Source: Halarchaeum nitratireducens
GTDB taxonomy: Archaea; Halobacteriota; Halobacteria; Halobacteriales; Halobacteriaceae
NCBI RefSeq assembly: GCF_014647155.1
Contig: NZ_BMOQ01000004.1
Span: 62,001 to 126,000 of the forward strand
DNA: 64,000 nt
Reading direction: 5' to 3'
Shown here: positions 1 through 64,000 of the stretch, piece after piece
Layout: every line of letters starts with the position of its first letter
Numbering within the stretch: position 1 is the first letter of the stretch
Program-made: the position numbers and the translations under genes
Notes under the pieces: model-generated
The model's database searches: none
Told to the model about the DNA's origin: nothing
The model's input: the letters and a program-made list of their open reading frames with translations, nothing else

Positions 1-568
1 CGCCCTCGCGTCTCGCGGCGTCGAGTTGCGCCTCGATCTCGCTCGCCGCCTCGACGACCTTCATGCCGCGTCCGCCGCCACCCCCCTCGGCCTTGATGGC
101 GATCGGGTAGCCGTGGCGATCGCCGAACGCCCGGACCTCGTCGGGGTCCGTGACGGGCTCCGTGGTGCCGGGGACGATCGGGACGTCCGCGTCGTCCATC
201 ACCTCGCGCGCGCCGGTCTTCTCGCCGAGTCGGCGCATCGACTCGGACGATGGGCCGACCCACGTCACGCCGTCGGTGTCCTCGACGCGCGCCGCGAAGT
301 CGGCGTTCTCCGCGAGGAAGCCGTATCCCGGGTGGATCGCGTCGGCGCCCGACTCCTTCGCGGCCGCGACGATGGCCTCGCCGTCGAGGTACGACTCGGC
401 GGCGCGGGCCGGTCCGACGCGGTAGGCCTCGTCCGCGTACCGGACGTGGCCGGCGTGCTTGTCGGCCTCCGAGTAGACCGCGACCGTCTCGACACCGAGG
501 TCCGCGCACGCCCGCATCACGCGCACGGCTATCTCCCCCCGGTTCGCGACGAGCACCTTCTCGAACAT
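1..568 (-). CDS. pccA: Biotin carboxylase subunit of propionyl/acetyl-CoA carboxylase, partial (3' end outside window)
   Basis: This is the N-terminal 189 residues of the ATP-dependent biotin carboxylase subunit, which carboxylates enzyme-bound biotin for transfer by PccB. The start reads [20 protein letters not shown], the classic biotin carboxylase opening. Further on are [10 protein letters not shown] (about residue 74), VGPSSESM, and the glycine-rich ATP-grasp loop [12 protein letters not shown] near residue 163. The gene runs off the left edge, so the C-terminal biotinyl domain cannot be seen. A TATA-like GCTAACG about 28 nt upstream fits a leaderless start. pccB and pccX lie 1.5 kb away on the same strand, separated by an opposing permease gene. 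The family is certain; propionyl- versus acetyl-CoA preference is inferred from haloarchaeal PCC. Confidence 0.93.
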
Positions 569-591
569 ACGACCACTTCCGACAGCGATCA

Positions 592-600
592 CGTTAGCGT
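592..600 (-). promoter_or_regulatory. TATA-like box of pccA
   Basis: On the minus strand the sequence GCTAACG is centred about 28 nt before the pccA ATG, the spacing expected for a leaderless haloarchaeal transcript. Confidence 0.45.
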
Positions 601-679
601 GTCGATTCGTGTTATCGACGATCGTCGGGACGGCGAGGCGACACCCCTATGTCCCCGAGGGCGCTCCCGGCGGAGGGAC

Positions 680-2068
680 ATGGCTCTCAGCGACCGACTC
701 GCCGACGCCTTCGACCTGGACGCGCACGACACCGACCTCCGCACCGAGGTCCTCGCCGGACTCACGACGTTCCTCACGATGTCCTACATCGTCGTCGTCA
801 ACCCGGCGATCCTCGTCGCCGCCATCGACACGGGCGCGGGAGAAGCCGCGACGATGCAGATGCTCGCCGTCGTCACCGCCCTCTCCGCCGGCGTCGCCAC
901 GCTCGTGATGGCGCTCTACGCGAACCGGCCGTTCGGGCTCGCGCCCGGGATGGGTCTCAACGCCTTCTTCGCGTTCACCGTCGTCGGCGCGATGGGTATC
1001 CCCTGGGAGACGGCGCTCGCCGCCATCGTCGTCGAGGGCGTGTTGTTCGTCCTCCTCACGCTCGTCGGCGCGCGCGAGTACGTCATCCGGCTCTTCCCCG
1101 AGCCCGTGAAGTTCGCCGTCGGCGCGGCGCTCGGGCTCTTCCTCGCCATCATCGGCCTCGAAAAGACCTTCATCGTCGTCGCTGACCCCTCCACGCTCCT
1201 CACGCTCGGACGCATCGCCGCCGATCCCGTGGCGCTCATCAGCGTCCTCGGGCTCTTTCTCACCTTCGGCCTCTACGTTCGCGGCGTCACGGGCAGCATC
1301 GTCGTCGGCGTCGCCGTGACGAGCCTCCTCGGGTGGGGCGCGGCCGCCCTCGGCGTCGTCAGCCCGCACGAGTCGGTCCCGCTCGCGCCGAGCCTCCCCG
1401 CGCCCACGTGGGACGTCTCGCCGCTCGTCGGCGCGTTCCTCCGCGGCCTCGCGGACGTCGACGCCCTCGCGTTCACGCTCGTCGTCCTCACCTTCTTCTT
1501 CGTCGACTTCCTCGAAACCGCGGGGACGCTCGTCGGCGTCGGACAGGCCGGCGGCTTCCTCGACGAGGACGGCGACCTCCCCGAGATGGAAAAGCCCCTG
1601 ATGGCGGACGCGATCGGCACGACGGTCGGCGGGATGCTCGGTACCTCGACCGTCACGACGTACGTCGAGTCTGCGACCGGCATCGAGGAGGGCGGCCGGA
1701 CGGGGCTGACCGCGCTCGTCGTCGCGCTCTGCTTCTTCGCCGCCGTCGCGTTCGTTCCGTTCGCCGCCGCGATCCCGCAGTACGCGAGCCACATCGCCCT
1801 CGTCGTCGTCGCCGTCCTCATGCTCGGCAACGTCGCCGAGGTCGACTGGCACGACCCGACGCACGCCGTCCCGGCCGGACTGACGGTCATCGTCATGCCC
1901 TTCACCTACTCCATCGCGTACGGAATCGCCGCCGGCGTCATCGCCTACCCCGTGATGAAGGCGTTCGCGGGCGAGCGCGGCGACGTCCACCGCGGTCAGT
2001 GGGCACTCGCCGTCCTCTTCGCCGGCTACTTCGCCCTCCGGACGGGCGGCGTGCTCGGAAGCGTGTGA
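680..2068 (+). CDS. NCS2 family (AzgA-like) purine/pyrimidine permease
   Basis: A 462-residue polytopic membrane protein of the nucleobase/cation symporter-2 superfamily, AzgA branch, which imports adenine, guanine or hypoxanthine with protons or Na+. The diagnostic stretch GLAPGMGLNAFFAF lies near residue 95, and LTFFFVDFLETAGTLVGVGQ near 270 carries the acidic substrate-site region. About twelve to fourteen hydrophobic segments follow. The ATG at 680 was chosen because a purine-rich GCGGAGGGAC precedes it and homologues begin with a similar RLADAFDLDAHDTDLRTE segment; the open frame continues upstream but is low-quality. The gene is divergent from pccA and convergent with pccX (4-nt gap), so it splits the carboxylase cluster. 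The exact nucleobase cannot be told from sequence. Confidence 0.9.
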   Translation: MALSDRLADAFDLDAHDTDLRTEVLAGLTTFLTMSYIVVVNPAILVAAIDTGAGEAATMQMLAVVTALSAGVATLVMALYANRPFGLAPGMGLNAFFAFTVVGAMGIPWETALAAIVVEGVLFVLLTLVGAREYVIRLFPEPVKFAVGAALGLFLAIIGLEKTFIVVADPSTLLTLGRIAADPVALISVLGLFLTFGLYVRGVTGSIVVGVAVTSLLGWGAAALGVVSPHESVPLAPSLPAPTWDVSPLVGAFLRGLADVDALAFTLVVLTFFFVDFLETAGTLVGVGQAGGFLDEDGDLPEMEKPLMADAIGTTVGGMLGTSTVTTYVESATGIEEGGRTGLTALVVALCFFAAVAFVPFAAAIPQYASHIALVVVAVLMLGNVAEVDWHDPTHAVPAGLTVIVMPFTYSIAYGIAAGVIAYPVMKAFAGERGDVHRGQWALAVLFAGYFALRTGGVLGSV

Positions 2069-2072
2069 CCCC

Positions 2073-2345
2073 TCAGAAGCGGTCCGCGCGCCCCGCCGCG
2101 CTCCACGCGTCCGTGGGCGCGCCGTCCGGCACCCGCCCGCCGCGGCCGTCCGCGCCCGTCGCCGCCAACCGCCCGGCGAAGCGCCACTTCGCGCCGTCCC
2201 ACGTTTCGTTCTCCCCGTCGTCGCTCGCCGCCGCGGCGGCCGCGAGCGCCGCGCGTTCCCCGTCGAGATACGCGCTCACGGCCGCGATCGCCGCGGCCGC
2301 CTCCGCGTCGCTCGCCGCCGGCGGTGCCTCGACGGTCGCGTTCAT
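2073..2345 (-). CDS. pccX: Small acyl-CoA carboxylase subunit (PccX-like)
   Basis: A 90-residue acidic, alanine-rich protein whose ATG overlaps the pccB stop codon (ATGA), so the two are translationally coupled. The C-terminal half contains [14 protein letters not shown], resembling the conserved Trp-Arg tail of actinobacterial carboxylase epsilon subunits. In Haloferax mediterranei a small third subunit, PccX, is needed for propionyl-CoA carboxylase activity. Position and size here match, so that role is inferred; the sequence alone is too short and biased to prove it. Confidence 0.7.
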
Positions 2346-3892
2346 AGCGGGATGTTGCCGTGTTTCTTGTCCGGGCCGTCCTCGCGCTTCGTCGCGAGCA
2401 TTTCGAGGTCGCTGATGAGGCGCACGCGGGTCTCCGCGGGCTCGATGACGTCGTCGAGGAACCCCCGGTCGGCGGCCGTGTAGGGGTTGGCGAACTCCTC
2501 TCTGTACTCCTCGACGAGCGCGTCGCGGAGCTCGTCCGGGTCGTCGGCTTCCGCGAGCTCCGAGCGATAGAGGACGTTGACGGCGCCTCGCGGGCCCATC
2601 ACGGCGATTTCGGCCGTGGGCCACGCGTAGTTGACGTCCGCGCCGAGGTGCTTCGACGCCATCACGTCGTACGCGCCGCCGTAGGCCTTGCGCGTGATGA
2701 CGGTCAGCAGGGGCACCGAGGCCTCGCTGTACGCGTAGAGGAGCTTCGCGCCGTGGCGGATGATCCCTTCGTGCTCCTGATCGGTCCCGGGCAGGAACCC
2801 CGGGACGTCCACGAACGAGACGACGGGGACGTTGAAGGAGTCGCAAAAGCGCACGAACCGACTCGCCTTCTCGGAGGCGTCGATGTCGAGCGTCCCCGCG
2901 TTCACGCGCGGTTGGTTCGCCACGATCCCCACGGAGCGCCCGTCGAGGCGCGCGAATCCCACGACGAGGTTCTTCGCGTAGTCGGGTTGGACCTCGAAGA
3001 ACGACCCCTCGTCCATCACCTCGTCGACGACGTCCGTCGCGTCGTACGGCTTGCGCGGTTCGTCCGGAACGATGTCTTCGAGGGCCTCGGGGCGCCGCTC
3101 CGGGTCGTCCCACGGATCCACCCGTGGCGGGTCCTCGACGTTGTTCTGCGGGAGGTAGGAGAGCAGTCGCTTGATGTTATCGAGGGCGGACTCCTCCGTC
3201 TCCTCGGCGAAGTGCGCGACGCCGGACGTCGCGGTGTGGGTCGTCGCGCCGCCGAGCTCGTCGAAACCGACCTCCTCGCCCGTGACGGTCTCGATGACGT
3301 CCGGGCCGGTGATGAACATGTGACTCGTCTCCTTCACCATGAAGACGAAGTCCGTGAGCGCCGGCGAGTAGACCGCGCCGCCCGCACAGGGTCCCATGAT
3401 CGCCGAGATCTGGGGGACGACGCCGCTCGCCTCCTGGTTCTTGCGGAAGATCTCCCCCACGCCGCCGAGGGACTCGACGCCCTCCTGGATGCGCGCGCCG
3501 GCGGAGTCGTTGAGGCCGACGACGGGCGCGCCGACCTCCATCGCTTTATCCATGACCTTACAGACCTTCTCGCAGAACACCTCGCCGAGCGACCCGCCGT
3601 AGGCCGTGAAGTCGTGGGCGAAGACGAACGTCTTCCGCCCGTTCACCTCGCCGTAGCCGGTGACGACGCCGTCTCCGGGGAGTTTGTTCTCCTCCATCCC
3701 GAAGTTGTGCGAGCGGTGCGTCCGCAGCGCGTCGAACTCCCGGAAGGTCCCGTCGTCGAGGAAGTAGTCGATGCGTTCGCGCGCCGTCATCTTGCCCTTC
3801 TCGTGTTGGGACTCGATGCGGGATTCGCCGCCGCCCTTCTCGGCGCGGCGTTTGCGCTCGCGCAACTCCTCGATGCGCTCGTCCATCGTCAT
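2342..3892 (-). CDS. pccB: Propionyl-CoA carboxylase carboxyltransferase (beta) subunit
   Basis: A 516-residue carboxyltransferase that moves the carboxyl group from biotin to propionyl-CoA or acetyl-CoA. The N-terminal half has the acyl-CoA site, with the oxyanion-hole glycines in [19 protein letters not shown] and [17 protein letters not shown]. The C-terminal half has the biotin site, [19 protein letters not shown] and [12 protein letters not shown]. Length is normal for the family (about 510-530). A second in-frame ATG two codons in, at 3886, is an equally good start. It is followed by pccX with a 4-nt overlap. It supplies methylmalonyl-CoA for propionate assimilation or malonyl-CoA; which substrate dominates is inference. 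Confidence 0.93.
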
Positions 3893-3949
3893 CTGTTGAA
3901 TCCCGTTTCACCGGTCGTCGTCAAAAGGTCACCGACACCGACCGCCGGG

Positions 3950-5389
3950 TCAGAAGACGGAGTCGGGGCGTCGGAGACCGAGGACGGCGATCACCGTCAG
4001 GACGACCGCGGCGGCGAGCACGGCCGTCGAGGACGCGACGGTGACGCCGAGCACGGAGAGGGGGGCCGCGGAGACGCCGAGCGTGCTGAGCAGCCGGCTG
4101 ATGACGGTGAACAGCAGGAAGATCGGGATCGGGACGCCGACGAAGAGGAGCCACGGCGACCCGAGGGCGCGCCCGAGGGGGCCCGCGCCGGCTTCGTACT
4201 CCGACAGCGCGTTCTTCCCGAGCACCCACCCGACGAAGAGGAGGAAGCCCGCGAGGCCCGTGGGCATTAGGAGGTTCACGAGCGTGTCCGCGAAGAGGCT
4301 GAAGACGCTCGCGTCGAGCGCGCAGACCGCGGCGCCGACGGCGACGACGCCGGCCATGACGCCGGTCGCCCGCCCGCGCGAGAAGTCGCGTTCGTCGACG
4401 AGGTAGGCGACGGGGATCTCGAGCATGCTGATCGAGGAGGAGAGCGCCGCGAGGAGGACGACCGCGAAGAAGACGACGCCGAGGACGCGCCCGAAGAGGC
4501 CGAGCGTCGAGAACGCGCTCGCCACCGAGACGAAGATCGCGCCGGGACCGCCGCTCCCGACATCGAGCCCGAAGCTGAACAGCAGCGGGAAGACGAGCAG
4601 GCCTGCGAGGACGCCGACCGCCGTGTTGAGGACGGCGATGGTCGTGGCGTCGAAGGGGAGCGAGCGCTCCTCGCCGAGGTAGGAGGCGTACGTGATCATC
4701 GTCCCCGTCCCGACGGAGAGCGTGAACATCGCCTGTCCGACGGCCGCGGGGAGGATGTCGAGGAAGTGCGTTCGGAGGTACGCGAGGTCGGGCGAGAGGA
4801 AGAACGTCAGCCCGTCCATCGAGCCGGGGCGCGTGAACGTCCACGCGATGAGCGCGATGAGGAAGACGACGATGGCGGGCATCATCAGCTTCGTCGCGCG
4901 CTCGATGCCGCGCTCGACGCCGCCGTAGACGATGACCGCCGTCGCGGCGAGGAAGAGCAGCGCGAAGCCGAAGGCCGGCAGCCCGTAGTTCACGGAGCCG
5001 AAGTAGGCGCCGGGGTCGGCGAAGTAGCCGCCCGTGATCGAGGCGGCGGTGTAGCGGACGAACCAGCCGCCCACGACGGTGTAAAACGAGACCAAGAGAA
5101 CGGTCGTACAGACCGCGAGCAATCCGAACGCCCCCCAGAGGCGCGAGCCACCGGAGAGCGAGCGGAGCGCGCCGACCGGGTTGCGTTTCGATCGGCGCCC
5201 GATGACGAATGCCCCGAGGAGTCCGGGGACGCCGACCAGCACGATGATACAGAGATAGAGGAGGAGGAACGCGCTACCGCCGTTGTTCGCGGTCATCCAC
5301 GGGAATCGCCAGACGTTCCCGAGGCCGACCGCCGAACCGACCGCGGCGAGGATGAACCCCACCTGTGTCTTCCACGTCTCTCGTGTCAT
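3950..5389 (-). CDS. Neurotransmitter:sodium symporter (NSS/SNF) family transporter
   Basis: A 479-residue LeuT-fold secondary transporter, predicted to take up an amino acid or similar solute with Na+. TM1 contains the Na+/substrate signature AAVGSAVGLGNVWRFPW near residue 14, and TM8 carries ALSSSISMLE. About twelve hydrophobic segments are visible, so the full family complement is present. The start at 5389 (MTRETWKTQVG) was preferred over one nine codons upstream because the paralogue next door begins MAQRETWTSRVG. It lies 107 nt downstream of that paralogue and may be a tandem duplication that has diverged. The substrate is unknown; bacterial relatives carry Leu, Trp or Tyr. Confidence 0.9.
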   Translation of the reverse strand: MTRETWKTQVGFILAAVGSAVGLGNVWRFPWMTANNGGSAFLLLYLCIIVLVGVPGLLGAFVIGRRSKRNPVGALRSLSGGSRLWGAFGLLAVCTTVLLVSFYTVVGGWFVRYTAASITGGYFADPGAYFGSVNYGLPAFGFALLFLAATAVIVYGGVERGIERATKLMMPAIVVFLIALIAWTFTRPGSMDGLTFFLSPDLAYLRTHFLDILPAAVGQAMFTLSVGTGTMITYASYLGEERSLPFDATTIAVLNTAVGVLAGLLVFPLLFSFGLDVGSGGPGAIFVSVASAFSTLGLFGRVLGVVFFAVVLLAALSSSISMLEIPVAYLVDERDFSRGRATGVMAGVVAVGAAVCALDASVFSLFADTLVNLLMPTGLAGFLLFVGWVLGKNALSEYEAGAGPLGRALGSPWLLFVGVPIPIFLLFTVISRLLSTLGVSAAPLSVLGVTVASSTAVLAAAVVLTVIAVLGLRRPDSVF

Positions 5390-5495
5390 GGGACGCCGTA
5401 GCGTGCAGGTGCTCAAGAGGGTTTCGTATAGCTACGCGCCCGGCGGCTCGACGAAAACGGACGAACACCGGCGCTCGGTGCGCCGCGGTGTCCCC

Positions 5496-6824
5496 TCAGA
5501 AGTACGCGCCGGTCACGATACCGCTGTAGAAGTTCGTCACGCCGAGGTAGAGCGTGTAGGCGACGACGATGGGGATGACGACGCGCACCCACCAGAGCCA
5601 GAGCGTCGTCGCGCCCTCCCCGAGCGTGGTGCCGCGTCCGAGCTCGTCGACGGACTCGCGGTTGGCGACCCACCCGGCGAAGAGCGCGATGAACAGCACC
5701 GCGACCGGGAGGAGGATGTTGAATACGAAGTCGTTGAACAGCCCGACGTAGCCGTAGGCGGGCGCGATGCCGATGACGAAGCTGACGACGCCGACGCCGA
5801 CGGCGACCTTCGGGCGGTCGACCCCGTAGCGATCGACGACGTACGACGACGGCGCTTCGAGCAGGCTGATCGAGGAGGAGAGCGCCGCGAACAGCAGGAC
5901 GATGAAGAAGACGAGACCGATGATCTGGCCGGCGGGGAGCTGGCCGAACGCGCCGGCGAGGGCGACGAAGGCGGTGCCGGCACCGCCGGAGGCGCCGCCG
6001 ACGCCGCTCGTCGCGGCGAGGATCGGGAAGACGGCGAAGCCGGCGAGCAGCGCGACGACCGTGTTGAGCACGACGATGATCGCGCTGTCGGCGGGGAGAC
6101 TGTCGTCACGGCCGAGGTAGGAGGCGTACGCGATCATCACGCCGAACCCGAGCGAGAGGGTGAAGAACGCCTGTCCCATCGCGGAGGGAACGATCGAGGT
6201 GAAGTTGTTGGCGATGACGCCGAAGTCCGGCGAGAGGTAGTACGCGTACCCGGCGGCGGAGCCGGAGAGCGTCGACGCCCACGCGGCGAGGCCGACGAGC
6301 AGGACGAGGATCGCGGGGATCATGAACTTGGTCGCCCGCTCGATCCCGTCCGCGACGCCGCCCGCGACGATGGCGATCGTGATCGCCATGAAGACGGCGT
6401 GTGCGCCGATAGCCACCGTTCCCGAGGAGACGGAGCCGAAGAAGGTGCCGGCCTGTCCGAGGTAGCCGCCGGTGACGCTCCCGACGATGTAGCTGATCAC
6501 CCAGCCGCCGACGACGCTGTAGAACGAGAGCGTAATGAACGACGCGACGACGCCGATCGCGCCGGCGAACGTCCAGTTACCGTACCCCAACTCCGAGAAG
6601 GCCGAGACCGCGTTCTGTTTCGAGCGACGCCCGATGACGAACTCGATGAGCATCGTCGGGAAGCCGATGAGGAAGACCGCGAGCAGGTAGACGACGAGGA
6701 ACGCCGCCCCGCCGTTCGATGCGGTCTGGAACGGGAACGACCAGATGTTGCCCAGCCCGACCGCGCTACCCACCGCGGCGAAGATGAACCCGACGCGTGA
6801 CGTCCACGTCTCTCGTTGTGCCAT
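5496..6824 (-). CDS. Neurotransmitter:sodium symporter (NSS/SNF) family transporter
   Basis: A 442-residue paralogue of the following NSS gene and probably the first gene of the pair. It has the TM1 signature AAVGSAVGLGNIWSFPF near residue 16 and the TM8 motif ALSSSISLLE. It is about 37 residues shorter than its neighbour, mainly at the C-terminus, consistent with eleven rather than twelve membrane segments. On the minus strand a TATA-like TTAATAAG lies about 30 nt before the ATG. Two adjacent NSS copies of different length are common in prokaryotes and often differ in substrate. Substrate cannot be assigned. Confidence 0.9.
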   Translation of the reverse strand: MAQRETWTSRVGFIFAAVGSAVGLGNIWSFPFQTASNGGAAFLVVYLLAVFLIGFPTMLIEFVIGRRSKQNAVSAFSELGYGNWTFAGAIGVVASFITLSFYSVVGGWVISYIVGSVTGGYLGQAGTFFGSVSSGTVAIGAHAVFMAITIAIVAGGVADGIERATKFMIPAILVLLVGLAAWASTLSGSAAGYAYYLSPDFGVIANNFTSIVPSAMGQAFFTLSLGFGVMIAYASYLGRDDSLPADSAIIVVLNTVVALLAGFAVFPILAATSGVGGASGGAGTAFVALAGAFGQLPAGQIIGLVFFIVLLFAALSSSISLLEAPSSYVVDRYGVDRPKVAVGVGVVSFVIGIAPAYGYVGLFNDFVFNILLPVAVLFIALFAGWVANRESVDELGRGTTLGEGATTLWLWWVRVVIPIVVAYTLYLGVTNFYSGIVTGAYF

Positions 6825-6848
6825 GTCTACTCACGTGATGATGCGGGG

Positions 6849-6861
6849 GACTTATTAAGGG
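6849..6861 (-). promoter_or_regulatory. TATA-like box for the NSS transporter pair
   Basis: The minus-strand CCTTAATAAG is an AT-rich island in GC-rich surroundings, centred about 30 nt before the ATG at 6824; no Shine-Dalgarno is visible. Confidence 0.5.
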
Positions 6862-6888
6862 TACGCTTCCGCGGACCTTAGCGCCGGC

Positions 6889-7848
6889 TCAGGGCTCCAC
6901 GACGAGCTTGCCGAAGAAGGAGTCCTCGACGACGGCGCGGTGCGCGTCGGCGGCCTCGTCGAGACCGTAGGTGCGCTCGATCTCGGGCGCGAGGCGACCG
7001 TCCGCGAGCAGTCCGGCGAGCCGGTCGAGCACGGCGCCGATGTCGGGCGTGTTGTACATGCTCATCAGCGAGACGGTGAGCTCCTTCGCGCGTGCGCTCG
7101 GAACGTCGGGGATCGTCGCCGCGGGTTCGGTGTCGCCGAGCCCGACGACGCGTGCGCCGTGGGCCGCGACGTCCGCGTCGAGGCCGACGTAGTCGTTCAG
7201 CCGGTGGTCGACGATCACGTCGGGCGCGCCCGCCTCGGTGACGGCCGCGGCGAGGTCGTCGCGGCCGTAGTCGAGGACGGCGTCCGCGCCCAGCGTCCGT
7301 AGGCGGTCGTGGTACGCGTCGCTCGCGGTCGTCGTGACCGTCGCGCCCGCCGCGTCCGCGATCTGGACGGCCGCGTGGCCGACGCCGCCCGACCCGCCGT
7401 GGATCAGGCATGTCTCCGCGGGCTCGACGTCGGCGTGATCGACGAGCGCGCGCCACGCGGTGACGCCGACGACGGCGATCGCCGCGCCCTCCGCGAACGA
7501 GACGCCGTCGGGCAGCGCGGCGAGGTCCCCCGCGGGAACCGTGGCGTACTCGGCGTACGACCCGCGGCCGCTCGCGCCGATCCCCGTCCCGAAGACGCGA
7601 TCGCCCGCCCGCCACGCGCCGACGCCCGGACCGACGGCGTCGACGACGCCCGCGACGTCGTCGCCCGGGATCGCGGGCAGACCGGGGAGCTCGTAGTCGC
7701 CCGCCCGATAGTAGGTGTCGACGGGGTTGACGGCCGCGGCCGCGACGTCGATCCGGACCTCGCCGTGGCCGGGTTCGGGCGTCGGGACGTCCTCGTCGAC
7801 CTGCAGTACCTCCGGGCCGCCGGTCTCGTGGTAGCGGACAGCGCGCAT
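6889..7848 (-). CDS. MDR-superfamily NADPH:quinone reductase-type oxidoreductase
   Basis: A 319-residue zinc-independent medium-chain dehydrogenase/reductase of the quinone oxidoreductase (zeta-crystallin) type. The N-terminal GroES-like domain begins MRAVRYHETGGPEVLQVDE, followed by AAAVNPVDTYYRAGDY and the PAIPGDDVAGVVDAVG segment. The Rossmann dinucleotide loop is LIHGGSGGVGHAAVQIADA near residue 150. Structural and catalytic zinc cysteines of alcohol dehydrogenases are absent, which supports the quinone/enone reductase class. The cofactor is presumably NADPH. It lies 40 nt before the NSS promoter region on the same strand but with its own upstream gap. The physiological substrate is unknown. 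Confidence 0.88.
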   Translation of the reverse strand: MRAVRYHETGGPEVLQVDEDVPTPEPGHGEVRIDVAAAAVNPVDTYYRAGDYELPGLPAIPGDDVAGVVDAVGPGVGAWRAGDRVFGTGIGASGRGSYAEYATVPAGDLAALPDGVSFAEGAAIAVVGVTAWRALVDHADVEPAETCLIHGGSGGVGHAAVQIADAAGATVTTTASDAYHDRLRTLGADAVLDYGRDDLAAAVTEAGAPDVIVDHRLNDYVGLDADVAAHGARVVGLGDTEPAATIPDVPSARAKELTVSLMSMYNTPDIGAVLDRLAGLLADGRLAPEIERTYGLDEAADAHRAVVEDSFFGKLVVEP

Positions 7849-7929
7849 ACGGCCCCTATCGGCGGGGCGGCGAATAAGTGTGATCGATGGCGCGGCGGTC
7901 GGGAACCGATCCCTCGCGGTCGCTCGGCC

Positions 7930-8322
7930 TCACACGGGGGCGCCGCCCGGCGCCCCGTCCCACGCTTCGAGCGCCATCGCGGCCATGGCGGCGGTGAGCA
8001 GGACCCCCCAGACGAACGCGAGCATGCCGAGTCGCGGGAGGCCGAGCGCCGCCTGCACGACGAGCGTCGCGGGAAGGAGCCACTGGCCGATGACGAACCA
8101 CCAGACGGCGACGCTCCGGCGCGTCCCGCTTGTGCCGTAGTGATCGACCGCGAGACCCGTGACGACGGCGAGGATTCCGAGGACGCCGAAGTGGGCGTGC
8201 GCGCCGACCAGTTGTCCCCAGTACGGCGGCACGCCGACGACGTGTCCCGCGACGTTTCCGATCCCCCAGAGCATCTGTACGGTCAGCCCCACGAATCCGG
8301 ACGCCATGAGAACTCTCGGCAT
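7930..8322 (-). CDS. Small haloarchaeal membrane protein, function unknown
   Basis: A 130-residue protein with about four hydrophobic segments. The motif VGAHAHFGVLGILAV near residue 42 contains a HAH pair in a membrane context, reminiscent of haem- or quinone-linked membrane proteins, but no family was recognised. The start at 8322 (MPRVLMASGF) was chosen because a TATA-like AAAGATACATG sits about 30 nt upstream, giving a leaderless transcript. The open frame extends 27 codons further to 8403, but that stretch is basic and overlaps the promoter. It is divergent from sucC. Confidence 0.65.
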   Translation of the reverse strand: MPRVLMASGFVGLTVQMLWGIGNVAGHVVGVPPYWGQLVGAHAHFGVLGILAVVTGLAVDHYGTSGTRRSVAVWWFVIGQWLLPATLVVQAALGLPRLGMLAFVWGVLLTAAMAAMALEAWDGAPGGAPV

Positions 8323-8345
8323 CGCGCGACAGTAGACGGATCGTA

Positions 8346-8358
8346 TCATGTATCTTTT
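8346..8358 (-). promoter_or_regulatory. TATA-like box for the small membrane protein at 8322
   Basis: Minus-strand AAAAGATACATG is centred about 29 nt before the ATG at 8322 and decides that start over in-frame codons further upstream. Confidence 0.45.
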
Positions 8359-8453
8359 GTGCCGGGTGCGTCGCTCGACGGGCGGTGTGTGGCGCTCAGT
8401 CACGTTCCGATACTACTAACTCACCATCTCGGGAACCTACGGACGAGTTACAC

Positions 8454-9596
8454 ATGAGGCTGCACGAGTACCAGGCGAAGGACGTCTTCGCCGACGCGGG
8501 TGTCCCGACGCCCCCGTCCGCGCTCGCGACGACGGTCGACGAGGCCGTCGAGCACGCGGAGGAGATCGGGTATCCGGTGGCGGTGAAGGCACAGGTCCAC
8601 GTCGGCGGACGTGGGAAGGCCGGCGGCATCAAGCTCGTCGAGAACGCCGAGGAGGCCCGCGAGGCCGCCGACGCGATCCTTGGCATGGACCTCAAGGGCT
8701 ACCACGTCGACAAGGTCCTCGTTGAGGGGGCGGTCGACTTCAAGAACGAGCTCTACGTCGGGATCACGATGGATCGCGGCGAGGGCAAGCCCGTCGCCAT
8801 GGTATCCACGCAGGGCGGCGTGAACATCGAGGAGGTGGCCGCGGAGAACCCCGAGGCCATCGCCCGCGAGCACATCGACCCCGCGTTCGGGATGCACCCC
8901 TATCAGGCCCGGAAGGCCGTCTACGACGCGGGCGTCCCGAAGGCGGTCGCACGCGACGTCGCGAGCGTCCTCACGACGCTCTACGACCTCTGGGAGAACA
9001 ACGACGCGAGCGACGCCGAGATCAACCCCCTGATGATCACGGAGGACGACGAGGTCATCGCGGCCGACGCCGTCCTCAACGTCGACGACGACGCGCTCTT
9101 CCGTCACCCCGACCTCGCCGAGATGGAGGACGAGGCCGCGGAGGACGCCCTCGAAGCCAAGGCCAACGAGTACGGCTTCGACTACGTCCGCTTGGACGGG
9201 AACGTCGGCATCATCGGCAACGGCGCCGGCCTCGTCATGACGACGCTCGACCTCGTCGACTACTACGGCGGGAAGCCCGCGAACTTCCTCGACATCGGCG
9301 GCGGCGCGAAGGCCGAGCGCGTCGTGAACGCCCTCGACATGGTGTTCAGCGACGACAACGTCGACGCGGTCGTCTTCAACATCTTTGGCGGCATCACGCG
9401 TGGCGACGAGGTCGCCAAGGGCATCAACGAGGCCCTCGGCCAGTTCGACGAGATCCCGAAACCGGTCGTCGTCCGACTCGCCGGAACGAACGCCGAAGAG
9501 GGCCGTGAGATCCTCAACGACGAGCTCGTCACGGTCGAAGAGACGCTCGAAGGGGCGGTCCAGCGGACCGTCGAATACGCGGAGGACGAACAATGA
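8454..9596 (+). CDS. sucC: Succinyl-CoA synthetase (ADP-forming) beta subunit
   Basis: The 380-residue ATP-grasp subunit of succinate-CoA ligase, which interconverts succinyl-CoA and succinate in the TCA cycle with substrate-level phosphorylation. The N-terminus [20 protein letters not shown] is the standard opening, followed by the grasp motif [16 protein letters not shown] near residue 45 and the C-terminal [16 protein letters not shown] near residue 308. The start at 8454 gives the usual length; the frame extends 23 codons upstream without support. The stop overlaps the sucD start (ATGA), so the subunits are translationally coupled. Confidence 0.97.
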
Positions 9597-10462
9597 GCAT
9601 TCTAGTCGACGAAGACACCCGCGTCGTCGTGCAGGGTATCACGGGCGGCGAGGGTAAGTTCCACACCGAACAGATGATCGAGTACGGGACGAACGTCGTC
9701 GCCGGCACGTCGCCCGGCAAAGGCGGTCAGGAGGTCGCCGGCGTCCCGGTCTATGACACCGTGGAGGAAGCCGTCGAAGCGGAGGACGCCGACGCCTCGG
9801 TCGTCTTCGTCCCGCCCGCGTTCGCCGCGGACGCCATCTTCGAGGCCCTCGACACGGACCTCGACCTCGTCGTCGCCATCACGGAGGGCATCCCGACACA
9901 GGACATGGCGAAGGTCAACAAGCGCCTCGATGAGGTCGACACGCGCCTACAGGGCCCGAACTGCCCCGGCATCATCACGCCCGGCGAGTCGAAACTCGGC
10001 ATCCTCCCGGGGAACATCTTCTCCGAGGGGAACGTCGGTCTCGTCTCGCGCTCCGGCACCCTCACCTACCAGGTCGTCGACTCGCTCACCCAGCGCGGCA
10101 TCGGGCAGACGACCGCCATCGGAATCGGCGGCGACCCCATCATCGGCACGTCGTTCATCGACGCGCTCGAACTCTTCGAGAACGACCCCGACACCGACGC
10201 CGTGGTCATGTGCGGCGAAATCGGCGGCGAGGACGAGGAGGAGGCCGCCGCGTACATCGCCGAGCACATGGACACGCCCGTCGCGGGCTTCATCGCCGGC
10301 CGCACCGCGCCCCCGGGCAAGCGCATGGGGCACGCCGGCGCCATCGTCTCCGGCTCCGGGACGGGAACCGCCGCGTCCAAGATCGACGCGCTCAACGACG
10401 CCGGCGTTCCCGTGGGTGACACCCCCGAGGAAGTCGCCGACGACGTCGAAGATCTGCTGTAA
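9593..10462 (+). CDS. sucD: Succinyl-CoA synthetase (ADP-forming) alpha subunit
   Basis: The 289-residue CoA-binding and phospho-histidine subunit. It opens [20 protein letters not shown], with the CoA-binding Rossmann fold, [17 protein letters not shown] near residue 123, and [15 protein letters not shown] near residue 245, in which the histidine is phosphorylated. Length is normal. It follows sucC with a 4-nt overlap and is the last gene of the pair; a 170-nt gap without features separates it from the next gene. Confidence 0.97.
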
Positions 10463-10632
10463 GCGACGCGGCGCACCCGCCGGCCGTTCTCCGTTTTCGC
10501 GTTCGGCTTCTCCGCTCTGCCGGCCGGTCGCTCCCCTCGCATCGGGCGTTTCGTCTCGACCGACCGGGGACGACACGCCTCGGGCCGCACCGACCCGGGA
10601 AGTTAAAGGTGCCCCCGTCCCCACGCTCGCTC

Positions 10633-10944
10633 ATGCCGGCCGACACCACTGCGGGGCGTCTCCCCGGATTCTTCTACCGATTCGCTCACCCGGCGCTCGC
10701 CGTCGTCAGCACCGTCGGGAGCCTCTTCTGGCTCGTCGGCTTCGCCCTCGCCGGCGCCGGCGTCGCGCTCCGCGCGAGCGATCCCGCGACCGCGTACCCC
10801 CTGTTTTTCTACGGGTCGATCGCCAGCCTCGTCGGCATCGCCGCCATCGGCGCCGTCGTCGGCTATCTCGTCGTCCTCTGGCTCCTCCGTGACGTCCTCG
10901 GCGTGCTCGACCGGGAGAAACCCGAACCGGGCGCGCGCCGCTAG
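10633..10944 (+). CDS. Two-helix haloarchaeal membrane protein, function unknown
   Basis: A 103-residue protein with two strongly hydrophobic segments (about residues 20-45 and 57-85) and a charged C-terminal tail DREKPEPGARR. The ATG at 10633 was chosen because AGTTAAAGG lies about 28 nt upstream, a typical TATA position for a leaderless transcript; a GTG eight codons upstream is less likely. No family was recognised. It stands alone between sucD and the methyltransferase gene. Confidence 0.65.
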   Translation: MPADTTAGRLPGFFYRFAHPALAVVSTVGSLFWLVGFALAGAGVALRASDPATAYPLFFYGSIASLVGIAAIGAVVGYLVVLWLLRDVLGVLDREKPEPGARR

Positions 10945-10988
10945 CGACGCATCAGAACCGTTAATCCATCGAGGTGATACGCTCTCGC

Positions 10989-12023
10989 ATGGAGACTACC
11001 CATCGCGTCGTCGCGGCCGACGCGCGGGACCTCGGCGCCCTCGACGACGACAGCGTCGATCTCGTCGTCACCTCCCCGCCCTACCCGATGGTCGAGATGT
11101 GGGACGACCTCTTCTGCGATCTCGATCCCGCCGTCGGCGACGCGCTCGACGCCGGCGACGGTCAGCGCGCCTACGACGCGATGCACCGGATTCTCGACGA
11201 CGTCTGGGACGAGATCGCGCGCGTCCTCGCCCCCGGCGGGCTCGCGTGCCTCGACGTCGGCGACGCGACTCGAACCGTCGAGAACTACCGGGTCTACCGC
11301 AACCACGCTCGCGTCGCCGACGCGTTCGCCGAGCGCGGCTTCCATCCCCTCCCGGGGGTCCTCTGGCGCAAACCCACCAACACCGCCGCGAAGTTCATGG
11401 GGAGCGGGACCCTCCCACCCAACGCCTACGTCACCCTCGAGCACGAACACGTGCTCGTCCTCCGCAACGGCCCCGAACCCCGGGATTTCCCGCCCCACGA
11501 CCCCGACCGCTACGCCGCCGCGTACTTCTGGGAGGAACGCAATCGTTGGTTCAGCGACGTCTGGACCGACGTCCGGGGCCGCCGACAGTCGCTTCCCGCC
11601 GCACGCGGCGAGCGCGAGCGCTCCGCCGCCTACCCCTTCGAGATCCCGTATCGGCTCATCAATATGTTCAGCGTCCGGGGCGACACCGTCCTCGATCCCT
11701 TCTGGGGGACCGGCACGACGACGCTCGCCGCGATGGCCGCCGCGCGCCACTCCGTCGGCTACGAACTCGACGACGGCCTCGTCGAGGGGTTCGCGAAGCG
11801 CGCCGCCGACGTCGAAACGTTCAGCGCTGACGTCGCCCGCGACCGACTGGAGCGCCACCGCGAGTTCGTCCGCGAGAGCGACGCCGCCTTCGACTACGAC
11901 GCCACCCACTACGACGTCCCCGTGAAGACCAAACGCGAACGCGACATCCGCCTCTACCGCGTCAGTGACGTCGAACGCGAAGCGTGGGGCTACCGAACGA
12001 AACACGATCCGATCAGAGGGTGA
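10989..12023 (+). CDS. zim: Beta-class DNA methyltransferase, probably m4C CTAG methylase (Zim)
   Basis: A 344-residue SAM-dependent DNA amino-methyltransferase. The catalytic motif IV is TSPPYPMVEMW (residues 28-38), the S-P-P-Y form typical of N4-cytosine enzymes. The SAM-binding motif I, DPFWGTGTTTLAA, comes near residue 236, after motif IV, which is the beta-class order. No restriction endonuclease gene is adjacent, so it looks like an orphan methylase. Haloarchaea widely carry an orphan CTAG N4-cytosine methylase called Zim, and the TSPPYPMVEMW form and length fit it. The CTAG specificity is inference from that resemblance. The gene ends 41 nt before the tRNA-Val gene on the other strand. 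Confidence 0.82.
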   Translation: METTHRVVAADARDLGALDDDSVDLVVTSPPYPMVEMWDDLFCDLDPAVGDALDAGDGQRAYDAMHRILDDVWDEIARVLAPGGLACLDVGDATRTVENYRVYRNHARVADAFAERGFHPLPGVLWRKPTNTAAKFMGSGTLPPNAYVTLEHEHVLVLRNGPEPRDFPPHDPDRYAAAYFWEERNRWFSDVWTDVRGRRQSLPAARGERERSAAYPFEIPYRLINMFSVRGDTVLDPFWGTGTTTLAAMAAARHSVGYELDDGLVEGFAKRAADVETFSADVARDRLERHREFVRESDAAFDYDATHYDVPVKTKRERDIRLYRVSDVEREAWGYRTKHDPIRG

Positions 12024-12064
12024 GTCGGAACCGCGACCCCCTTCACGAGCGGCAAGGAACCGAG

Positions 12065-12139
12065 TGGGTCGGGGCGGATTCGAACCGCCGGCCTGCTCCG
12101 TGTGAAGGAGCCGTCATAACCGGACTAGACCACCGACCC
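12065..12139 (-). tRNA. tRNA-Val (anticodon CAC)
   Basis: On the minus strand the 75 nt fold as a tRNA: acceptor GGGTCGG pairs with CCGACCC, anticodon stem GCTCC/GGAGC encloses loop TTCACAC with anticodon CAC, and T stem GGCGG/CCGCC encloses TTCGAAT. The discriminator base is A, no CCA is encoded, and there is no intron. It reads GUG valine codons. It is convergent with the methyltransferase gene. Confidence 0.95.
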
Positions 12140-12216
12140 GCACGACGTGGTAGCGGCAGGGCGGACTTAAGGCTGCTTATTCGACCCCGATCGCCGACGC
12201 GGTCCCACACACCGTG

Positions 12217-12747
12217 TCAGTACGTGGGTTCGTCTTCGGGGACGCCGTTGCGGGCGTTGAGGAGTCTGGCGAGCGTGAACAGCGCGTCCGAGAGGCGGTT
12301 GAGGTAGACGACGACGGTCTCGTTGATCGCCTCGTCCTCGGCGAGCGCGACGGCGCGGCGTTCGGCGCGCCGGGCGACCGAGCGAGCGTGATGAAGGGAC
12401 GCGCCGGACTCGCTCCCTCCGGGGAGGACGAAGTTGGTGAGCGGCTCGAGTTCGTCGTCGGCGTCGTCGATCCAGCCCTCGACGGTCTCGACGTGTGCGT
12501 CGGTGATTCGAGGGTCCTCGTCGGGGTCGGGATTGGCGAGGTCGGCCTGCGCGACGTGGAGGTGATGCTGTGCGTCGTGGAGGGCGCGATCGACGTCGTC
12601 GTAGCCCGTCGGGAGCGCGACGCCGAGGAGGCTGTTCACCTCGTCGACGGTGCCGTAGGCCTCGATCCGGGGGTTCGTCTTGGAGACGCGTTCCGCTCCG
12701 CGGAGGTCGGTGCGGCCTTCGTCGCCGCGGCCGGTGTAGATGGTCAC
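12217..12747 (-). CDS. Cob(I)yrinic acid a,c-diamide / cobalamin adenosyltransferase, PduO type
   Basis: A 176-residue ATP:co(I)rrinoid adenosyltransferase that makes adenosylcobalamin. The ATP-binding N-terminus is VTIYTGRGDEGRTDL, followed by EAYGTVDEVNSLLGVA near residue 29 and FVLPGGSESGASLHHARSVA near residue 115, then RRAERRAVAL and YLNRLSDALFTLAR. This is the PduO (not CobA/BtuR) family. The start is a GTG at 12747 that overlaps the stop of the upstream glutaredoxin-like gene (GTGA). Its product would serve methylmalonyl-CoA mutase or B12-dependent ribonucleotide reductase; coupling to propionate metabolism is inference. Confidence 0.93.
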   Translation of the reverse strand: MTIYTGRGDEGRTDLRGAERVSKTNPRIEAYGTVDEVNSLLGVALPTGYDDVDRALHDAQHHLHVAQADLANPDPDEDPRITDAHVETVEGWIDDADDELEPLTNFVLPGGSESGASLHHARSVARRAERRAVALAEDEAINETVVVYLNRLSDALFTLARLLNARNGVPEDEPTY

Positions 12748-13001
12748 GTCCCCGCCTCGGCGTCCGCGAGCGTTCGTTCGACGTAGGTACAGATGTTCTC
12801 GGATTCGGGCATCGTGACGCCGCGTTCGTCGTCGACGAGGACGGGGACGGCCCGCTGGCCGCTGATTCGCTTGACCGCGTCGCGCTCGGAGTGCAGGGCC
12901 GCCGTCCACACCGTCTCGTAGTCGATGTCGTTCGCGTCGAGGGCGTCGTGCACCCGCTCGCAGTAGGGACACCCCTCCAGCGCGTAGAGCGTGATACTCA
13001 C
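12744..13001 (-). CDS. Glutaredoxin-like protein
   Basis: An 85-residue thioredoxin-fold protein with the redox motif CPYC near residue 10 (VSITLYALEGCPYCERVHDA), the cis-proline segment RAVPVLVDD near residue 50, and a C-terminal ESENICTYVERTL helix. This is the classical glutaredoxin layout. The GTG at 13001 places the first beta strand at the N-terminus; the frame runs 21 codons upstream but encodes only Arg-rich sequence. Its stop overlaps the adenosyltransferase start, so the two form a translationally coupled pair; a role in keeping thiols or corrinoids reduced is speculation. Confidence 0.87.
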   Translation of the reverse strand: MSITLYALEGCPYCERVHDALDANDIDYETVWTAALHSERDAVKRISGQRAVPVLVDDERGVTMPESENICTYVERTLADAEAGT

Positions 13002-13123
13002 GCCGACGTGTGCGTGTCGCGGGGCAAAGAAGGTCCCGCCTGTGCGTCGTCCGCGGCGTCGCACGCCCGCGCCCGCTCGGTGCGGCGAGTGCCTTTATGC
13101 GTCCGTCTCTCCTCGATAGAGGC

Positions 13124-13546
13124 GTGCGATACAGCGCGTTCGGGGCGACGTTCGACATCGACACGAGCCCGCTGGACGTCGCGGAGTCGTCGCTCCGCGC
13201 ACAGCTCGCGTCGTACGAACGCGGGGGGCGAACGGCGTTCGACGTCGGCGTGACTTACGCCGAGGGGTTCACGGGCGAGGTGATGGCCGCGATGGCGGCG
13301 ATCCCGTACGGGGAGACACGGACGTACGGCGACCTCGCGGCGACGCTCGATAGCGCGGCGGTCGCGGTCGGGCAGGCCTGCGGGCGCAACGCCGTCCCGA
13401 TCGTCGTCCCGTGCCATCGCGTCGTCGCGGCGGACGGTCTCGGGGGGTTCTCGATCGACCACCCGGACGCGCTCGGGGTGAAGCGGCGCCTGCTCGAACA
13501 CGAGGGCGCACTCGACGGCTCGCGGCAGGCGACGCTACCGGTGTAG
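13124..13546 (+). CDS. ogt: Methylated-DNA--[protein]-cysteine S-methyltransferase
   Basis: A 140-residue suicide alkyltransferase that removes O6-alkyl groups from guanine. The catalytic site is VPCHRVV (Cys near residue 97), preceded by the arginine-finger region IPYGETRTYGDLA and VGQACGRNAVP. Start choice: the GTG at 13124 (VRYSAFGATFDIDT) has a TATA-like CCTTTATGC about 29 nt upstream, as a leaderless gene would; an ATG at 13097 lies inside that box and adds nine residues. It is divergent from the glutaredoxin-like gene. Confidence 0.9.
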   Translation: MRYSAFGATFDIDTSPLDVAESSLRAQLASYERGGRTAFDVGVTYAEGFTGEVMAAMAAIPYGETRTYGDLAATLDSAAVAVGQACGRNAVPIVVPCHRVVAADGLGGFSIDHPDALGVKRRLLEHEGALDGSRQATLPV

Positions 13547-13564
13547 CGCGCTCGGTCCCGATAC

Positions 13565-13571
13565 GTTAAAC
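13565..13571 (+). promoter_or_regulatory. TATA-like box of the zinc-ribbon gene
   Basis: GTTAAAC is centred 28 nt before the ATG at 13596 in an otherwise GC-rich gap of 49 nt after the alkyltransferase stop. Confidence 0.5.
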
Positions 13572-13595
13572 ACCCTCGCGCGTCGACCCGGAGGC

Positions 13596-13763
13596 ATGGC
13601 CACGGAGCTCGATCACGACTGTCCGGAGTGCGAGGAGGAGCAGACGTTCTACCGCGCGGCGGCGACCAACCTCCACCTCGGGCTGAAGACGAAGTGGTAC
13701 TGCCCGGAGTGCGACTACGGGTTCGTCCGCGTGAACGGCGACATCGACTCGTCGACGGCGTAA
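13596..13763 (+). CDS. Small zinc-ribbon protein
   Basis: A 55-residue protein with two paired-cysteine knuckles, CPEC near residue 9 and CPEC near residue 38, spaced for one zinc ribbon. It opens MATELDHDCPECEEEQTFY. A TATA-like GTTAAAC lies about 28 nt before the ATG, so the transcript is leaderless. Proteins of this size and pattern are common in haloarchaea and may bind nucleic acid or partner proteins; no function is established here. A T5 tract follows the stop by 9 nt. Confidence 0.82.
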   Translation: MATELDHDCPECEEEQTFYRAAATNLHLGLKTKWYCPECDYGFVRVNGDIDSSTA

Positions 13764-13772
13764 GAAGGACCG

Positions 13773-13777
13773 TTTTT
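13773..13777 (+). terminator. T-tract terminator after the zinc-ribbon gene
   Basis: Five consecutive T residues follow the TAA by 9 nt in the 26-nt gap between convergent genes; archaeal polymerase stops at such U-tracts. No strong hairpin is needed or seen. Confidence 0.4.
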
Positions 13778-13789
13778 CGCGCTCGCGCG

Positions 13790-14179
13790 TCAGTCCCGCG
13801 TGGCGTGCTCGTAGAACGCGATGGCCGCGCCGAGCAGCGTGAGGTTCTGCAGGAACGACGTGAGCTCCTCGCCGCGCGACTCCTCATCGACGTTCCAGAA
13901 GTCGTGCATGACCGGCGTGACGCCGAGGAAGAACCCGGCGATGCTGGCGGCGGCGAGCCGGGGGAGCTTCCAGAAGCCGATGCTCGCGCTCCCGCCGAGG
14001 AGGAGCGCGCTCGCCGCGGGGACGAGCTTGTCGGGGGCCGGGACGCCCTTCGCGTCCGCGTAGGCGATGCGACCGTCGAGGTTGGTGAGGTTCCGGATGG
14101 CGAGGATCGCGAGACCGCTCGCAAAGAGGAGGCGACTCAATCGTGACGGGACAGTGCCCGTGTCGTCAGCGTCCGTCAT
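13790..14179 (-). CDS. DoxX-like membrane protein
   Basis: A 129-residue membrane protein with four hydrophobic segments. The central part RIAYADAKGVPAPDKLVPAASALLLGGSA-like arrangement (positions 37-65), followed by a HDFW motif near residue 91, is characteristic of the DoxX/SURF4-like family, which in prokaryotes is linked to respiratory or thiosulfate metabolism but is mostly uncharacterised. A TATA-like CTATACC lies about 25 nt before the ATG at 14179. It is convergent with the zinc-ribbon gene. Confidence 0.8.
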   Translation of the reverse strand: MTDADDTGTVPSRLSRLLFASGLAILAIRNLTNLDGRIAYADAKGVPAPDKLVPAASALLLGGSASIGFWKLPRLAAASIAGFFLGVTPVMHDFWNVDEESRGEELTSFLQNLTLLGAAIAFYEHATRD

Positions 14180-14282
14180 CGGCGTAACCGGAGGGTATCG
14201 ATCGGTATAGTCGTCTCCCTCTCCGAGAGTACCGCCGGTATCGGTCGCCGTGTCGCGGGCCGCGCGCCGCGTGACGGAGAGC

Positions 14283-15956
14283 CTAGTACTCGGGATCCCG
14301 CGGTCCGCGCTCGACGACGCCGGGGTCCGCGCTCCCGACGGCGTTCGGGTCGCTCGCCGTGAGGGAGTCGTGGAGGTCCGGGATGTCGGCGAGCGACGGG
14401 CCGGTGTCGTCGCTCGGGGGACGCGGTGCCGGACCGGCGCCGCCCGCCGAACGCGCCGCCCGTCGCGCGCGGTCGGTCGCGTCCTCGTTCGCGGCGTCGT
14501 CGCGCTTCGCGGCGACGCGGTCGCGCGAGCGATCGAGATCCGCGGCCTCGTAGTGTTCGACGGCGGCGTCGAGGTGCGTCTCCACCGCCCCGTCGTCCTC
14601 GCGGCGGGCGAGGAGCGCGAGGCGCTCGTGACGCTGACCGCGGAGGTGATGTCGGATCTCGTCGGCGCGCGTCTCCGGGATGTCGTACGCCGCGAGCGCG
14701 TCGAGACCGTCCTCCAACACCCCGACGGCCCCGGCGTGGTCGCCCGCGGCCGAACGCGCGTTCGACGCCACGACCGTCCGACTGTAGAGCGGGTCCCAGG
14801 GCGCCACGTCGTCGTCCGGGCAGGACGCGGCGACGTCGCGGGCGCGCTCGAAGGCCGCGATGGCGAGCGCGTGGTTCGTCGCGCTCCGGTGGCGGTGGCC
14901 GACGGCGCGCGCTCGCTCGTAGCGCGCGCGGACGCGGATCCAGTCGAGGTCGGCGGGGACGGCGGCGAGCGCACCCTCGTAGCAGAGCTCGTCCGCGCGG
15001 GCGTCCGTTCTGCCGGTCTCGCCCGTCCAGTAACAGGCGTTGGCGAGCACGTATCGGAAGGTCTCCCGCGAGCGGCGGCTCGCGGGGCCGCAGAGCGCGC
15101 GCCACGCCGCGCCGCGTTCGCGGTACTCGGCGGTGACCGCTCGGTCCTTCAGCCGAGCGTAGTCGTTGCCGTCGCCGCTCTCGTGCGCCCCCGCGACGTC
15201 GCGGGCCGCGTCGATCCCGCGGTCGCGGGCGAGCGCGGCGAGCCAGTACGCTCGGAAGCGGCCGTCGCCGCGGTGCGCGAGTCGGACGAGGTCGTAGCCG
15301 AGGGCCCGGACGGTGTCGAGGCCGTGGACCGCGACCAGATCACCGAGGGCGTCGAGCGCGTCCACCTCGCCGATCTCGGCCGCCGAATCGAGGCCGTCGA
15401 CGAGCGCCTCGAAGGCTTCGGGACCGGTGACCGCGAGGCCGTTGGTACCGCGCGCGGCGGCGCGACAGAGCGCGTATCGGCGGGCGTGAAGTTCATCGGA
15501 GGCCGTCCCGCTCGCGTCGGCGAGCGCGTCGACGAGCGCGACGATCCCCTCGGTGTCGAGGGCGTGCGCGCAGGCGTGGACGGCGGCGACGGCGGTTCCA
15601 CGGGCCGCGACGAGCGAGCGCGCGGCGTCACCGTCGCCGCGGAGGGCGTCGGTCAGGGTGGCGCCGAGCGTCGGGCCGAGGAGGGGGATCGCGCTCCGGC
15701 CGTCCTCGGCGGTCAGTCGGAGGCGGACGACGCCCGCGCCGTCGGGCACGACGACGATGAGGCGATCGTCGCCGTCCCCGTCCTCGCGCGTCATGCGCAC
15801 GCGCTCGTCGGGCGTCGACGCCGTGACGTCGCTGGGTAGTCGGCAGTCGTAGCGCCGGCGCGCGTCGTCGCCGCTCTCGTGCGCCCCGGCGACGCGTGAA
15901 ACCGTGGCGTCGCGGCCGTCGGCGAGCGTGTGCGTCCAGCGGAAGCGTTGCGCCAT
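14283..15956 (-). CDS. Uncharacterised haloarchaeal TPR-like helical repeat protein
   Basis: A 557-residue soluble protein I could not assign. Residues 1-95 look like a small beta domain (MAQRFRWTHTLADGRDATVS, then LIVVVPDGAGVVRLRL). From about residue 100 on it is almost wholly alpha-helical, with A-L-x-x-A patterns resembling tetratricopeptide repeats (RARYERARAV, IAAFERARDVAA, AVGVLEDGLDALAAYDIPE). The last 70 residues are disordered, Pro/Asp-rich. The nonapeptide VAGAHESGD occurs twice, near residues 22 and 254, with almost the same DNA. The start at 15956 was chosen as the last ATG before a noncoding-looking stretch and is preceded by 120 nt to the divergent SDR gene. A scaffolding role is possible. 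Confidence 0.72.
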   Translation of the reverse strand: MAQRFRWTHTLADGRDATVSRVAGAHESGDDARRRYDCRLPSDVTASTPDERVRMTREDGDGDDRLIVVVPDGAGVVRLRLTAEDGRSAIPLLGPTLGATLTDALRGDGDAARSLVAARGTAVAAVHACAHALDTEGIVALVDALADASGTASDELHARRYALCRAAARGTNGLAVTGPEAFEALVDGLDSAAEIGEVDALDALGDLVAVHGLDTVRALGYDLVRLAHRGDGRFRAYWLAALARDRGIDAARDVAGAHESGDGNDYARLKDRAVTAEYRERGAAWRALCGPASRRSRETFRYVLANACYWTGETGRTDARADELCYEGALAAVPADLDWIRVRARYERARAVGHRHRSATNHALAIAAFERARDVAASCPDDDVAPWDPLYSRTVVASNARSAAGDHAGAVGVLEDGLDALAAYDIPETRADEIRHHLRGQRHERLALLARREDDGAVETHLDAAVEHYEAADLDRSRDRVAAKRDDAANEDATDRARRAARSAGGAGPAPRPPSDDTGPSLADIPDLHDSLTASDPNAVGSADPGVVERGPRDPEY

Positions 15957-16076
15957 TCGTCTCCCCGAACGGGCTCGTCGGGTTTCACCCCCTCGGATCG
16001 CGCCCGACCCCCGGTGGCCGCGGCGCGACGTGCCGATTCCCCGGAGCACAATGGGGACGGGGCGCATAGATGAGGT

Positions 16077-16817
16077 ATGATCGAAGACGACAGCGTCGCG
16101 CTCGTCACGGGTGCATCGTCGGGGATCGGTGCGGAGACCGCCGTCCAGCTCGCCGAGGCCGGCGCGGACGTCGCGCTCGCCGCGCGCCGCGAGGGGCGCC
16201 TTCGAGAGGTCGCGGACCGCGTCGAGGCGACGGGCAGCGAGGCGCTCGTCGTCCCCGCGGACGTCAGCGAGCGCGACGAGGTCGTTCGCATGGTCGCCGA
16301 CACCGTCGACGAACTCGGCGGGCTCGACGTCCTCGTGAACAACGCGGGCGTGATGCTCCTCGAAGCCGTCGCGGACGCCGACCCGTCGAACTGGCGGACG
16401 ATGATCGAGGTGAACCTCATCGGGCTGATGAACGCCACGAAGGAGGCGCTCCCGCACCTCCGCGAGGGCGGCCACGTGATCAACGTCTCGTCGGTCGCGG
16501 GCCGCGTCGCGGGCGAGACGTCGAGTGGATACAGCGCCACGAAGTTCGGCGTCAACGCCTTCACCGAGGGGCTCCGCCAGGAGGAGGCCGACAACGGCCT
16601 GCGGACGACGCTGATCGAACCCGGATTCGTCGAGACCGAGCTCGCCGATCACATCCCCGACGAGGACATCCAGGACCACACCGAGGAGATGCTCGCGGAG
16701 ATGGACGTCCTCCAGCCCGCGGACATCGCGCGCGCCATCGTCTACGCGACCGATCAGCCCGAACACGTGAGCGTCAACGAGCTCATGGTGCGTCCGACCG
16801 GCCAGGGACAGCCGTAA
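16077..16817 (+). CDS. SDR family NAD(P)-dependent oxidoreductase
   Basis: A 246-residue classical short-chain dehydrogenase. The cofactor loop is VTGASSGIG (residues 10-18), the structural motif is NNAG near residue 88, and the catalytic Ser-Tyr-Lys are in NVSSVAG and SGYSATKFG near residues 142 and 152. LIEPGFVETEL follows the active site. An acidic or basic residue after beta-2 (AARREGRL) suggests NADP(H). Sequence resembles the YdfG/serine dehydrogenase-like group, but the substrate cannot be fixed. Confidence 0.9.
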   Translation: MIEDDSVALVTGASSGIGAETAVQLAEAGADVALAARREGRLREVADRVEATGSEALVVPADVSERDEVVRMVADTVDELGGLDVLVNNAGVMLLEAVADADPSNWRTMIEVNLIGLMNATKEALPHLREGGHVINVSSVAGRVAGETSSGYSATKFGVNAFTEGLRQEEADNGLRTTLIEPGFVETELADHIPDEDIQDHTEEMLAEMDVLQPADIARAIVYATDQPEHVSVNELMVRPTGQGQP

Positions 16818-16889
16818 CGCTACGGCGCGTCCGTCTCTCGGACGGTACGGGACGAGCGCCGTCGTGCTCGGAGCGGGCTTTCGCCACCG

Positions 16890-16897
16890 CTTTACTC
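16890..16897 (+). promoter_or_regulatory. TATA-like box of the NYN gene
   Basis: CTTTACTC is centred about 26 nt before the ATG at 16919, giving a leaderless transcript. Confidence 0.45.
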
Positions 16898-16918
16898 GCG
16901 GGCCGCCCAGTGAGCGGT

Positions 16919-17377
16919 ATGGAACGGCTCCGTGACGCCCTGACGGGCGGCGAGGCGGGCGTCGCGCTCTTCGTCGACGGCCCGAACGTCCTGCGCGACG
17001 AGTTCGACGTCGACTTGGACGACGTACTGCACGCGGCCCGCGAGGAGGGACGGCTCGTCGTCTCGCGGCTCTACCTCGACGAACACGCGACGCCCGGCCT
17101 CATCCAGGCGGGCGAGGCGCGCGGCTACGACGTCCGCGTCACGAGCGGTGACGTGGACGTGAAACTCGCCGTCGACGCGACCGAACTCGTCCTGAGCGAG
17201 CACGTCGACCTGCTCGCCATCGCCTCGCGCGACACCGACTTCAAGCCCGTCCTGGAGAAGGCCGGGGAGAACGGCGTCGGGACGCTCGCCATCGCGCCGG
17301 GCGAACACGGCCGCTCGGACGCCCTGCGAAACGCCGCGGACGACGCGCTCGTCCTCGAAGAACCGGGCGGGGAGTAG
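16919..17377 (+). CDS. NYN domain protein (LabA/DUF88-like, PIN-type fold)
   Basis: A 152-residue protein with the NYN fold of predicted RNases. The first acidic site is VALFVDGPNVLRDEF near residue 16, where the Asp and Asn are catalytic in the family; SGDVDVKLAVDA near residue 79 and AIASRDTDFKPVLEKA near residue 101 supply the other Asp residues. All key acids are present, so activity is likely. A TTTACT box lies about 26 nt before the ATG. The role is presumably RNA processing or decay, but no target is known. Confidence 0.85.
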   Translation: MERLRDALTGGEAGVALFVDGPNVLRDEFDVDLDDVLHAAREEGRLVVSRLYLDEHATPGLIQAGEARGYDVRVTSGDVDVKLAVDATELVLSEHVDLLAIASRDTDFKPVLEKAGENGVGTLAIAPGEHGRSDALRNAADDALVLEEPGGE

Positions 17378-17446
17378 GTCCGACGCCCCGCACGGCGACG
17401 CGGCCGAACGGGCCGGGTTTTTCGTCGTGGAACCCCGACCCCCGGT

Positions 17447-18292
17447 ATGCGCGACCTAGGGACTCCCGTCCTCGACGACCATCTGCATCTCGACCGCGAC
17501 GGCGCGCGCGGCATCGACGCCGTCCGGGAGTTCGCACGAGCGGGCGGCACGCACCTGCTCGTCGTGAACAAGCCCTCGTGGCACCTCGGCGTCGAGGCGG
17601 ACGTCGGCGCGGACTTCCGGCCGGTCTTCGAGGAAACCCTCGGGATCGTCGCGGACGCCACCGCGGAACTCCGCGGGCGGGCGTGGCCCGTCCTCGGGGT
17701 GCATCCCGGACTGCTCTCGCGGCTCGTCGACGAGCGCGGCTTCGCGCCCGACGAGGCCGCCGAACTGCTGTGCGCGGGCCTCGACGTCGCCGCGGAGTAC
17801 GCCGCCGACGGCGAGGCGGTCGCGCTGAAGTCCGGGCGCCCGCACTACGAGGTGAGCGACGAGGTGTGGGACGCCTCGAACCGCGTGCTGCGCCACGCCC
17901 TCGACTGCGCGGCGGAGACGGGCGTCGCCCTCCAGTTGCACACCGAGGCCACGGAGGATCTGACGGACGTCGCGGCGTGGGCGGAGGCGGCCGGCGTGCC
18001 GCCGGAACGCGTCGTGAAACACTACGCGAGCGGGACGCTCGCGGGCGTGACGAAGAGCGTGATGTGCGAGAAGGAGTACCTGAACGAGGCGGTCGCGTCG
18101 GACGAGCCGTTCTTGATGGAGACGGACTACGTGGACGACGCCGACCGGCCGGGCGCGGTGATGGGGCCGAAGACGGTGCCCCGGCGGGTAGCGTGGCTCC
18201 AGGAGCGCGGCGACGATGCGGCGGTGCGCCGGGCGCACGTCGAGACGCCCGACGCGGTTTACGGCATCGACACCACCGCGACGCTCGACTGA
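17447..18292 (+). CDS. TatD-related metal-dependent hydrolase
   Basis: A 281-residue TIM-barrel hydrolase of the TatD relatives (archaeal group). The metal ligands include DDHLHLD near residue 10, GVHPG near residue 84, and LQLHTEA near residue 163; the final Asp is in LMETDYVDD near residue 224. TatD proteins are DNases or editing hydrolases, but the archaeal group is not well characterised. The gap to the NYN gene holds a short hairpin (CGGCC/GGCCG) followed by T5, which may end the NYN transcript and, at 27 nt before the ATG, also act as this gene's TATA box. Confidence 0.85.
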   Translation: MRDLGTPVLDDHLHLDRDGARGIDAVREFARAGGTHLLVVNKPSWHLGVEADVGADFRPVFEETLGIVADATAELRGRAWPVLGVHPGLLSRLVDERGFAPDEAAELLCAGLDVAAEYAADGEAVALKSGRPHYEVSDEVWDASNRVLRHALDCAAETGVALQLHTEATEDLTDVAAWAEAAGVPPERVVKHYASGTLAGVTKSVMCEKEYLNEAVASDEPFLMETDYVDDADRPGAVMGPKTVPRRVAWLQERGDDAAVRRAHVETPDAVYGIDTTATLD

Positions 18293-18374
18293 CGGCGCGA
18301 GGCGGGCGTGCGAGCGCGTGACGCGCCGTCGCGCATAGGAAAGGCATTTGTCCCGCGCTCCGGACGTATGGGGT

Positions 18375-18962
18375 ATGAGCGACACCGAGGAGGAGTTCTA
18401 CTCCGCCGAACGCTGGCAAAACTGGCTCGATCGACTCCGCGACGAGGACCTCGATCCCGAGGACGAGGACTCCGCGCGCCTGCTCTACAACCTCCAAGAC
18501 GACGTCGCCATCGCCGTGGCGAAGATCGTCTCCGCCCACCAGGACGACGAGATCACGCAGGACGAGGCGGTCGCGGAACTCGAATCCATCCGCGAGGTCG
18601 TCCTCGCCGAACCCGAGTTCGACGACGAGGACAAGCGGATGCTCGTCGAGGGCGTCCAGACGAGCCTCGTCGCCGTCTTCTACTCTGCGGACGTCTACGT
18701 CTCCAACGGCGCCGCGGAGGACGCCAGCGTCCAGGAGTACGTCGAGGCGGCCGCGGCCGCCGAGCAGGACGAGGAGTTCGATCGCGCACTCGATCTCGTT
18801 GCGGGCGCGGGGTCGCGCCTCTTCGAGGGCGACGAGATCGACCTCTCCATCACGGAGGAACTGGAGTACGGCCCGCTGACGGACTGGCTGAGCGGACTCG
18901 ACAGCCTCCAGAGCGCCCTCGCCGACCCGGAGGTCATCGAGGACGACGAGGAGTCGGCGTAA
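18375..18962 (+). CDS. DUF2150 family protein
   Basis: A 195-residue very acidic all-helical protein opening MSDTEEEFYSAERWQNWLDR, with LYNLQDDVAIAVAKIVSAH and TSLVAVFYSADVYVS further on. This matches the haloarchaeal and methanogen DUF2150 family as I know it; function is unknown. The ATG at 18375 was chosen over in-frame codons nine residues upstream, which encode a basic stretch unlike the rest. It has no cysteines or membrane segments and is presumably a cytosolic protein. Confidence 0.8.
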   Translation: MSDTEEEFYSAERWQNWLDRLRDEDLDPEDEDSARLLYNLQDDVAIAVAKIVSAHQDDEITQDEAVAELESIREVVLAEPEFDDEDKRMLVEGVQTSLVAVFYSADVYVSNGAAEDASVQEYVEAAAAAEQDEEFDRALDLVAGAGSRLFEGDEIDLSITEELEYGPLTDWLSGLDSLQSALADPEVIEDDEESA

Positions 18963-19001
18963 CCGCCGGGTTTACGACTACGCCGGCCGAAAGCCGTGCC
19001 A

Positions 19002-20654
19002 ATGAGCGATCGGAGGGCCGTCGCCGGACTCATCGGCGCGGTGTTACTGTTCGGCATCCTCGTCATCTCCCTCTCCCTCTATCAGGCCCAGGTCGTTCCA
19101 AGCGAGAACCAACGCGCGGAGTTCGAACACAGCCAGCAGGTCCAAAACCAACTGGAGGACGTCCGAAACGCGATCCTCCGAACGGCGTGGTCGGGGAACA
19201 GCCAGCCGACCTCGGTGACGCTCGGTACACGCTACCCCAGCCGGACCGTCGCGGTCAATCCGCCGCCCGCGACGGGCCAATTAGCGACGGCGGAGTTGGG
19301 GAACGTCACGGTCACGAACGTTCGCGCGGCGAGCGGGCCGGAGGGGTTACAAGCGTACTTGCAGAGTAAGGGCCACACTCTCACCTACCCGACGAGCGCG
19401 CTCGTCTACACGCCGGACTACAACGAGTACCGGAACGCGCCGACGACCGTCTACGAGAACACCCTCCTCTACAACACCTTCACGAGCGGCGGCGATCCGC
19501 GCTCCCTCCCGCTCACGAACGACTCGCTCGTCTCGGCGTCGGGCGATCGCGTCTCGCTCGTCGTCCTCCAGGGCGACTACGGCGAGACCGGGATCGGAAG
19601 CGCGACGGTCGATCCCGAGTCGGTGAGCAGGCCGAGCGGCGGCACCTACGTGAACGGCTCGTTGAACGTCTCGCTCCCGACGCGCTACCCGGTGAGCGGG
19701 ACGGGTACGACGTGGAGCGACCTGCTCCCGCGGAGCGAACTTGGAGGTGACGGCCGTGTGAACGTCTCGGCGACGAACGCGACCCTCCGAATCGGGGCCG
19801 TGAGTGTGGGGGGTGAAGCGACGAGCGAGCCGGCGTACGTCACACGGGAATCGGCGCAAGCGTTGCGGGTGTCCAGTGGTGAGACCATCAGCCTCAGTGT
19901 ACAGGCGCACGACCAGTACCTCAATCCTTACGCGGGAATGATAATAAACGCGAGTACAGATGGCGGAGAGATCCAAGATACGAGCCAGATTACAAACAGG
20001 AACGGAAAAGCGAGATTCGACTACACGGCTCCGGAAACGAGCGGTACGTACAGTGTGAACGTCTCGTTCGGGCCGAACGGGACCGACGGCCCACGAGTGC
20101 AGCGGACGAACTTCACGGTGACCGTTCCCAGCAGTACGAGTGATGACGAAAATAACGATCCCAACGATAGAGAGACGTTAATTTACAACGGCGACGCCGG
20201 GCCGTACAACGGAGGAAGTACGATTCAATTTACGATGACTGCGTCTGAAGCCGCCACAATCACGAAGATCAGCGTTTCCCTCCCGTCGAGCGATGCGACT
20301 CGGCTTCAGGATCAGAGTAGTGGGCAGCCGGAAATACACATCGGAGATGGCTACTACGACGCCAACGACGATAACACAGCGAACAACGACCTCACCTACT
20401 ATCCTCTCGGCGAAACCGTCTCGCTGACGAGCGATGCAACGATCGAGGCGAGCGAAGAAACCGTCGTACGTCTACAACGGTTCCAGAAGCCAAGTGGTAC
20501 CGGACAAGGAAACGGCTGGCCCCCTTGGGGTAATCCCGGACAAGGTAACGACAGGGTCGAACCGGTTGACGTGCAGAACGAGCCTGTCCGAATCACGTTC
20601 ACGTTCTCCGACGGATCGACGCAAACGCTCTCGTTCCAGAACGGTGCATATTGA
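19002..20654 (+). CDS. Exported/anchored pilin-like protein with Ig-like domain
   Basis: A 550-residue secreted protein. It opens MSDRRAVAGLIGAVLLFGIL with one hydrophobic helix followed by SLYQAQVVP, an arrangement like haloarchaeal type IV pilin-like N-termini. Residues 40-270 are Thr/Asn-rich with N-x-T/S sequons. Residues about 285-370 form a bacterial Ig-like (invasin-type) domain: SLSVQAHDQYLNPYAGMII, then NGKARFDYTAPETSGTYSV. The last 180 residues carry a predicted beta domain and a Gly/Trp-rich linker (GNGWPPWGNPGQGN). From about nt 19840 GC content falls and AT-rich codons appear, unlike the first half. A TATA-like GGTTTACGA lies 28 nt before the ATG. It is probably a cell-surface protein; function unknown. 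A decayed copy follows. Confidence 0.78.
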   Translation: MSDRRAVAGLIGAVLLFGILVISLSLYQAQVVPSENQRAEFEHSQQVQNQLEDVRNAILRTAWSGNSQPTSVTLGTRYPSRTVAVNPPPATGQLATAELGNVTVTNVRAASGPEGLQAYLQSKGHTLTYPTSALVYTPDYNEYRNAPTTVYENTLLYNTFTSGGDPRSLPLTNDSLVSASGDRVSLVVLQGDYGETGIGSATVDPESVSRPSGGTYVNGSLNVSLPTRYPVSGTGTTWSDLLPRSELGGDGRVNVSATNATLRIGAVSVGGEATSEPAYVTRESAQALRVSSGETISLSVQAHDQYLNPYAGMIINASTDGGEIQDTSQITNRNGKARFDYTAPETSGTYSVNVSFGPNGTDGPRVQRTNFTVTVPSSTSDDENNDPNDRETLIYNGDAGPYNGGSTIQFTMTASEAATITKISVSLPSSDATRLQDQSSGQPEIHIGDGYYDANDDNTANNDLTYYPLGETVSLTSDATIEASEETVVRLQRFQKPSGTGQGNGWPPWGNPGQGNDRVEPVDVQNEPVRITFTFSDGSTQTLSFQNGAY

Positions 20655-20799
20655 GGGTCTCTCACCTCCGAATCAGGTGTGAATAACCCGATTCTATCGG
20701 CATCATTGAGCCCAGGAATCACTAATCACTTGGCCTCCGACCAGACGGTCCTTCGTATTCACCGTACCCTTTAGGCTCTCTGCCGACTAACGCGACGGC

Positions 20800-21347
20800 A
20801 TGAGCGACGAGCGCACGGTCGCCGGGTTGATCGGCGATACTGTTGTTCGGGATGCTCGTGATCGCGCTGTCGCTCTATCAGGCGCAGGTCGTGCCGGCGT
20901 CGAACGCGCGGGCGGCGTTCCGGCACAGCCAGACCGTCCAGAATCAGCTCGTCGAGGTGCGAAACGCGATCCTGCGGACGTCGTGGTCGGGCGACGCCCG
21001 GCCCGGCCCGTCCCGGTGACGCTCGGGACGCGCTATCCCGGTCAGACGAACGGGCGGAACCCGCCGCCGGCGACCGGACGGTTGGCGACGGAGAACTTCT
21101 CGGGGCGCTCGGAGATCGTCGTCCTACGCGGCGACTACGCGGAGAAGGCGTCGGGAGCGTCGCGCTCGATCCCGCGCCGGTGAGCACGCCGCAGGGCGGA
21201 CTGATCGCGCGGGGGCCCGTGCGCGTCTCCGTTCCGACCGCGTTCCCGGTGGCCGCGGGGACGAGCGCGACGGCGTCGTGGCAGCGGCTGCTCTGCGGCG
21301 ACGGCGTGACCGTGTCCCCGTCACGAAGCGACGTCTACGCGTCGTAG
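20800..21347 (+). pseudogene. Decayed tandem copy of the pilin-like gene at 19002
   Basis: The start MSDERTVAGLIG parallels MSDRRAVAGLIG of the upstream gene, but the frame breaks immediately afterwards. The next frame carries LLFGMLVIALSLYQAQVVPA and NQLVEVRNAILRTSWSGDARP, ending in a TGA. A third segment carries VTLGTRYPGQTNGRNPPPATG. The copy then skips the equivalent of about 90 residues and resumes with IVVLRGDYAEK, ending near the TAG at 21347. At least two frameshifts and one internal deletion are therefore visible. It still has a TATA-like CCTTTAGG 29 nt before the ATG. Its composition is uniformly GC-rich, unlike the 3' half of the intact gene. Confidence 0.82.
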
Positions 21348-21419
21348 CGTCCGCGGCGTTCGTCACCCGTCGAAGCACCTATCGACAGACACATACGCCA
21401 GTTTCGTGAATGACAGCCC

Positions 21420-22757
21420 ATGACAGCCGTCGGCATCGACGCGGTCGAGGTCTGGACCGGTAAGTTGTCGCTCGACCTCGCCGAGACGTTCGCCCCGGAG
21501 CAGGGCGACGATCCGGCGAAGTACACGAAGGGATTGGGGCTCCGCGAGAGTTCGTTCCCCGACGCCCACGAGGACATCGTGACGATGGGCGCGAACGCCG
21601 CGTACCGACTGATGGAACGTAAGGGACTCGCTCCCGACGACGTCGGCCGGATCGACGTCGCCACCGAGTCCGCGTTCGACAACTCGAAGCCCGTCTCCAC
21701 CTACATCGCGGGCTGCCTCGAACAGGTGTACGAGGGCGACTTCCACCACGCGAACAAGGGCGAGCGGAAGTTCGCCTGCATCGCGGGCACCCAGAGTCTG
21801 GACGACGCGTGCAACTGGATCCGCGCGGGGCGACACCGGGGGCGGGGCGCGCTCGTGATCGCGAGCGACACCGCCCTCTACGAGCGCGGCGACGCGGGCG
21901 AGGCGACGCAGGGTGCGGGTGCGGTGGCGATGTGGGTCACCGAGGACCCCTCGCTCGTCGCGCTCTCCGTCGAACAGGGGTACGGGTCGGCCGACGAGAC
22001 GGACTTCCTGAAGCCCAATCAGCAGTTCCCGAGCGTCGACGGGAAGCGCTCGATCAAGGTCTATCTCGCGCGGATGCGCGAGGCGCTGGAGGACTTCGAG
22101 AGCGTCGCGGGCCGCGTCGAGCCCGACGACTACGCGTACGCGCCGTTCCACACGCCGTATCCGGGGATGGTACGCAAGGCCGCGCTCTTGGCGTACCGAC
22201 ACACGATCCGCGGGACGGACGTCGAGGACGCCCTCGCCGCGGACATCGGTCGCCAGCCGCGCCGCGAGGCGTTCGACGACGAGGGCGCGTTCGAGGACGC
22301 CGTCAGCGACTACACGGACGCGCTGAAAGAGCGTCCGGAGTACCGCGAGTGGTACGACGCGCGCATCCAGCCGACGCTGGCGCTCAGCGAGCGCGTCGGC
22401 AACTGGTACACGGGGTCGGTCCACCTCGCACGCCTCTCGGCGCTCCGCCACGCCGCGCAGAGCGGGCGCGACCTCGCGGACGAGGAACTGCTCGTCGCCT
22501 CCTACGGGTCGGGCGCGCAGGCGGAGGTGCACGCCGAGACGGTCCGCGAGGGGTGGCGCGAGGAGATCGACGCGCTCTCGATCTTCGATCGCCTCGGGGC
22601 TCGGTACGACCTCACGTTCTCGGAGTACGAGCGGGTCCACGACCGTCACAACCACGCGAAGCAGTCCGAGATGGCGGCGTTCACCACCCCCGAGGACGAG
22701 TTCGTCTTCGACGGCTGGGGGCCGATGAACGAGCGGACGTACCGATACGTGGACTGA
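21420..22757 (+). CDS. hmgB: Hydroxymethylglutaryl-CoA synthase
   Basis: A 445-residue thiolase-fold enzyme that condenses acetoacetyl-CoA and acetyl-CoA to HMG-CoA for the mevalonate pathway, the source of archaeal isoprenoid lipids. The general base lies in VATESAFDNSK (Glu83) and the nucleophile in GERKFACIAGTQS (Cys120); FHTPYPGMVRKA near residue 239 and SYGSGAQAE near 361 complete the site. Length and order match haloarchaeal HmgB. It ends 126 nt before a convergent HTH regulator gene. Confidence 0.95.
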   Translation: MTAVGIDAVEVWTGKLSLDLAETFAPEQGDDPAKYTKGLGLRESSFPDAHEDIVTMGANAAYRLMERKGLAPDDVGRIDVATESAFDNSKPVSTYIAGCLEQVYEGDFHHANKGERKFACIAGTQSLDDACNWIRAGRHRGRGALVIASDTALYERGDAGEATQGAGAVAMWVTEDPSLVALSVEQGYGSADETDFLKPNQQFPSVDGKRSIKVYLARMREALEDFESVAGRVEPDDYAYAPFHTPYPGMVRKAALLAYRHTIRGTDVEDALAADIGRQPRREAFDDEGAFEDAVSDYTDALKERPEYREWYDARIQPTLALSERVGNWYTGSVHLARLSALRHAAQSGRDLADEELLVASYGSGAQAEVHAETVREGWREEIDALSIFDRLGARYDLTFSEYERVHDRHNHAKQSEMAAFTTPEDEFVFDGWGPMNERTYRYVD

Positions 22758-22882
22758 CGCGGTTGACGCGATCGCGTGGGCTGACGAGACCGCGTGAGAA
22801 CGAGCGGGCGGAAGCGTGGCGCGGAACGGAACCGGAACCGAGACGCGCCGAGCGCCGGTCGGAACGACGGCGCGCTCGACGC

Positions 22883-23593
22883 TTAGTCGGCGATCGAGCG
22901 GAGCGCGTCGAGCATCTCGTCGACCGGGGTGGTACAGACGGCGAGGGAGAACCCGTCGCGCTGGGCGAGTCGCGGGGCGTGCTCCCAGAGGTCCGCCTCG
23001 TCCAGCCCGTGGAGGAGAACGGCGTTCGGCGTCGGGTTGACGACGCGGAGCGCGACGAGCGGCGACTCGCCGCGCGTGACGCCGGTGAAGCCGAGAATGC
23101 GGTTCGTCGACTGGCCGTAGAGCCGGTAGAACTCGTCGCTGGTGAGTCGAGTGATGGCCTTGATGCTGTCGATGATGGTGTGTCCGCTCACGCGGTCGCG
23201 ATCGCCGGAGACGATCTCGGTCGCGCCGATGGCGTCGTAGACGTCCGCGAGCGGGACGGTCGCCGGATACTCGCGGAGGTCGAGGACGACGTCGCTCTCG
23301 AAGCCCGCGGAGAGGACGCGGGCGTACTGCCGGATCCGATCGCCGCCACGGCGCTCGTCGATGTCGAGGAGGGCGACGACGAGCCGGGAGACGAGACCGA
23401 TCCCCGGGCTCTCACGGCGTCCGCTCTCGTAGTCGGAGATGACGGAGGAGGAGACGTCGAGCTGGTCGGCCAGCTCGGTCTGCGAGACGTCGAAGTCGGT
23501 GCGCCACTTGCGCAGTGTCGCGCCGGGATCGTCGCTGAGCGTGATCTCGCCCGCGATACGCTCCGCGAGGCCGGCGCGTGCGTCCGAATCCAT
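22883..23593 (-). CDS. XRE-type helix-turn-helix transcriptional regulator
   Basis: A 236-residue protein with an N-terminal HTH of the Cro/C1 type, residues about 28-62 (LRKWRTDFDVSQTELADQL followed by SSSVISDYESGRRESPG). The C-terminal 150 residues form a conserved archaeal domain: YPATVPLADVYDAIGATEIV, DSIKAITRLTSDEFYRLYGQ, STNRILGFTGVTRGESPLVA. This resembles the archaeal putative HTH regulator family found beside hmgB in haloarchaea, which could sense a small molecule. It is convergent with hmgB, not co-transcribed. Target genes are unknown. Confidence 0.88.
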   Translation of the reverse strand: MDSDARAGLAERIAGEITLSDDPGATLRKWRTDFDVSQTELADQLDVSSSVISDYESGRRESPGIGLVSRLVVALLDIDERRGGDRIRQYARVLSAGFESDVVLDLREYPATVPLADVYDAIGATEIVSGDRDRVSGHTIIDSIKAITRLTSDEFYRLYGQSTNRILGFTGVTRGESPLVALRVVNPTPNAVLLHGLDEADLWEHAPRLAQRDGFSLAVCTTPVDEMLDALRSIAD

Positions 23594-23668
23594 ACGCCCC
23601 TCAACCCGATACGTGACCTAATGCGTGTCGGAGCGGGTTCGACAGGTGCCGATACACCCTCGGCCGGC

Positions 23669-24235
23669 TCAGTCGCTCGTGAGTGCGGCGAGGGCGCCGC
23701 CGATGGCCCCGAAAGCGACGGGGTAGACGACGCCGGCGAGGACGAGCCCGAGGGCGACCGCGGGCCCCATCCACGCGCCGTCGGTCGTGACCCGGACGGC
23801 GAAGACGCCGATCCACGCCGGGATCGCGTAGCCGAGCGAGACGACGGTCCCGCAGAGTGCGCCGTCGCGGGGCGCGGCGAGGCCGACGTAGCGGACGAGG
23901 ACGACGCCCGCGACGAGGAGGAACAGCGGCGGGAGGACGTAGAGCAACTGGGGGGCGTTGCCGCTCGCGATGAGGTTCGTCGTCGCCCGCCCGCCGCCGA
24001 GCGCCGGGCGCGTGAGGTCGACGAAGTGCGCGTTGTAGAAGAGCCAGCCGACGACCTTCCACGCGGGGATCGCCTGCCCGCCGACGAGTTCGATGATCGC
24101 GTTGAGCCCTTCGAGGTTCTCGCGCACCCGGTTCGCCTGCCAGAGGTAGACGACGAGGAACTCGAGAGCGAAGGCGACGGCTCCGGTGACGGCCGCGGGG
24201 AGCCACGGGACGGCGCGCGACGTGTCGTGTGCCAT
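23669..24235 (-). CDS. Haloarchaeal multi-pass membrane protein, function unknown
   Basis: A 188-residue protein with five or so hydrophobic segments. It begins MAHDTSRAVPWLPAAVTGAV if the ATG at 24235 is used; an earlier start at 24289 adds 18 residues that look non-coding. The luminal-looking loop has NAHFVDLTRPALGGGRATTN. No enzymatic motif is visible. It is downstream of the HTH gene's promoter region but transcribed towards it with a 76-nt gap. I did not recognise the family. Confidence 0.68.
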   Translation of the reverse strand: MAHDTSRAVPWLPAAVTGAVAFALEFLVVYLWQANRVRENLEGLNAIIELVGGQAIPAWKVVGWLFYNAHFVDLTRPALGGGRATTNLIASGNAPQLLYVLPPLFLLVAGVVLVRYVGLAAPRDGALCGTVVSLGYAIPAWIGVFAVRVTTDGAWMGPAVALGLVLAGVVYPVAFGAIGGALAALTSD

Positions 24236-24370
24236 GACCCGCACTTCGTCGGGTGGCACGAAAGGCGTTGCGTCGGTTTCGAGCGCCAAACGATCCCGCG
24301 GGATACCGGACGCGTGGCGCGCTCGACAGCCACCAAGCTGAAACCGGGTCCGGACGAACCGTCGGACACG

Positions 24371-25354
24371 ATGATCGACGTCTCGCGTCGACGGTTCCTC
24401 GGTGCCGCGACCGGAGCCGCGCTCGCGTGGGGGACGACGGGAACCGCGAGCGCCGCCGGAACGGGATCGGGGCGCGACTGGCAGCCGGTGGACTCACCGA
24501 CCGACCGGGCGCTCCACGGCGTCGCGCGCGCGGGCGATCGGACGTACGCGGTCGGCGGCGGCGGCGTCGTCCTCGAACGCACCTCCGACGCGGGCGAGTG
24601 GCGCGTCCTCACGGCGAACGGCCCGGACGGGAACGGATCGAACCTCCACGCCGCCGCGAGTGACGGCGAGCGCGTCTGGATCGTGGGCGCCAGCGGCGCG
24701 CTCGCGGTCGTCGACGCCGCGACGGGCGACGTCACCACCCACCGCGCGCCGGACGACGTGACGAATCAGTTCACGAGCGTCGCGCTCGAACCGGGCGACG
24801 GGACGAGCGTCTACGTCGCCGATAGCTCCGGGCACGTCCACGTCTCGACCGAGGAGCGCGGGCGCGAGCGCGATTGGACGCACGCGACGCCCGGAAGCGG
24901 GGCGGCGATTCGGGACGTGACGGCCGCTGACGGACGCGTCGTCGCGGTCGACTCGAACGGGGACGTCTTCGAGACGCGCGATGGGGCCTCGTGGGACCGG
25001 ATCGGAATCGACGACGCGGACGCGACGCTGCGCGGTGTCGCCGTCGCCGGCGGAACGGCGCACGCCGTTGGCGGCGCGCTCTACAGCGAGACGGCCGACG
25101 GATGGGACGTCGCCGATCCCTGCGAGGCGACGCTCGCCGCCGTCGAAATCGGTTCGTGTGGCTGCGTCTCCGCCGTCGGGGCCGACGGAGCCGTCCTCCA
25201 CCGACCCGGACGCGACATCCCTGCGGGGGCGACGCTGGCGAGATGGCTCGGGCGTTGGGAGACGACGCGACCCGTCCAGACGGAACTCGACGCGCTCGTC
25301 CTCGGCACACCGGCTATCGCCGTCGGGGCAAACGGCACGATCATCGAGCGCTGA
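24371..25354 (+). CDS. Tat-exported beta-propeller-like protein
   Basis: A 327-residue secreted protein with a twin-arginine signal: MIDVSRRRFLGAATGAALAW, then a small-residue stretch ending TASAAG near residue 30. The rest consists of repeated Gly-Val-Ala beta blades (LHGVARAGDRTYAVGGGGVV, VWIVGASGALAVVDAATG, IRDVTAADGRVVAVDSNGDV, LRGVAVAGGTAHAVGGALYS, LAAVEIGSCGCVSAVGADGA). These resemble photosystem stability factor (YCF48)-like or WD-type propeller repeats. A CxC pair lies in GSCGCVS. Ligand and role are unknown. Tat export is the rule for haloarchaeal secreted proteins. Confidence 0.8.
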   Translation: MIDVSRRRFLGAATGAALAWGTTGTASAAGTGSGRDWQPVDSPTDRALHGVARAGDRTYAVGGGGVVLERTSDAGEWRVLTANGPDGNGSNLHAAASDGERVWIVGASGALAVVDAATGDVTTHRAPDDVTNQFTSVALEPGDGTSVYVADSSGHVHVSTEERGRERDWTHATPGSGAAIRDVTAADGRVVAVDSNGDVFETRDGASWDRIGIDDADATLRGVAVAGGTAHAVGGALYSETADGWDVADPCEATLAAVEIGSCGCVSAVGADGAVLHRPGRDIPAGATLARWLGRWETTRPVQTELDALVLGTPAIAVGANGTIIER

Positions 25355-25508
25355 CGACTCGACGCGACAGTGGGCGACGCGCGTCCCCCGTTCTCGATCG
25401 ACGGTCGACGGGCGACGCCGCCCGAGCGACCCCCGGACCCCGAACGGGCGGCGATCGGAGACGACGCGGCTCCACAAGAGTGATGCCCCGAGGCGACCCA
25501 GCGACCGT

Positions 25509-25829
25509 ATGGCTCTCAGTATCGATCCCGGTCAACTCGGGCTCCACTTCGGCTCCGGTGCCGTCATCGGCGGCGTCACGGGGTTCGCCGCGAAGAAGGT
25601 CGCGAAGCTCATCGCCGTCCTCATCGGCATCGAGCTCGCCCTCTTCGCCTTCCTCGAATCGCGCGGGATCCTCGTCGTGAAGTGGGACCGCCTCAGCGCC
25701 GGCCTCCTCAGCGCCGGTCAAGACGCCGCGTCGTCGACGCCGCCCTCGTGGCTGATGTCGATCCTCTCGACGCTCTCCATCTCCGCCGGCTTCACCGGCG
25801 GGTTCCTCGTCGGCTTCCGAAAGGGGTAG
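25509..25829 (+). CDS. FUN14-family membrane protein
   Basis: A 106-residue protein with three hydrophobic stretches and the glycine-rich FUN14-type pattern: SGAVIGGVTGFAAKKVAKLI near residue 16, and SISAGFTGGFLVGFRKG at the C-terminus. Archaeal FUN14 proteins are short like this one and have no known function. The ATG at 25509 (MALSIDPGQL) was chosen as the only one giving a clean membrane protein. Confidence 0.78.
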   Translation: MALSIDPGQLGLHFGSGAVIGGVTGFAAKKVAKLIAVLIGIELALFAFLESRGILVVKWDRLSAGLLSAGQDAASSTPPSWLMSILSTLSISAGFTGGFLVGFRKG

Positions 25830-25962
25830 GCCGAGCACGTCCGCGATCCGCGAGTCCGGAACGTCGGCCGCGTCGTGCGGTCTCGACCGTACCCGTGTCC
25901 TTTCTCGCCGCCGTGACGCTCCCTCGATCGATCGCGCGCCGATCGGTCACCTCGTTGATCGA

Positions 25963-26688
25963 TCAGCGCGTTCGCAGGTCGTCCTTGTCCTTGATGACGC
26001 GCGTCTCCCCCTCGCCGCTCGTGACCTCCGCGACGAGGTCGTAGAGCTCGTTTCGCATCCCCGCGGGGAAGGTGAGGACGCCGACCCACGAGCCGTCCGA
26101 CTGCCACTCCTCGCGTTCGAGCTCGCCGAACTCCCGGATCTGCGCCTGGCCGGAGCCCGCGTAATCCGCGGGGAGGCTGACCGCGACCGTCACCTCCTCG
26201 AAGCGGATCGGGATGACCGGCCGGAGCGCGTCGAGCGCGTCGTCGACCTGCGCCTCCACGGGTTCCATCGGGTCGACCGTGAACCCCGCCTGTTCGAGCG
26301 CGGACTCGATGCGCTCCGGCGGGTGGGGCGCGTTGTCCATCTGCGGGTTCACGGCGTTGCGCGCGATGGTGTTGACGAGCTGTCTGCGCTTTCGCTCCTG
26401 CATCTCCTCGCGTTGCTCGGCCGTGATCTGGATCTCACCCCGCTCGATGACCTCGGGGATGATCTCCATCGGATCCGTCGTCCCGAAGACGGTCTCCAAG
26501 TCCTCCTCCGCGGGCCGATCGCCCCGCGAGGCGTTCTCGAAGACGTCGCGCGCGGCGATGACGTCCTCCAGTTCGCCATCGAACTCCCCGCGCTTGATGG
26601 CGAGTGCGGCGTCCGGGTCGACGAGCACCTCGAAGCGCTCGCCGTGCGACTCCAAACGGGCCGTCACGGCCTCGTCGAGCGAAATCAT
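25963..26688 (-). CDS. Ribosome maturation protein SBDS (Sdo1)
   Basis: A 241-residue archaeal orthologue of the Shwachman-Bodian-Diamond protein, which helps release anti-association factor from 60S/50S subunits. The N-terminal FYSH domain has ARLESHGERFEVLVDPDAAL near residue 10 and VFENASRGDRPAEEDLETVF near residue 49. The helical middle domain has QITAEQREEMQERKRRQLV and NAVNPQMDNAPHPPERIESA. The C-terminal ferredoxin-like domain begins with VIPIRFEEVTVAVSLPADYA. In archaea this gene normally sits with psmA and the RNase P genes, as it does here, but a 446-nt gap and a small opposing ORF separate it from psmA. Confidence 0.93.
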   Translation of the reverse strand: MISLDEAVTARLESHGERFEVLVDPDAALAIKRGEFDGELEDVIAARDVFENASRGDRPAEEDLETVFGTTDPMEIIPEVIERGEIQITAEQREEMQERKRRQLVNTIARNAVNPQMDNAPHPPERIESALEQAGFTVDPMEPVEAQVDDALDALRPVIPIRFEEVTVAVSLPADYAGSGQAQIREFGELEREEWQSDGSWVGVLTFPAGMRNELYDLVAEVTSGEGETRVIKDKDDLRTR

Positions 26689-26840
26689 GTCCGACAGTTG
26701 CGGCGGACGGTTGAAGGCCTTTCCGGGGAAGACGTGATTCCGGAGGAGCCACGAGTACGCGAGCGGTGAAACCGCGAGTCATGAGCGGCGCGATTCCATC
26801 CTCCGGTACGGATATGACAGGGGCGTTCAAACGGTCGACC

Positions 26841-26860
26841 GCTGGCGCAGTTGCGCCAGC
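26841..26860. repeat. Perfect inverted repeat in the SBDS-psmA gap
   Basis: GCTGGCGCA and TGCGCCAGC are separated by two bases (GT), giving a 9-bp stem. It ends 7 nt before the ATG of a small opposing ORF. It could be an operator, a hairpin in an RNA, or a relic of an insertion. No T-tract follows. Confidence 0.7.
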
Positions 26861-26867
26861 GAGAGAC

Positions 26868-27035
26868 ATGTCTGTAGGTTTGCTTTCGATTTTGGCGGTT
26901 TTGCTAGCTCTGTTTGGAAGGTCGCTGTTCCTCCTCAATAGCGTCCGTGACAACTGGGACACGCTGGATATGGAGATTGATATATTCAGATTCGTTCGTT
27001 TCCAGTTGCGTGCCAGTCGTTCCGACGGGGACTGA
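26868..27035 (+). CDS. Possible 55-residue membrane peptide
   Basis: A short ORF with one hydrophobic helix (MSVGLLSILAVLLALFGRSL) followed by an amphipathic tail (SVRDNWDTLDMEIDIFRFVRF). Codon use is AT-richer than the surroundings, e.g. GTAGGTTTGCTTTCGATTTT, so it may be transferred DNA or a remnant. It could also start upstream at an in-frame ATG. Nothing like it was recognised. The inverted repeat just upstream would sit in its leader. Confidence 0.35.
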   Translation: MSVGLLSILAVLLALFGRSLFLLNSVRDNWDTLDMEIDIFRFVRFQLRASRSDGD

Positions 27036-27110
27036 AGCCGCTCGGAAGACTGGGGCCCACCGGGGGCCGTTTCGTGGTCTCGTCTCAGAGCGTCGCCACT
27101 CCGCGGTCTG

Positions 27111-27116
27111 AAAAAA
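27111..27116 (-). terminator. T6-tract terminator of psmA
   Basis: Read on the minus strand, six T residues follow the psmA stop by 18 nt, after CCTCCCCCG. This is the typical archaeal U-tract terminator. Confidence 0.5.
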
Positions 27117-27134
27117 CGGGGGAGGTGTGGTGGG

Positions 27135-27914
27135 TTATTCGGACTGCTCGTCCGCGTCCGCGTCCGCGTCGCCCTCGTCGTCCTCAGCGAGGAGGTCGTT
27201 CTCGACGAGGTACTCCTCGATCTCGTCGTTGGTGAGCTCGATGAACGAGCCGGATTCGGCGTCCACGGTGGCGACGCCGATCCCCTCAGGCGTCAGGCCG
27301 TCCTCGTGGACCTCGCCGAGGCCGGCGAGTGCGAGGCCGACGGCGTCTTCCAGTGCGACGTCCTCGCTGTACTCGTCTTCGAGGTGCTGTTGGATGTCGT
27401 CGCGGCCCGACCCGATAGCGAGCGCCTTCCACTCGTTGGGCGTGCCCGAGGGATCGGTCTCGTAGAGACGGGGTTCGCCGTCCTCGATGCCGCCGATGAG
27501 GAGCGCGACGCCGAACGGGCGCGCACCGCCGACCTGCGTGTACTGCTGGATGTGGTCGGTGATGTCCTTCGTGAGGCTCTCGACGCCGATCGGCTCGTCG
27601 TAGCGCACGCGGTTGACCTGCGAGTCGCGGCGCGCGAAGTCGATGAGCTGGCGGGCGTCGGCGACGTGCCCCGCGGACGCGATGCCGATGTGGTTGTCGG
27701 CCTTGTGGATCTTCTCGACGCTCGTCTCCTCCATCAGGGGCGAGCGGATGCGCTTGTCGACGACGAGCACCACGCCGTCCTTCGCGCGGACGCCGATCGA
27801 GGCCGATCCGCGCTTGACGGCCTCACGCGCGTACTCGACCTGATAGAGTCGGCCGTCGGGTGAGAAGATAGTGATACCTCGGTCGTACGCTTGCTGTTGG
27901 GCTTGTCCCTGCAT
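27135..27914 (-). CDS. psmA: 20S proteasome alpha subunit
   Basis: A 259-residue outer-ring subunit of the archaeal proteasome. The signature ITIFSPDGRLYQVEYAREAV begins near residue 14; this N-terminal helix gates the pore. The conserved GVALLIGGIEDGEPRLYETD and VALEDAVGLALAGLGEVHE follow. The C-terminus is unusually acidic (DADADADEQSE), encoded by a GTCCGC hexamer tract. Length matches haloarchaeal alpha subunits. The gene follows pop5 with a 6-nt gap, as the third gene of the Rpp30-Pop5-psmA operon. Confidence 0.96.
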   Translation of the reverse strand: MQGQAQQQAYDRGITIFSPDGRLYQVEYAREAVKRGSASIGVRAKDGVVLVVDKRIRSPLMEETSVEKIHKADNHIGIASAGHVADARQLIDFARRDSQVNRVRYDEPIGVESLTKDITDHIQQYTQVGGARPFGVALLIGGIEDGEPRLYETDPSGTPNEWKALAIGSGRDDIQQHLEDEYSEDVALEDAVGLALAGLGEVHEDGLTPEGIGVATVDAESGSFIELTNDEIEEYLVENDLLAEDDEGDADADADEQSE

Positions 27915-27920
27915 GATGTG

Positions 27921-28400
27921 TCACTCCAAATCAGCGCGAGTCGCGCCCACGAACCCACCGTCGACGGTGACGTCGACCAGGCCGTCGCGGCTGACGGCCT
28001 GTGCGGTGGCGTTCCTGAACACGACGGCTTCCTCTGCCGAATTTTCACGCGCGCGTCCTAAATACCTTTCTTCACCGGCACGGACCGTGCCCGAGACGCC
28101 CCGTACGCGGACCCCTACGGGGTCGTCGCGCACGGCGTCGACGCACGCGAGCGCCGCCCGCGCTTCCGAGACGTACCCCCGGCGCGCGCGGACGACCGCC
28201 TCGCCCTCCCCGGCGTCGAACTCGTAGCTGAGGACGCGGAGGTCGGCGTCCGCGCTCGCGGCGTCCCCGAGGAGGTTCTGGGCGGCGAACCAGACGCTCC
28301 GCTGGAAGTCCCGCCGGGAGACGTCGGCGTTCGGCCACGCCTCGATCCCCACGAGGAGGTAGCGCCAGCGCGGGCGGAGGTGTTTCGGGAGGTGTTTCAC
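27921..28400 (-). CDS. rnp2: Ribonuclease P protein component 2 (Pop5)
   Basis: A 159-residue Pop5 subunit of archaeal RNase P, which trims 5' leaders from pre-tRNA. It opens MKHLPKHLRPRWRYLLVGIE, followed by DFQRSVWFAAQNLLGDAASA near residue 31 and RRGYVSEARAALACV near residue 73. It lies between rpp30 (18-nt gap) and psmA (6-nt gap) in one transcription unit. The C-terminal 25 residues extend beyond the usual core. Confidence 0.9.
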   Translation of the reverse strand: MKHLPKHLRPRWRYLLVGIEAWPNADVSRRDFQRSVWFAAQNLLGDAASADADLRVLSYEFDAGEGEAVVRARRGYVSEARAALACVDAVRDDPVGVRVRGVSGTVRAGEERYLGRARENSAEEAVVFRNATAQAVSRDGLVDVTVDGGFVGATRADLE

Positions 28401-28418
28401 GGTTTCCCCGCGCGTCCC

Positions 28419-29123
28419 TCAGCGCTCCGTGTCATGTCGTCCGCGTTCGAGCCCCGGCGCAATGAAGTCGGCGGAGCGCCGCCGGCGGTTCCGCTCGGCG
28501 AGGACGCCCCACTCCGCGAGGCCGGCCTCGATCGCCGCGGCATCGAAGCCGATCGCTTCGCCGAGCGCCCGGAGCTCCCGCGGTGCGCGCATCTGGAGGT
28601 GCGACCTCGGCGACCCCGAGACGACGTAGGGGACGTCGTACTGCTCGACGAGCTCGCGGAGCTTTCGGAGGCCGCGCAGCGCCTGCACGCGCGGGCCGCC
28701 GGACGCGCGCAACACGTCCCCGAGGTCGAACTCCACGCGGACGTCGTGGTCGGCCGCGGCCCGCGCGATGACGTGGTTGACGTCGCCCCGTCCCGCCATC
28801 GGCTTCGTCAGGACGTCGACGCGCTCCTCCTCGGCGGCGAAGCGGTTGAGCTTCGGCGTACCGCCGCGCACGCAGAGCACGGTGTGCGCGCGACGCGCTT
28901 CGCTCAGCGGCCCGCTGGCGCCGGTCGGATCGTCGGCGACGACCTCCGTGGCGTCCACGACGTCGACGTCGTGCGCCTCGCGGACGGCTGTCGCGTCGAA
29001 CGCCGGGTCGGCCTCTTCGGTGTTCCGGACGACGACGCCGTCGAACCCCTGCCGGGCCGCCGTCGCGGCGAAACGCCGGACCGTGCTCTCCCCGTCCGGC
29101 GTCGCGGTGACCGCCTCGTACAT
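28419..29123 (-). CDS. rnp3: Ribonuclease P protein component 3 (Rpp30)
   Basis: A 234-residue TIM-barrel Rpp30 subunit that pairs with Pop5 in archaeal RNase P. It opens MYEAVTATPDGESTVRRFAA. The conserved RGGTPKLNRFAAEEERVDVL near residue 86 and GRGDVNHVIARAAADHDVRV near residue 111 are followed by YDVPYVVSGSPRSHLQMRAP near residue 162. It is the first gene of the rpp30-pop5-psmA cluster. A 40-nt highly basic stretch ends the protein. Confidence 0.9.
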   Translation of the reverse strand: MYEAVTATPDGESTVRRFAATAARQGFDGVVVRNTEEADPAFDATAVREAHDVDVVDATEVVADDPTGASGPLSEARRAHTVLCVRGGTPKLNRFAAEEERVDVLTKPMAGRGDVNHVIARAAADHDVRVEFDLGDVLRASGGPRVQALRGLRKLRELVEQYDVPYVVSGSPRSHLQMRAPRELRALGEAIGFDAAAIEAGLAEWGVLAERNRRRRSADFIAPGLERGRHDTER

Positions 29124-29204
29124 ACGGACGGGGACGCGCGGCGCGCGCTAAAGCGGTGCGGTCTCACCGCTACGGTTTTGACGGTTCGTGCCGAACGTTC
29201 CCAC

Positions 29205-29393
29205 GTGACAGACGCCGACCCGACCGACGTCGACTGGGAGGACCCCGAGCGTTGCCCGTGGTGCGGCGCCGCCGTCCGCGACGGCGGCGCGGGCTTCATC
29301 GAACACGTCGAGGAGCACCCCGACTGCGCGGCCGCCTTCGAGACGTGGCGCGAGAACATCGCCGACGACATCGGTGGCGAGTGGACGTCCTGA
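29205..29393 (+). CDS. Small zinc-finger-like protein
   Basis: A 62-residue protein with CPWCG near residue 17 and HVEEHPDC near residues 33-40, a likely C2HC zinc site. It starts with GTG at 29205, 28 nt after an AT-rich CGGTTTTGACG, consistent with a leaderless transcript. It is divergent from rpp30 and ends 4 nt before the stop of a convergent RNA-binding protein gene. Function unknown. Confidence 0.72.
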   Translation: MTDADPTDVDWEDPERCPWCGAAVRDGGAGFIEHVEEHPDCAAAFETWRENIADDIGGEWTS

Positions 29394-29397
29394 AGCG

Positions 29398-29814
29398 TCA
29401 GGCGAGCGCCTCGCGGGCGTTCTCCACCGCGGCCTCGCGCGTCGCCGGGTACGCCTCGACCTTCGCGCGAAAGGAGATGCCCTCACCGAGTCGGCTCTCG
29501 CCGCCGAACGCGGCCTGCTTGTCGAGGTGCGCCATGAACGCGCAGTTCTCGTTCACCCGCTGGTCGAGTTCCTCGCGCAGGCGGTCGACGTCCGCGCCGT
29601 CGCGCAGGCGGTCGAGGACGTGGCGGATCCCGTCCGCGTTCTCGACGCGGGCCGACAGCACCACGATCCGATCGCCGTTGTGTCCGGTGCTCTCCGCGCG
29701 CTGGACCTCGAACTCCTCGGGGAGGAAGTGTCTGAGCGCGCGCTCGACGCGCGCCTCGTCCTCCGTGTCGTAACAGAACGTGCGCAGGTCGACGTAGTGG
29801 AAGGGGACGCTCAT
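29398..29814 (-). CDS. PF01877-type RNA-binding protein
   Basis: A 138-residue protein of the archaeal RNA-binding domain family (PF01877), often encoded near exosome and RNase P genes. It opens MSVPFHYVDLRTFCYDTEDE and carries RVERALRHFLPEEFEVQRAE, then ESTGHNGDRIVVLSARVENA near residue 42 and DKQAAFGGESRLGEGISFRA near residue 97. The ATG at 29814 was chosen because the upstream nine codons of the frame (MPLGRVRTP) overlap the promoter gap. Haloarchaea lack the core exosome, so its partner here is unclear. Confidence 0.8.
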   Translation of the reverse strand: MSVPFHYVDLRTFCYDTEDEARVERALRHFLPEEFEVQRAESTGHNGDRIVVLSARVENADGIRHVLDRLRDGADVDRLREELDQRVNENCAFMAHLDKQAAFGGESRLGEGISFRAKVEAYPATREAAVENAREALA

Positions 29815-29869
29815 GGGCGTTCGGACGCGCCCGAGCGGCAAAAGGGTACGACTCTCGGGGTCGGTGCGA

Positions 29870-30055
29870 CTAGTCCTCGCCGGCGGCTTCGAGGTTGTCC
29901 TCGGGGACGCCCTGCTCCTGTCCGTCCTCGAAGGCGACGGTGTAGTTCGCGTCGCCGAACATCGTCTCGACCTTCTGCGTGATCTCGCCGGTCTCGCCGT
30001 CGAACTCGCTGTGCTCGTCGTGGAGGACCACGGAATCGCCTTCTTCGAAGCTCAT
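29870..30055 (-). CDS. Small SH3-like (DUF1918-type) protein
   Basis: A 61-residue acidic protein, MSFEEGDSVVLHDEHSEFDG..., with a short beta-rich pattern (EITQKVETMFGDANYTVAFE, then GQEQGVPEDNLEAA) that looks like a small SH3/KOW-type barrel. Haloarchaeal genomes carry many such proteins of unknown function. The ATG at 30055 is the first in a good context. Confidence 0.68.
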   Translation of the reverse strand: MSFEEGDSVVLHDEHSEFDGETGEITQKVETMFGDANYTVAFEDGQEQGVPEDNLEAAGED

Positions 30056-30100
30056 ACTCCGCGTTCGGTGTGGGCCACGCAAAAGCGCCCCGATTCCCCC

Positions 30101-31033
30101 TCAGGACCCGAGGAGCCGACGGGCGACCGCCGGCCCCGTCTTCCGGAGGATGTTCAGGCTGATGACGACGAGCATCGCCGTCACGACCCAGTCGAAGCGA
30201 CGCTCGTCGAAGCCGACCCGGCGCAGCGCCGTTCCGGCGAGCAGGCCGACGAGCGTCACGACCGCGAGCGCGCAGCCCAACCAGAGTCGATACGTCGTCA
30301 GGAGGTCAGTGAAGAACGCCATCTGGACGATCCGCGCCGTGAAGACGACCGTGAACACCATTGAGAGCCCGCCGATGTAGCGCTCGCGGTCGCGCTCGAA
30401 CGTGTGGAGGTAGGCGGGGAGGAGCGGCCCGAGGTTCGCCACCGCGAGGAAGAACCCCTCCAAGAGCCCGAAGAGCCCGAGCAACACCGGGTGGTGCGCG
30501 CCCTCCACGACGACGAACGACGTCGCCACCTGATAGGCCGCGTAACCGAGCAGGATCACGCCGATAACGAACGGGACGAGCGGTCCCGTCGAGACCGACG
30601 CGAGGACGTAGACGCCGACGACGCTCCCGACGAGCGCGAGCGCGACGAGCTGCCACTCGCGTCTAACGTAGGCGAGGCCGGTGTTCGTCTCGCCCACCTG
30701 GAAGACGTTGATCATCCACGGGGGGATCGCCAACACGACGACGGCCATCGTCGGATCGATCACGGACGCGAATATCGGCGTCGTGATGAGCGCGTAACCG
30801 AAGCCGACCGCGCCCTTCACCGCGCCCGCGATCACCGCGACGACGAGTAGGAACGCGAACAGGAGGGGCGTCACACCGCCCTGAATCCCCCTCGCCACGC
30901 TCTCCGTCCCCGGGAAGAGGACGACGCTCCCGGCGAACACGGCGAGCGCCGCGAACGCCATCAGCAGCTCCCGGTACCGCAGCTCTCGGAGGTTCCTAAC
31001 GAACGTCGCCGCGCGGGTCGCCGAACTCACCAT
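30101..31033 (-). CDS. TauE/SafE family (sulfite exporter-like) permease
   Basis: A 310-residue membrane protein with about eight or nine hydrophobic segments in the TauE/SafE fold. The motif VIAGAVKGAVGFGYALITTP near residue 67 is the family's glycine-rich first repeat, and LEGFFLAVANLGPLLPAYLH near residue 205 is the second-half equivalent. These proteins export sulfite, sulfoacetate or other anions. The ATG at 31033 was preferred to a GTG five codons upstream. Substrate unknown. Confidence 0.85.
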   Translation of the reverse strand: MVSSATRAATFVRNLRELRYRELLMAFAALAVFAGSVVLFPGTESVARGIQGGVTPLLFAFLLVVAVIAGAVKGAVGFGYALITTPIFASVIDPTMAVVVLAIPPWMINVFQVGETNTGLAYVRREWQLVALALVGSVVGVYVLASVSTGPLVPFVIGVILLGYAAYQVATSFVVVEGAHHPVLLGLFGLLEGFFLAVANLGPLLPAYLHTFERDRERYIGGLSMVFTVVFTARIVQMAFFTDLLTTYRLWLGCALAVVTLVGLLAGTALRRVGFDERRFDWVVTAMLVVISLNILRKTGPAVARRLLGS

Positions 31034-31048
31034 CTCTCTGTGGCTCAC

Positions 31049-31347
31049 CGTACGCGTTCGGGACGGGAAACCCCCTCAGAGCAGGCGATCACCGCGCGAA
31101 GCCGCGACGGGATTCGTCGACCGGATCAGTGGTCTGTATCGCTGTTCGGGGCCGCTCAGACGCCTACGACCGCGCGCGCACTCGTCGCCGGTCCCGGAGA
31201 GTATTGCGACGCCGCGGACCCCACAGCACCTCGCTTCGATCGACGCTCGCGTTCGGGCCGCCCGGGACGTCTCGGGGGAACGATGTCCGCGGCACTCGCT
31301 GGTCGCGTCGCCCCGGGTTCGACGCTCTCGCCCGCGAGGCTGTCACG
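31049..31347. other. Intergenic gap of about 300 nt
   Basis: Between the TauE-like promoter and the stop of the next gene I see no supported ORF, no RNA fold, and no repeat. GC is slightly lower than in flanking genes. It probably holds only the promoter region of the TauE-like gene. Confidence 0.5.
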
Positions 31348-32178
31348 CTACCCCCACTCGACGCCGTCTCGCGCCTCGGCGTCCCAGCGTCGCAACACCG
31401 CCCGGGCGTTCCCCGAGTGGTAGCCGAAGTAGACGCCGTCGGCCTGCGCTTCGACCGTCTCGGCCGCGGCCGCGAGCGCGTCCACGTCGGGGTCGACCGC
31501 GTAGAGCTCGACGCCGAGGCGAGCGTCGAGGTCCGTCAATCGGTCCGCGAAGCCGGAGGCGAGGCTCTCCAGCCAGTACGTCGTCCCGTACGCCGTGTCG
31601 TAGAGCGGGACGACGAACTCGTCGACGTGCGCGGCGAGCGCTTCGAGGTCGATCCCCGAGCGCGCGAACAGGTGCCCCGGATACGGGTCGGGGTGGAGCG
31701 TGAGGTAGAGATCGCCGGGGACGCGCTCGGCCGCCCCCGCGACGAACGACGTGAGCACCGACGCACGCCACGCCGCCCACTCGTCGTACTCGCTCTCCGC
31801 GAACGCCCCCTCGCAGCGCTCGCAGTGACAGAAACCGGGGCCGGGAAAGCCGACCTCGTCGAGACGGACGTCGCCGCTCGCGCGCGTGCACGCCTCGATC
31901 ACCTCGTAGAGTCCGTTTCGGTACCCCTCGTCGCTCGGGCAGACGTGCCCCGAATCGAGGTCCGGGTGGTCCGTCGTCGCGGGCCGCCCCGACGAATCGA
32001 CGGCGACGGCGTCGTCCTCGGTCGCGGCGCTCGCCGTATCGGCGAAACAGGAGACGAGGTTGACGGCGCCCTCGACGGGTTCGCCGTGCTGGCCGGTGAC
32101 GCGTTTGACCTCGTAGAATCCGACGTCGAACTCCGACCACTCGATCTCCTCGGCGTTCCGCGTGACGATACCGTACAT
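31348..32178 (-). CDS. Glycoside hydrolase-like TIM-barrel protein, haloarchaeal
   Basis: A 276-residue protein that looks like a (beta/alpha)8 barrel. Visible features are YEVIEACTRASGDVRLDEVG near residue 92, the cysteine cluster GFCHCERCEGAF near residue 115, and DLYLTLHPDPYPGHLFARSG near residue 155. CxxxxCxxC arrangements with an acidic residue before them occur in predicted glycosidases. No catalytic acid pair can be confirmed. The ATG at 32178 follows a GTG two codons earlier that could also serve. Confidence 0.6.
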   Translation of the reverse strand: MYGIVTRNAEEIEWSEFDVGFYEVKRVTGQHGEPVEGAVNLVSCFADTASAATEDDAVAVDSSGRPATTDHPDLDSGHVCPSDEGYRNGLYEVIEACTRASGDVRLDEVGFPGPGFCHCERCEGAFAESEYDEWAAWRASVLTSFVAGAAERVPGDLYLTLHPDPYPGHLFARSGIDLEALAAHVDEFVVPLYDTAYGTTYWLESLASGFADRLTDLDARLGVELYAVDPDVDALAAAAETVEAQADGVYFGYHSGNARAVLRRWDAEARDGVEWG

Positions 32179-32247
32179 GTACACGGATCGGGGACCCGGC
32201 CGCCTAAAGCGTTCGTTCCGCCGAGGAGCGTACCGATCGGGCGCCGA

Positions 32248-32352
32248 TCAGTCGATACGGTCGATGTCGTCCTCGGGTGCGCCACCCGCGACGAGCTTGT
32301 AGACGAGGACGATCAGGACCAGTGCCAGGGCGAGCTTGATGGACGTGCGCAT
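32248..32352 (-). CDS. 34-residue single-helix membrane protein
   Basis: A tiny ORF not in conventional gene predictions: one hydrophobic helix (MRTSIKLALALVLIVLVYKL) and an acidic tail (VAGGAPEDDIDRID). A TATA-like GGTATAGTGG lies about 30 nt before the ATG. Promoter position, strong membrane-protein pattern and clean stop favour a real gene. Small membrane proteins of this kind occur in haloarchaea without known function. Confidence 0.6.
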   Translation of the reverse strand: MRTSIKLALALVLIVLVYKLVAGGAPEDDIDRID

Positions 32353-32375
32353 ATCCACTCGCTACACGTCGGGCC

Positions 32376-32391
32376 ACTATACCTTTTCGGG
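32376..32391 (-). promoter_or_regulatory. TATA-like box of the 34-residue protein
   Basis: On the minus strand AAAAGGTATAGTGG lies about 30 nt before the ATG at 32352, just after the pyrI stop codon (32408). Confidence 0.45.
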
Positions 32392-32407
32392 ACGCCGGTC
32401 TGGCGTC

Positions 32408-32872
32408 TCAGACGGCGAGGTGGTCGGTGATCTCCTCGCGGACGATCGTCTCGCAGTACGCACAGCGGACCCCCTCGTCGAGGACGTCGAAACGGGTCTC
32501 GACCGGCTCGCCGGCGTTCGTGATGCAGTGGCGGTTCGGACAGCTGAGGAGCCCGGCGACCTGCTCGGGGGGTTCGATCTCGGTCTTCTCCGCGACCTCG
32601 TACTCCCGGACGATGTTGACCGTCGCGTCGGGCGCGATGAGCGAGAGGACGTCGAGTTCGGCCTGGCTCATCTCGCGGCCCTCGACTTTCACGATGTCCT
32701 TGTGTCCCATCGTCTCGCTCGGCACGTTCATCCCGAGGCTGACGCCCTCGCCACCGCTCCCATCGATACCGAGGATGGCGAGAACGTGGAGGGCCTCGCC
32801 GGCCGGCACGTGGTCGATGACGGTCCCGTCGCGGATCTTCGAGATGCGGAGTTCGGTGTCCGTCCCCGTCAT
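32408..32872 (-). CDS. pyrI: Aspartate carbamoyltransferase regulatory subunit
   Basis: A 154-residue allosteric subunit of ATCase. The nucleotide-binding domain opens [20 protein letters not shown] and holds [15 protein letters not shown]. The C-terminal zinc domain has four cysteines in [16 protein letters not shown] and [12 protein letters not shown], which bind the catalytic subunit. It starts inside the end of pyrB with an ATGA overlap. Nucleotide feedback is known for the family. Confidence 0.96.
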
Positions 32873-33792
32873 TCCGCGTCACCCCCCTCTCGGAGCAGGA
32901 GATCGAGCAGCGCCATCCGCACCGGGACGCCGTTGTGCGCTTGCTCGAAGTAGGTCGCGTTCGGCGACGCGTCGATCTCCGGGTCGATCTCGTCGATCCG
33001 CGGGAGCGGATGCATCACGGCAAGGTCGTCCGACGCGGCCCCGAGCGTCTCCGCGTCGATCCGGTATTCGCCCGCCACCTTCTCGTACTCCTCCTCGTCC
33101 GGGAAGCGCTCGCGCTGGATCCGCGTCACGTAGAGCACGTCGAGCTCGGGGAGGACGGCGTCGAGGTCGTCGTGCTCGCGGACGTTCGCCCCGGCCTCGT
33201 GGAGGTCGTAGCGGACGGATCGCGGCAGCCGGAGGCTCTCCGGGCTGATGAAGTGCTGACGGACGTCGAAGTTCGTCAGCGCGTGCGCGAGCGAGTGGAC
33301 CGTTCGCCCGTACTTCAGATCGCCCATGACTCCGATCGTGAGATCGTCGAGACCCGCGTTCTCATCGATCGTGTAGAGATCGAGGAGCGTCTGACTCGGG
33401 TGGTGGCCCGCGCCGTCGCCCGCGTTCACGAGCGGAACGTCGACGAACTCGCTCGCCATCCGCGCCGCGCCCTGACTCGGGTGTCGGAGAACGATCCCGT
33501 CCGCGTACCCCTCGACGACGCGGGCGGTGTCCGCGAGCGACTCGCCCTTCTTCACCGACGAGTCCTCGACCGCCCCCATGTCGATGACGTCGCCGCCGAG
33601 GCGCTTCGCCGCGGTCTCGAAGCTCATCTTCGTCCGCGTGCTCGGCTCGAAAAAGCAGAGCGCGAGCAGCGCGCCGGGGTGCCGGTCCGCGTGCGCGGCG
33701 GGATCGTCCGCGAACTCCCGCGCGCGCGCTAAGACCGCCTCGATGTCCGCCCGCGAGAGCTGTTTCGCGGTCAGCAGGTGGTCGTGGCGCAT
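32869..33792 (-). CDS. pyrB: Aspartate carbamoyltransferase catalytic subunit
   Basis: A 307-residue enzyme that makes N-carbamoyl-L-aspartate, the committed step of pyrimidine synthesis. The carbamoyl phosphate site is [13 protein letters not shown] near residue 48, followed by [12 protein letters not shown] and the [13 protein letters not shown] motif near residue 263. The ATG at 33792 ([14 protein letters not shown]) matches homologues; the upstream 39 codons of the open frame overlap the divergent MinD-like gene's promoter. pyrI follows with a 4-nt overlap. Confidence 0.96.
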
Positions 33793-33865
33793 CGTCACTA
33801 CACCCGCGCGGGGACGCCTTGAAGCTCCCGAACCTTTGTATCGGATGGGGGCGCCACCCGTGGGC

Positions 33866-34480
33866 ATGCTTGCCATCGCGGGCGGGAAGGGCGGCGTCGG
33901 AAAGACCACGACGGCGCTCTGCCTCGCGGACGCCTACGTGCGCCGCCGCCGTCGACCGCTCGCCGTCGACGCCGACCGCGGGATGCCGAACTGCCACCTC
34001 TACGCGGGGACCGCGGGTGAGCGCGGCGTCGCCGACATCGCCGCCGGCGTCCCCATCGATGCGGCCGCCGAACCCGCGGCGGCCCCGCCCGGCGTCGACG
34101 TGCTCGCCGGGGGCGATGCCGACCCCGAAACGTACCTCGACGCGCTCCCGGCCGATCGGCCGGTGATCCTCGACACCGCCGCCGCCGGCGCGGGCGCGGA
34201 CGTCGGCGCGGCCCTCGCCGCCGCCGACGCCGCCGTCGTGGTCGCGACCCCCGACCGGGACGCCGTCCGAGACGGGCTGAAGAGCGCCGCGCTCGCTCGG
34301 GCGCTCGGCACGCCCGTCGTCGCGTGCGTCGTCGTCGCAACCGCGGGCGACGTGACCGGGATCGAGCGCGTCGTCGAGGCGCTCACCGCGCCCGTACCCG
34401 CCGCCCGTGACCCGCTCACCGACGTGGCCGTGGCAGTCGCTCACGGCCGCGTCGCGGGGGTTATCGGTCCGAACGCTTAA
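33866..34480 (+). CDS. MinD/ParA-like P-loop ATPase
   Basis: A 204-residue deviant-Walker ATPase. The P-loop is [15 protein letters not shown] (residues 5-19), with the signature lysine, then [15 protein letters not shown] near residue 38 and [14 protein letters not shown] near residue 102 (switch II). The middle is shortened compared with MinD and alanine-rich. The ATG at 33866 has a TATA-like ACCTTTGTATC about 28 nt upstream; an earlier ATG at 33845 lies inside that promoter. The gene is divergent from pyrB and precedes a KaiC/RadA-like gene; TATA box of the latter overlaps its stop codon. A role in positioning or assembly is possible, unproven. Confidence 0.83.
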
Positions 34481-34483
34481 CAA
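34475..34483 (+). promoter_or_regulatory. TATA-like box overlapping the upstream stop codon
   Basis: GCTTAACAA is centred about 29 nt before the ATG at 34508 and includes the TAA of the MinD-like gene, so the two ATPase genes are likely to have separate starts. Confidence 0.5.
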
Positions 34484-34507
34484 TACGATCGCCCCTATTT
34501 GAGTAGC

Positions 34508-35134
34508 ATGGCGGATCGGCTCCCCACGGGAATCGACGTGCTCGACCGGAAGCTCGGCGGTGGGCTCCCGGCCGGGAGCCTCGTCGTCTACGAGTCGCCG
34601 CCGGCGAGTCAAGGGGAGCTGTTACTCCACGAGTTCGCCGCCGCCCGCGACACCCTCTACCTGACCGCCGACCGGACCGAGGACGCCGTCGTCGACGCCT
34701 TCGAGGACGCCGCCGTCCCACCGGAGACCCCCGACGTCCGCTACCTGGCGAGCGACTCCCCGCTCGACGACGGGCGCCGGCTCTTCCGGAACGTTGGCGA
34801 GAGCGAGACGCTCATCGTCGATCCCGTCGACGCCCTCGAACGGAGCGATCGCGCCCGCTACGAGACCTTCCTCTCCGAGCTCCAGAACCACATGCACAAC
34901 ACGGGGAGCGTCGCCGTCCTCCACGGCCTCCGCGGGGGCTACGTCCCCGAACTCCGCGACACGACGATCCACATCGCGGACGTCACCTTCCGCCTGCGCA
35001 CCGAGATCTCCGGCGGAGACGTCGAGAACTCACTCTCGGTCCTGAAGTTCCGCGGCGGGAACGCACTCGACGAGACGATCAAGCTCAACCTCGGCGACCG
35101 CGTCGGGATCGACACCTCGCGCGACATCGCCTGA
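34508..35134 (+). CDS. RadA/KaiC-like (HTR-like) protein with degenerate Walker A
   Basis: A 208-residue RecA-fold protein that opens MADRLPTGIDVLDRKLGGGL, exactly the start of KaiC/RAD55 family ATPases. Where the P-loop should be (GPPGSGKT), it has VVYESPPASQGELLLHEFAA, so the GKT is lost. The Walker B-like strand is TLIVDPVDALERS near residue 101. It resembles the haloarchaeal HTR-like RAD55 family. Without the P-loop lysine it probably does not hydrolyse ATP and may act as a structural or regulatory partner. It lies 27 nt after the MinD-like gene; the TATA-like GCTTAACAA box overlaps that gene's stop. Confidence 0.8.
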   Translation: MADRLPTGIDVLDRKLGGGLPAGSLVVYESPPASQGELLLHEFAAARDTLYLTADRTEDAVVDAFEDAAVPPETPDVRYLASDSPLDDGRRLFRNVGESETLIVDPVDALERSDRARYETFLSELQNHMHNTGSVAVLHGLRGGYVPELRDTTIHIADVTFRLRTEISGGDVENSLSVLKFRGGNALDETIKLNLGDRVGIDTSRDIA

Positions 35135-35294
35135 CGCGTCGCTCGCCGCTCGTCCGCGTCGATAGAAGGGCACGCTGGGGGGCCGGCGTACGATCGCCGT
35201 CAGCGCCCGTTACTCCGCCGTCTCCGCGCAACGACGGGACTCCTCACGGGTCGTGCCTCCCCGCTCGGTAGTCCGTCGTTCCCCTAGAACGACG

Positions 35295-36236
35295 TTATTC
35301 CTCGTCGAGCTCGTCGACGATTTCGTCCGCGTCGACGTCCGCGTCCTCGAGGGCGTCCTCGATGTCGCCGAGGTCCTCCTCGCCGCCGCCCATGCCGCCC
35401 ATCATACCGCCCATACCGCCCATCATGCCGCCCATGCCGGCGCCGTCGATGACCTCCTGGACGATGACCCGATCGACGTCGATCTGGTCCATGACCTGCT
35501 GGAGGATCTGCTGTTTGCCCATCATCCACTGCTGATTGAACTGGAGCTGCGGGCTCTGCTCGATGTACAGCGTCTCCTTCTCGACGGTCTCCGTCTCGAA
35601 CTCGGGCTCGGCGTCCTCGTCCTCGCTCTCGACTTCGACCTCCTCCTCGACCTCGTCCGTCTCGATGTGCATGTCGAGGTCGACGTCGAAGTACATGCTG
35701 AGGAGGCCCTGGGCCTTCTCGACGCGGTCCGTGACCTCGCCGATGACCTCGTACTGGTACTCGATGTCCTGACCGGCGAGCATGTGGTTGAAGTCGACGC
35801 GCGCGCGTCCGCCGATGATCGTCTCGACGTGGCCGTGCTGGCCCTCGATGTCGACGTGCGCGCCGGGGTAGCGGTCGTCCTCCGGGATCTTCTCGGCGCT
35901 CACGGTGCGGACCTCGCTCTCGTCGTACTCGCCGAAGGCGTCGGCCGCGGGGACGACGACGGTCCCGGTGTCGCCGACCTCCTTGCCGATGATGTCGTCC
36001 TCGACCGGCTCGAAGATGTGGCCCTCGCCGAGCACGATCGTACGCGGAGCGAACTCCTGCTCGTCGGTGTCGACGCCCTCCTCCTCGGCGACCTCCTGAT
36101 CGGTCGTGTCGACGAGGTCGCCGTCCTCGACGGTGCGTGCGGTGTACGCGAGTTCGATGAAGTCGCCCGCCTGAAGCCCCTCGGACTCCTCGGCGTCTGT
36201 GTCGTCGGCTGCCTCGGCCTCTTGCTGGTCGCTCAT
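35295..36236 (-). CDS. FKBP-type peptidyl-prolyl isomerase (SlyD-like), extended
   Basis: A 313-residue archaeal FKBP, longer than the usual 160-250. The catalytic domain contains GDFIELAYTARTVEDGDLVD near residue 24 and GDTGTVVVPAADAFGEYDES near residue 88, with the insert-in-flap domain DIEGQHGHVETIIGGRARVD. An acidic linker and a QFNQQWMMGKQQILQQVMDQ segment follow, then a Met/Gly tract (GMGGMMGGMGG repeats) and a D/E-rich C-terminus. The ATG at 36236 has a TTCTTAAGG box 28 nt upstream. It is presumably a cytosolic chaperone. Confidence 0.9.
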   Translation of the reverse strand: MSDQQEAEAADDTDAEESEGLQAGDFIELAYTARTVEDGDLVDTTDQEVAEEEGVDTDEQEFAPRTIVLGEGHIFEPVEDDIIGKEVGDTGTVVVPAADAFGEYDESEVRTVSAEKIPEDDRYPGAHVDIEGQHGHVETIIGGRARVDFNHMLAGQDIEYQYEVIGEVTDRVEKAQGLLSMYFDVDLDMHIETDEVEEEVEVESEDEDAEPEFETETVEKETLYIEQSPQLQFNQQWMMGKQQILQQVMDQIDVDRVIVQEVIDGAGMGGMMGGMGGMMGGMGGGEEDLGDIEDALEDADVDADEIVDELDEE

Positions 36237-36259
36237 ACGCACACGGACACCCGTTCGAC

Positions 36260-36268
36260 CCTTAAGAA
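36260..36268 (-). promoter_or_regulatory. TATA-like box of the FKBP gene
   Basis: TTCTTAAGG on the minus strand is centred 28 nt before the ATG at 36236. Confidence 0.5.
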
Positions 36269-36297
36269 TCACGTTTCTACCGCGCGAGCCGAACCGG

Positions 36298-36501
36298 TCA
36301 GCGCATGCTTTCGAGGTCGCGGACCACGCTCGCGTTCACGGAGAGCCACGTCGTCAGCCGAGTCGCCTCGTCGGCGTCGTCAGGGTAACACGTACAGCGA
36401 TCCGGACCGCGCTCCTGTCGGACGACGACCGATTCGAGCGCGTACTCGGGAGCGGGGACGGTCGGACGCGGCGCGTCGCCGGCGGCGGAGTCTGCTGACA
36501 T
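36298..36501 (-). CDS. Small haloarchaeal protein resembling DUF7511
   Basis: A 67-residue protein with a central ERGPDRCTCYPDDADEATRL, a CxC pair, then TTWLSVNASVVRDLESMR. This pattern of a charged N-terminus, CTCYP and a T-T-W-L motif fits the DUF7511 group as I remember it; function is unknown. It lies between the FKBP and CYTH genes with its own ATG at 36501. Confidence 0.68.
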   Translation of the reverse strand: MSADSAAGDAPRPTVPAPEYALESVVVRQERGPDRCTCYPDDADEATRLTTWLSVNASVVRDLESMR

Positions 36502-36645
36502 CCCACCTGTGAGTGGACCGTCACCGGATAAGAAGCCTGCTAAGAGGGGTACGGATCCCTCAATAGTCGCCCGTCCCACCGGCGTCCCGCCGGCGCGCCG
36601 AGCCGTTTCGGACGCCTTTTCACCGCGCCCACCGACGCCTCGCCC

Positions 36646-37173
36646 ATGTACGAAGTCGAGGTGAAGGTGCCCGCGGACCACGGCGACGTCCGCGACGCCC
36701 TGGAGTCGGCGGGCGCGGAGCGCGGGGAGACGGTCGAACAGGTCGACACCTATTACGACGCGCCGCACCGCGACTTCGCGGAGACGGACGAGGCCCTCCG
36801 TGTCAGACGCGTGACGGACGACGAGGGCGAGCGCGCCCGGATCACCTACAAGGGACCGAAGGTCGACAGCGAGTCGAAGGCCCGCGAGGAAGTCGAGACC
36901 GGCGTCGAGGACGGTGCGGACGCCGGCGCGATCTTCGAGGGCGTCGGTTTCACGCCCGCCGCGACGGTCGAGAAGACCCGGACCTACTACGCCTACGACG
37001 GCTACACCGTCGTCCTCGACGACGTGAGCGGCCTCGGACAGTTCGTCGAGGTCGAACGCGAGAGCGAGGACGTCGAGGCCGCCCGCGAGGGCGCGTTCGA
37101 CGTCCTGCGTCGCCTCGGTCTCGACCCGAGCGACCAGATCCGGGCCTCCTACCTCGGCCTCCTCTTGGAGTAG
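36646..37173 (+). CDS. CYTH (CyaB-like) triphosphate tunnel protein
   Basis: A 175-residue protein of the CYTH superfamily, which hydrolyses or binds triphosphates. The EVEVKVPADHGDV motif near residue 2 contains the ExExK signature, and ERARITYKGPKVDSESKARE near residue 60, TRTYYAYDGYTVVLDDVSGL, and FVEVERESEDVEAA near residue 130 supply the other tunnel residues. Archaeal CyaB-like proteins are often called class IV adenylate cyclases, but triphosphatase activity is more likely. No partner gene is evident. Confidence 0.88.
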   Translation: MYEVEVKVPADHGDVRDALESAGAERGETVEQVDTYYDAPHRDFAETDEALRVRRVTDDEGERARITYKGPKVDSESKAREEVETGVEDGADAGAIFEGVGFTPAATVEKTRTYYAYDGYTVVLDDVSGLGQFVEVERESEDVEAAREGAFDVLRRLGLDPSDQIRASYLGLLLE

Positions 37174-37228
37174 TCCGCGCGACGATCCCATAACCGCAGA
37201 GCATATTCGACGACGCTTTCGTTTCCGC

Positions 37229-37240
37229 AAGTTATAGAAC
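37229..37240 (+). promoter_or_regulatory. TATA-like box of mat
   Basis: CAAGTTATAGAA is centred about 28 nt before the ATG at 37263, a strong leaderless promoter pattern. Confidence 0.55.
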
Positions 37241-37262
37241 CGCCGACGGCCAAACGTGGCCA

Positions 37263-38483
37263 ATGACCGAGCGGAACATCCGCGTCCAGCCGATTGACCG
37301 CGGGGCCGTCGAGGACGAGACCGTCGAGATCGTCGAGCGAAAGGGGGTCGGCCACCCCGACTCCATCTGCGACGGCGTCGCCGAACACGTCTCCGAGGCC
37401 CTCGCGCAGGCCTACCTCGATCGCGTCGGGAAGGTCCTCCACTACAACACCGACGAGACGCAACTCGTCGCCGGCACCGCCGCGCCCGCCTTCGGCGGCG
37501 GCGAGGTCATCGAGCCCGTCTACCTCCTCGTCGTCGGACGCGCCACGAAACACTACGTCGACGAGACGGGCACGGAACACCACATCCCCGTCGACGCCAT
37601 CGCCCTCGAGGCCGCCCGCGACTACCTCCGCGAGACGCTCCCCGCTCTCGACCTCGAAACCGACATCGTCGTCGACGTCCGCCTCGGCGAGGGTTCCGGC
37701 GACCTCCAGGAGGTCTTCGGCGAGGACGAACGCCACGTCCCCGAGGCGAACGACACCTCCTTCGGCGTCGGCCACGCGCCCCTCACCGAGACGGAGAAGC
37801 TCGTCTTCGAAACCGAACGCCACCTCAACGGCCCCTATCACGCTGAGCACCCCGCGATCGGACAGGACGTGAAGGTCATGGGCAAACGCGAGGGCGACCA
37901 CATCGACCTCACCGTCGCCGTCGCGCTCGTCGACCGCCACGTCCCCGACATCGACGCCTACGAGGCCGAGATCGAGGGCGTCCGCGAGACCGTCGCGGCC
38001 CTCGCCGACGACCACACAGACCGCGACGTCACCGTCCACGTCAACACCGCCGACGACTACGAGGAGGGCTCCGTTTACCTCACCGTCACCGGCACCAGCG
38101 CCGAACAGGGCGACGACGGATCGGTGGGGCGGGGCAACCGCGCGAACGGCCTCATCACCCCGAACCGCTCGATGAGCATGGAGGCCACGTCGGGTAAGAA
38201 CCCGGTCAACCACATCGGGAAGATCTACAACCTCCTCTCCACCCAGATCGCGGAGAGCGTCGTCGACGACGTCGAGGGCATCCGGGATCTTCGAGTCCGA
38301 CTCCTCAGCCAGATCGGCCGCCCGATCGACCAACCCCACGTCGCCGACGTCCACGTCGTCACCGACGAGGGCGTCGCCATCGCCGACATCGAGGCCGACG
38401 TCCGCGAGATCGTCGACGCCGAACTCGCCGACGTCACCTCCATCACCCAGCGCGTCATCGACGGCGAGCTCACCACGTTCTAA
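37263..38483 (+). CDS. mat: Archaeal-type S-adenosylmethionine synthetase
   Basis: A 406-residue enzyme that makes S-adenosylmethionine from methionine and ATP. This is the archaeal family (COG1812), unrelated in detail to bacterial MetK. It opens [20 protein letters not shown], then [20 protein letters not shown] near residue 25, [14 protein letters not shown] near 58, and [20 protein letters not shown] near 286. It is the methyl donor source for the DNA methylase elsewhere in the window and many others. A T-tract and a structured intergenic repeat follow. Confidence 0.95.
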
Positions 38484-38488
38484 CGGAC

Positions 38489-38493
38489 TTTTT
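38489..38493 (+). terminator. T5 terminator of mat
   Basis: A T5 tract 5 nt after the mat stop codon, before the structured repeat. Such U-tracts terminate archaeal transcripts. Confidence 0.4.
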
Positions 38494-38499
38494 GCAGCG

Positions 38500-38660
38500 C
38501 TTGAACGCGCCTCCAGCGCGCTCTGCGCTCGCAAAACCTCCACTGAAAGCGCGGCGTGACCCCTACGGGGTCACTTGCGCCTCGCGACTGAGTCGCGAGT
38601 GAACCGCGCGACTACCGGGTCCTACCGGACCGCTCGTCGCGCGGACGCTAGCCCCGGGCA
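38500..38660 (+). repeat. Structured intergenic element, copy A (downstream of mat)
   Basis: About 160 nt of noncoding DNA with ordered blocks: AAAACCTCCAC at 38533, a perfect hairpin GTGACCCC-TAC-GGGGTCAC at 38556-38574, a second perfect hairpin CTCGCGACT-G-AGTCGCGAG at 38581-38599, TGAACCGCG at 38600, then further pairing around GGTCC-TACC-GGACC. The same blocks, in the same order and with near-equal spacing, occur in copy B downstream of sdhA. No ORF is supported here. It could be a multicopy mobile-like repeat or a structured 3' RNA element. Confidence 0.7.
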
Positions 38661-38853
38661 CGGTTCATCGCTTGTCGTCGTAGGAGTACCGGTCCATCCG
38701 TGCGCGTACCGACCGGGAATCGGTCACTGACCGGTCACGTGGATCGCGTTTTAGGTAACTCGTCGTGTTGGGTACCGTCTGTCGGATAGTATACCGCTAC
38801 GACAGAAGTTACGGGCAGACCTCACGGAGAATCTGCTCGTCAGCGGTGTTGCT
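38661..38853. other. Gap between repeat copy A and the next gene
   Basis: This stretch carries inverted GGTCAC/GTGACC segments near 38725 (TCGGTCACTGACCGGTCACG) and a TATA-like GTTTTAGGTA near 38750. The following membrane-protein frame is open from 38755 but holds no ATG. Confidence 0.45.
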
Positions 38854-39174
38854 GTGGTACTTGCCGTCGTCGCGTTCGCCGTCCTCTTCTCGCTCGGCGT
38901 GCCGTTTATCGTGCTGTTCGGGTGTGTTCTCGCTATTGGGACGTTCGTCCCACGGATCTACGAGGAGTATTGGCCGAGTACACGGGGCCGCGGATTCCGG
39001 ATCGGGTGGACGGTCCTGATGGCCGTCGTCACGACGGCGATCATCCTCGTCGTGTACGAAGCGACGCTCCCATTCCTCTCACGCCGATATGCCGCCATCG
39101 TCGCGGTCGTCATCACACCGCTCGCCCAGTACGCTCTCGCCGCACTCGTCGCGGGACGGCGATGGCCGGTGTGA
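38854..39174 (+). CDS. Membrane protein with uncertain start, function unknown
   Basis: About 106 residues with three hydrophobic segments: VVLAVVAFAVLFSLGVPFIV, GWTVLMAVVTTAIILVVYEA and AAIVAVVITPLAQYALAALV. The first ATG or GTG in frame is the GTG at 38854, but that cuts into the first helix. The frame is open back to 38755 and encodes a plausible cytosolic lead-in (RRVGYRLSDSIPLRQKLRAD). A TATA-like box near 38751 would give a start near 38779, where the codon is CTG. Either it uses a rare start or its true ATG has been lost. No family was recognised. Confidence 0.58.
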   Translation: MVLAVVAFAVLFSLGVPFIVLFGCVLAIGTFVPRIYEEYWPSTRGRGFRIGWTVLMAVVTTAIILVVYEATLPFLSRRYAAIVAVVITPLAQYALAALVAGRRWPV

Positions 39175-39216
39175 GTGCCTCGTCCCCGATCAGTGAGGGG
39201 ACCGGGAAGCGACGTT

Positions 39217-39225
39217 TCTTTACTC
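39217..39225 (+). promoter_or_regulatory. TATA-like box of thiI
   Basis: TCTTTACTC is centred about 26 nt before the ATG at 39247. Confidence 0.45.
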
Positions 39226-39246
39226 CGCGCGCTCGTTTCGCGCAGT

Positions 39247-40461
39247 ATGCATCCGCCGGACGCCGACGCCGTGCTCGTCCGCCACGGCGACGTCGGCATC
39301 AAGAGCCGCTCCGTCCAGACGCGCATGGAGGAGCGCCTCGTCGAGGACCTCCGGGCGCACCTCGACGCGCGCGCGATCGACGGCCGCGTCGCCCGCGAGT
39401 ACGGTCGGCTCGTGATCCACACCGCGGACGTCGAGGCGGCGACCGCCGCCGCAACGGACACCTTCGGCGTCGTGTCGGCCAGCCCCGCGCGGATCGTCGA
39501 CGCCTCCCTCGACGCGATCACGGACGCGCTGGCGGCGACCGCGCGCGAGCGCTACCACGGCGGGACGTTCGGCGTCGACGCGCGCCGCGCCGGCGAACAC
39601 GACTTCGGGAGCCACGACATCGGCCGCGAGGGCGGACAGGCCGTCTGGGAGGCCGTCGAGGACGACTTCGACCCCGCGGTGGACCTCGACGATCCCGACC
39701 GCACCTTCGGCGTGGAGTGTCGGGACGCGCGGGCGTTCGTCTTCCTCGAAGAACGCGACGGCCCGGGCGGGATGCCGCTCGGGACGCAGGAGCCGCTCGT
39801 CGCGCTCGTTTCCGGTGGTATCGACTCGCCCGTCGCCGCGTGGCTGGCGATGAAGCGCGGCGCGCCCGTCGTGCCCGTCTACCTCGATCTCGGACCGTAC
39901 GGCGGCGCCGACCACGAGGCCCGGGCCGTCGAGACCGTCCGGCACCTCGCCAAGTGGGCGCCCGGACGCGACCTCGACGTCCGGCGCGTCCCCGCCGGCG
40001 AGGCCGTCGAGCGACTCGACGCCGAGGTCGGCAACACCCGGATGCTCTCCTTCCGGCGTTTCATGTACCGCGTCGCCGAGCGCGTCGCCCGCGACGTCGG
40101 CGCGGTCGGCATCGTCACCGGCGAAGCCGTCGGCCAGAAGTCGAGTCAGACCACCGCGAACATGGCCGCCGTCGCGGGCGCGAGCGACCTCCCGGTCCAT
40201 CGGCCGCTGCTCTCGTGGGACAAACAGGATGTCGTCGCACGGGCCCGCGACCTCGGGACGTACCGCGACGCCACGATGAACGTCGGCTGCGACCGCCTCG
40301 CCCCTGCCCAGCCCGCGACCGCCGCGAGCGCCGAGCGGGTCGTCGCCGCCGAGCCGGACGACCTCCTCGACCTCGCCGAGGCCGCCGCCGACGCGCGCGA
40401 CGTCGTCCCGGTCGATCCGATCGCCGTCGAACCGGACCCGGAACCGGAGGTGTCGCCGTGA
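39247..40461 (+). CDS. thiI: tRNA 4-thiouridine synthase ThiI
   Basis: A 404-residue tRNA sulfurtransferase. The N-terminal THUMP domain spans about residues 60-165 (VIHTADVEAATAAATDTFGV, then YHGGTFGVDARRAGEHDFGS). The PP-loop ATP site is LVALVSGGIDSPVAAW near residue 185. GNTRMLSFRRFMYRVAERV near residue 263 and IVTGEAVGQKSSQTTANMAA near residue 292 follow. There is no C-terminal rhodanese domain, as is usual in archaea. The ATG at 39247 is preceded by a TATA box. Confidence 0.93.
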   Translation: MHPPDADAVLVRHGDVGIKSRSVQTRMEERLVEDLRAHLDARAIDGRVAREYGRLVIHTADVEAATAAATDTFGVVSASPARIVDASLDAITDALAATARERYHGGTFGVDARRAGEHDFGSHDIGREGGQAVWEAVEDDFDPAVDLDDPDRTFGVECRDARAFVFLEERDGPGGMPLGTQEPLVALVSGGIDSPVAAWLAMKRGAPVVPVYLDLGPYGGADHEARAVETVRHLAKWAPGRDLDVRRVPAGEAVERLDAEVGNTRMLSFRRFMYRVAERVARDVGAVGIVTGEAVGQKSSQTTANMAAVAGASDLPVHRPLLSWDKQDVVARARDLGTYRDATMNVGCDRLAPAQPATAASAERVVAAEPDDLLDLAEAAADARDVVPVDPIAVEPDPEPEVSP

Positions 40462-40527
40462 CCGCGTCCTGCGTGGCTCCCGACGGACCGAACAAAGTGG
40501 CCGGGCGGCCGAATCCGGGTGTCTCCC

Positions 40528-40977
40528 GTGACTGAGGTCTGCATCGTCGGGAAGGACGACGTCACGCTCCCCGACGACCTCTACGCCTACGAGACGGCCT
40601 ACCGCGCGCTCGCCACCTACGACCCGACGTTCCTGTGGGAGAACGCGCTCGTCGTCGAGACGATCAGCTTGGGGACGGCGGTGTCGCTCCTCAACGATCT
40701 CGACTGGTACCTCGCGCGCGTCGCCGCCGACGCGTTCGTCCGCGATCCGAGCGTCAGCGAGACGGAGTGGCTCTCTCGCCCCCTCGCCCGCAAACTCCGC
40801 GACGGCGGCGGCGACCCCGAGGAGCGCGTGAACCGACTCACGGTCTACGGCGTCGCGGACGGGCGTCTCGTCGATCCCACGATGGTCCTCCGGGGCGACG
40901 CCCAGGAAGGGACGTACGAGCGCCCCGAGTACGACGACACCGTCGTGGTGCGCGTCACCAAAGAGGAGTTCTTCTGA
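40528..40977 (+). CDS. DUF5804-like haloarchaeal protein
   Basis: A 149-residue soluble protein with VTEVCIVGKDDVTLPDDLYA at the start, then ETISLGTAVSLLNDLDWYLA near residue 44 and DPSVSETEWLSRPLARKLRD near residue 70. This fits the haloarchaeal DUF5804 family, function unknown. It starts with GTG at 40528; a GTG three codons upstream is also possible. It follows thiI by 66 nt on the same strand and may share its transcript. Confidence 0.75.
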   Translation: MTEVCIVGKDDVTLPDDLYAYETAYRALATYDPTFLWENALVVETISLGTAVSLLNDLDWYLARVAADAFVRDPSVSETEWLSRPLARKLRDGGGDPEERVNRLTVYGVADGRLVDPTMVLRGDAQEGTYERPEYDDTVVVRVTKEEFF

Positions 40978-41016
40978 ACCGCGCGCGTCTCGGGGCGCGT
41001 TGCGTCGCGTCGTCCG

Positions 41017-41919
41017 TCAGTGCTCGTCGTCGAACTGCACGTAGCTGAGATCCGCCCAGTAGACGGTGTCGTCGTAGCGGACGATCCACGAGCCGCGCGT
41101 CTCCTCGCGCTGTACGGCGTCGTCGTCGTGCGCCCGGAAGCGTTCGAGGACGCCGCGGAAGGCCGTGTCGTCGGTGTCCTCGGCGTAGTAGCTCCCGTTG
41201 ATGGCCTCGGAGACGACGGCGCGTTCGCTCTCGTTGAGTCCGTCGAGCGTGAACAGGTGCTCGTCCTTCAACTGCCGGGCGTAGGCGTCGGCGTCGTCAG
41301 CGACGACCGTCGACGTGTAGCGATACGTGTTGAACGTGACGTCGTGGGTGTTACTGACGCGAATCGGATACGCGTCGCCCTCGTAGACGACGGCGTCGTA
41401 CTCCTGCGTGGGGACGAGGACGGAGCGGTTGGCTTCGGCGTCGGTGTACGTCCCGTCGGTCCCGAGGTCGTAGCCCTCCGTGCGTCGGTTGTCGCCCGGC
41501 GGGAAGAGCATGTCGAGGGCGCGCTGATCGGATTCGGGGAGGTCGTCGTACGCTATCCGGTTCGCGGAGACGTTCGAGGCGTTGTAGTCGACTTCGATGT
41601 CGACGCCGGTCGCCTCGCGCTCCCCGACGATCGTCCACGAGAGGTCGTAGTACGACCCCCGGTACGCGAACGGCAAGCCCGCCTCGACGGGTTCGTGTCG
41701 GTCCTCGATGGTCGCGGAGCCGTTCCGGATGGCGTCGCGAATCATCCGAGCTTCGGGGTCCGGTTCGGCCTCGTCGGTGGGCGCGTCTCGACTCGCGTGA
41801 TCGACGAGCTCGGCGTTCGAGACCGGGTCCATCGAGATGCTTCCGGCAGCCGAGCAGCCAGCGAGCAGTACCAGCGGGAGAAGGGCGGCGAGCACGATGA
41901 CGTGTCGGCGCATACGCAT
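41017..41919 (-). CDS. Haloarchaeal lipoprotein, function unknown
   Basis: A 300-residue exported lipoprotein. The signal is MRMRRHVIVLAALLPLVLLA followed by the lipobox LLAGCSAAG, with the lipid-modified Cys near residue 24. The mature part is Asp/Asn-rich, with repeated N-x-S/T sequons (NGSAT, NASNVSANR, NGSYYAED), and no catalytic motif. ATG at 41919 was chosen over 41913 because the TATA-like AGTTATTCC lies 26 nt upstream. It is probably anchored on the outer face of the membrane. Confidence 0.8.
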   Translation of the reverse strand: MRMRRHVIVLAALLPLVLLAGCSAAGSISMDPVSNAELVDHASRDAPTDEAEPDPEARMIRDAIRNGSATIEDRHEPVEAGLPFAYRGSYYDLSWTIVGEREATGVDIEVDYNASNVSANRIAYDDLPESDQRALDMLFPPGDNRRTEGYDLGTDGTYTDAEANRSVLVPTQEYDAVVYEGDAYPIRVSNTHDVTFNTYRYTSTVVADDADAYARQLKDEHLFTLDGLNESERAVVSEAINGSYYAEDTDDTAFRGVLERFRAHDDDAVQREETRGSWIVRYDDTVYWADLSYVQFDDEH

Positions 41920-42055
41920 TCTCGTGTGAGGCGGGTGGAATAACTTTCGCAGACTCAAAGCGCGACTTGAGCCGGTCCGCAGGTGACGGGGTCGGTGCGC
42001 ACGCGACCCCGGGGTTTTGCGTGCGAGACGGCGACGCCGTCGCACGGCGAACGGG

Positions 42056-42967
42056 TCAGTCGAAGACGCCCGCCGTCAGGTAGCGCTCCCCGCTGTCCCA
42101 GAACATCGTCACGATGAGGGGCTCTTCGTCGTCGTCGGCCTCGTAGGCGTAGCGCTCGGCGACGCGCTGGGCGACGAGCGAGACGGCGCCGGAGGACTGG
42201 CCGACGAGGACGCCCTGCTCGCGCGCGAGACTGCGACACTCGGCCTCGGCGTCGTCGATGTCGACGGTCTCGATGGTGTCAATGACCTCGACGTCGAGGA
42301 TGTCGGAGACGAATCCCGGACCCATCCCCTGGAAGGCGTCCTCGCCGGGCTCCTCGCCGGAGAGGACGGCGTTCCCCTCCGGTTCGACGGCGACGACCTC
42401 CATGTCGGGGAACTCCTCTCGGAGGCGGTGGCTCGTGCCGGTGATCGTACCACCAGTACCGACGGCGGCGACGAAGGCGTCGATGTCGCGTCCCTCGACC
42501 TGTTCGAGGATCTCCTCGGCGGTCGTGCGGTAGTGCGCGCGCGGGTTCGCGTCGTTCTCGAACTGCCGGATGGGGTAGGCGTCGGTCTCGGCGGCGATCT
42601 CGGCGGCGCGCTCGTTCGCGTCCGTCATCGACCCCTCGACGAGCTCGAGGTCGGCGCCGTAGGCCCGCAGGAGGTTCCGGCGCTCCTGTGACATGTCGGC
42701 GGGCATGACGATGGTGAGGTCGTAGCCGCGCGCGGCGGAGACGACGGCGAGGCCGATGCCGGTGTTCCCGCTCGTCGCCTCGACGATGCGATCGCCCGGG
42801 GAGAGGTCGCCGGACTCCTCGGCGGCCAACACCATCTCGCGGGCCGGGCGGTCCTTCGCGGAGCCACCGGGGTTGAACGACTCGACCTTCGCGGCGATTG
42901 TCGCGCCCTCGGGCGACGGGACGCGGAGGAGCGGCGTCCCGATGGCGTCGAGGATGCTGTCGATCAT
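42056..42967 (-). CDS. cysK: Cysteine synthase (O-acetylserine sulfhydrylase family)
   Basis: A 303-residue PLP enzyme. The PLP lysine is in FNPGGSAKDRPA (Lys38), the phosphate-binding loop is AVGTGGTITGT near residue 165, and TSGNTGIGLAVVSAARGYDL near residue 66 binds the substrate carboxylate. FWDSGERYL near the C-terminus matches the family end. It may accept O-acetylserine or O-phosphoserine. The ATG at 42967 follows a GTG one codon earlier. A GC-rich hairpin followed by GCAAAACCCC lies downstream in the gap. Confidence 0.93.
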   Translation of the reverse strand: MIDSILDAIGTPLLRVPSPEGATIAAKVESFNPGGSAKDRPAREMVLAAEESGDLSPGDRIVEATSGNTGIGLAVVSAARGYDLTIVMPADMSQERRNLLRAYGADLELVEGSMTDANERAAEIAAETDAYPIRQFENDANPRAHYRTTAEEILEQVEGRDIDAFVAAVGTGGTITGTSHRLREEFPDMEVVAVEPEGNAVLSGEEPGEDAFQGMGPGFVSDILDVEVIDTIETVDIDDAEAECRSLAREQGVLVGQSSGAVSLVAQRVAERYAYEADDDEEPLIVTMFWDSGERYLTAGVFD

Positions 42968-43047
42968 CACGCCGTGGTACGCGTGAGGGGGTTAAACCGA
43001 TGGCGCTCGCGGCCGCCGACTCGGCGAGCGTCCCCCGGGGCGGGGGC

Positions 43048-43054
43048 GTTAAGC
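43048..43054 (+). promoter_or_regulatory. TATA-like box of the thioredoxin-like gene
   Basis: GTTAAGC is centred 27 nt before the ATG at 43078. Confidence 0.45.
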
Positions 43055-43077
43055 CCGTCGAGCGTCTACGGGCGCGT

Positions 43078-43470
43078 ATGTCCGACCACCGACTCGAGAC
43101 GATGAACCCCAACCCGGCGTGGGACGCCAACGCGTACGAAGACACCGTCGAGACGTGGCGACGCCTCAGCGACGACGTGACCGTGAAGGTGTGGGGCGGC
43201 GACTGGTGTGGCGACTGCCGCGGGCAACTCCCCGACTTCGCGGCCGCCCTGGAGGCCGCGGGCGTCGAGGACGTCGAGCACTACCCCGTCGAGCGCGTCG
43301 ACGGCGAGAAGCAGGGCCCCGGCGTCGAGGAGTACGGCATCGAACTCATCCCGACCGTCGTCGTCGAAGACGCGGAGGGGACGGAGCTCGCGCGCTTCGT
43401 CGAGGAGGAGGACCGACCGATCGCGGTCTGGCTCGCCGAGCGCCTCGACGAACTCGAGGCGTCCGCCTGA
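43078..43470 (+). CDS. Thioredoxin-like protein with CGDC active site
   Basis: A 130-residue thioredoxin-fold protein with WGGDWCGDCRGQLPDF near residue 40; the CGDC pair replaces the common CGPC. The cis-proline is in GIELIPTVVVEDAEG near residue 88. It opens MSDHRLETMNPNPAWDANAY. The unusual dipeptide suggests a redox potential different from thioredoxin; a protein disulfide role is inferred. It is convergent with the DUF255 gene (2-nt gap). Confidence 0.87.
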   Translation: MSDHRLETMNPNPAWDANAYEDTVETWRRLSDDVTVKVWGGDWCGDCRGQLPDFAAALEAAGVEDVEHYPVERVDGEKQGPGVEEYGIELIPTVVVEDAEGTELARFVEEEDRPIAVWLAERLDELEASA

Positions 43471-43471
43471 G

Positions 43472-45628
43472 CTAGCGGTACTCTTCTAGCCACTCGGTGA
43501 GCGCGTCGGTGTCCGTGACCGGCGGCGAGCACGCGCGCCGGCAGACGTACGCGGTCGGGCCGTCGTCGGTTCGCGGGTCGCGTTGCTCTCCGCTCGAACG
43601 TTCAGCGGCGTCCGCGGGTCGCCGCCCGCGCCCCGTCCAGATCGGCGGCGCCTCGTCGAGGCCCAGCCGGTCGAGCCAGCCGTCGAGGCCGTCGGCCGTC
43701 GGCGGACGCCGCGAGAGCAGGCGGTCGGGGAGGTAGCGCGCGGCGACCGCCTCGCGCCACGCGTCGGGTATCTCGTCGGCCGCGACGGTCACTTCGAGGT
43801 GGCCGCGTTCGCGCGTGTCGGCGGCGAGCGCGAGCGACGGATGCGTGAGCGCTCGCGTCTCGATCGTCTCGGCGTGCGTGGCGAGCACGGCGTCCGCGAC
43901 GTCCCGATACCCGCCCTCGGGTCGGAACGCCGCGAGCGCGTCGAGCACGGAGACGGCGACGCCGGTCGGCGACGGCGTCGACCTGTCCGCGAGCTCCTGC
44001 GGGCGCGCGAGGAGTTCCTCGCCGCTCGCCGGCGTGAAGTAGAGCGTCCCCTCGCTCTCGTCCCAGTGCTCGGCCACGAGCGCGTCCGCGAGATCGCACG
44101 CGAACGCGAGGTGCGCGACGTCGCCCGTCGCCTCGTAGGTCGTCAGCGCGCCCGCCGCCAGGAAGGCGTAGTCTTCGAGGTAGCCGTCGCCCTTCGCGTC
44201 GCCGTCCGCGTAGCGTCGCGCGAGCCGTCCTCTCTCCGCGTCCCAGAGGTGTTCGCGGACGAAGTCGAGGGCGTCGGCGGCGCGCGCCGCGTAATCCGCG
44301 TCGAGGACGATCCCCGCCTCCGCGAACGCGCGGATCGCCAGCCCGTTCCACGCGCCGATCACCTTCTCGTCGCGCGCCGGCCGCGTCCGCTCGGTGCGCG
44401 CCGCGTAGACCTGCGCGTGCGCGCGGTCGAGGCGCTCGCGCGCCTCGCCCTCGTCCATCCCGAGCTCGTCGGCGATGTCCGCGAGGTCGCGCCGGCGGGT
44501 GAAGACGCTCGCCCCCTCGAAGTTCCCCGACTGCGTCACGCCGTAGTACGCGCCGAAGACGGTGGCGTCCGTCGGGTCGTCGACCGCGTCGCTCACCTCG
44601 TCGAGCGTCCAGACGTAGAAGGCCCCCTCCTCGCCCCCGCTCCGGGCGTCGAGCGTGCTGTAGAAGCCCCCGTCGGGGTGGGAGAGCTCGTCGGCGACGA
44701 AGTCGAGCGCGCCCGCCGCGACCGTCCGGTAGCGCTCCGCGCCGGTGTGCTGGTACGCGGCGAGGTACGCCCGCGGGAGCTCGGCGTTGTCGTAGAGCAT
44801 CTTCTCGAAGTGCGGCACCGTCCAGTCGCGGTCGACGCAGTAGCGGTGGAACCCCCCGCCGAGCTGGTCGTAGAGGCCGCCGTTCGCCATCGCGTCCAGC
44901 GTCTCCGTGGCGACCGCCTCGGCCTCGTCGTCGCCCCGCGCGGCGGCGCGCAGGAGGACGTGGAGGCGACCGGGCTGGGGGAACTTCTGGCCGCCGCCCC
45001 ATCCGCCGTGTTCGCGGTCGGCGCGCTCGACGGCGGCGCTCGCGGCGGCGTCGAGGGCGTCGCTCCCCGGCGGTTCCGCGTCCGCGTCCGCGTCCGCGTC
45101 CGGGACGGCCTCGACCTCGCCCTCCAGTGCGCTCGCCCACTGGTCGGCGCGCGATTCGATCGCCTCGCGATCTGTCTCCCAGCGCTCGTGGAGGGATCGG
45201 AGCACGTCGAGGAACCCCGGCTGATCCCCGCTCGACTCGCGCGGGAAGTACGTCCCGACGTAAAACGGTCGCTTGTCGGGGGTGAGCCAGACGGAGAGCG
45301 GCCACCCGCCGCCGCCCGTCGCCAACTGCGCCACGGTCATGTAGAGGTCGTCGACGTCCGGGCGCTCCTCCCGGTCGACCTTGACGGGGACGAAGTGCTC
45401 GTTGAGATACGCGGCGACGGTCTCGTCCTCGAAGGACTCCTCGGCCATCACGTGACACCAGTGACAGGCCGAGTAGCCGATGGAGAGGAAGACCGGCACG
45501 TCGCGCTCCTCGGCGGCCGAGAAGGCCGGGTCGTCCCACGGCTGCCAGTTGACGGGGTTGTCCGCGTGTTGCTGGAGATACGGACTCGCCTCCGCGTCGA
45601 GGCGATTCTGGTCCGTCGGATCGTTCAT
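43472..45628 (-). CDS. DUF255 / YyaL (SSP411) thioredoxin domain protein
   Basis: A 718-residue two-domain protein. Residues 1-170 are a thioredoxin-like domain with [20 protein letters not shown] (CHWC motif near residue 55). The rest is a glycosidase-like six-hairpin (alpha/alpha) barrel, as in N-acylglucosamine 2-epimerase-like folds: [60 protein letters not shown], and [20 protein letters not shown]. Human SPATA20 and bacterial YyaL are homologues; none is well understood. A GTCCGC hexamer tract encodes DADADADA near residue 180. It is divergent from purD. Confidence 0.9.
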
Positions 45629-45722
45629 GGGCGGTGGTTGGGCCGGAAGCGGGTAAAGGATCGTGCGTCGGCGGCCGCTCGTACCCACGTCCGTGTACAC
45701 TTCTGCCGTCTGTAAGAGCAAC

Positions 45723-45729
45723 GTTTACA
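45723..45729 (+). promoter_or_regulatory. TATA-like box of purD
   Basis: GTTTACA is centred 28 nt before the ATG at 45754. Confidence 0.5.
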
Positions 45730-45753
45730 CCCCTGTGCTTTCTCGATTCGCCC

Positions 45754-47043
45754 ATGTCCGAGACCGTCCTGCTGATCGGTGGCGGCGGCCGCGAACACGC
45801 CATCGCGCGCGCGCTCGCCGACGACTGTGACCTCTACGCCTGCGCGTCGAACCGGAACCCGGGTATCGCCTCGCTCGCCGAGTCGGTCGAGACGGTGGAC
45901 GAGAGCGACCCCGACGCCGTCGTCGACTACGCGACGGCGATCGACGCCGACCTCGCCGTCGTCGGCCCGGAGGGACCGCTCGCGGCCGGCGTCGTGGACG
46001 CCCTCGAAGACGCCGGCGTCTACGCCTTCGGCCCGACGCAGGCCGACGCGCGCATCGAGACGGACAAGCAGTTCCAGCGCGAGTTCATGGCCGAGAACGA
46101 CGTCCCCGGGACGCCGTGGTTCGAGACGTTCGACGACGCCGGCGCGGCCGCGGACTATGTCGAGGCGTTGGCGGACGAGGGCGAGGACGCGGCGGTCAAG
46201 CCCGCGGGCCTCACCGGCGGGAAGGGCGTGCGCGTCACGGGCGATCAGGTGACGCACGCGGAAGCCGCCGACTACGTCCGCGAGAGCGGCCACGACGAGT
46301 GGGTGATCGAGGAGCGCCTCGTCGGCGAGGAGTTCACCGTGCAGGCGTTCGTCGCCGACGGCGAGGTGCGCCCGACGCTCGCCGTGCAGGACCACAAGCG
46401 CGCCTACGAGGGCGACGAGGGGCCCAACACTGGGGGGATGGGGAGTTACAGCGGCGTCGGCGCGACGCTCCCGTTCATGACCGAAGAGGACTACGACGAC
46501 GCCGTGGCGATCATCGAGGCCGTCGTCGCGGCGCTCGACGACTATCGAGGCGTCCTCTACGGGCAGTTCATGCTCACCGCCGAGGGACCGCGGGTCGTCG
46601 AGTTCAACGCGCGCTTCGGCGACCCCGAGGCGATGAACACCCTCGCCGTGCTCGAAACGCCGTTCATCGACGTCCTCACGGCGGGCCGCGACGGCGACGC
46701 GCTCCCGACGCTCGACTTCACGGGCGAGGCGACCGTCTGTAAGTACGCCGTCCCCGAAGGGTACCCCACGGACCCCGAAGCGGGCGCCGAGGTGACGCTC
46801 GACGAGTCGAGCGTCGGCGACGCTCTGCTCTTCTACGCGAGCGTCGACGCCCGCGCGGACGGCATCTACACGACGACGTCGCGCTCCTTCGCCGTCGTCG
46901 GTCGCGGCGACACGATCGAGGCCGCCGAGTCGCAGGCCGCCGCCGCGCTCTCCGGCCTCGGCGCGGGATTCCGCGTCCGCCACGACGTCGGCAAAGCGGC
47001 CCTCGTGCGCCAGCGCGTCGATCACATGGACGAGCTGCGCTGA
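45754..47043 (+). CDS. purD: Phosphoribosylamine--glycine ligase
   Basis: A 429-residue ATP-grasp enzyme that makes glycinamide ribonucleotide in purine synthesis. It opens MSETVLLIGGGGREHAIARA, then VGPEGPLAAGVVDALEDAGV near residue 69, AVKPAGLTGGKGVRVTG near 148, and DEGPNTGGMGSYSGVGAT near 227. RVVEFNARFGDPEAMNTLAV near residue 285 binds magnesium. Length is normal. It stands alone; other pur genes are not in the window. Confidence 0.96.
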   Translation: MSETVLLIGGGGREHAIARALADDCDLYACASNRNPGIASLAESVETVDESDPDAVVDYATAIDADLAVVGPEGPLAAGVVDALEDAGVYAFGPTQADARIETDKQFQREFMAENDVPGTPWFETFDDAGAAADYVEALADEGEDAAVKPAGLTGGKGVRVTGDQVTHAEAADYVRESGHDEWVIEERLVGEEFTVQAFVADGEVRPTLAVQDHKRAYEGDEGPNTGGMGSYSGVGATLPFMTEEDYDDAVAIIEAVVAALDDYRGVLYGQFMLTAEGPRVVEFNARFGDPEAMNTLAVLETPFIDVLTAGRDGDALPTLDFTGEATVCKYAVPEGYPTDPEAGAEVTLDESSVGDALLFYASVDARADGIYTTTSRSFAVVGRGDTIEAAESQAAAALSGLGAGFRVRHDVGKAALVRQRVDHMDELR

Positions 47044-47099
47044 GCAACTGCTCGACGCCGCGAGCGTTCCAGTTCGTGGCCTCGTTCGGCGGCGGCCCG

Positions 47100-47109
47100 T
47101 ACTTATAGG
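47100..47109 (+). promoter_or_regulatory. TATA-like box of the ferritin-like gene
   Basis: TACTTATAGG is centred about 29 nt before the ATG at 47134, a very typical haloarchaeal TATA box. Confidence 0.55.
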
Positions 47110-47133
47110 TAGGTGCCGGGTGAAGCAACACCC

Positions 47134-47586
47134 ATGGCAGAAGACGAAGTCATCCGACTGCTGAAAAAGGCGTATCAGGACGAGATCGAGACGGTCATGA
47201 ACTACATGACGAACTCCATCGTCCTTGACGGCGTCCGTGCCGAGGAGATCAAGGAGTCCCTGCAGGCGGACATCCAGGAGGAGCTCGGGCACGCGGAGGA
47301 GCTCGGCAACCGCCTGAAACAACTCGACGAGTCACCGCCCGGCTCTGGAGTGTTCGAGGCGACGCAGGACACCCTCCAGCCACCCGAAGACACGACGGAC
47401 GTCGTCTCCGTCATTGAGGGCGTTCTGGACGCCGAGAACGACGCCATCGATACGTACCGGGACCTCGTGCACGCCGCCGGCGACGCGGACGACCCGGTCA
47501 CCGAGGATCTCGCGACCACCATTCTCGCGGACGAGGAGGCCCACCGCACCGAGTTCCGCGGCTACCGCAAGGAGTACAAGCAGTAG
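47134..47586 (+). CDS. Ferritin-like diiron-fold protein
   Basis: A 150-residue four-helix protein with metal-ligand positions typical of ferritin-like domains: KAYQDEIETVMNYMTNSIVL near residue 9, IQEELGHAEELGNRLKQL near residue 49, and ILADEEAHRTEFRGYRKEY near residue 130. Two E-x-x-H motifs (EELGH, EEAH) match a diiron site. It resembles bacterioferritin/DPS-type or rubrerythrin-like proteins without the rubredoxin tail. A role in iron storage or oxidative stress is inferred. Confidence 0.82.
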   Translation: MAEDEVIRLLKKAYQDEIETVMNYMTNSIVLDGVRAEEIKESLQADIQEELGHAEELGNRLKQLDESPPGSGVFEATQDTLQPPEDTTDVVSVIEGVLDAENDAIDTYRDLVHAAGDADDPVTEDLATTILADEEAHRTEFRGYRKEYKQ

Positions 47587-47697
47587 ACTCCGCGGAGGCC
47601 ATCGGGAACGTCCTCGAAACGTGCCGCACGCCACTCGCACTCACTTCTTTGACCCAGCGTTCGCGCAGCGTCGGTGCCACGCCTCGCAGGGAACGTC

Positions 47698-49011
47698 TCA
47701 AGCCTGACTCGGCGCGCCGTCGATCGCCGCGGCGTGCTCGCGCGCCCGCTCCCGGACCGCGTCGGCATCGACGTGCGGGAAGTCGCCCCGATCGTAGCGC
47801 ACGCGCCCGTCGACCATCGTGAAGGCGACGTCGTCGCCGTGCGCGGCGTAGACGAGGTGCGAGCACACGTCGTGGATCGGCGTCGCGCGCGTTAGATCCG
47901 TGTCGATGCCGACGACGTCCGCCTTCCATCCCTCCCGGAGTTTTCCCACCTTCTCGAAGCCCGCGGCACGCGCGCCGTTGCGCGTCGCCATCTCGAACAC
48001 CGTCGTTGCGGGGAGCGCGGTCGGATCGAGGTCGTCGACCTTCCCGAGCAGACTCGCCTGTCGCATCTCCGTGAAGGCGTCGAGCGTATTGTTACAGGGC
48101 GGCCCGTCGTTGCCGAGCGCGACGTTGATCCCCCGATCCACGTAGTCGCGGATCGGCGCGATCCCGGAGGCGAGCTTCATGTTCGAGGACGGACAGTGCG
48201 TGACGTGCGTCCCCGTCTCCGCGAGGAGTTCGCGCTCCGACTCGTCCGTCCAGACGCAGTGCGCGAGCACGACGTCCTCGCCCGTCAGTCCGACCTCGTC
48301 GAGCCAGTGGAGGTTGCGCATCCCGGTGTCCTCCTCGACCGTCTCGATCTCGCCGCGGTTCTCGCTCGCGTGCGTGTGGATGCGGACGCCGTCGTGGCGA
48401 TCAGCGAGGTGGCGTGCGCCGCGAAGACATTCTTCCGTGCAGGAGACGGCGAAACGTGGCGTCACCGCGTAACGGATCCGGTCGTCGTACGCGCCGTGAT
48501 AGCGCTCGATGAGGCGCTCGGACTCGGCGAGTGCGGCCGTCGCGTCCTCCTCCAAGGCCGCGGGCGAGCGCTGATCCATCAACACCTTCCCGAGGCGCGC
48601 GCGGATCCCCGTCTCGCCCGCGGCCGCGATGGCCCGCTCGGCGTGGTTGACCGAAAGGTGATCGATCACGGTCGTCGTCCCGCTCTCCAGACACTCGAGA
48701 TAGCCCAACTGGGCGGCGACCGCCATACCGTCCGCGTCGAGAGCCGCCTCCATCGGGAGGACGGACTCGAAGAGCCAGTCGAGCAGTTCGGTGTCGTCCG
48801 CGATCCCGCGACCCAAACTCTGGACGGAATGGACGTGCCCGCCGACGAGGCCGGGCGCGACGATACCGAACTCGCGGTGCTCGTGGTCAGGGTAGGCCTC
48901 CGCGAGGTCGGCCCGTTCCCCGACCGCGGTGATCCGGTCTCCCTCGACTACGACGCCGCCGTCGTCGACGACCGTCTCGGCGTCCGCCACGACGGTTCCT
49001 GTGAGTAGCAT
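47698..49011 (-). CDS. Amidohydrolase of the 5'-deoxyadenosine/S-adenosylhomocysteine deaminase (MtaD) type
   Basis: A 437-residue zinc amidohydrolase of the MtaD/ATZ group. The first metal motif is LVGGHVHSVQSLGRG near residue 55 (HxH), then HTHASENRGEIETVEED near 212, LAHCVWTDESERELLAETGT near 241, and HCPSSNMKLASGIAPIRDYV near 263, with LGNDGPPCNNTLDAFTEM near 291 carrying the last Asp. Archaeal members deaminate 5'-deoxyadenosine or SAH. The precise substrate cannot be read from sequence. It is divergent from the frameshifted oxidoreductase gene. Confidence 0.88.
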   Translation of the reverse strand: MLLTGTVVADAETVVDDGGVVVEGDRITAVGERADLAEAYPDHEHREFGIVAPGLVGGHVHSVQSLGRGIADDTELLDWLFESVLPMEAALDADGMAVAAQLGYLECLESGTTTVIDHLSVNHAERAIAAAGETGIRARLGKVLMDQRSPAALEEDATAALAESERLIERYHGAYDDRIRYAVTPRFAVSCTEECLRGARHLADRHDGVRIHTHASENRGEIETVEEDTGMRNLHWLDEVGLTGEDVVLAHCVWTDESERELLAETGTHVTHCPSSNMKLASGIAPIRDYVDRGINVALGNDGPPCNNTLDAFTEMRQASLLGKVDDLDPTALPATTVFEMATRNGARAAGFEKVGKLREGWKADVVGIDTDLTRATPIHDVCSHLVYAAHGDDVAFTMVDGRVRYDRGDFPHVDADAVRERAREHAAAIDGAPSQA

Positions 49012-49134
49012 CCGCACAGTCGTCCGACCGCCAGCACCACCTGTCTTTCCCTCCCACCCGCTCGCGCGACCGCCGACACCGGCGACGCCGGCGGCGAGCC
49101 GAACCGTTATCGGACGCGGTCCCCGAACGACGGC

Positions 49135-50167
49135 ATGGAGCTCTCCATCGTCGACCTCTCGCCCGTCCCCGACGGGGGCACGGCGACGGACGCGTACGCC
49201 AACACCGTCGAGACGGCCCGGCAGGCCGAGCGTCTCGGCTACGAGCGCGTCTGGACGGCCGAACATCACGGCATGGCCGACCGGCTCGCCGGCACGACAC
49301 CCGAAGTCCTGCTGGGTCGCCTCGCGGGCGCGACCGAGGAGATCCGCCTCGGTACCGGCGCGATGTTGCTCAACCACTACAGCCCGCTCAAGGCCGCGGA
49401 GACCTTCGGCGCGCTCGACGCGCTCGCCCCCGGGCGGATCGACGCCGGGCTCGGGCGCGCGAGCAACTCCCCCGCGGTCGATCGCGCGCTCGGGACGAAG
49501 CGCCGCGTGCAGAACCCCGACGAGGATCACCGCGAGAAGATCGAAGCCGTCGTGAGCCACCTCTACGACGGCTATCCCTCCGGCCACCCGTACGCGGACA
49601 TCGAGCTCCCGCGTTCCGACGCCGCCGCGCCCGTCCCGTGGGTGCTCGGTTCCGATCCGTCGAGCGCCGCCATCGCGGGCGAGATCGGCCTGCGCTACTG
49701 CTTCGCGGCGTTCATCCGTCCCGCGAACGCCGTTCGCCTCCTTCGAGACGTACCGCGAGCACTTCGATGCCGGCGCGCTCCCGGGCGGCCCCGACGAGCC
49801 CGAGGGGATGGTCGCCGTGAACGCCGTCGCCGGTGAGACGGACGAGGCGGCCGCACGGCGCCGCGCGGTCGCGGAAGCCTCCTTCCAGCGCCTCGCCCGC
49901 GGCGAGGCCGGGACGACGCCCGACGTCGAGGAGGCCATCGACGAGCTCGGCGGCGTTCCCGAGCCGACGCCCGAGACCCTCGACCCCGACGAGTGGCCCC
50001 GCGCGATCTCCGGGAGCCCCGACACGCTCGCGGGCCTCCTCGACCAGCTCGCGGATCGCGTCGGCGTCGAGGAAGTGATGATCCAGCACGTCGTTCCCGA
50101 CCACGAGACGGCGCTCGACTCCCACGCGCGCATCGCGGCCGGCGTCGGTCTCGACGGTCGAGCGTAG
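49135..50167 (+). pseudogene. LLM-class flavin oxidoreductase, frameshifted
   Basis: The first 200 residues read as a good luciferase-like monooxygenase: MELSIVDLSPVPDGGTATDA, then TAEHHGMADRLAGTTPEVLL near residue 41 and NHYSPLKAAETFGALDALAP near residue 80. After FIRPANAV the frame drifts into an Arg-rich stretch ending at 49838. A +1 frame continues with ASFETYREHFDAGALPGGPD, then MVAVNAVAGETDEAAARRRA and ends at a normal stop (50167). The span is 1,033 nt, exactly one base more than a multiple of three. The extra base is in GTTC near 49732-49735, where GTC or GTT would restore the frame. Otherwise the gene is intact, so this is a recent frameshift or a sequencing error. Confidence 0.85.
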
Positions 50168-50289
50168 GCGGCGCTGGGGAGCAGATCCTGCGAAAAGGCG
50201 GCGAGAGACCGAAGCTCAACCGTCCGCGACCCGAGTGGTTCGATAGAACCCGGCGTGAGGCGAGAACCGCGTTCTCGCTGAGTCACGCA

Positions 50290-50420
50290 AGGCCCGCACG
50301 GGCCGAGAGTGACGGTCGCGGTTCAGCACGCGAGCGAAGCGAGCGTGGACCGACGAACCCCCCGTAGGGGGTGAGGACGGTTTCCGTGGAGGTTTTACCA
50401 GCGCGGCCGGAGGCCGCGCA
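50290..50420 (-). repeat. Structured intergenic element, copy B (downstream of sdhA)
   Basis: On the minus strand the blocks are, in order: hairpin GCGCGGCC-TCC-GGCCGCGC just after sdhA (50404-50422), AAAACCTCCAC (50386-50396), CCCCTACGGGG hairpin (50360-50370), a CACGC...GCGTG hairpin (50326-50346), then TGAACCGCG (50317-50325). Blocks and order match copy A downstream of mat; spacing between the first two blocks is 15 versus 16 nt and between the next two 34 versus 29 nt. It is also downstream of a gene on its own strand. No ORF is supported in the gap 50168-50434. Confidence 0.7.
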
Positions 50421-50434
50421 CGGTAAGAGGTCCA

Positions 50435-52261
50435 TTAGTAGTGGCGTTCCTTCGGCTCGTAGGTCTGGTTCTCGCCCTCGAGGAGCGCGGGGCGGTACCA
50501 GAGTTCCGGCGTGCCGTCGTTCCACGAGATCATCGTGTGCTTGAGCCACTCGTCGTCGCGGCGTTCCTGGTGTTCCTTGCGCCAGTGCGCACCGCGGAAC
50601 TCCTCGCGGGCGAGCGCGCCCATGGCGATCGTCTCCGCGGCGTCGATGACGTTCCGCGTCTCGATGGTGTGCTGGAGGTCGGTGTTGAACGTCCGGGACG
50701 TGTCGGCGACGTAGACGTCCTGGTACTCCTCGCGGGCCTCACGGATGGTTTCGAGGGCGTCCTCGATGGCGCTCTCCTCCCGGAAGACGTTGACGTTGGC
50801 GGTCATGCTCTTCTGGATCTTCGAGCGGACCTCCGCGTGGTTGACGCCCTCCTCCTTCTCCAGGAGACGCTCGATGCGCTCGGTCTCGGCTTCGCGAGCG
50901 GTCTCGACGATCTCCTCGGGGGAGTCGCCGGAGACGGCGGCAGACGAGGCGGCGAGCGCGCCGGGTTCGACGGGGAAGTCGACGTCGCTCTCTTCGATCC
51001 CCTCGGCGTCGGCCGTCTTGCCGACCGGAATCTCGGGTTCGCCGAGGTCCTCGCCGGCGGCGTGTTTGCCGGCGCGCGCGCCGAACACGAGGAGCTCGGG
51101 CAGGGCGTTGCCGCCGAGGCGGTTGGAGCCGTGGACGGAGACGCAGGCGACCTCGCCGACGGCGTACAGGCCGTCGATGCAGGTCTGCCCGTGTTCGTTC
51201 GTCTCGACGCCACCCATCTCGTAGTGGTGACCGGGCTTGACGGGCATCGGGTTCTCGAGGCCGTCGACGCCCTCGAAGTCCTCGGCGAGGTGGAGGATGT
51301 TCTCCAGGCGGTCCATGATGCGCTCCTCGCCGAGGTGGCGCATGTCGAGGTGGACGTACTCGTCGTCGACGCCGCGACCCTCGTTGATCTCGGTGAGCTC
51401 GCCGCGGGAGACGACGTCGCGCGAGGCGAGCTCGCCGTCGTTGGTCGCGTAGCCGTACTCGAACATGAGGCGTTCGCCCTCGGAGTTGTAGAGGATACCG
51501 CCCTCCCCGCGCGTCCCCTCGGAGATGAGGACGCCGGTGGAGGGGAGCGTCGTCGGGTGGAACTGGACGAACTCCATGTCCTCGATGGGGACGCCGGCGC
51601 GATACGCCATGGCGATGCCGTCCGCCGTGTTAGCGACGGCGTTCGTCGTGTGGTCGAAGACCTGGCCGTCGCCACCGGTGGCGAGGATGGTGCCTTCGCG
51701 CCCGCGGAAGCCCGCGATCTCGCCCGTCTGGATGTCCCAGGCGACGCAGCCGTAACACTCCCGGTCGTTGGGGTCGTCCTCGTCGCTGACGGCGACGCGG
51801 GTGACGTACCACTCGTCGTAGACCGTGATGCCGCGCTTGACGACCTGCTCGTAGAGCGTGTGCAGGAGGTGGTGACCGGTCTCGGCGCCCGCGTACGTGG
51901 TACGCGGGAAGGAGAGCCCTCCGAAGGGGCGCTGGCTCATCCGGCCGTCCTCCTCGCGGGAGAAGGGCATCCCCCAGTTCTCCAGTTGGACGACGTTGTC
52001 GGGTGCGTCCTGCGCGAGCGTCTCCGCCGCGGGGGCGTCCGTGATGTAGTCGCCGCCCTTGACGGTGTCGTAGGCGTGCAGTTCCCAGTCGTCGCCCTCG
52101 CGGAGCGCCGCGTTGATGCCGCCCTCGGCGGCGCCCGTGTGCGAGCGGACCGGGTGGAGTTTCGTGACGATGGCCACGTCCGCGCCGGCTTCGTGTGCGC
52201 CGATGGCCGCGCGGAGTCCCGCGCCGCCGCCACCGACGACGATGACGTCGTGTTCGTACAT
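50435..52261 (-). CDS. sdhA: Succinate dehydrogenase flavoprotein subunit
   Basis: A 608-residue FAD subunit that oxidises succinate to fumarate. It opens MYEHDVIVVGGGGAGLRAAI with the FAD-binding glycines, followed by the covalent FAD region KLHPVRSHTGAAEGGINAAL near residue 35 and VQFHPTTLPSTGVLISEGTR near residue 236 with active-site His/Arg. HYEMGGVETNEHGQTCIDGL near residue 344 and SNRLGGNALPELLVFGARAG near 376 follow. It is the last gene of sdhCDBA, 7 nt after sdhB. Its 3' gap holds repeat copy B. Confidence 0.97.
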   Translation of the reverse strand: MYEHDVIVVGGGGAGLRAAIGAHEAGADVAIVTKLHPVRSHTGAAEGGINAALREGDDWELHAYDTVKGGDYITDAPAAETLAQDAPDNVVQLENWGMPFSREEDGRMSQRPFGGLSFPRTTYAGAETGHHLLHTLYEQVVKRGITVYDEWYVTRVAVSDEDDPNDRECYGCVAWDIQTGEIAGFRGREGTILATGGDGQVFDHTTNAVANTADGIAMAYRAGVPIEDMEFVQFHPTTLPSTGVLISEGTRGEGGILYNSEGERLMFEYGYATNDGELASRDVVSRGELTEINEGRGVDDEYVHLDMRHLGEERIMDRLENILHLAEDFEGVDGLENPMPVKPGHHYEMGGVETNEHGQTCIDGLYAVGEVACVSVHGSNRLGGNALPELLVFGARAGKHAAGEDLGEPEIPVGKTADAEGIEESDVDFPVEPGALAASSAAVSGDSPEEIVETAREAETERIERLLEKEEGVNHAEVRSKIQKSMTANVNVFREESAIEDALETIREAREEYQDVYVADTSRTFNTDLQHTIETRNVIDAAETIAMGALAREEFRGAHWRKEHQERRDDEWLKHTMISWNDGTPELWYRPALLEGENQTYEPKERHY

Positions 52262-52268
52262 AGCTATC

Positions 52269-53108
52269 TCACCAGAATTTGAGGTTCGACTTCACGGCTT
52301 CGCGTTTGAGCTCCTGAATGTGCTCGGTGAGCGGGATGTCCTTCGGACAGACCGTCGTACAGGAGAACTGGGTCTGACAGCGCCAGACGCCGTGCTCCTG
52401 TTCGATGATCTGCAGGCGCTCCTCTTGGCGCTCGTCGTCCTCGCGCTCGTCGAAGTAGAAGCGGTAGGCCTTGTTGATCGCCGCGGGGCCGAGGTACTGG
52501 TTGTCCCCGGCGGCGACGTTACAGGAGGACATGCAGGCGCCACACCAGATACAGCGCGTGCTCATCTTGATCTTCTCGCGGTTCTCCCGGGACTGGAGCT
52601 GCTCGCCGTCGGGCTCCTCGGTGGGACTGAAGTAGGGCTCGACGGCGTCCATCTGGTCGTAGAAGTGGTCCATGTCCACGACGAGGTCCTTGACGACCTC
52701 TCGGTGCGGGAGCGGTTCGACGCGGACGGTGTCCGAATCGTTGAGGTCCGCGACCTGGGTCTGACAGCCGAGGCGCTGCGATCCGTTGATGAACAGCGCG
52801 TCGCTCCCGCAGACGGCCTGCCGGCAGGAGTGCCGGAAGGTGAGACTGGAGTCGTAGGTGTCGCGGGCGTAGATCAGCGCGTCGAGGACGGTGATCCCGG
52901 GTTCGCGCGGGACGTGGAACGTGTCGAAGCGCGGCTCCTGCTTGTCGGCCACCTCGGGGTCGTAGCGGAAGACCTTGAGGGTGATCGCGTCGTCGCCGAC
53001 GTCCGGCTTCGAGGACGCCTCGTCGCGCTCCGCGGCGCGTTCTTCCTTGCGAGCCATCCGTTCGGCCTGCGGGTCCGTCTCGTCGGTGTCCGGTGTCTGA
53101 GTACTCAT
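52269..53108 (-). CDS. sdhB: Succinate dehydrogenase iron-sulfur subunit
   Basis: A 279-residue protein carrying three Fe-S clusters. The [2Fe-2S] cysteines lie in FRHSCRQAVCGSDALFINGS near residue 93 and NGSQRLGCQTQ near 108; the C-terminal clusters are bound by CIWCGACMSSCNVAA near residue 187 and RCQTQFSCTTVCPKDIPLTE near 245. The 50-residue N-terminus is acidic and extra. The ATG at 53108 is next to the sdhD stop. It is the electron carrier between SdhA and the membrane anchors. Confidence 0.96.
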   Translation of the reverse strand: MSTQTPDTDETDPQAERMARKEERAAERDEASSKPDVGDDAITLKVFRYDPEVADKQEPRFDTFHVPREPGITVLDALIYARDTYDSSLTFRHSCRQAVCGSDALFINGSQRLGCQTQVADLNDSDTVRVEPLPHREVVKDLVVDMDHFYDQMDAVEPYFSPTEEPDGEQLQSRENREKIKMSTRCIWCGACMSSCNVAAGDNQYLGPAAINKAYRFYFDEREDDERQEERLQIIEQEHGVWRCQTQFSCTTVCPKDIPLTEHIQELKREAVKSNLKFW

Positions 53109-53110
53109 TG

Positions 53111-53479
53111 TTATGCACTGGCCCCCATGAGAGTGAGAGCGATGCGGATTCCCTGCACGAAGACGAGGATGCCCGCGACGATGAGCACCCACTTCGCGAC
53201 GCGCTTGGGCGTGCCGGTGACGCCCTGGTTGACGAGCGCGTTGTAGACGCCGTTGGTGCCGTGGAACGTCGCGGCCGCGAGGAACAGCACCATCGTGACG
53301 AAGTACGCGGGGACGCTGTAGCGCGCGGCGCTGCCGCCGAAGGTGATCTCCGGGGCGTGGTGGTAGAAGTGGAGGAGGAGGAAGTGGAACGCGAGCGTGA
53401 CGACGAGGAACGCCGCGCTGATCCGCTGGAGGAACCAACGGGTGCTCCCGCTGCTGAAGGAGGAGTAGCGTTCCGCCAT
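53111..53479 (-). CDS. sdhD: Succinate dehydrogenase membrane anchor subunit D
   Basis: A 122-residue membrane anchor with three hydrophobic segments. It opens MAERYSSFSSGSTRWFLQRI, the Ser/Arg pattern near the quinone site. HFLLLHFYHHAPEITFG near residue 32 has several histidines. TFHGTNGVYNALVNQGVTGT near residue 72 has the H-G-x-x-G-x-x-x-x haem region. It lies 2 nt after sdhC and 2 nt before sdhB. Confidence 0.9.
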   Translation of the reverse strand: MAERYSSFSSGSTRWFLQRISAAFLVVTLAFHFLLLHFYHHAPEITFGGSAARYSVPAYFVTMVLFLAAATFHGTNGVYNALVNQGVTGTPKRVAKWVLIVAGILVFVQGIRIALTLMGASA

Positions 53480-53481
53480 CG

Positions 53482-53877
53482 TTAGAGACCCTCCAGGAAG
53501 ACGGGGACGCTCGCGACGACGATGATCCCGGTGAGGATCAGCGACGCGTAGAAGCTCTTTTCTTGCGTGTCGAGGTCCAACCCCACCCCGAGGTCGACGA
53601 AGAGGAGGCGGATCCCGTTGAGGATGTGGAAGACGGCGACCGCGAGGAGGCCGACCTCCAGCACCCGGACGACGGCTAGCTGTTCGAGGCCTTGGAGCGT
53701 GTTCGTGTAGGCCGCGCCGCCGCTCAGCGCGGAACTGAGCACGGCGATGTGGGTGAAGAGGTACCCGATGAGAACCCACCCGGTGAACTTGTGGAACACC
53801 CAGGCCCACATGCCGGCCGAGAACTCCCGCCACCGGCCGAAGTCCTCGACGAGGCCCCGATTGTGCGACTGACTCAT
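53482..53877 (-). CDS. sdhC: Succinate dehydrogenase cytochrome b556 subunit C
   Basis: A 131-residue cytochrome b-type anchor, the first gene of sdhCDBA. It opens [20 protein letters not shown] and has [20 protein letters not shown] near residue 39 and [20 protein letters not shown] near residue 82, whose histidines are candidate haem ligands. Three hydrophobic segments follow. The ATG at 53877 was chosen over an earlier frame start; AT-rich TTAGAAACTTC lies 30-40 nt upstream. Together SdhC and SdhD would reduce menaquinone. Confidence 0.92.
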
Positions 53878-53976
53878 ACCATGAAAAGCTCCTGACCGGG
53901 CGCACATAGAAGTTTCTAACCCAGCACGATGGTACGGTGTGCCGAACGGGCTGTTTTCACGCCGCTTCCCGCCGTC

Positions 53977-55002
53977 TCAGGGGCGTTCGGGGAGCGTGCC
54001 CTCCCGGGCACGTTCGTACGCCCGGATTGTCGGTTCGTCGAGTTCGACGAGGTGACAGAGCGGATTGCCGGGGTAGACGACGGGGTTCTCCAGCACGCCG
54101 ACGAGCAGGCCGTCGAAGGGCGCAGTGACGCGCACCGTCTCGGTCTTGAACGGGTTGGTGATGGTGCAGACGACGTCGCCCTCGCGGACGAGCTCGCCGC
54201 GGTCGTGGAGCATCTCGACGAGCCCGCCGGCGTCCGCGCGCAGCCACGTCTTCTGGTCGCGCGAGACGACCGTGCGCCACCCCGGCCAGCGGACCGGCTC
54301 GGCGGGGTGGCAGTCGTACTCGGCGAGGACGGACGCGACGCCGTCGAGCGCGCGGTCGATGAACCCCCGCTCGAAGCGGTGTGCCTGCCCCATCTCGACC
54401 GTGATCGTCGGCGTCCCGCCGTCGCAGGCCGCGCCGCGGAGCGATCCCGTGGGGCCCGCGCCGTCGATGATGACGTTCGAGCCGAAGGCGCGCGCGAGGC
54501 GGGCGATGTCGGGGTCGTCCATGTCCGCCCGGACGTGGAGCATGTTGGTCCGTCCGCGCGTCGACGTGTGGAAGTCGAGGCCGTAGTCGCAGGGTTCGAT
54601 GAACTCCTCATAGAGACGGACGGCCATCCGGTCGGCGCTCGTCCCGGTTTCGCTCCCCGGGAACGAGCGATTGAGATCCCGGTCGTAGACGGGGAGGTAG
54701 CGCTGTTGGGCGATGAACCCCGGGACGTTGAGGACGGGGAGGCAGACGAGCGTGCCGTGGAGGTTCGCGTCCGGCCAGTCCTGCGCGACGGTCCGGACGA
54801 CCTCGATCCCGTTGAGTTCGTCGCCGTGGATGGCGGCGGAGAGGAAGACGGTCGGGCCCGGCTCCGCGCCGTTGCGGATCGTCACCGGAAGCCGGACGGG
54901 GTCGCCGAGGTACGTCTCGCTGATGGCGTACCGGAGGTTCCGCGTCTCCCCGGGCTCGACCCGCCCCTCCGCGTACGTGAACGCGCCGTCGCCGTCTGCC
55001 AT
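53977..55002 (-). CDS. AstE/AspA-like succinylglutamate desuccinylase family metallohydrolase
   Basis: A 341-residue zinc carboxypeptidase-fold protein. The metal ligands lie in LSAAIHGDELNGIEVVRTVA (His59, Glu62) and FHTSTRGRTN near residue 143; DRDLNRSFPGSETG near residue 107 supplies the substrate arginine. The C-terminal 100 residues contain a biotinyl-like barrel (VSRDQKTWLRADAGGLVEML, GELVREGDVVCTITNPFKTE). This form, AstE domain plus a barrel, is common in haloarchaea. It is divergent from a RimK-like ligase fused to a protease domain. Succinylglutamate breakdown is unlikely without other ast genes; cleavage of a peptide-like amide made by the ligase is a guess. Confidence 0.87.
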   Translation of the reverse strand: MADGDGAFTYAEGRVEPGETRNLRYAISETYLGDPVRLPVTIRNGAEPGPTVFLSAAIHGDELNGIEVVRTVAQDWPDANLHGTLVCLPVLNVPGFIAQQRYLPVYDRDLNRSFPGSETGTSADRMAVRLYEEFIEPCDYGLDFHTSTRGRTNMLHVRADMDDPDIARLARAFGSNVIIDGAGPTGSLRGAACDGGTPTITVEMGQAHRFERGFIDRALDGVASVLAEYDCHPAEPVRWPGWRTVVSRDQKTWLRADAGGLVEMLHDRGELVREGDVVCTITNPFKTETVRVTAPFDGLLVGVLENPVVYPGNPLCHLVELDEPTIRAYERAREGTLPERP

Positions 55003-55156
55003 ACTCGCCCTCGGGTCGGCGCGGGCATAAAGTGGTGGGCCACGCCGACGCGCGGCCGGTCGCCACCGGGGCGAGCGCCGACCGTCGTGTCTCGTCGCCA
55101 CGCACTGCCGTCCGCACCGGCACCGTTTTGCCGGGCGCGAGGCGAACTACGGGACA

Positions 55157-56509
55157 ATGACCGACGATCCCGTGACCGTCGGGGTGCTGAGCCTCCACAC
55201 GAGCAGGGAGACGAAAGCGATCCTCAACGCCGTCGAGGCCCTCGGCCACCGCGGCGTCTGGCTCCGCGAGGAGAACCTCGGCGTCTCCATCGAGGACGGC
55301 GAGGCGACCCTCGAACCCGACGTCGACGTCGTGGCGAACCGCCTCCTCCTCTCGAACACCGAACAGCCCTGCGAGCTCCTCGGCATCGCCACCACCCTCG
55401 CGCGCCTCCGCCCGACGCTGAACGAGCCCCGGCACGTCCTGACGGCGTTCCACAAGTTCGCCACCGCCGCGGCGCTCTCGAACGCCGGCGTCCCCGTCCC
55501 CGACGCCTACCTCGCGCTCAACGCCGATCGGATGAACGACGCCCGCGACCGCTTCGGCGACGAGGCCGTCTACAAGACCGCGATCGGCACCCACGGCGGC
55601 GGCACGTGGAAGATCGGGCGCGACGAGGAGGTCAACCCCGTCGTCGGCGAGCGCTACGCCTTCCTCCAGGACCTCATCGAACGCGACTCGGACGCGCACG
55701 CCGACCTGCGGATCTACGTCGTGAACGGCGAGGTCGTCGCCGCAATGCGGCGCTACGCCCCGGAGAACGACTGGCGGACGAACGTCGCGCTCGGCGGGGC
55801 CGTCGAGGGCATCGACGACCTCCCCGAGGAGGTCCGCGACATCGCCGCCGAGTCCGCGGAGGTCGTCGGCCTCGATTACGCGGGCGTCGACGTCGTCGAG
55901 GGCGACGACGGCTGGTTCGTCCTCGAAGTCAACCCCACCGCGGGCTTCAAGGGGCTCTTCGAGGCGACGGGCGTCAGTCCCGCCCCGGACATCGCGCGCC
56001 TCGCCATCGAGGAGGCCGGCGGCGCGGTGGACGACGAGACCGTCGCGGCCCTGCGCTCGAACCTCGATACGTCGACGCCGCGCGGGATGCCCCGGCGGGC
56101 CGTCGAGGCGTCGGAGCCGGGTCGCGTCGTCGGATACACGGAGGAGGTCCTGGTATCGGGGACGAGCGGCACCGAGCGCATCGTCTCGAAATCCGACACG
56201 GGGGCGTCGCGGACCTCCATCGACACGAAGCTCGCGGCGAAGATCGGCGCGGGTCCGATCAAGTCGATGACGAGGGTGAAGTCGGGGAGCGTGAAGTCCG
56301 GGAAGTCACGCCCCGTCGTCGACATCGTCGTCGGCGTCGGCGGCGACCGACACACCGTCGCGGCCTCGCTCGAGGACCGCTCGCACATGGACTACCCGCT
56401 CCTCCTCGGCCGCGACATCCTCAAGCACTATCAGGTGGACGTCACGCGGCGCTTCGAGGACGAGGCGGCCATCGATCAGGACGAGGAAGAAGAGGAGTCG
56501 TCGGAGTGA
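55157..56509 (+). CDS. RimK-like ATP-grasp ligase fused to a retropepsin-like domain
   Basis: A 450-residue fusion. Residues 1-90 form the pre-ATP-grasp domain (MTDDPVTVGVLSLHTSRETK...). Residues about 90-300 are ATP-grasp: DEAVYKTAIGTHGGGTWKIG near residue 135, VVAAMRRYAPENDWRTNVAL near 194, and VLEVNPTAGFKGL near 255 with the metal-binding Glu and Asn. Residues about 310-440 resemble the COG4067/RimK-linked aspartyl-protease domain: KSDTGASRTSIDTKLAAKIG with DTGAS at residue 347, and HMDYPLLLGRDILKHYQVDV near residue 410. RimK-type enzymes add glutamate to proteins or cofactors. The tail is acidic and likely disordered. It is divergent from the AstE-like gene. Confidence 0.88.
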   Translation: MTDDPVTVGVLSLHTSRETKAILNAVEALGHRGVWLREENLGVSIEDGEATLEPDVDVVANRLLLSNTEQPCELLGIATTLARLRPTLNEPRHVLTAFHKFATAAALSNAGVPVPDAYLALNADRMNDARDRFGDEAVYKTAIGTHGGGTWKIGRDEEVNPVVGERYAFLQDLIERDSDAHADLRIYVVNGEVVAAMRRYAPENDWRTNVALGGAVEGIDDLPEEVRDIAAESAEVVGLDYAGVDVVEGDDGWFVLEVNPTAGFKGLFEATGVSPAPDIARLAIEEAGGAVDDETVAALRSNLDTSTPRGMPRRAVEASEPGRVVGYTEEVLVSGTSGTERIVSKSDTGASRTSIDTKLAAKIGAGPIKSMTRVKSGSVKSGKSRPVVDIVVGVGGDRHTVAASLEDRSHMDYPLLLGRDILKHYQVDVTRRFEDEAAIDQDEEEEESSE

Positions 56510-56535
56510 GGCCGAGGCGGGCGCGGCGCGCCGCC

Positions 56536-57042
56536 TCACTCGGGGAGGTAGAAGTCCGACTTCGGGGGTCGGCGGTGGCCGCCGTCCCGGCGGGCGACGA
56601 TACCGGGGCCGCGGTGGCGGACGATGACGACGTCGTAGGCGTCGTCGGCGGCGACGCCGCTCCCGACGCTGCTCAGCGACGTCACGATGAGTCCGGCGTT
56701 CTCGCTGCCGACGAAGACGAGCGCGGCGTCCTCGGCGTGTGCGATCCCGCGGATCCGGTTCGCGATCGTCCCCGACGGCGCGTACCGGTCGACGACGACG
56801 TGGCGGAAGTCCGCGCTCGGGCACGTGTCGGTGAGTCGCGTGTGGAGCCGGGAGACGACGCGATCGAGGTCGAACTCCTCGTTCGGCTCTAGCCAGCCGC
56901 GCTCGCGGGCGTACTCCGCGTTTCCCGTCGGGATCACGCTCACGGCGAGCACGTCCTCGTCGAACGCGTCGCCGGCCTCCGCCGCGCGGGCGAGCGCCGC
57001 CTCCGCGAGCGGCAACCCGTCGAGGGGCACGAGAAAGGTCAT
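56536..57042 (-). CDS. Universal stress protein-like protein
   Basis: A 168-residue UspA-fold protein. It opens MTFLVPLDGLPLAEAALARA, the family's first strand and helix, and ends with a nucleotide-site-like stretch ALVFVGSENAGLIVTSLSSV then YDVVIVRHRG near residue 138. The G-x2-G-x9-G-S/T ATP-binding signature is imperfect, so it may not bind ATP. It has a 20-residue C-terminal tail (GPGIVARRDGGHRRPPKSDF). It is convergent with the RimK-fusion gene. Confidence 0.82.
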   Translation of the reverse strand: MTFLVPLDGLPLAEAALARAAEAGDAFDEDVLAVSVIPTGNAEYARERGWLEPNEEFDLDRVVSRLHTRLTDTCPSADFRHVVVDRYAPSGTIANRIRGIAHAEDAALVFVGSENAGLIVTSLSSVGSGVAADDAYDVVIVRHRGPGIVARRDGGHRRPPKSDFYLPE

Positions 57043-57124
57043 GGCTCCACGTTCGCTCTCGGCGGTGAAAGCGACCGCGGTTCGTTCTCGACCCGCGAGA
57101 ACGAGCGACGCGACTCGTCGGTCG

Positions 57125-57700
57125 CTACTGCGCCGTCCAGACGTAGCGCGTCGCGTAGCTCCGATACGGTTTCCACCGCTCGGCGTACTCGCGCATCTCG
57201 GCGCGCGTCTCGTGGCCGTAGAGGTTTCGCATGCCCTTGCGGACGCCGAGGTCGCCGACGGGGAAGACGTCCTCGCGGCCGAGGCCGAACAGCAGGAACA
57301 TGTTCGCGGTCCAGTCGCCGACGCCGTAGACGTCGCCGAGTTCGGCCCGCACGTCGTCGTTCGAGTGGTCGGCGAAGTCCGCGCGGGCGATACCGTCGGG
57401 GTAGCGCTCGGCGAGCTCGTGGAGGGCGCGGGCTTTCGTGTCGCTGAGGCCGACGTCGCGGAGCGTCGCGTCGGCGGCCGCGCGGAGGCTGTCGGGGTCG
57501 GTGCCGACGCGCTCACGCAGGCGTTCGCGGACGGCGGCGGCGGATTCGAGCGAGACGGACTGGTTCGTCACGGCGACCACGAGGCGCTCGAAGGGGTCGT
57601 CGGCGCGCTCGGGTCCGAGGGCGCCGTGCTCCTCGTAGAGCGGGCGAAGCGCGTCGTCGGCGCGAACGACGGCGTACGGATCGTCGTCGAGATCGGCCAT
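57125..57700 (-). CDS. AlkA-like DNA-3-methyladenine glycosylase (HhH-GPD)
   Basis: A 191-residue base-excision glycosylase. The helix-hairpin-helix is in AELGDVYGVGDWTANMFLLF near residue 130, and PVGDLGVRKGMRNLYG near 152 carries the catalytic Asp of the HhH-GPD superfamily. ADDPFERLVVAVTNQSVSLE near residue 33 is the start of the fold. It has no iron-sulfur cluster, which separates it from EndoIII/MutY. The N-terminal AlkA domain is lacking. It likely removes alkylated purines. Confidence 0.87.
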   Translation of the reverse strand: MADLDDDPYAVVRADDALRPLYEEHGALGPERADDPFERLVVAVTNQSVSLESAAAVRERLRERVGTDPDSLRAAADATLRDVGLSDTKARALHELAERYPDGIARADFADHSNDDVRAELGDVYGVGDWTANMFLLFGLGREDVFPVGDLGVRKGMRNLYGHETRAEMREYAERWKPYRSYATRYVWTAQ

Positions 57701-57782
57701 GGCGGCCGTTGGGGACGCACGCGGCTATGCGTGTCGGTCGGCGAGGCACAACGTTCAGGGTGGCGGCCGCGGTGGGTCGGAC

Positions 57783-59753
57783 ATGGACAGAGAGGAAGTC
57801 GAGACCGTCGCGGTGCTGGGTGCCGGCACCATGGGTCACGGCATCGCGGAGGTCGCGGCGCTCGCCGGCTTCGAGGTCGCGCTGCGGGACATCCGGGAGG
57901 AGTTCGTACGGGCCGGCTACGAGCGGATCGAGGCGAGCCTCGCTCGGCTCGCGGAGCGCGACGAACTCACGTCGGCGGAGGCCGATGCGGCGCTGGAGCG
58001 GATCGAGCCGGTCGTCGAACTGGAGGCGGCGGTGACGGACGCGGACGTCGTCGTCGAGACCGTCCCGGAGAAACGCGACGTGAAGCGAAACGTCTACCGC
58101 GAGGTCGATCAGTACCTCGACGAGGACGCGATTCTGACGACGAACACGTCCGCGCTCTCGATCACGGAGCTCTCCGAGGTGGTCGATCGACCCGAGTCGT
58201 TCTGCGGGATGCACTTCTTCAACCCACCCGTCCGGATGCAGCTCGTCGAGGTGACGCCGGGCGCGCACACCCACGACGAGACGGTCGAGACGGTGATGGG
58301 ACTCGCCCGGGCGATGGGGAAGACGCCGATGCGGGTGGCCCGCGACGAGCCCGGGTTCGTCGTCAATCGGATCGTCGCCCCGCTGTTGAACGAGGCGGCG
58401 TGGCTCGTCCACGAGGGCGTGGCGAGCGCCGAGGAGGTGGACGCGACGGCGCGCTACGGGATCGGTCTGCCGAGCGGCGTCCTCCGGCTCGCGGACGACA
58501 TCGGCCTCGACGTCCTGACCGACGTCCTCGGCTACCTCCACGAGCAGCTCGGCGCGGCCTACGAGCCCTGCCCGCTCCTCCTCGAACGCGCCGAGGCCGG
58601 CGACCTCGGCGAGAAGACCGGGGCCGGCTTCTACGAGTACGACGAGGACGGCCGCCCGGTGACGGATATCCCGTCGGACGCCGTCCGCGCAGACGTCGAG
58701 GACCGACTGCTCGCCGTGATGGCGAACGAGACGGCGAAGCTCGTCGAGGCCGACGTGGCCTCGCCCACGGAGATCGACGAAGCGCTGATGCTCGGCGCCG
58801 GGTTCCCGGAGGGACCGGGGAAGCTCGCCGACCGGGCGGGACTCACGTCGCTCTACGAGACGCTGGCCGGGGCGCGATCGGACGCGCCGCGCTACGAGCC
58901 GGCGGACGAGCTCGTCGAGCGCGCGGGTGCGGGCGAGACCTTCCACCACGAGATCTCGGACGCCGAGGGGGAGTCGTTCGGTGACCTCAGTCTCGAGATC
59001 ACGGATCGGGTCGGACGCGTCACGCTCGATCGCCCCCACCGGGGGAACACGATCACGCGCGACCTCCTCGACGAGCTCGTCGAGGCCGTCGAGACCCTCG
59101 AAACCGACCCCGAGGTGCGCGCGATCCTGCTCACCGGCGCCGGCGAGGGGACGTTCAGCGTGGGTGCGGACATCCAGCGCATCGCGGGCGACGCGGACGC
59201 CATCGACGGCGTCGAGCTCGCCCGTCAGGGCCAGCGGGCGTTCGCCGCCCTTGAAGAGTCCGGCATGCCGGTGGTCGCCGGCATCGACGGCGACTGCTTC
59301 GGCGGCGGGATGGAACTCGCGGCGGCGGCGGACCTCCGCGTCGCCGGTCGCGGCGCGTCGTTCGGGCAGACCGAGCACGACTTCGGCCTCCTCCCGGGAT
59401 GGGGCGGGACGCAGCGTCTCCCCGACCTGATCGGCGAGAGCCGGGCGACGGAGGTCATCCTCACCGCCGATCGCTACGACGCGGAGACGATGGCGCGCTA
59501 CGGGTTCGTGAACGAACTCGTCGAGGCCGACGCGGTCGAGGCCGAGGCGCGCGAGTTGGCGCGCGACCTCGCGGCCGGTCCGCCGATCGCACAGCGGTAC
59601 ACGAAACGCGCGATCCGCGCGGGCCGGGAGAGCCGCACCGCCGGCCTCGAAGTCGAGGCCCACGCCTTCGGACAGCTGTTGAACACCGAGGACCTCGTCG
59701 AGGGCGTCGCCGCGTACCTCGGCGATCACGAGCCGACGTTCGACGGGACGTAG
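57783..59753 (+). CDS. Fused 3-hydroxyacyl-CoA dehydrogenase / enoyl-CoA hydratase
   Basis: A 656-residue bifunctional beta-oxidation enzyme. The dehydrogenase comes first: VAVLGAGTMGHGIAEVAALA near residue 8 (NAD site), SSA/TNTSALSITELSEVVDRP near residue 120 and CGMHFFNPPVRMQLVEVTPG near 141, with the C-terminal dimerisation repeats. The hydratase follows from about residue 400: GRVTLDRPHRGNTITRDLLD, then GTFSVGADIQRIAGD near 460 and GDCFGGGMELAAAADLRVAG near residue 503. This order is the reverse of E. coli FadB and is usual in archaea. The pathway is fatty acid or branched acyl-CoA degradation, feeding pcc and the TCA cycle. Confidence 0.94.
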   Translation: MDREEVETVAVLGAGTMGHGIAEVAALAGFEVALRDIREEFVRAGYERIEASLARLAERDELTSAEADAALERIEPVVELEAAVTDADVVVETVPEKRDVKRNVYREVDQYLDEDAILTTNTSALSITELSEVVDRPESFCGMHFFNPPVRMQLVEVTPGAHTHDETVETVMGLARAMGKTPMRVARDEPGFVVNRIVAPLLNEAAWLVHEGVASAEEVDATARYGIGLPSGVLRLADDIGLDVLTDVLGYLHEQLGAAYEPCPLLLERAEAGDLGEKTGAGFYEYDEDGRPVTDIPSDAVRADVEDRLLAVMANETAKLVEADVASPTEIDEALMLGAGFPEGPGKLADRAGLTSLYETLAGARSDAPRYEPADELVERAGAGETFHHEISDAEGESFGDLSLEITDRVGRVTLDRPHRGNTITRDLLDELVEAVETLETDPEVRAILLTGAGEGTFSVGADIQRIAGDADAIDGVELARQGQRAFAALEESGMPVVAGIDGDCFGGGMELAAAADLRVAGRGASFGQTEHDFGLLPGWGGTQRLPDLIGESRATEVILTADRYDAETMARYGFVNELVEADAVEAEARELARDLAAGPPIAQRYTKRAIRAGRESRTAGLEVEAHAFGQLLNTEDLVEGVAAYLGDHEPTFDGT

Positions 59754-59762
59754 CGACGCCCG

Positions 59763-60947
59763 TCAGTCCGCGCCGGCGCCCCGTGGTGCGGAGACGGCCG
59801 CGCGGAGCGTGTCGCCGCTGACGAGGAGGCCGCCGACGGCGCTGACGACGACGAGCGCGCCGAGGAAGAACGGGAGCGCCGTCCCGTAGTTGCCCCCGAG
59901 GTAGCCGGAGATGATCGGTGCGAACGCCGCGCCCGACCAGCGAAGGCAGTTGTACGACGCGGAGGAGATCGAACGCGAGAAGGGCGAGACCTCGATGGCG
60001 AGCGTCGTGAGCACCGCGTTGGAGATGCCACAGAAGAGCCCGGAGACGACGACGAGCGCGAGGCGGGCGGTCGGGCCGGCGACGCCCATCGCCGCGAGGA
60101 CGAGCGCGAACCCGGCGAGCGTTCCGGCGATGGTCGTCACCGCGCCGTAGCGCGGGACGAGGCGGCTCGAGACGGCGACGGAGCCGACGGCGAGCATCGC
60201 CCCCCACCCGAAGAAGACGAGTCCGAGGCCGACGGCTCCGATGTCGAGCGTCAGCGGGGTGTACGCGAGGACGACGAAGAACCCGAACGTGTAGAGGAGC
60301 CCCACGAGCGCGTTCCCGAACACGGCGGGGTGGCGAAGCGCACCGAGGACGTCACGGACGCTCTGATCGCGCTCCTCGGTCTCGGGTGACTCGACCATGA
60401 AGACCGTGATGAGCAGGCCGACGGCGGCCAGCGCGGCCGCGGCGAAGAACGGGTAACGCCACGAGAGCGACCCGAGGAACCCGCCGATGAGCGGTCCCGA
60501 CGCGATCCCCATCCCGAGTGCCCCCTCGAAGAGCGTGATCGAGGACGCGGTGTCGCCCCGCGAGAGGCCGACGATGATCGCGAGGACGGTCGTCGTGAAG
60601 AGGGCGTTCCCGAGCCCCCAGCCGCCGCGGAGGAGCGCCAGCGCGTCGATCGACGGCGCGAGCCCGCAGAGCCCGGCGAAGACGACGACGAGCGAGACGC
60701 CGACCGTCATCGTCCGTTTGTCGCCCAGTCGAGTGGCGATCGGGCCGGAGAAGAGCATGGCGATCGCCATGACGAGGATGTAGCTCGTGAACAGCAGTTC
60801 GACCATCGTGTGCGAGGCGCCCATCGTCTCCGCGATCGTCGGTAACACGGGGTCGACGACGCCGATCCCGAGGAACACGACGTACGTCGCGAACGCCGCC
60901 GCCAACACGCCCGGGCGGAAGCGCTGTAGTGTCGAGAGGGGGGACAT
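59763..60947 (-). CDS. MFS transporter
   Basis: A 394-residue twelve-helix major facilitator. Loop 2-3 carries ATRLGDKRTMTVGVSLVVVF near residue 68, the family's G-D-K/R-R motif, and GGWGLGNALFTTTVLAIIVG near residue 107. The second half has VPRYGAVTTIAGTLAGFALV. It begins MSPLSTLQRFRPGVLAAAFA. This looks like a drug/metabolite efflux type (DHA1-like); no substrate is known. It is convergent with the beta-oxidation gene (9-nt gap). Confidence 0.9.
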   Translation of the reverse strand: MSPLSTLQRFRPGVLAAAFATYVVFLGIGVVDPVLPTIAETMGASHTMVELLFTSYILVMAIAMLFSGPIATRLGDKRTMTVGVSLVVVFAGLCGLAPSIDALALLRGGWGLGNALFTTTVLAIIVGLSRGDTASSITLFEGALGMGIASGPLIGGFLGSLSWRYPFFAAAALAAVGLLITVFMVESPETEERDQSVRDVLGALRHPAVFGNALVGLLYTFGFFVVLAYTPLTLDIGAVGLGLVFFGWGAMLAVGSVAVSSRLVPRYGAVTTIAGTLAGFALVLAAMGVAGPTARLALVVVSGLFCGISNAVLTTLAIEVSPFSRSISSASYNCLRWSGAAFAPIISGYLGGNYGTALPFFLGALVVVSAVGGLLVSGDTLRAAVSAPRGAGAD

Positions 60948-61092
60948 TACGTCCCACCGACGACCGCGGCGGATAAAGGAACCCCGGAACCGACCGGCGT
61001 TGCCGAGAACGGGGTGGTGGCGAGCGCCACGGGAGGGACTGGCGCAGTCGGTACGGGCGCGCGCCGGTGGACGCGGACGCGGGACGACTGGG

Positions 61093-61512
61093 GTGAGCGA
61101 CGTGGACGAGGCGACCCGGGCGAAGATCAGCGAGGCGCTCGTGGGCCGTCCGAAGAGCGCGGAGACGCGACGGCGGATGAGTGGGGGGCGGGCCGGCGAG
61201 AAGAATCACCGATGGGAGGGCGGGTTCTCGGAGGGGTACGGAACGGGTTGGGGCATCGTGCGCCGGGATGCGTACGAACGTGACGAGGTCTGCCAGATCT
61301 GCGGCGAGGACGGGACGAGCGAGCGACTCGAAGTCCACCACATCGTTCCGGTTCGGCTCTTCGCGCACTCGAAGGACCACGAGAAGACGGACGCGCATCT
61401 CTTGGCGAACGTCGTACTCCTCTGCGTACCGTGCCACGTGGAGACGGAGCGTGGGGACCTACCGTGGTATGCGCCACCGGATGAACTGCCGGAGTCAATT
61501 GGTGAGATTTAA
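61093..61512 (+). CDS. Homing-type HNH endonuclease with NUMOD3 motif
   Basis: A 139-residue protein. The N-terminus has a NUMOD3-like DNA-binding motif (TRAKISEALVGRPKSAETRR, then GGRAGEKNHRWEGGFSEG). The HNH site follows: VCQICGEDGTSERLEVHHIV near residue 77, LLANVVLLCVPCHVETE near residue 108, with two CxxC knuckles. NUMOD3-HNH proteins are typical of free-standing or intron-borne homing endonucleases. It starts with GTG at 61093; the frame continues upstream but without support. It ends 50 nt before an intron-containing tRNA gene, and AT-rich bases at its stop form a TATA-like box for that tRNA. Confidence 0.85.
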   Translation: MSDVDEATRAKISEALVGRPKSAETRRRMSGGRAGEKNHRWEGGFSEGYGTGWGIVRRDAYERDEVCQICGEDGTSERLEVHHIVPVRLFAHSKDHEKTDAHLLANVVLLCVPCHVETERGDLPWYAPPDELPESIGEI

Positions 61513-61515
61513 GTT
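61507..61515 (+). promoter_or_regulatory. TATA-like box of tRNA-Glu, overlapping the HNH stop codon
   Basis: ATTTAAGTT, centred 52 nt before the mature tRNA start, is the only AT-rich block in the gap and contains the TAA of the HNH gene. Confidence 0.45.
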
Positions 61516-61540
61516 GTCCGCGGAACTCGATACGAGTGAG

Positions 61541-61556
61541 TCGGGACGTGTCCCGA
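61541..61556. repeat. Perfect inverted repeat before tRNA-Glu
   Basis: TCGGGAC and GTCCCGA are separated by GT, a 7-bp stem ending 6 nt before the tRNA. In the transcript it would be a hairpin in the 5' leader removed by RNase P. It could also be a protein-binding site. Confidence 0.6.
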
Positions 61557-61562
61557 CGGCAC

Positions 61563-61685
61563 GCTCGGTTGGTGTAGTCCGGCCAATCATGTTGGCCTTT
61601 CGATAAAACCAGGCCAAATTCGGACGAAATAAAGTCTGGTTTTAGAAGACAGCCGACGACCAGGGTTCAAATCCCTGACCGAGCA
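61563..61685 (+). tRNA. tRNA-Glu (anticodon UUC) with a 48-nt intron
   Basis: The acceptor GCTCGGT pairs with ACCGAGC; the T stem CAGGG/CCCTG encloses TTCAAAT; the anticodon stem TTGGC/GCCGA (one G-T pair) encloses CTTTCG^A, where ^ marks the intron, anticodon TTC at 61599-61601. The exons are 61563-61602 and 61651-61685, giving a 75-nt mature tRNA with discriminator A and no encoded CCA. The intron lies between positions 37 and 38, the standard archaeal site. Without seeing the intron the 3' half looks like a broken tRNA. Confidence 0.93.
61603..61650 (+). other. Archaeal (BHB) intron in tRNA-Glu
   Basis: The exon-intron boundaries form a complete bulge-helix-bulge: anticodon-loop CTTT pairs with intron GAAG (4 bp, one G-T), a 3-nt bulge CGA on the 5' side and ACA on the 3' side, and an intron stem TAAAACCAG/CTGGTTTTA of 9 bp. 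Cleavage between the second and third bulge bases gives the tRNA above. The intron is about 35% GC, far below the surroundings, and has no ORF. Confidence 0.88.
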
Positions 61686-61783
61686 CTCCACTTCCTCACG
61701 CCGTCGCTCGACGAGCGACGGCGTTCGATCGATCGCCGACCCGTGACCGACAGGGCTACCCGGCGTCGCGCGTACCACCGCGC

Positions 61784-62173
61784 ATGGCGTTCGAGGACCT
61801 CCCGGCGGACTGGGCGGTGTGGCACGACGACGGCGGACGGGCCGTGCTCGTTTTCCGCCCGGACGTCTTCGAGGGCGAGGCGTACGACCCCGGACGACTG
61901 CCGACGCTTTACGTCTCGACGCGCGCACCCGACGTGCCGATGCGTCGCGGGGGCGAGACGAGCGACGGCTGGTACGTCGCGTGTACGCTCGAACCCGAGG
62001 TGCACGTCCGCGAGCTGGAGTCGCGTCACGAGACGCGCGCGGCCGCGGTCGAGGCGGCGATCGCGGCCGCCCGACGGTTCGCGCGGGGCGAAGTGCGTTT
62101 CGACGGCGTGTACGCCACACAGCCGCCCGAGGCGTATCTCGACCGGCTCGCCGAGCTGACCGGAGCGGCGTGA
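61784..62173 (+). CDS. DUF5820-like haloarchaeal protein
   Basis: A 129-residue soluble protein: MAFEDLPADWAVWHDDGGRA, VLVFRPDVFEGEAYDPGRLP, then TLYVSTRAPDVPMRRGGETS and AAVEAAIAAARRFARGEVRF. It fits DUF5820 in my recollection. Function is unknown. It is flanked by the tRNA-Glu and UPF0179 genes and is transcribed alone. Confidence 0.72.
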   Translation: MAFEDLPADWAVWHDDGGRAVLVFRPDVFEGEAYDPGRLPTLYVSTRAPDVPMRRGGETSDGWYVACTLEPEVHVRELESRHETRAAAVEAAIAAARRFARGEVRFDGVYATQPPEAYLDRLAELTGAA

Positions 62174-62240
62174 GGGCGGAGACGCGACGAGGGGCGGACG
62201 CGACGGGAGGCTTAACCGGCCCCGGAGTCTCGATACATCC

Positions 62241-62687
62241 ATGATCACGCTCCTCGGGACGGCGCTCGCGTCCGAGGGCACCGAGTTCGTCTATCGTGGC
62301 GAATCGGACGCCTGCGAGGGTTGCCCGTACCGCAAGCAGTGTCTCACGCTCTCCGACGGCGTCCGCTACGAGGTGACTGACGTCCGGGACGGCGGGCAGA
62401 CGCTCGACTGTGCGGTCCACGACGGCGGCGTGCGCGCCGTCGAGGTCGAACCGACGTCGATCACGGCGCAGGTGCCCTCGAAGGGCGCGTACGCCGGATC
62501 GAAGGGGAAGCTCGCGGGGCCGTGCCCGCACGTCGACTGTCCCGGTCACGAGTACTGCGTGCCGAAGGGCGCCGAGATGGACGCGGAGTACAAGATCGAC
62601 GAGATCCTCGGCGACCCGCCCCAGGACTACTGCGCGCTCGATCGGGAGCTGACGCTCGTCGAGTTCGCCCCCTCGGAGGACGACTGA
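62241..62687 (+). CDS. UPF0179 family protein
   Basis: A 148-residue cysteine-rich protein: MITLLGTALASEGTEFVYRG, then CEGCPYRKQCLTLSDGVRYE near residue 29, CPHVDCPGHEYCVPKGAEMD near residue 95 and a conserved [16 protein letters not shown] near the end. This is the archaeal UPF0179 pattern with clustered cysteines that may bind a metal or Fe-S cluster. Its last 61 nt overlap the 3' end of the AstE-like gene on the other strand. Confidence 0.9.
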   Translation: MITLLGTALASEGTEFVYRGESDACEGCPYRKQCLTLSDGVRYEVTDVRDGGQTLDCAVHDGGVRAVEVEPTSITAQVPSKGAYAGSKGKLAGPCPHVDCPGHEYCVPKGAEMDAEYKIDEILGDPPQDYCALDRELTLVEFAPSEDD

Positions 62688-63466
62688 CCGATGTTCGGGG
62701 CGGGCTCGCCCTCGTATCCGAACTGTTTCTCGTAGCCGTACGGGGAGAGGAGGACGGGCCAGAACGTCTCGTCGGCGACGAGCGACTCGCCGTCCGCGGC
62801 CGCGAACGTCTCGCCCTCCTCGACCTGCTGGAAGTTCTCGACGAACACCTCGTACTCCTCCGCGGGCGGTTTCGGGATCCGCTCGCCCATCCGGAACGTC
62901 GGGATCTCGTGCGGCACGGTGTCGCCGGGGAGGACGCCCGAGACCGTGAGGAACTCTCGCGCGAGCGTGTAGGCGTTCTCGGCGGCCGTCTCCGTCCCTT
63001 GGAGGCCGGCCTCGACCTCGACGATGTCGGCGTTCGCGGCGAACAGCCGCCCGCCGCCGAACTCCTCGACGTCGACGAGGGCGGCGACGGAGAGGCGCGG
63101 GACGATCCGCTGGACGTGCTCTTGGCGGCCGTCGGAGACGGCGAACGGGTCCGCGTGACTCTGCGTCGAGTGGATCGAGAGCGCGGTCATCCCCTCGATC
63201 TCGTCGGCGAGCGCCTCGGCGAGTTGGCGCTCGTGGGCGTCCGGCGGGACGTCCTCGCCGAACGAGCGGTTCAGGTCGGCGTCGACGTAGCGGACGCCGC
63301 GCTCGAGGGCGCGCTCGTTGGCGACGACGAGCTTCACGGGTCGTTCGACGTCCGGGTCGTCGGCTTCGAGGCGCTCGATGGCGCGAACCCCGCAGGGCTC
63401 GTCGCCGTGGATCCCGCCGACGACGGCCACTTCGGGCGTGCCCTCGCCCAGTTGTTCGACTCGCAT
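62627..63466 (-). CDS. AstE/AspA-like metallohydrolase, second copy
   Basis: A 279-residue zinc carboxypeptidase-fold protein with the metal motif [20 protein letters not shown] (His20, Glu23), [11 protein letters not shown] near residue 63, and [20 protein letters not shown] near residue 94. It lacks the C-terminal biotinyl-like barrel of the copy at 53977, and ends with [20 protein letters not shown] and a Ser-rich tail. The tail overlaps UPF0179. It may hydrolyse an N-acyl amino acid. The two AstE-like genes differ enough not to be recent duplicates. Confidence 0.83.
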
Positions 63467-63563
63467 TGGGGGCGATAGGGGGCGCGTGCCCAAGTCGCCT
63501 TCGGCGGTCACCCCACCGATACGGCTTAGGACGCGCGAGCCGATAGCGCCACGTGAACGCGCC

Positions 63564-64000
63564 GTGGACGACCACACACGCGACGACGCCGTCGCGCCGC
63601 CGATCGGCGACTCGCCCGCCGGCTGGTCCCGCGAGCGCCGCCCGTCGAACGGCTGGGCGCACGGAACGCTACGCCGCGCGGTCGTCCACGGCGTTCGGCT
63701 GTACAACGCGGGCGACTACCACGCCGCCCACGACTGCTTCGAGGCCGAGTGGTACAACTACGGACGCGGCACCACGGAGAGCGCCTTCTGCCACGGGCTC
63801 GTACAGGTCGCCGCCGGCGCGTACAAACACGTCGACTTCGAGGACGATACGGGAATACGCTCGCTGTTCGGCACCGCGCGCCAGTACCTCGCGGGCGTGC
63901 CCCTCGACTACTACGGCGTGGACGTCCGCGACGTCCGCGAGACGCTCGACGCCGCGCGTGAGAATCCCGCGGTGATCGACGACTGGCGCATCGCGCTCGA
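63564..64000 (+). CDS. DUF309-type protein, partial (3' end outside window)
   Basis: The first 145 residues of a DUF309-like helical protein: after an N-terminal lead ([20 protein letters not shown]), [20 protein letters not shown] begins near residue 51, then [20 protein letters not shown] and [20 protein letters not shown]. The L-Y-N-x-G-x-Y-x-x-A-H-D/E-x-x-E motif is the family hallmark. It starts with a GTG at 63564; another GTG eleven bases upstream is out of frame. The function of DUF309 is unknown. It is cut by the window end. Confidence 0.8.

Follow-up and report, generated by a model that had tools for sequence, protein, structure and literature searches.

A haloarchaeal RimK-type ligase fused to a RimB-type retropepsin, with an AstE-like neighbour, probably forms a reversible glutamate-tagging system

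A gene that joins a ligase to a protease, and that diverges from the gene of a zinc hydrolase, raises the question of what these three activities would do together in a haloarchaeon. The locus lies in the window, by which the whole analysed stretch of 64,000 nucleotides from Halarchaeum nitratireducens (contig NZ_BMOQ01000004.1, positions 62,001 to 126,000) is meant. A comparative-genomics study reportedly described bacterial neighbourhoods of RimK ligases, COG4067 proteases and AstE-like enzymes as possible peptide-tagging systems. The initial annotation of the window took the present locus for its best candidate for an undescribed modification system, with writer and cleaver in a single protein and a possible eraser next door. 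The two genes, here called rimKB and astE (Table 1), are separated by 154 bp, and a GCATAAAG motif by the astE start and CGTTTTG by the rimKB start recur in the Halarchaeum relatives L032 and L033, a resemblance that was recognized by eye and is weak as evidence.

Table 1. Features of the rimKB-astE locus (positions within the window)
Feature	Position	Strand	Remarks
AstE/aspartoacylase-family zinc hydrolase	53977..55002	-	341 aa plus stop, ATG at 55002, PF24827
Divergent intergenic region, probably two promoters	55003..55156	.	shared motifs, by eye
rimKB: RimK-family ATP-grasp ligase with C-terminal RimB/RloA-type retropepsin domain	55157..56509	+	450 aa plus stop, ATG start
ATP-grasp ligase domain, ~residues 1-290	55157..56026	+	K100, K140, D245, E257, N259 invariant; predicted fold
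Variable linker, ~residues 291-330	56027..56146	+	low conservation, 0.41 for residues 286-330
Retropepsin domain, ~residues 331-432	56147..56452	+	PF05618; K345, D347, T348, G349, A350, R385, R408 invariant
C-terminal glutamate-rich tail, residues 433-450	56453..56506	+	last letters DQDEEEEESSE; tail statistics, 81 orthologues

The domain composition of RimKB was determined from profile matches. The ligase half is recognized by the Pfam RimK model (85.6 bits, residues 99-280), and the protein scores above the cut-off of the NCBIfam rimK_fam model TIGR00768 (150.5 vs 143.4 bits), for which the distant copy L144 is marginal (143.0 bits). The relatives of this half in the PDB are RimK, LysX and ArgX. 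The protease half is matched by PF05618 Zn_protease, the RimB/RloA retropepsin family (37.7 bits vs a cut-off of 27, residues 367-433), which was found in 30 of 30 fusion members checked, and it aligns with the profile of unfused RimB (hhalign 94.9%) and with the RloA-type 'zinc protease' structures 9g58/9g59 and 2pma. The RimB equivalog NF052261 gave no reported match at E 0.1, and the best of the RimB and RloA1-3 equivalog models, RloA3, remained below its cut-off (39.3 vs 210 bits). In the AlphaFold model of full RimKB the ATP-grasp half is good, with LysX/ArgX 5k2m as the best fold match and RimK 4iwx as another, and the protease domain has a pLDDT of ~30 (40 when modelled alone); the homology of this domain is therefore based on the Pfam, hhalign and PDB-profile matches, and its low-pLDDT model was left out of the fold search. 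The fusion does not stem from an assembly error, since a near-full-length orthologue occurs in 98 of 117 genomes that are relatives of the window's. The single protein proposed by the initial annotation is thus real: the open reading frame has exactly the coordinates given there, the DTGAS motif starts at D347 as had been placed, and a RimK ligase is followed by a PF05618 retropepsin.

This domain composition, the company of AstE across almost all haloarchaea and the glutamate tail of the fusion make it probable that RimKB and AstE form a reversible glutamate-tagging system. The explanation that we favour, with moderate confidence, is that RimKB is an ATP-dependent writer of glutamate chains with a built-in polyglutamate cutter, and that AstE finishes or recycles its products. 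RimKB would act as a writer and trimmer of alpha-linked chains: its ATP-grasp half would activate a C-terminal carboxylate with ATP and add glutamates to a protein, a peptide or a glutamate-ended cofactor, and its C-terminal half, as a predicted retropepsin dimer, would cut glutamate runs, so that a single polypeptide would determine the chain length. AstE, the zinc hydrolase encoded divergently, would most likely serve the same pathway, either in taking off the last glutamate(s) or in hydrolysing short RimKB products.

According to Little et al. (2025; PMC11957791), RimK must serve other functions in organisms that lack S6. Bacterial S6 (PF01250) was searched for in the window's genome and is absent, so the canonical RimK target is lacking there. 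RimKB stands outside the S6-ligase class of RimK by its equivalog score, its clade and this missing substrate. Its score with the S6--glutamate ligase model PRK10446 is far below the cut-off (63.8 vs 331 bits), and in the tree the haloarchaeal ATP-grasp domain forms its own clade, apart from both the S6-type RimK of operons and the archaeal LysX-like paralogues; the donor amino acid could therefore differ from glutamate. The main rival to the writer-cutter explanation is a small-molecule pathway, in which the product of RimKB is a polyglutamylated cofactor or short oligo-glutamate, in the manner of the MptN, CofF and methylofuran polyglutamate ligases that act on cofactors, with the retropepsin half and AstE trimming or recycling the chain. 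The absence of S6 would suit such a pathway, and MptN is the second-best NCBIfam model for RimKB. The substrates of AstE-family enzymes, moreover, are small N-acyl amino acids. RimK is able to make free poly-alpha-glutamate and is stimulated by RimB (PMC11957791), and among coenzymes there is one whose polyglutamate side chain can reach 24 residues (PMC8141765). However, RimKB scores far below the cut-offs of MptN (122 vs 350 bits) and CofF (57 vs 300 bits), and RimB needs runs of five to six glutamates for cutting, which is long for most cofactor tails. This pathway is therefore regarded as possible but rather unlikely.

The writer-cutter explanation requires both active sites, and their conservation was determined over 81 sequences, for which 80 named haloarchaeal orthologues were fetched. 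In the ligase half, the two ATP-site lysines (K100, K140) and the three Mg ligands (D245, E257, N259), aligned to E. coli RimK, are invariant in 81/81, as are the DTGA context with the catalytic D347 and the residues K345, R385 and R408 in the protease half. The loss of the DTGAS aspartate across orthologues, which the initial annotation had named as evidence that would refute its reading, was not seen, and both active sites are intact in all orthologues. The retropepsin RimB of Pseudomonas fluorescens cleaves polyglutamate with six or more contiguous Glu. K345/D347/R385/R408 of RimKB correspond to K46/D48/R114/R137 of Pseudomonas RloA. In the published model of RloA the polyglutamate is contacted by K46, R114 and R137; R114A and R137A affect cleavage most strongly, and mutants of D48, R114 or R137 show no complementation (PMC12239564). 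The spacing of the two arginines is 23 residues in RimKB, RloA, Methanosarcina-type RimB and Acaryochloris RimB. With the catalytic aspartate and the three basic residues invariant and this spacing the same, the protease half has the look of an intact catalyst fitted for chains of glutamate. Compared with RimB, however, its segment from the aspartate to the first arginine, before the flap region, is shorter by ~23 residues.

This shortening is one argument for an improbable alternative, namely that the protease half is regulatory and not catalytic, binding polyglutamate and stimulating the ligase as RimB stimulates RimK, a second role that RimB indeed has (PMC11957791). However, D347, the DTGA positions and the two arginines essential in RloA are all invariant, and a catalytic aspartate is not expected to persist in a purely structural role. 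At the first of the glutamate-contacting arginines, R-x-P replaces RP in some extra RimKB copies. A 188-aa protein from a Methanosarcina-family genome (L132, 1372-1938, minus strand) also scores with PF05618 and has a HELEH-like motif without DTG; many weaker PF05618 matches (profile 25-138) in a sample of 393 genomes of the phylum may belong to the same group.

The relation between the two genes was investigated in the 117 related genomes. A close AstE orthologue is present in 98 of them, and the presence or absence of rimKB and astE agrees in 115 (97 with both, 18 with neither, and one discordant genome of each kind); the Fisher test for co-occurrence gave p 5e-19, which is not a true probability, as the genomes share ancestry. 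The survey of co-occurrence in haloarchaea that the initial annotation had proposed thus makes AstE a co-evolving partner. The 18 genomes without both genes are scattered over about a dozen genera, and the co-loss of AstE could stem from a single deletion of neighbouring genes. In one genome, the sole such case of 117, an AstE that is 69% identical was found without RimKB (L161, G027:C35:132000-145000; genome 86% complete). Among the 64 haloarchaeal loci with full flanks, AstE adjoins rimKB in 60, while the gene that comes next, sdhC of the succinate dehydrogenase genes, occurs in 38; where this SDH synteny is lacking, AstE is kept in 22 of 26. These neighbour counts come from BLAST of defined genes, as automatic ORF clustering was swamped by overlapping high-GC ORFs. 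The linkage of AstE and rimKB is not random, and the random neighbourhoods that had been named as speaking against a system were not encountered.

The order and orientation of the two genes are kept also in Natrialbaceae, where ~3 kb lies between them (L044, L054, L062, L091, L094, L099, L102, L106 and L109). Twelve further loci were fetched, mostly extra RimKB copies elsewhere in their genomes; AstE is adjacent in two and absent for ten extra copies (L142-L146, L149-L153), which show 47-63% identity and have no AstE within the fetched flanks. Among the 393 genomes, reading frames of sufficient length for the fusion were confined to the order to which the window belongs. PF05618 also occurs in Haloferax volcanii. 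The universal-stress gene beside rimKB (56536-57003) does not look like a member of the system, as BLAST gave no match to it in any of the 64 full-flank loci.

It is highly improbable that RimKB is an ordinary LysX/ArgX-like enzyme of amino-acid biosynthesis with an irrelevant neighbour, since, despite the fold match to 5k2m, it scores 112.3 against the equivalog cut-off of 275.6 bits, the genome has a separate RimK/LysX-like paralogue in its own clade (G000:C1:37711-38607), LysX has no retropepsin, and the AstE link is not random. LysX/ArgX of the LysW system resembles RimKB as an archaeal RimK-like ligase, which adds an amino acid to the C-terminal glutamate of a carrier, and differs by the absence of a protease domain.

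The divergent gene encodes an intact hydrolase of the AstE/aspartoacylase family, as had been read from the sequence. AstE_AspA_cat scores 155.5 bits, and the HGDE, DLNR, DFHT and EMG motifs (zinc HxxE...H, arginine and catalytic glutamate) are kept in essentially all of 72 orthologues. Its PDB relatives are the DoeB/aspartoacylase-type structures 3cdx, 3na6 and 6twl, and it stays below the equivalog cut-offs of DoeB (82.7 vs 402.7 bits), aspartoacylase (30.5 vs 180) and AstE (25.9 vs 305.65). The barrel that had been assigned to it is plausible, the basis being a Biotin_lipoyl-like match at the C-terminus that is below the cut-off (14.0 vs 22.1 bits). The designation as a possible eraser does not stand in the same way: the demonstrated eraser in bacteria is RimB itself, and AstE is therefore more likely a finishing or recycling enzyme. 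The window's genome contains a second AstE homologue (54%; L168, G000:C5:190043-191023), and one PF05618 domain was found there.

Neighbourhoods of RimK, COG4067-type and AstE-like genes were verified directly in bacteria and methanogens. The genes are unfused and form a tight rimB-rimK-astE operon in Methanosarcina-type genomes, and they are also unfused, with varying gene order, in Vibrio, Salinivibrio, Acaryochloris and Phaeobacter plasmids. The operons of Methanosarcina relatives and marine bacteria bring together the same three enzyme kinds as the haloarchaeal locus, but they are unfused single operons whose RimK is the S6-ligase equivalog (480 bits). The haloarchaeal AstE also stands apart from the AstE of these operons in the tree. 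The trio may have assembled more than once, or be ancient and diverged; repeated assembly, if it occurred, would argue for a functional link. Several trios of methanogens and Vibrionaceae (L157, L159, L162, L167 and L183) lie near genes for MscS-type mechanosensitive channels, MgtE/CorA, CNNM or Usp, which suggests a role in osmotic or ionic stress and fits the osmotic-stress role of the Rlo proteases. The Vibrio, Salinivibrio and methanogen L159 trios differ in this respect from the haloarchaeal loci, where linkage to mechanosensitive-channel or Mg-transporter genes was looked for and not found.

Comparison with characterized systems indicates how far the haloarchaeal locus is new. The RimBK hybrid of Desulfotalea psychrophila (DP2392) unites, like RimKB, a RimK ligase and a RimB retropepsin in one polypeptide, and its protease was proved active on polyglutamate; RimB and the hybrid both cut polyglutamate in vitro, and RimBK did not glutamylate the RpsF tested (PMC11957791). 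In this hybrid, as in those of Thioclava and Aureibacter, RimB is N-terminal, whereas in RimKB it is C-terminal, shortened, joined to an ATP-grasp domain of a different clade and accompanied by an AstE partner and a glutamate tail. Two bacterial RimBK hybrids examined here have an N-terminal RimB, no AstE neighbour and no such tail. Judging from these differences, the haloarchaeal protein is apparently an independent fusion in reverse order. The word 'undescribed' in the initial annotation consequently needs restriction: RimB has been characterized as an endoprotease of polyglutamate, and a hybrid of RimB and RimK has been known since 2025 (PMC11957791), though with the opposite domain order. 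The published RimBK survey covered bacteria only, with hybrids mainly in Flavobacteriales and Rhodobacterales (PMC11957791); archaea are not mentioned in the main text of either 2025 paper (that on the hybrid being PMC11957791), and a literature search for archaeal and haloarchaeal RimK found no paper on haloarchaeal RimKB and no biochemistry of an archaeal member. Pseudomonas RimABK likewise combines a ligase with a polyglutamate endoprotease, but from separate genes, with RimA as a partner and S6 (RpsF) as the target. Pseudomonas RloA-RloB-RloC shares with RimKB a retropepsin with the same K/D/R/R set and an ATP-grasp protein (PMC12239564), and is unlike it in having a secreted protease, the membrane partner RloB, no fusion and no AstE.

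The glutamate tail of the fusion is a feature that is new here. Among the 81 orthologues, 97.5% end in E and 80% in EE, and in 86% four or more of the final eight residues are E, a proportion that remains 82% for the 17 lineages left after reduction at 80% identity. The corresponding values are 17.7%, 0.6% and 2.3% in a background of 310 proteins predicted from the same genome (called crudely over 400 kb and the window), and 15.5%, 1.4% and 0% among the AstE proteins encoded next door. Over the last ~15 residues the sequence varies and the glutamate richness stays. The longest glutamate run is 2-5 in 79 of 81 tails, at or below the RimB cutting threshold, and RpsF, a known RimK acceptor, also has an encoded glutamate end (DNADE, GDSEE); this makes the C-terminus of RimKB attractive as both acceptor and substrate, and its own tail is possibly one candidate target. 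Alternatively, such an acidic end could be an ornament of a halophilic protein. A bolder reading, which we consider doubtful, is that RimKB is a self-priming and self-trimming tag enzyme, whose own tail would be extended by the ligase and cut back by the protease domain past ~6 glutamates. The length of the chain, or oligo-glutamate released into a pool, would then report glutamate/ATP or salt status in haloarchaea, and AstE would recycle the products. The near-universal E-ending tail on an otherwise variable C-terminus speaks for it; against it, terminal E is mostly kept in the extra copies but four more distant ones (L144, L152, L153 and L155) have no tail, and the access of the tail to either active site is an assumption.

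Summarizing, the haloarchaeal locus bears on a question raised by Little et al. (PMC11957791), namely the role of a RimK/RimB-type system without bacterial S6. The RimKB system is near-universal in its order, including genetically tractable species, occurs without S6, is fused and has a third co-evolving enzyme. Should the writer-cutter explanation hold, reversible polyglutamylation would become known from archaea, together with an independent writer-cutter fusion in reverse order and, in the glutamate tail, a built-in candidate substrate that is open to intact-mass spectrometry.
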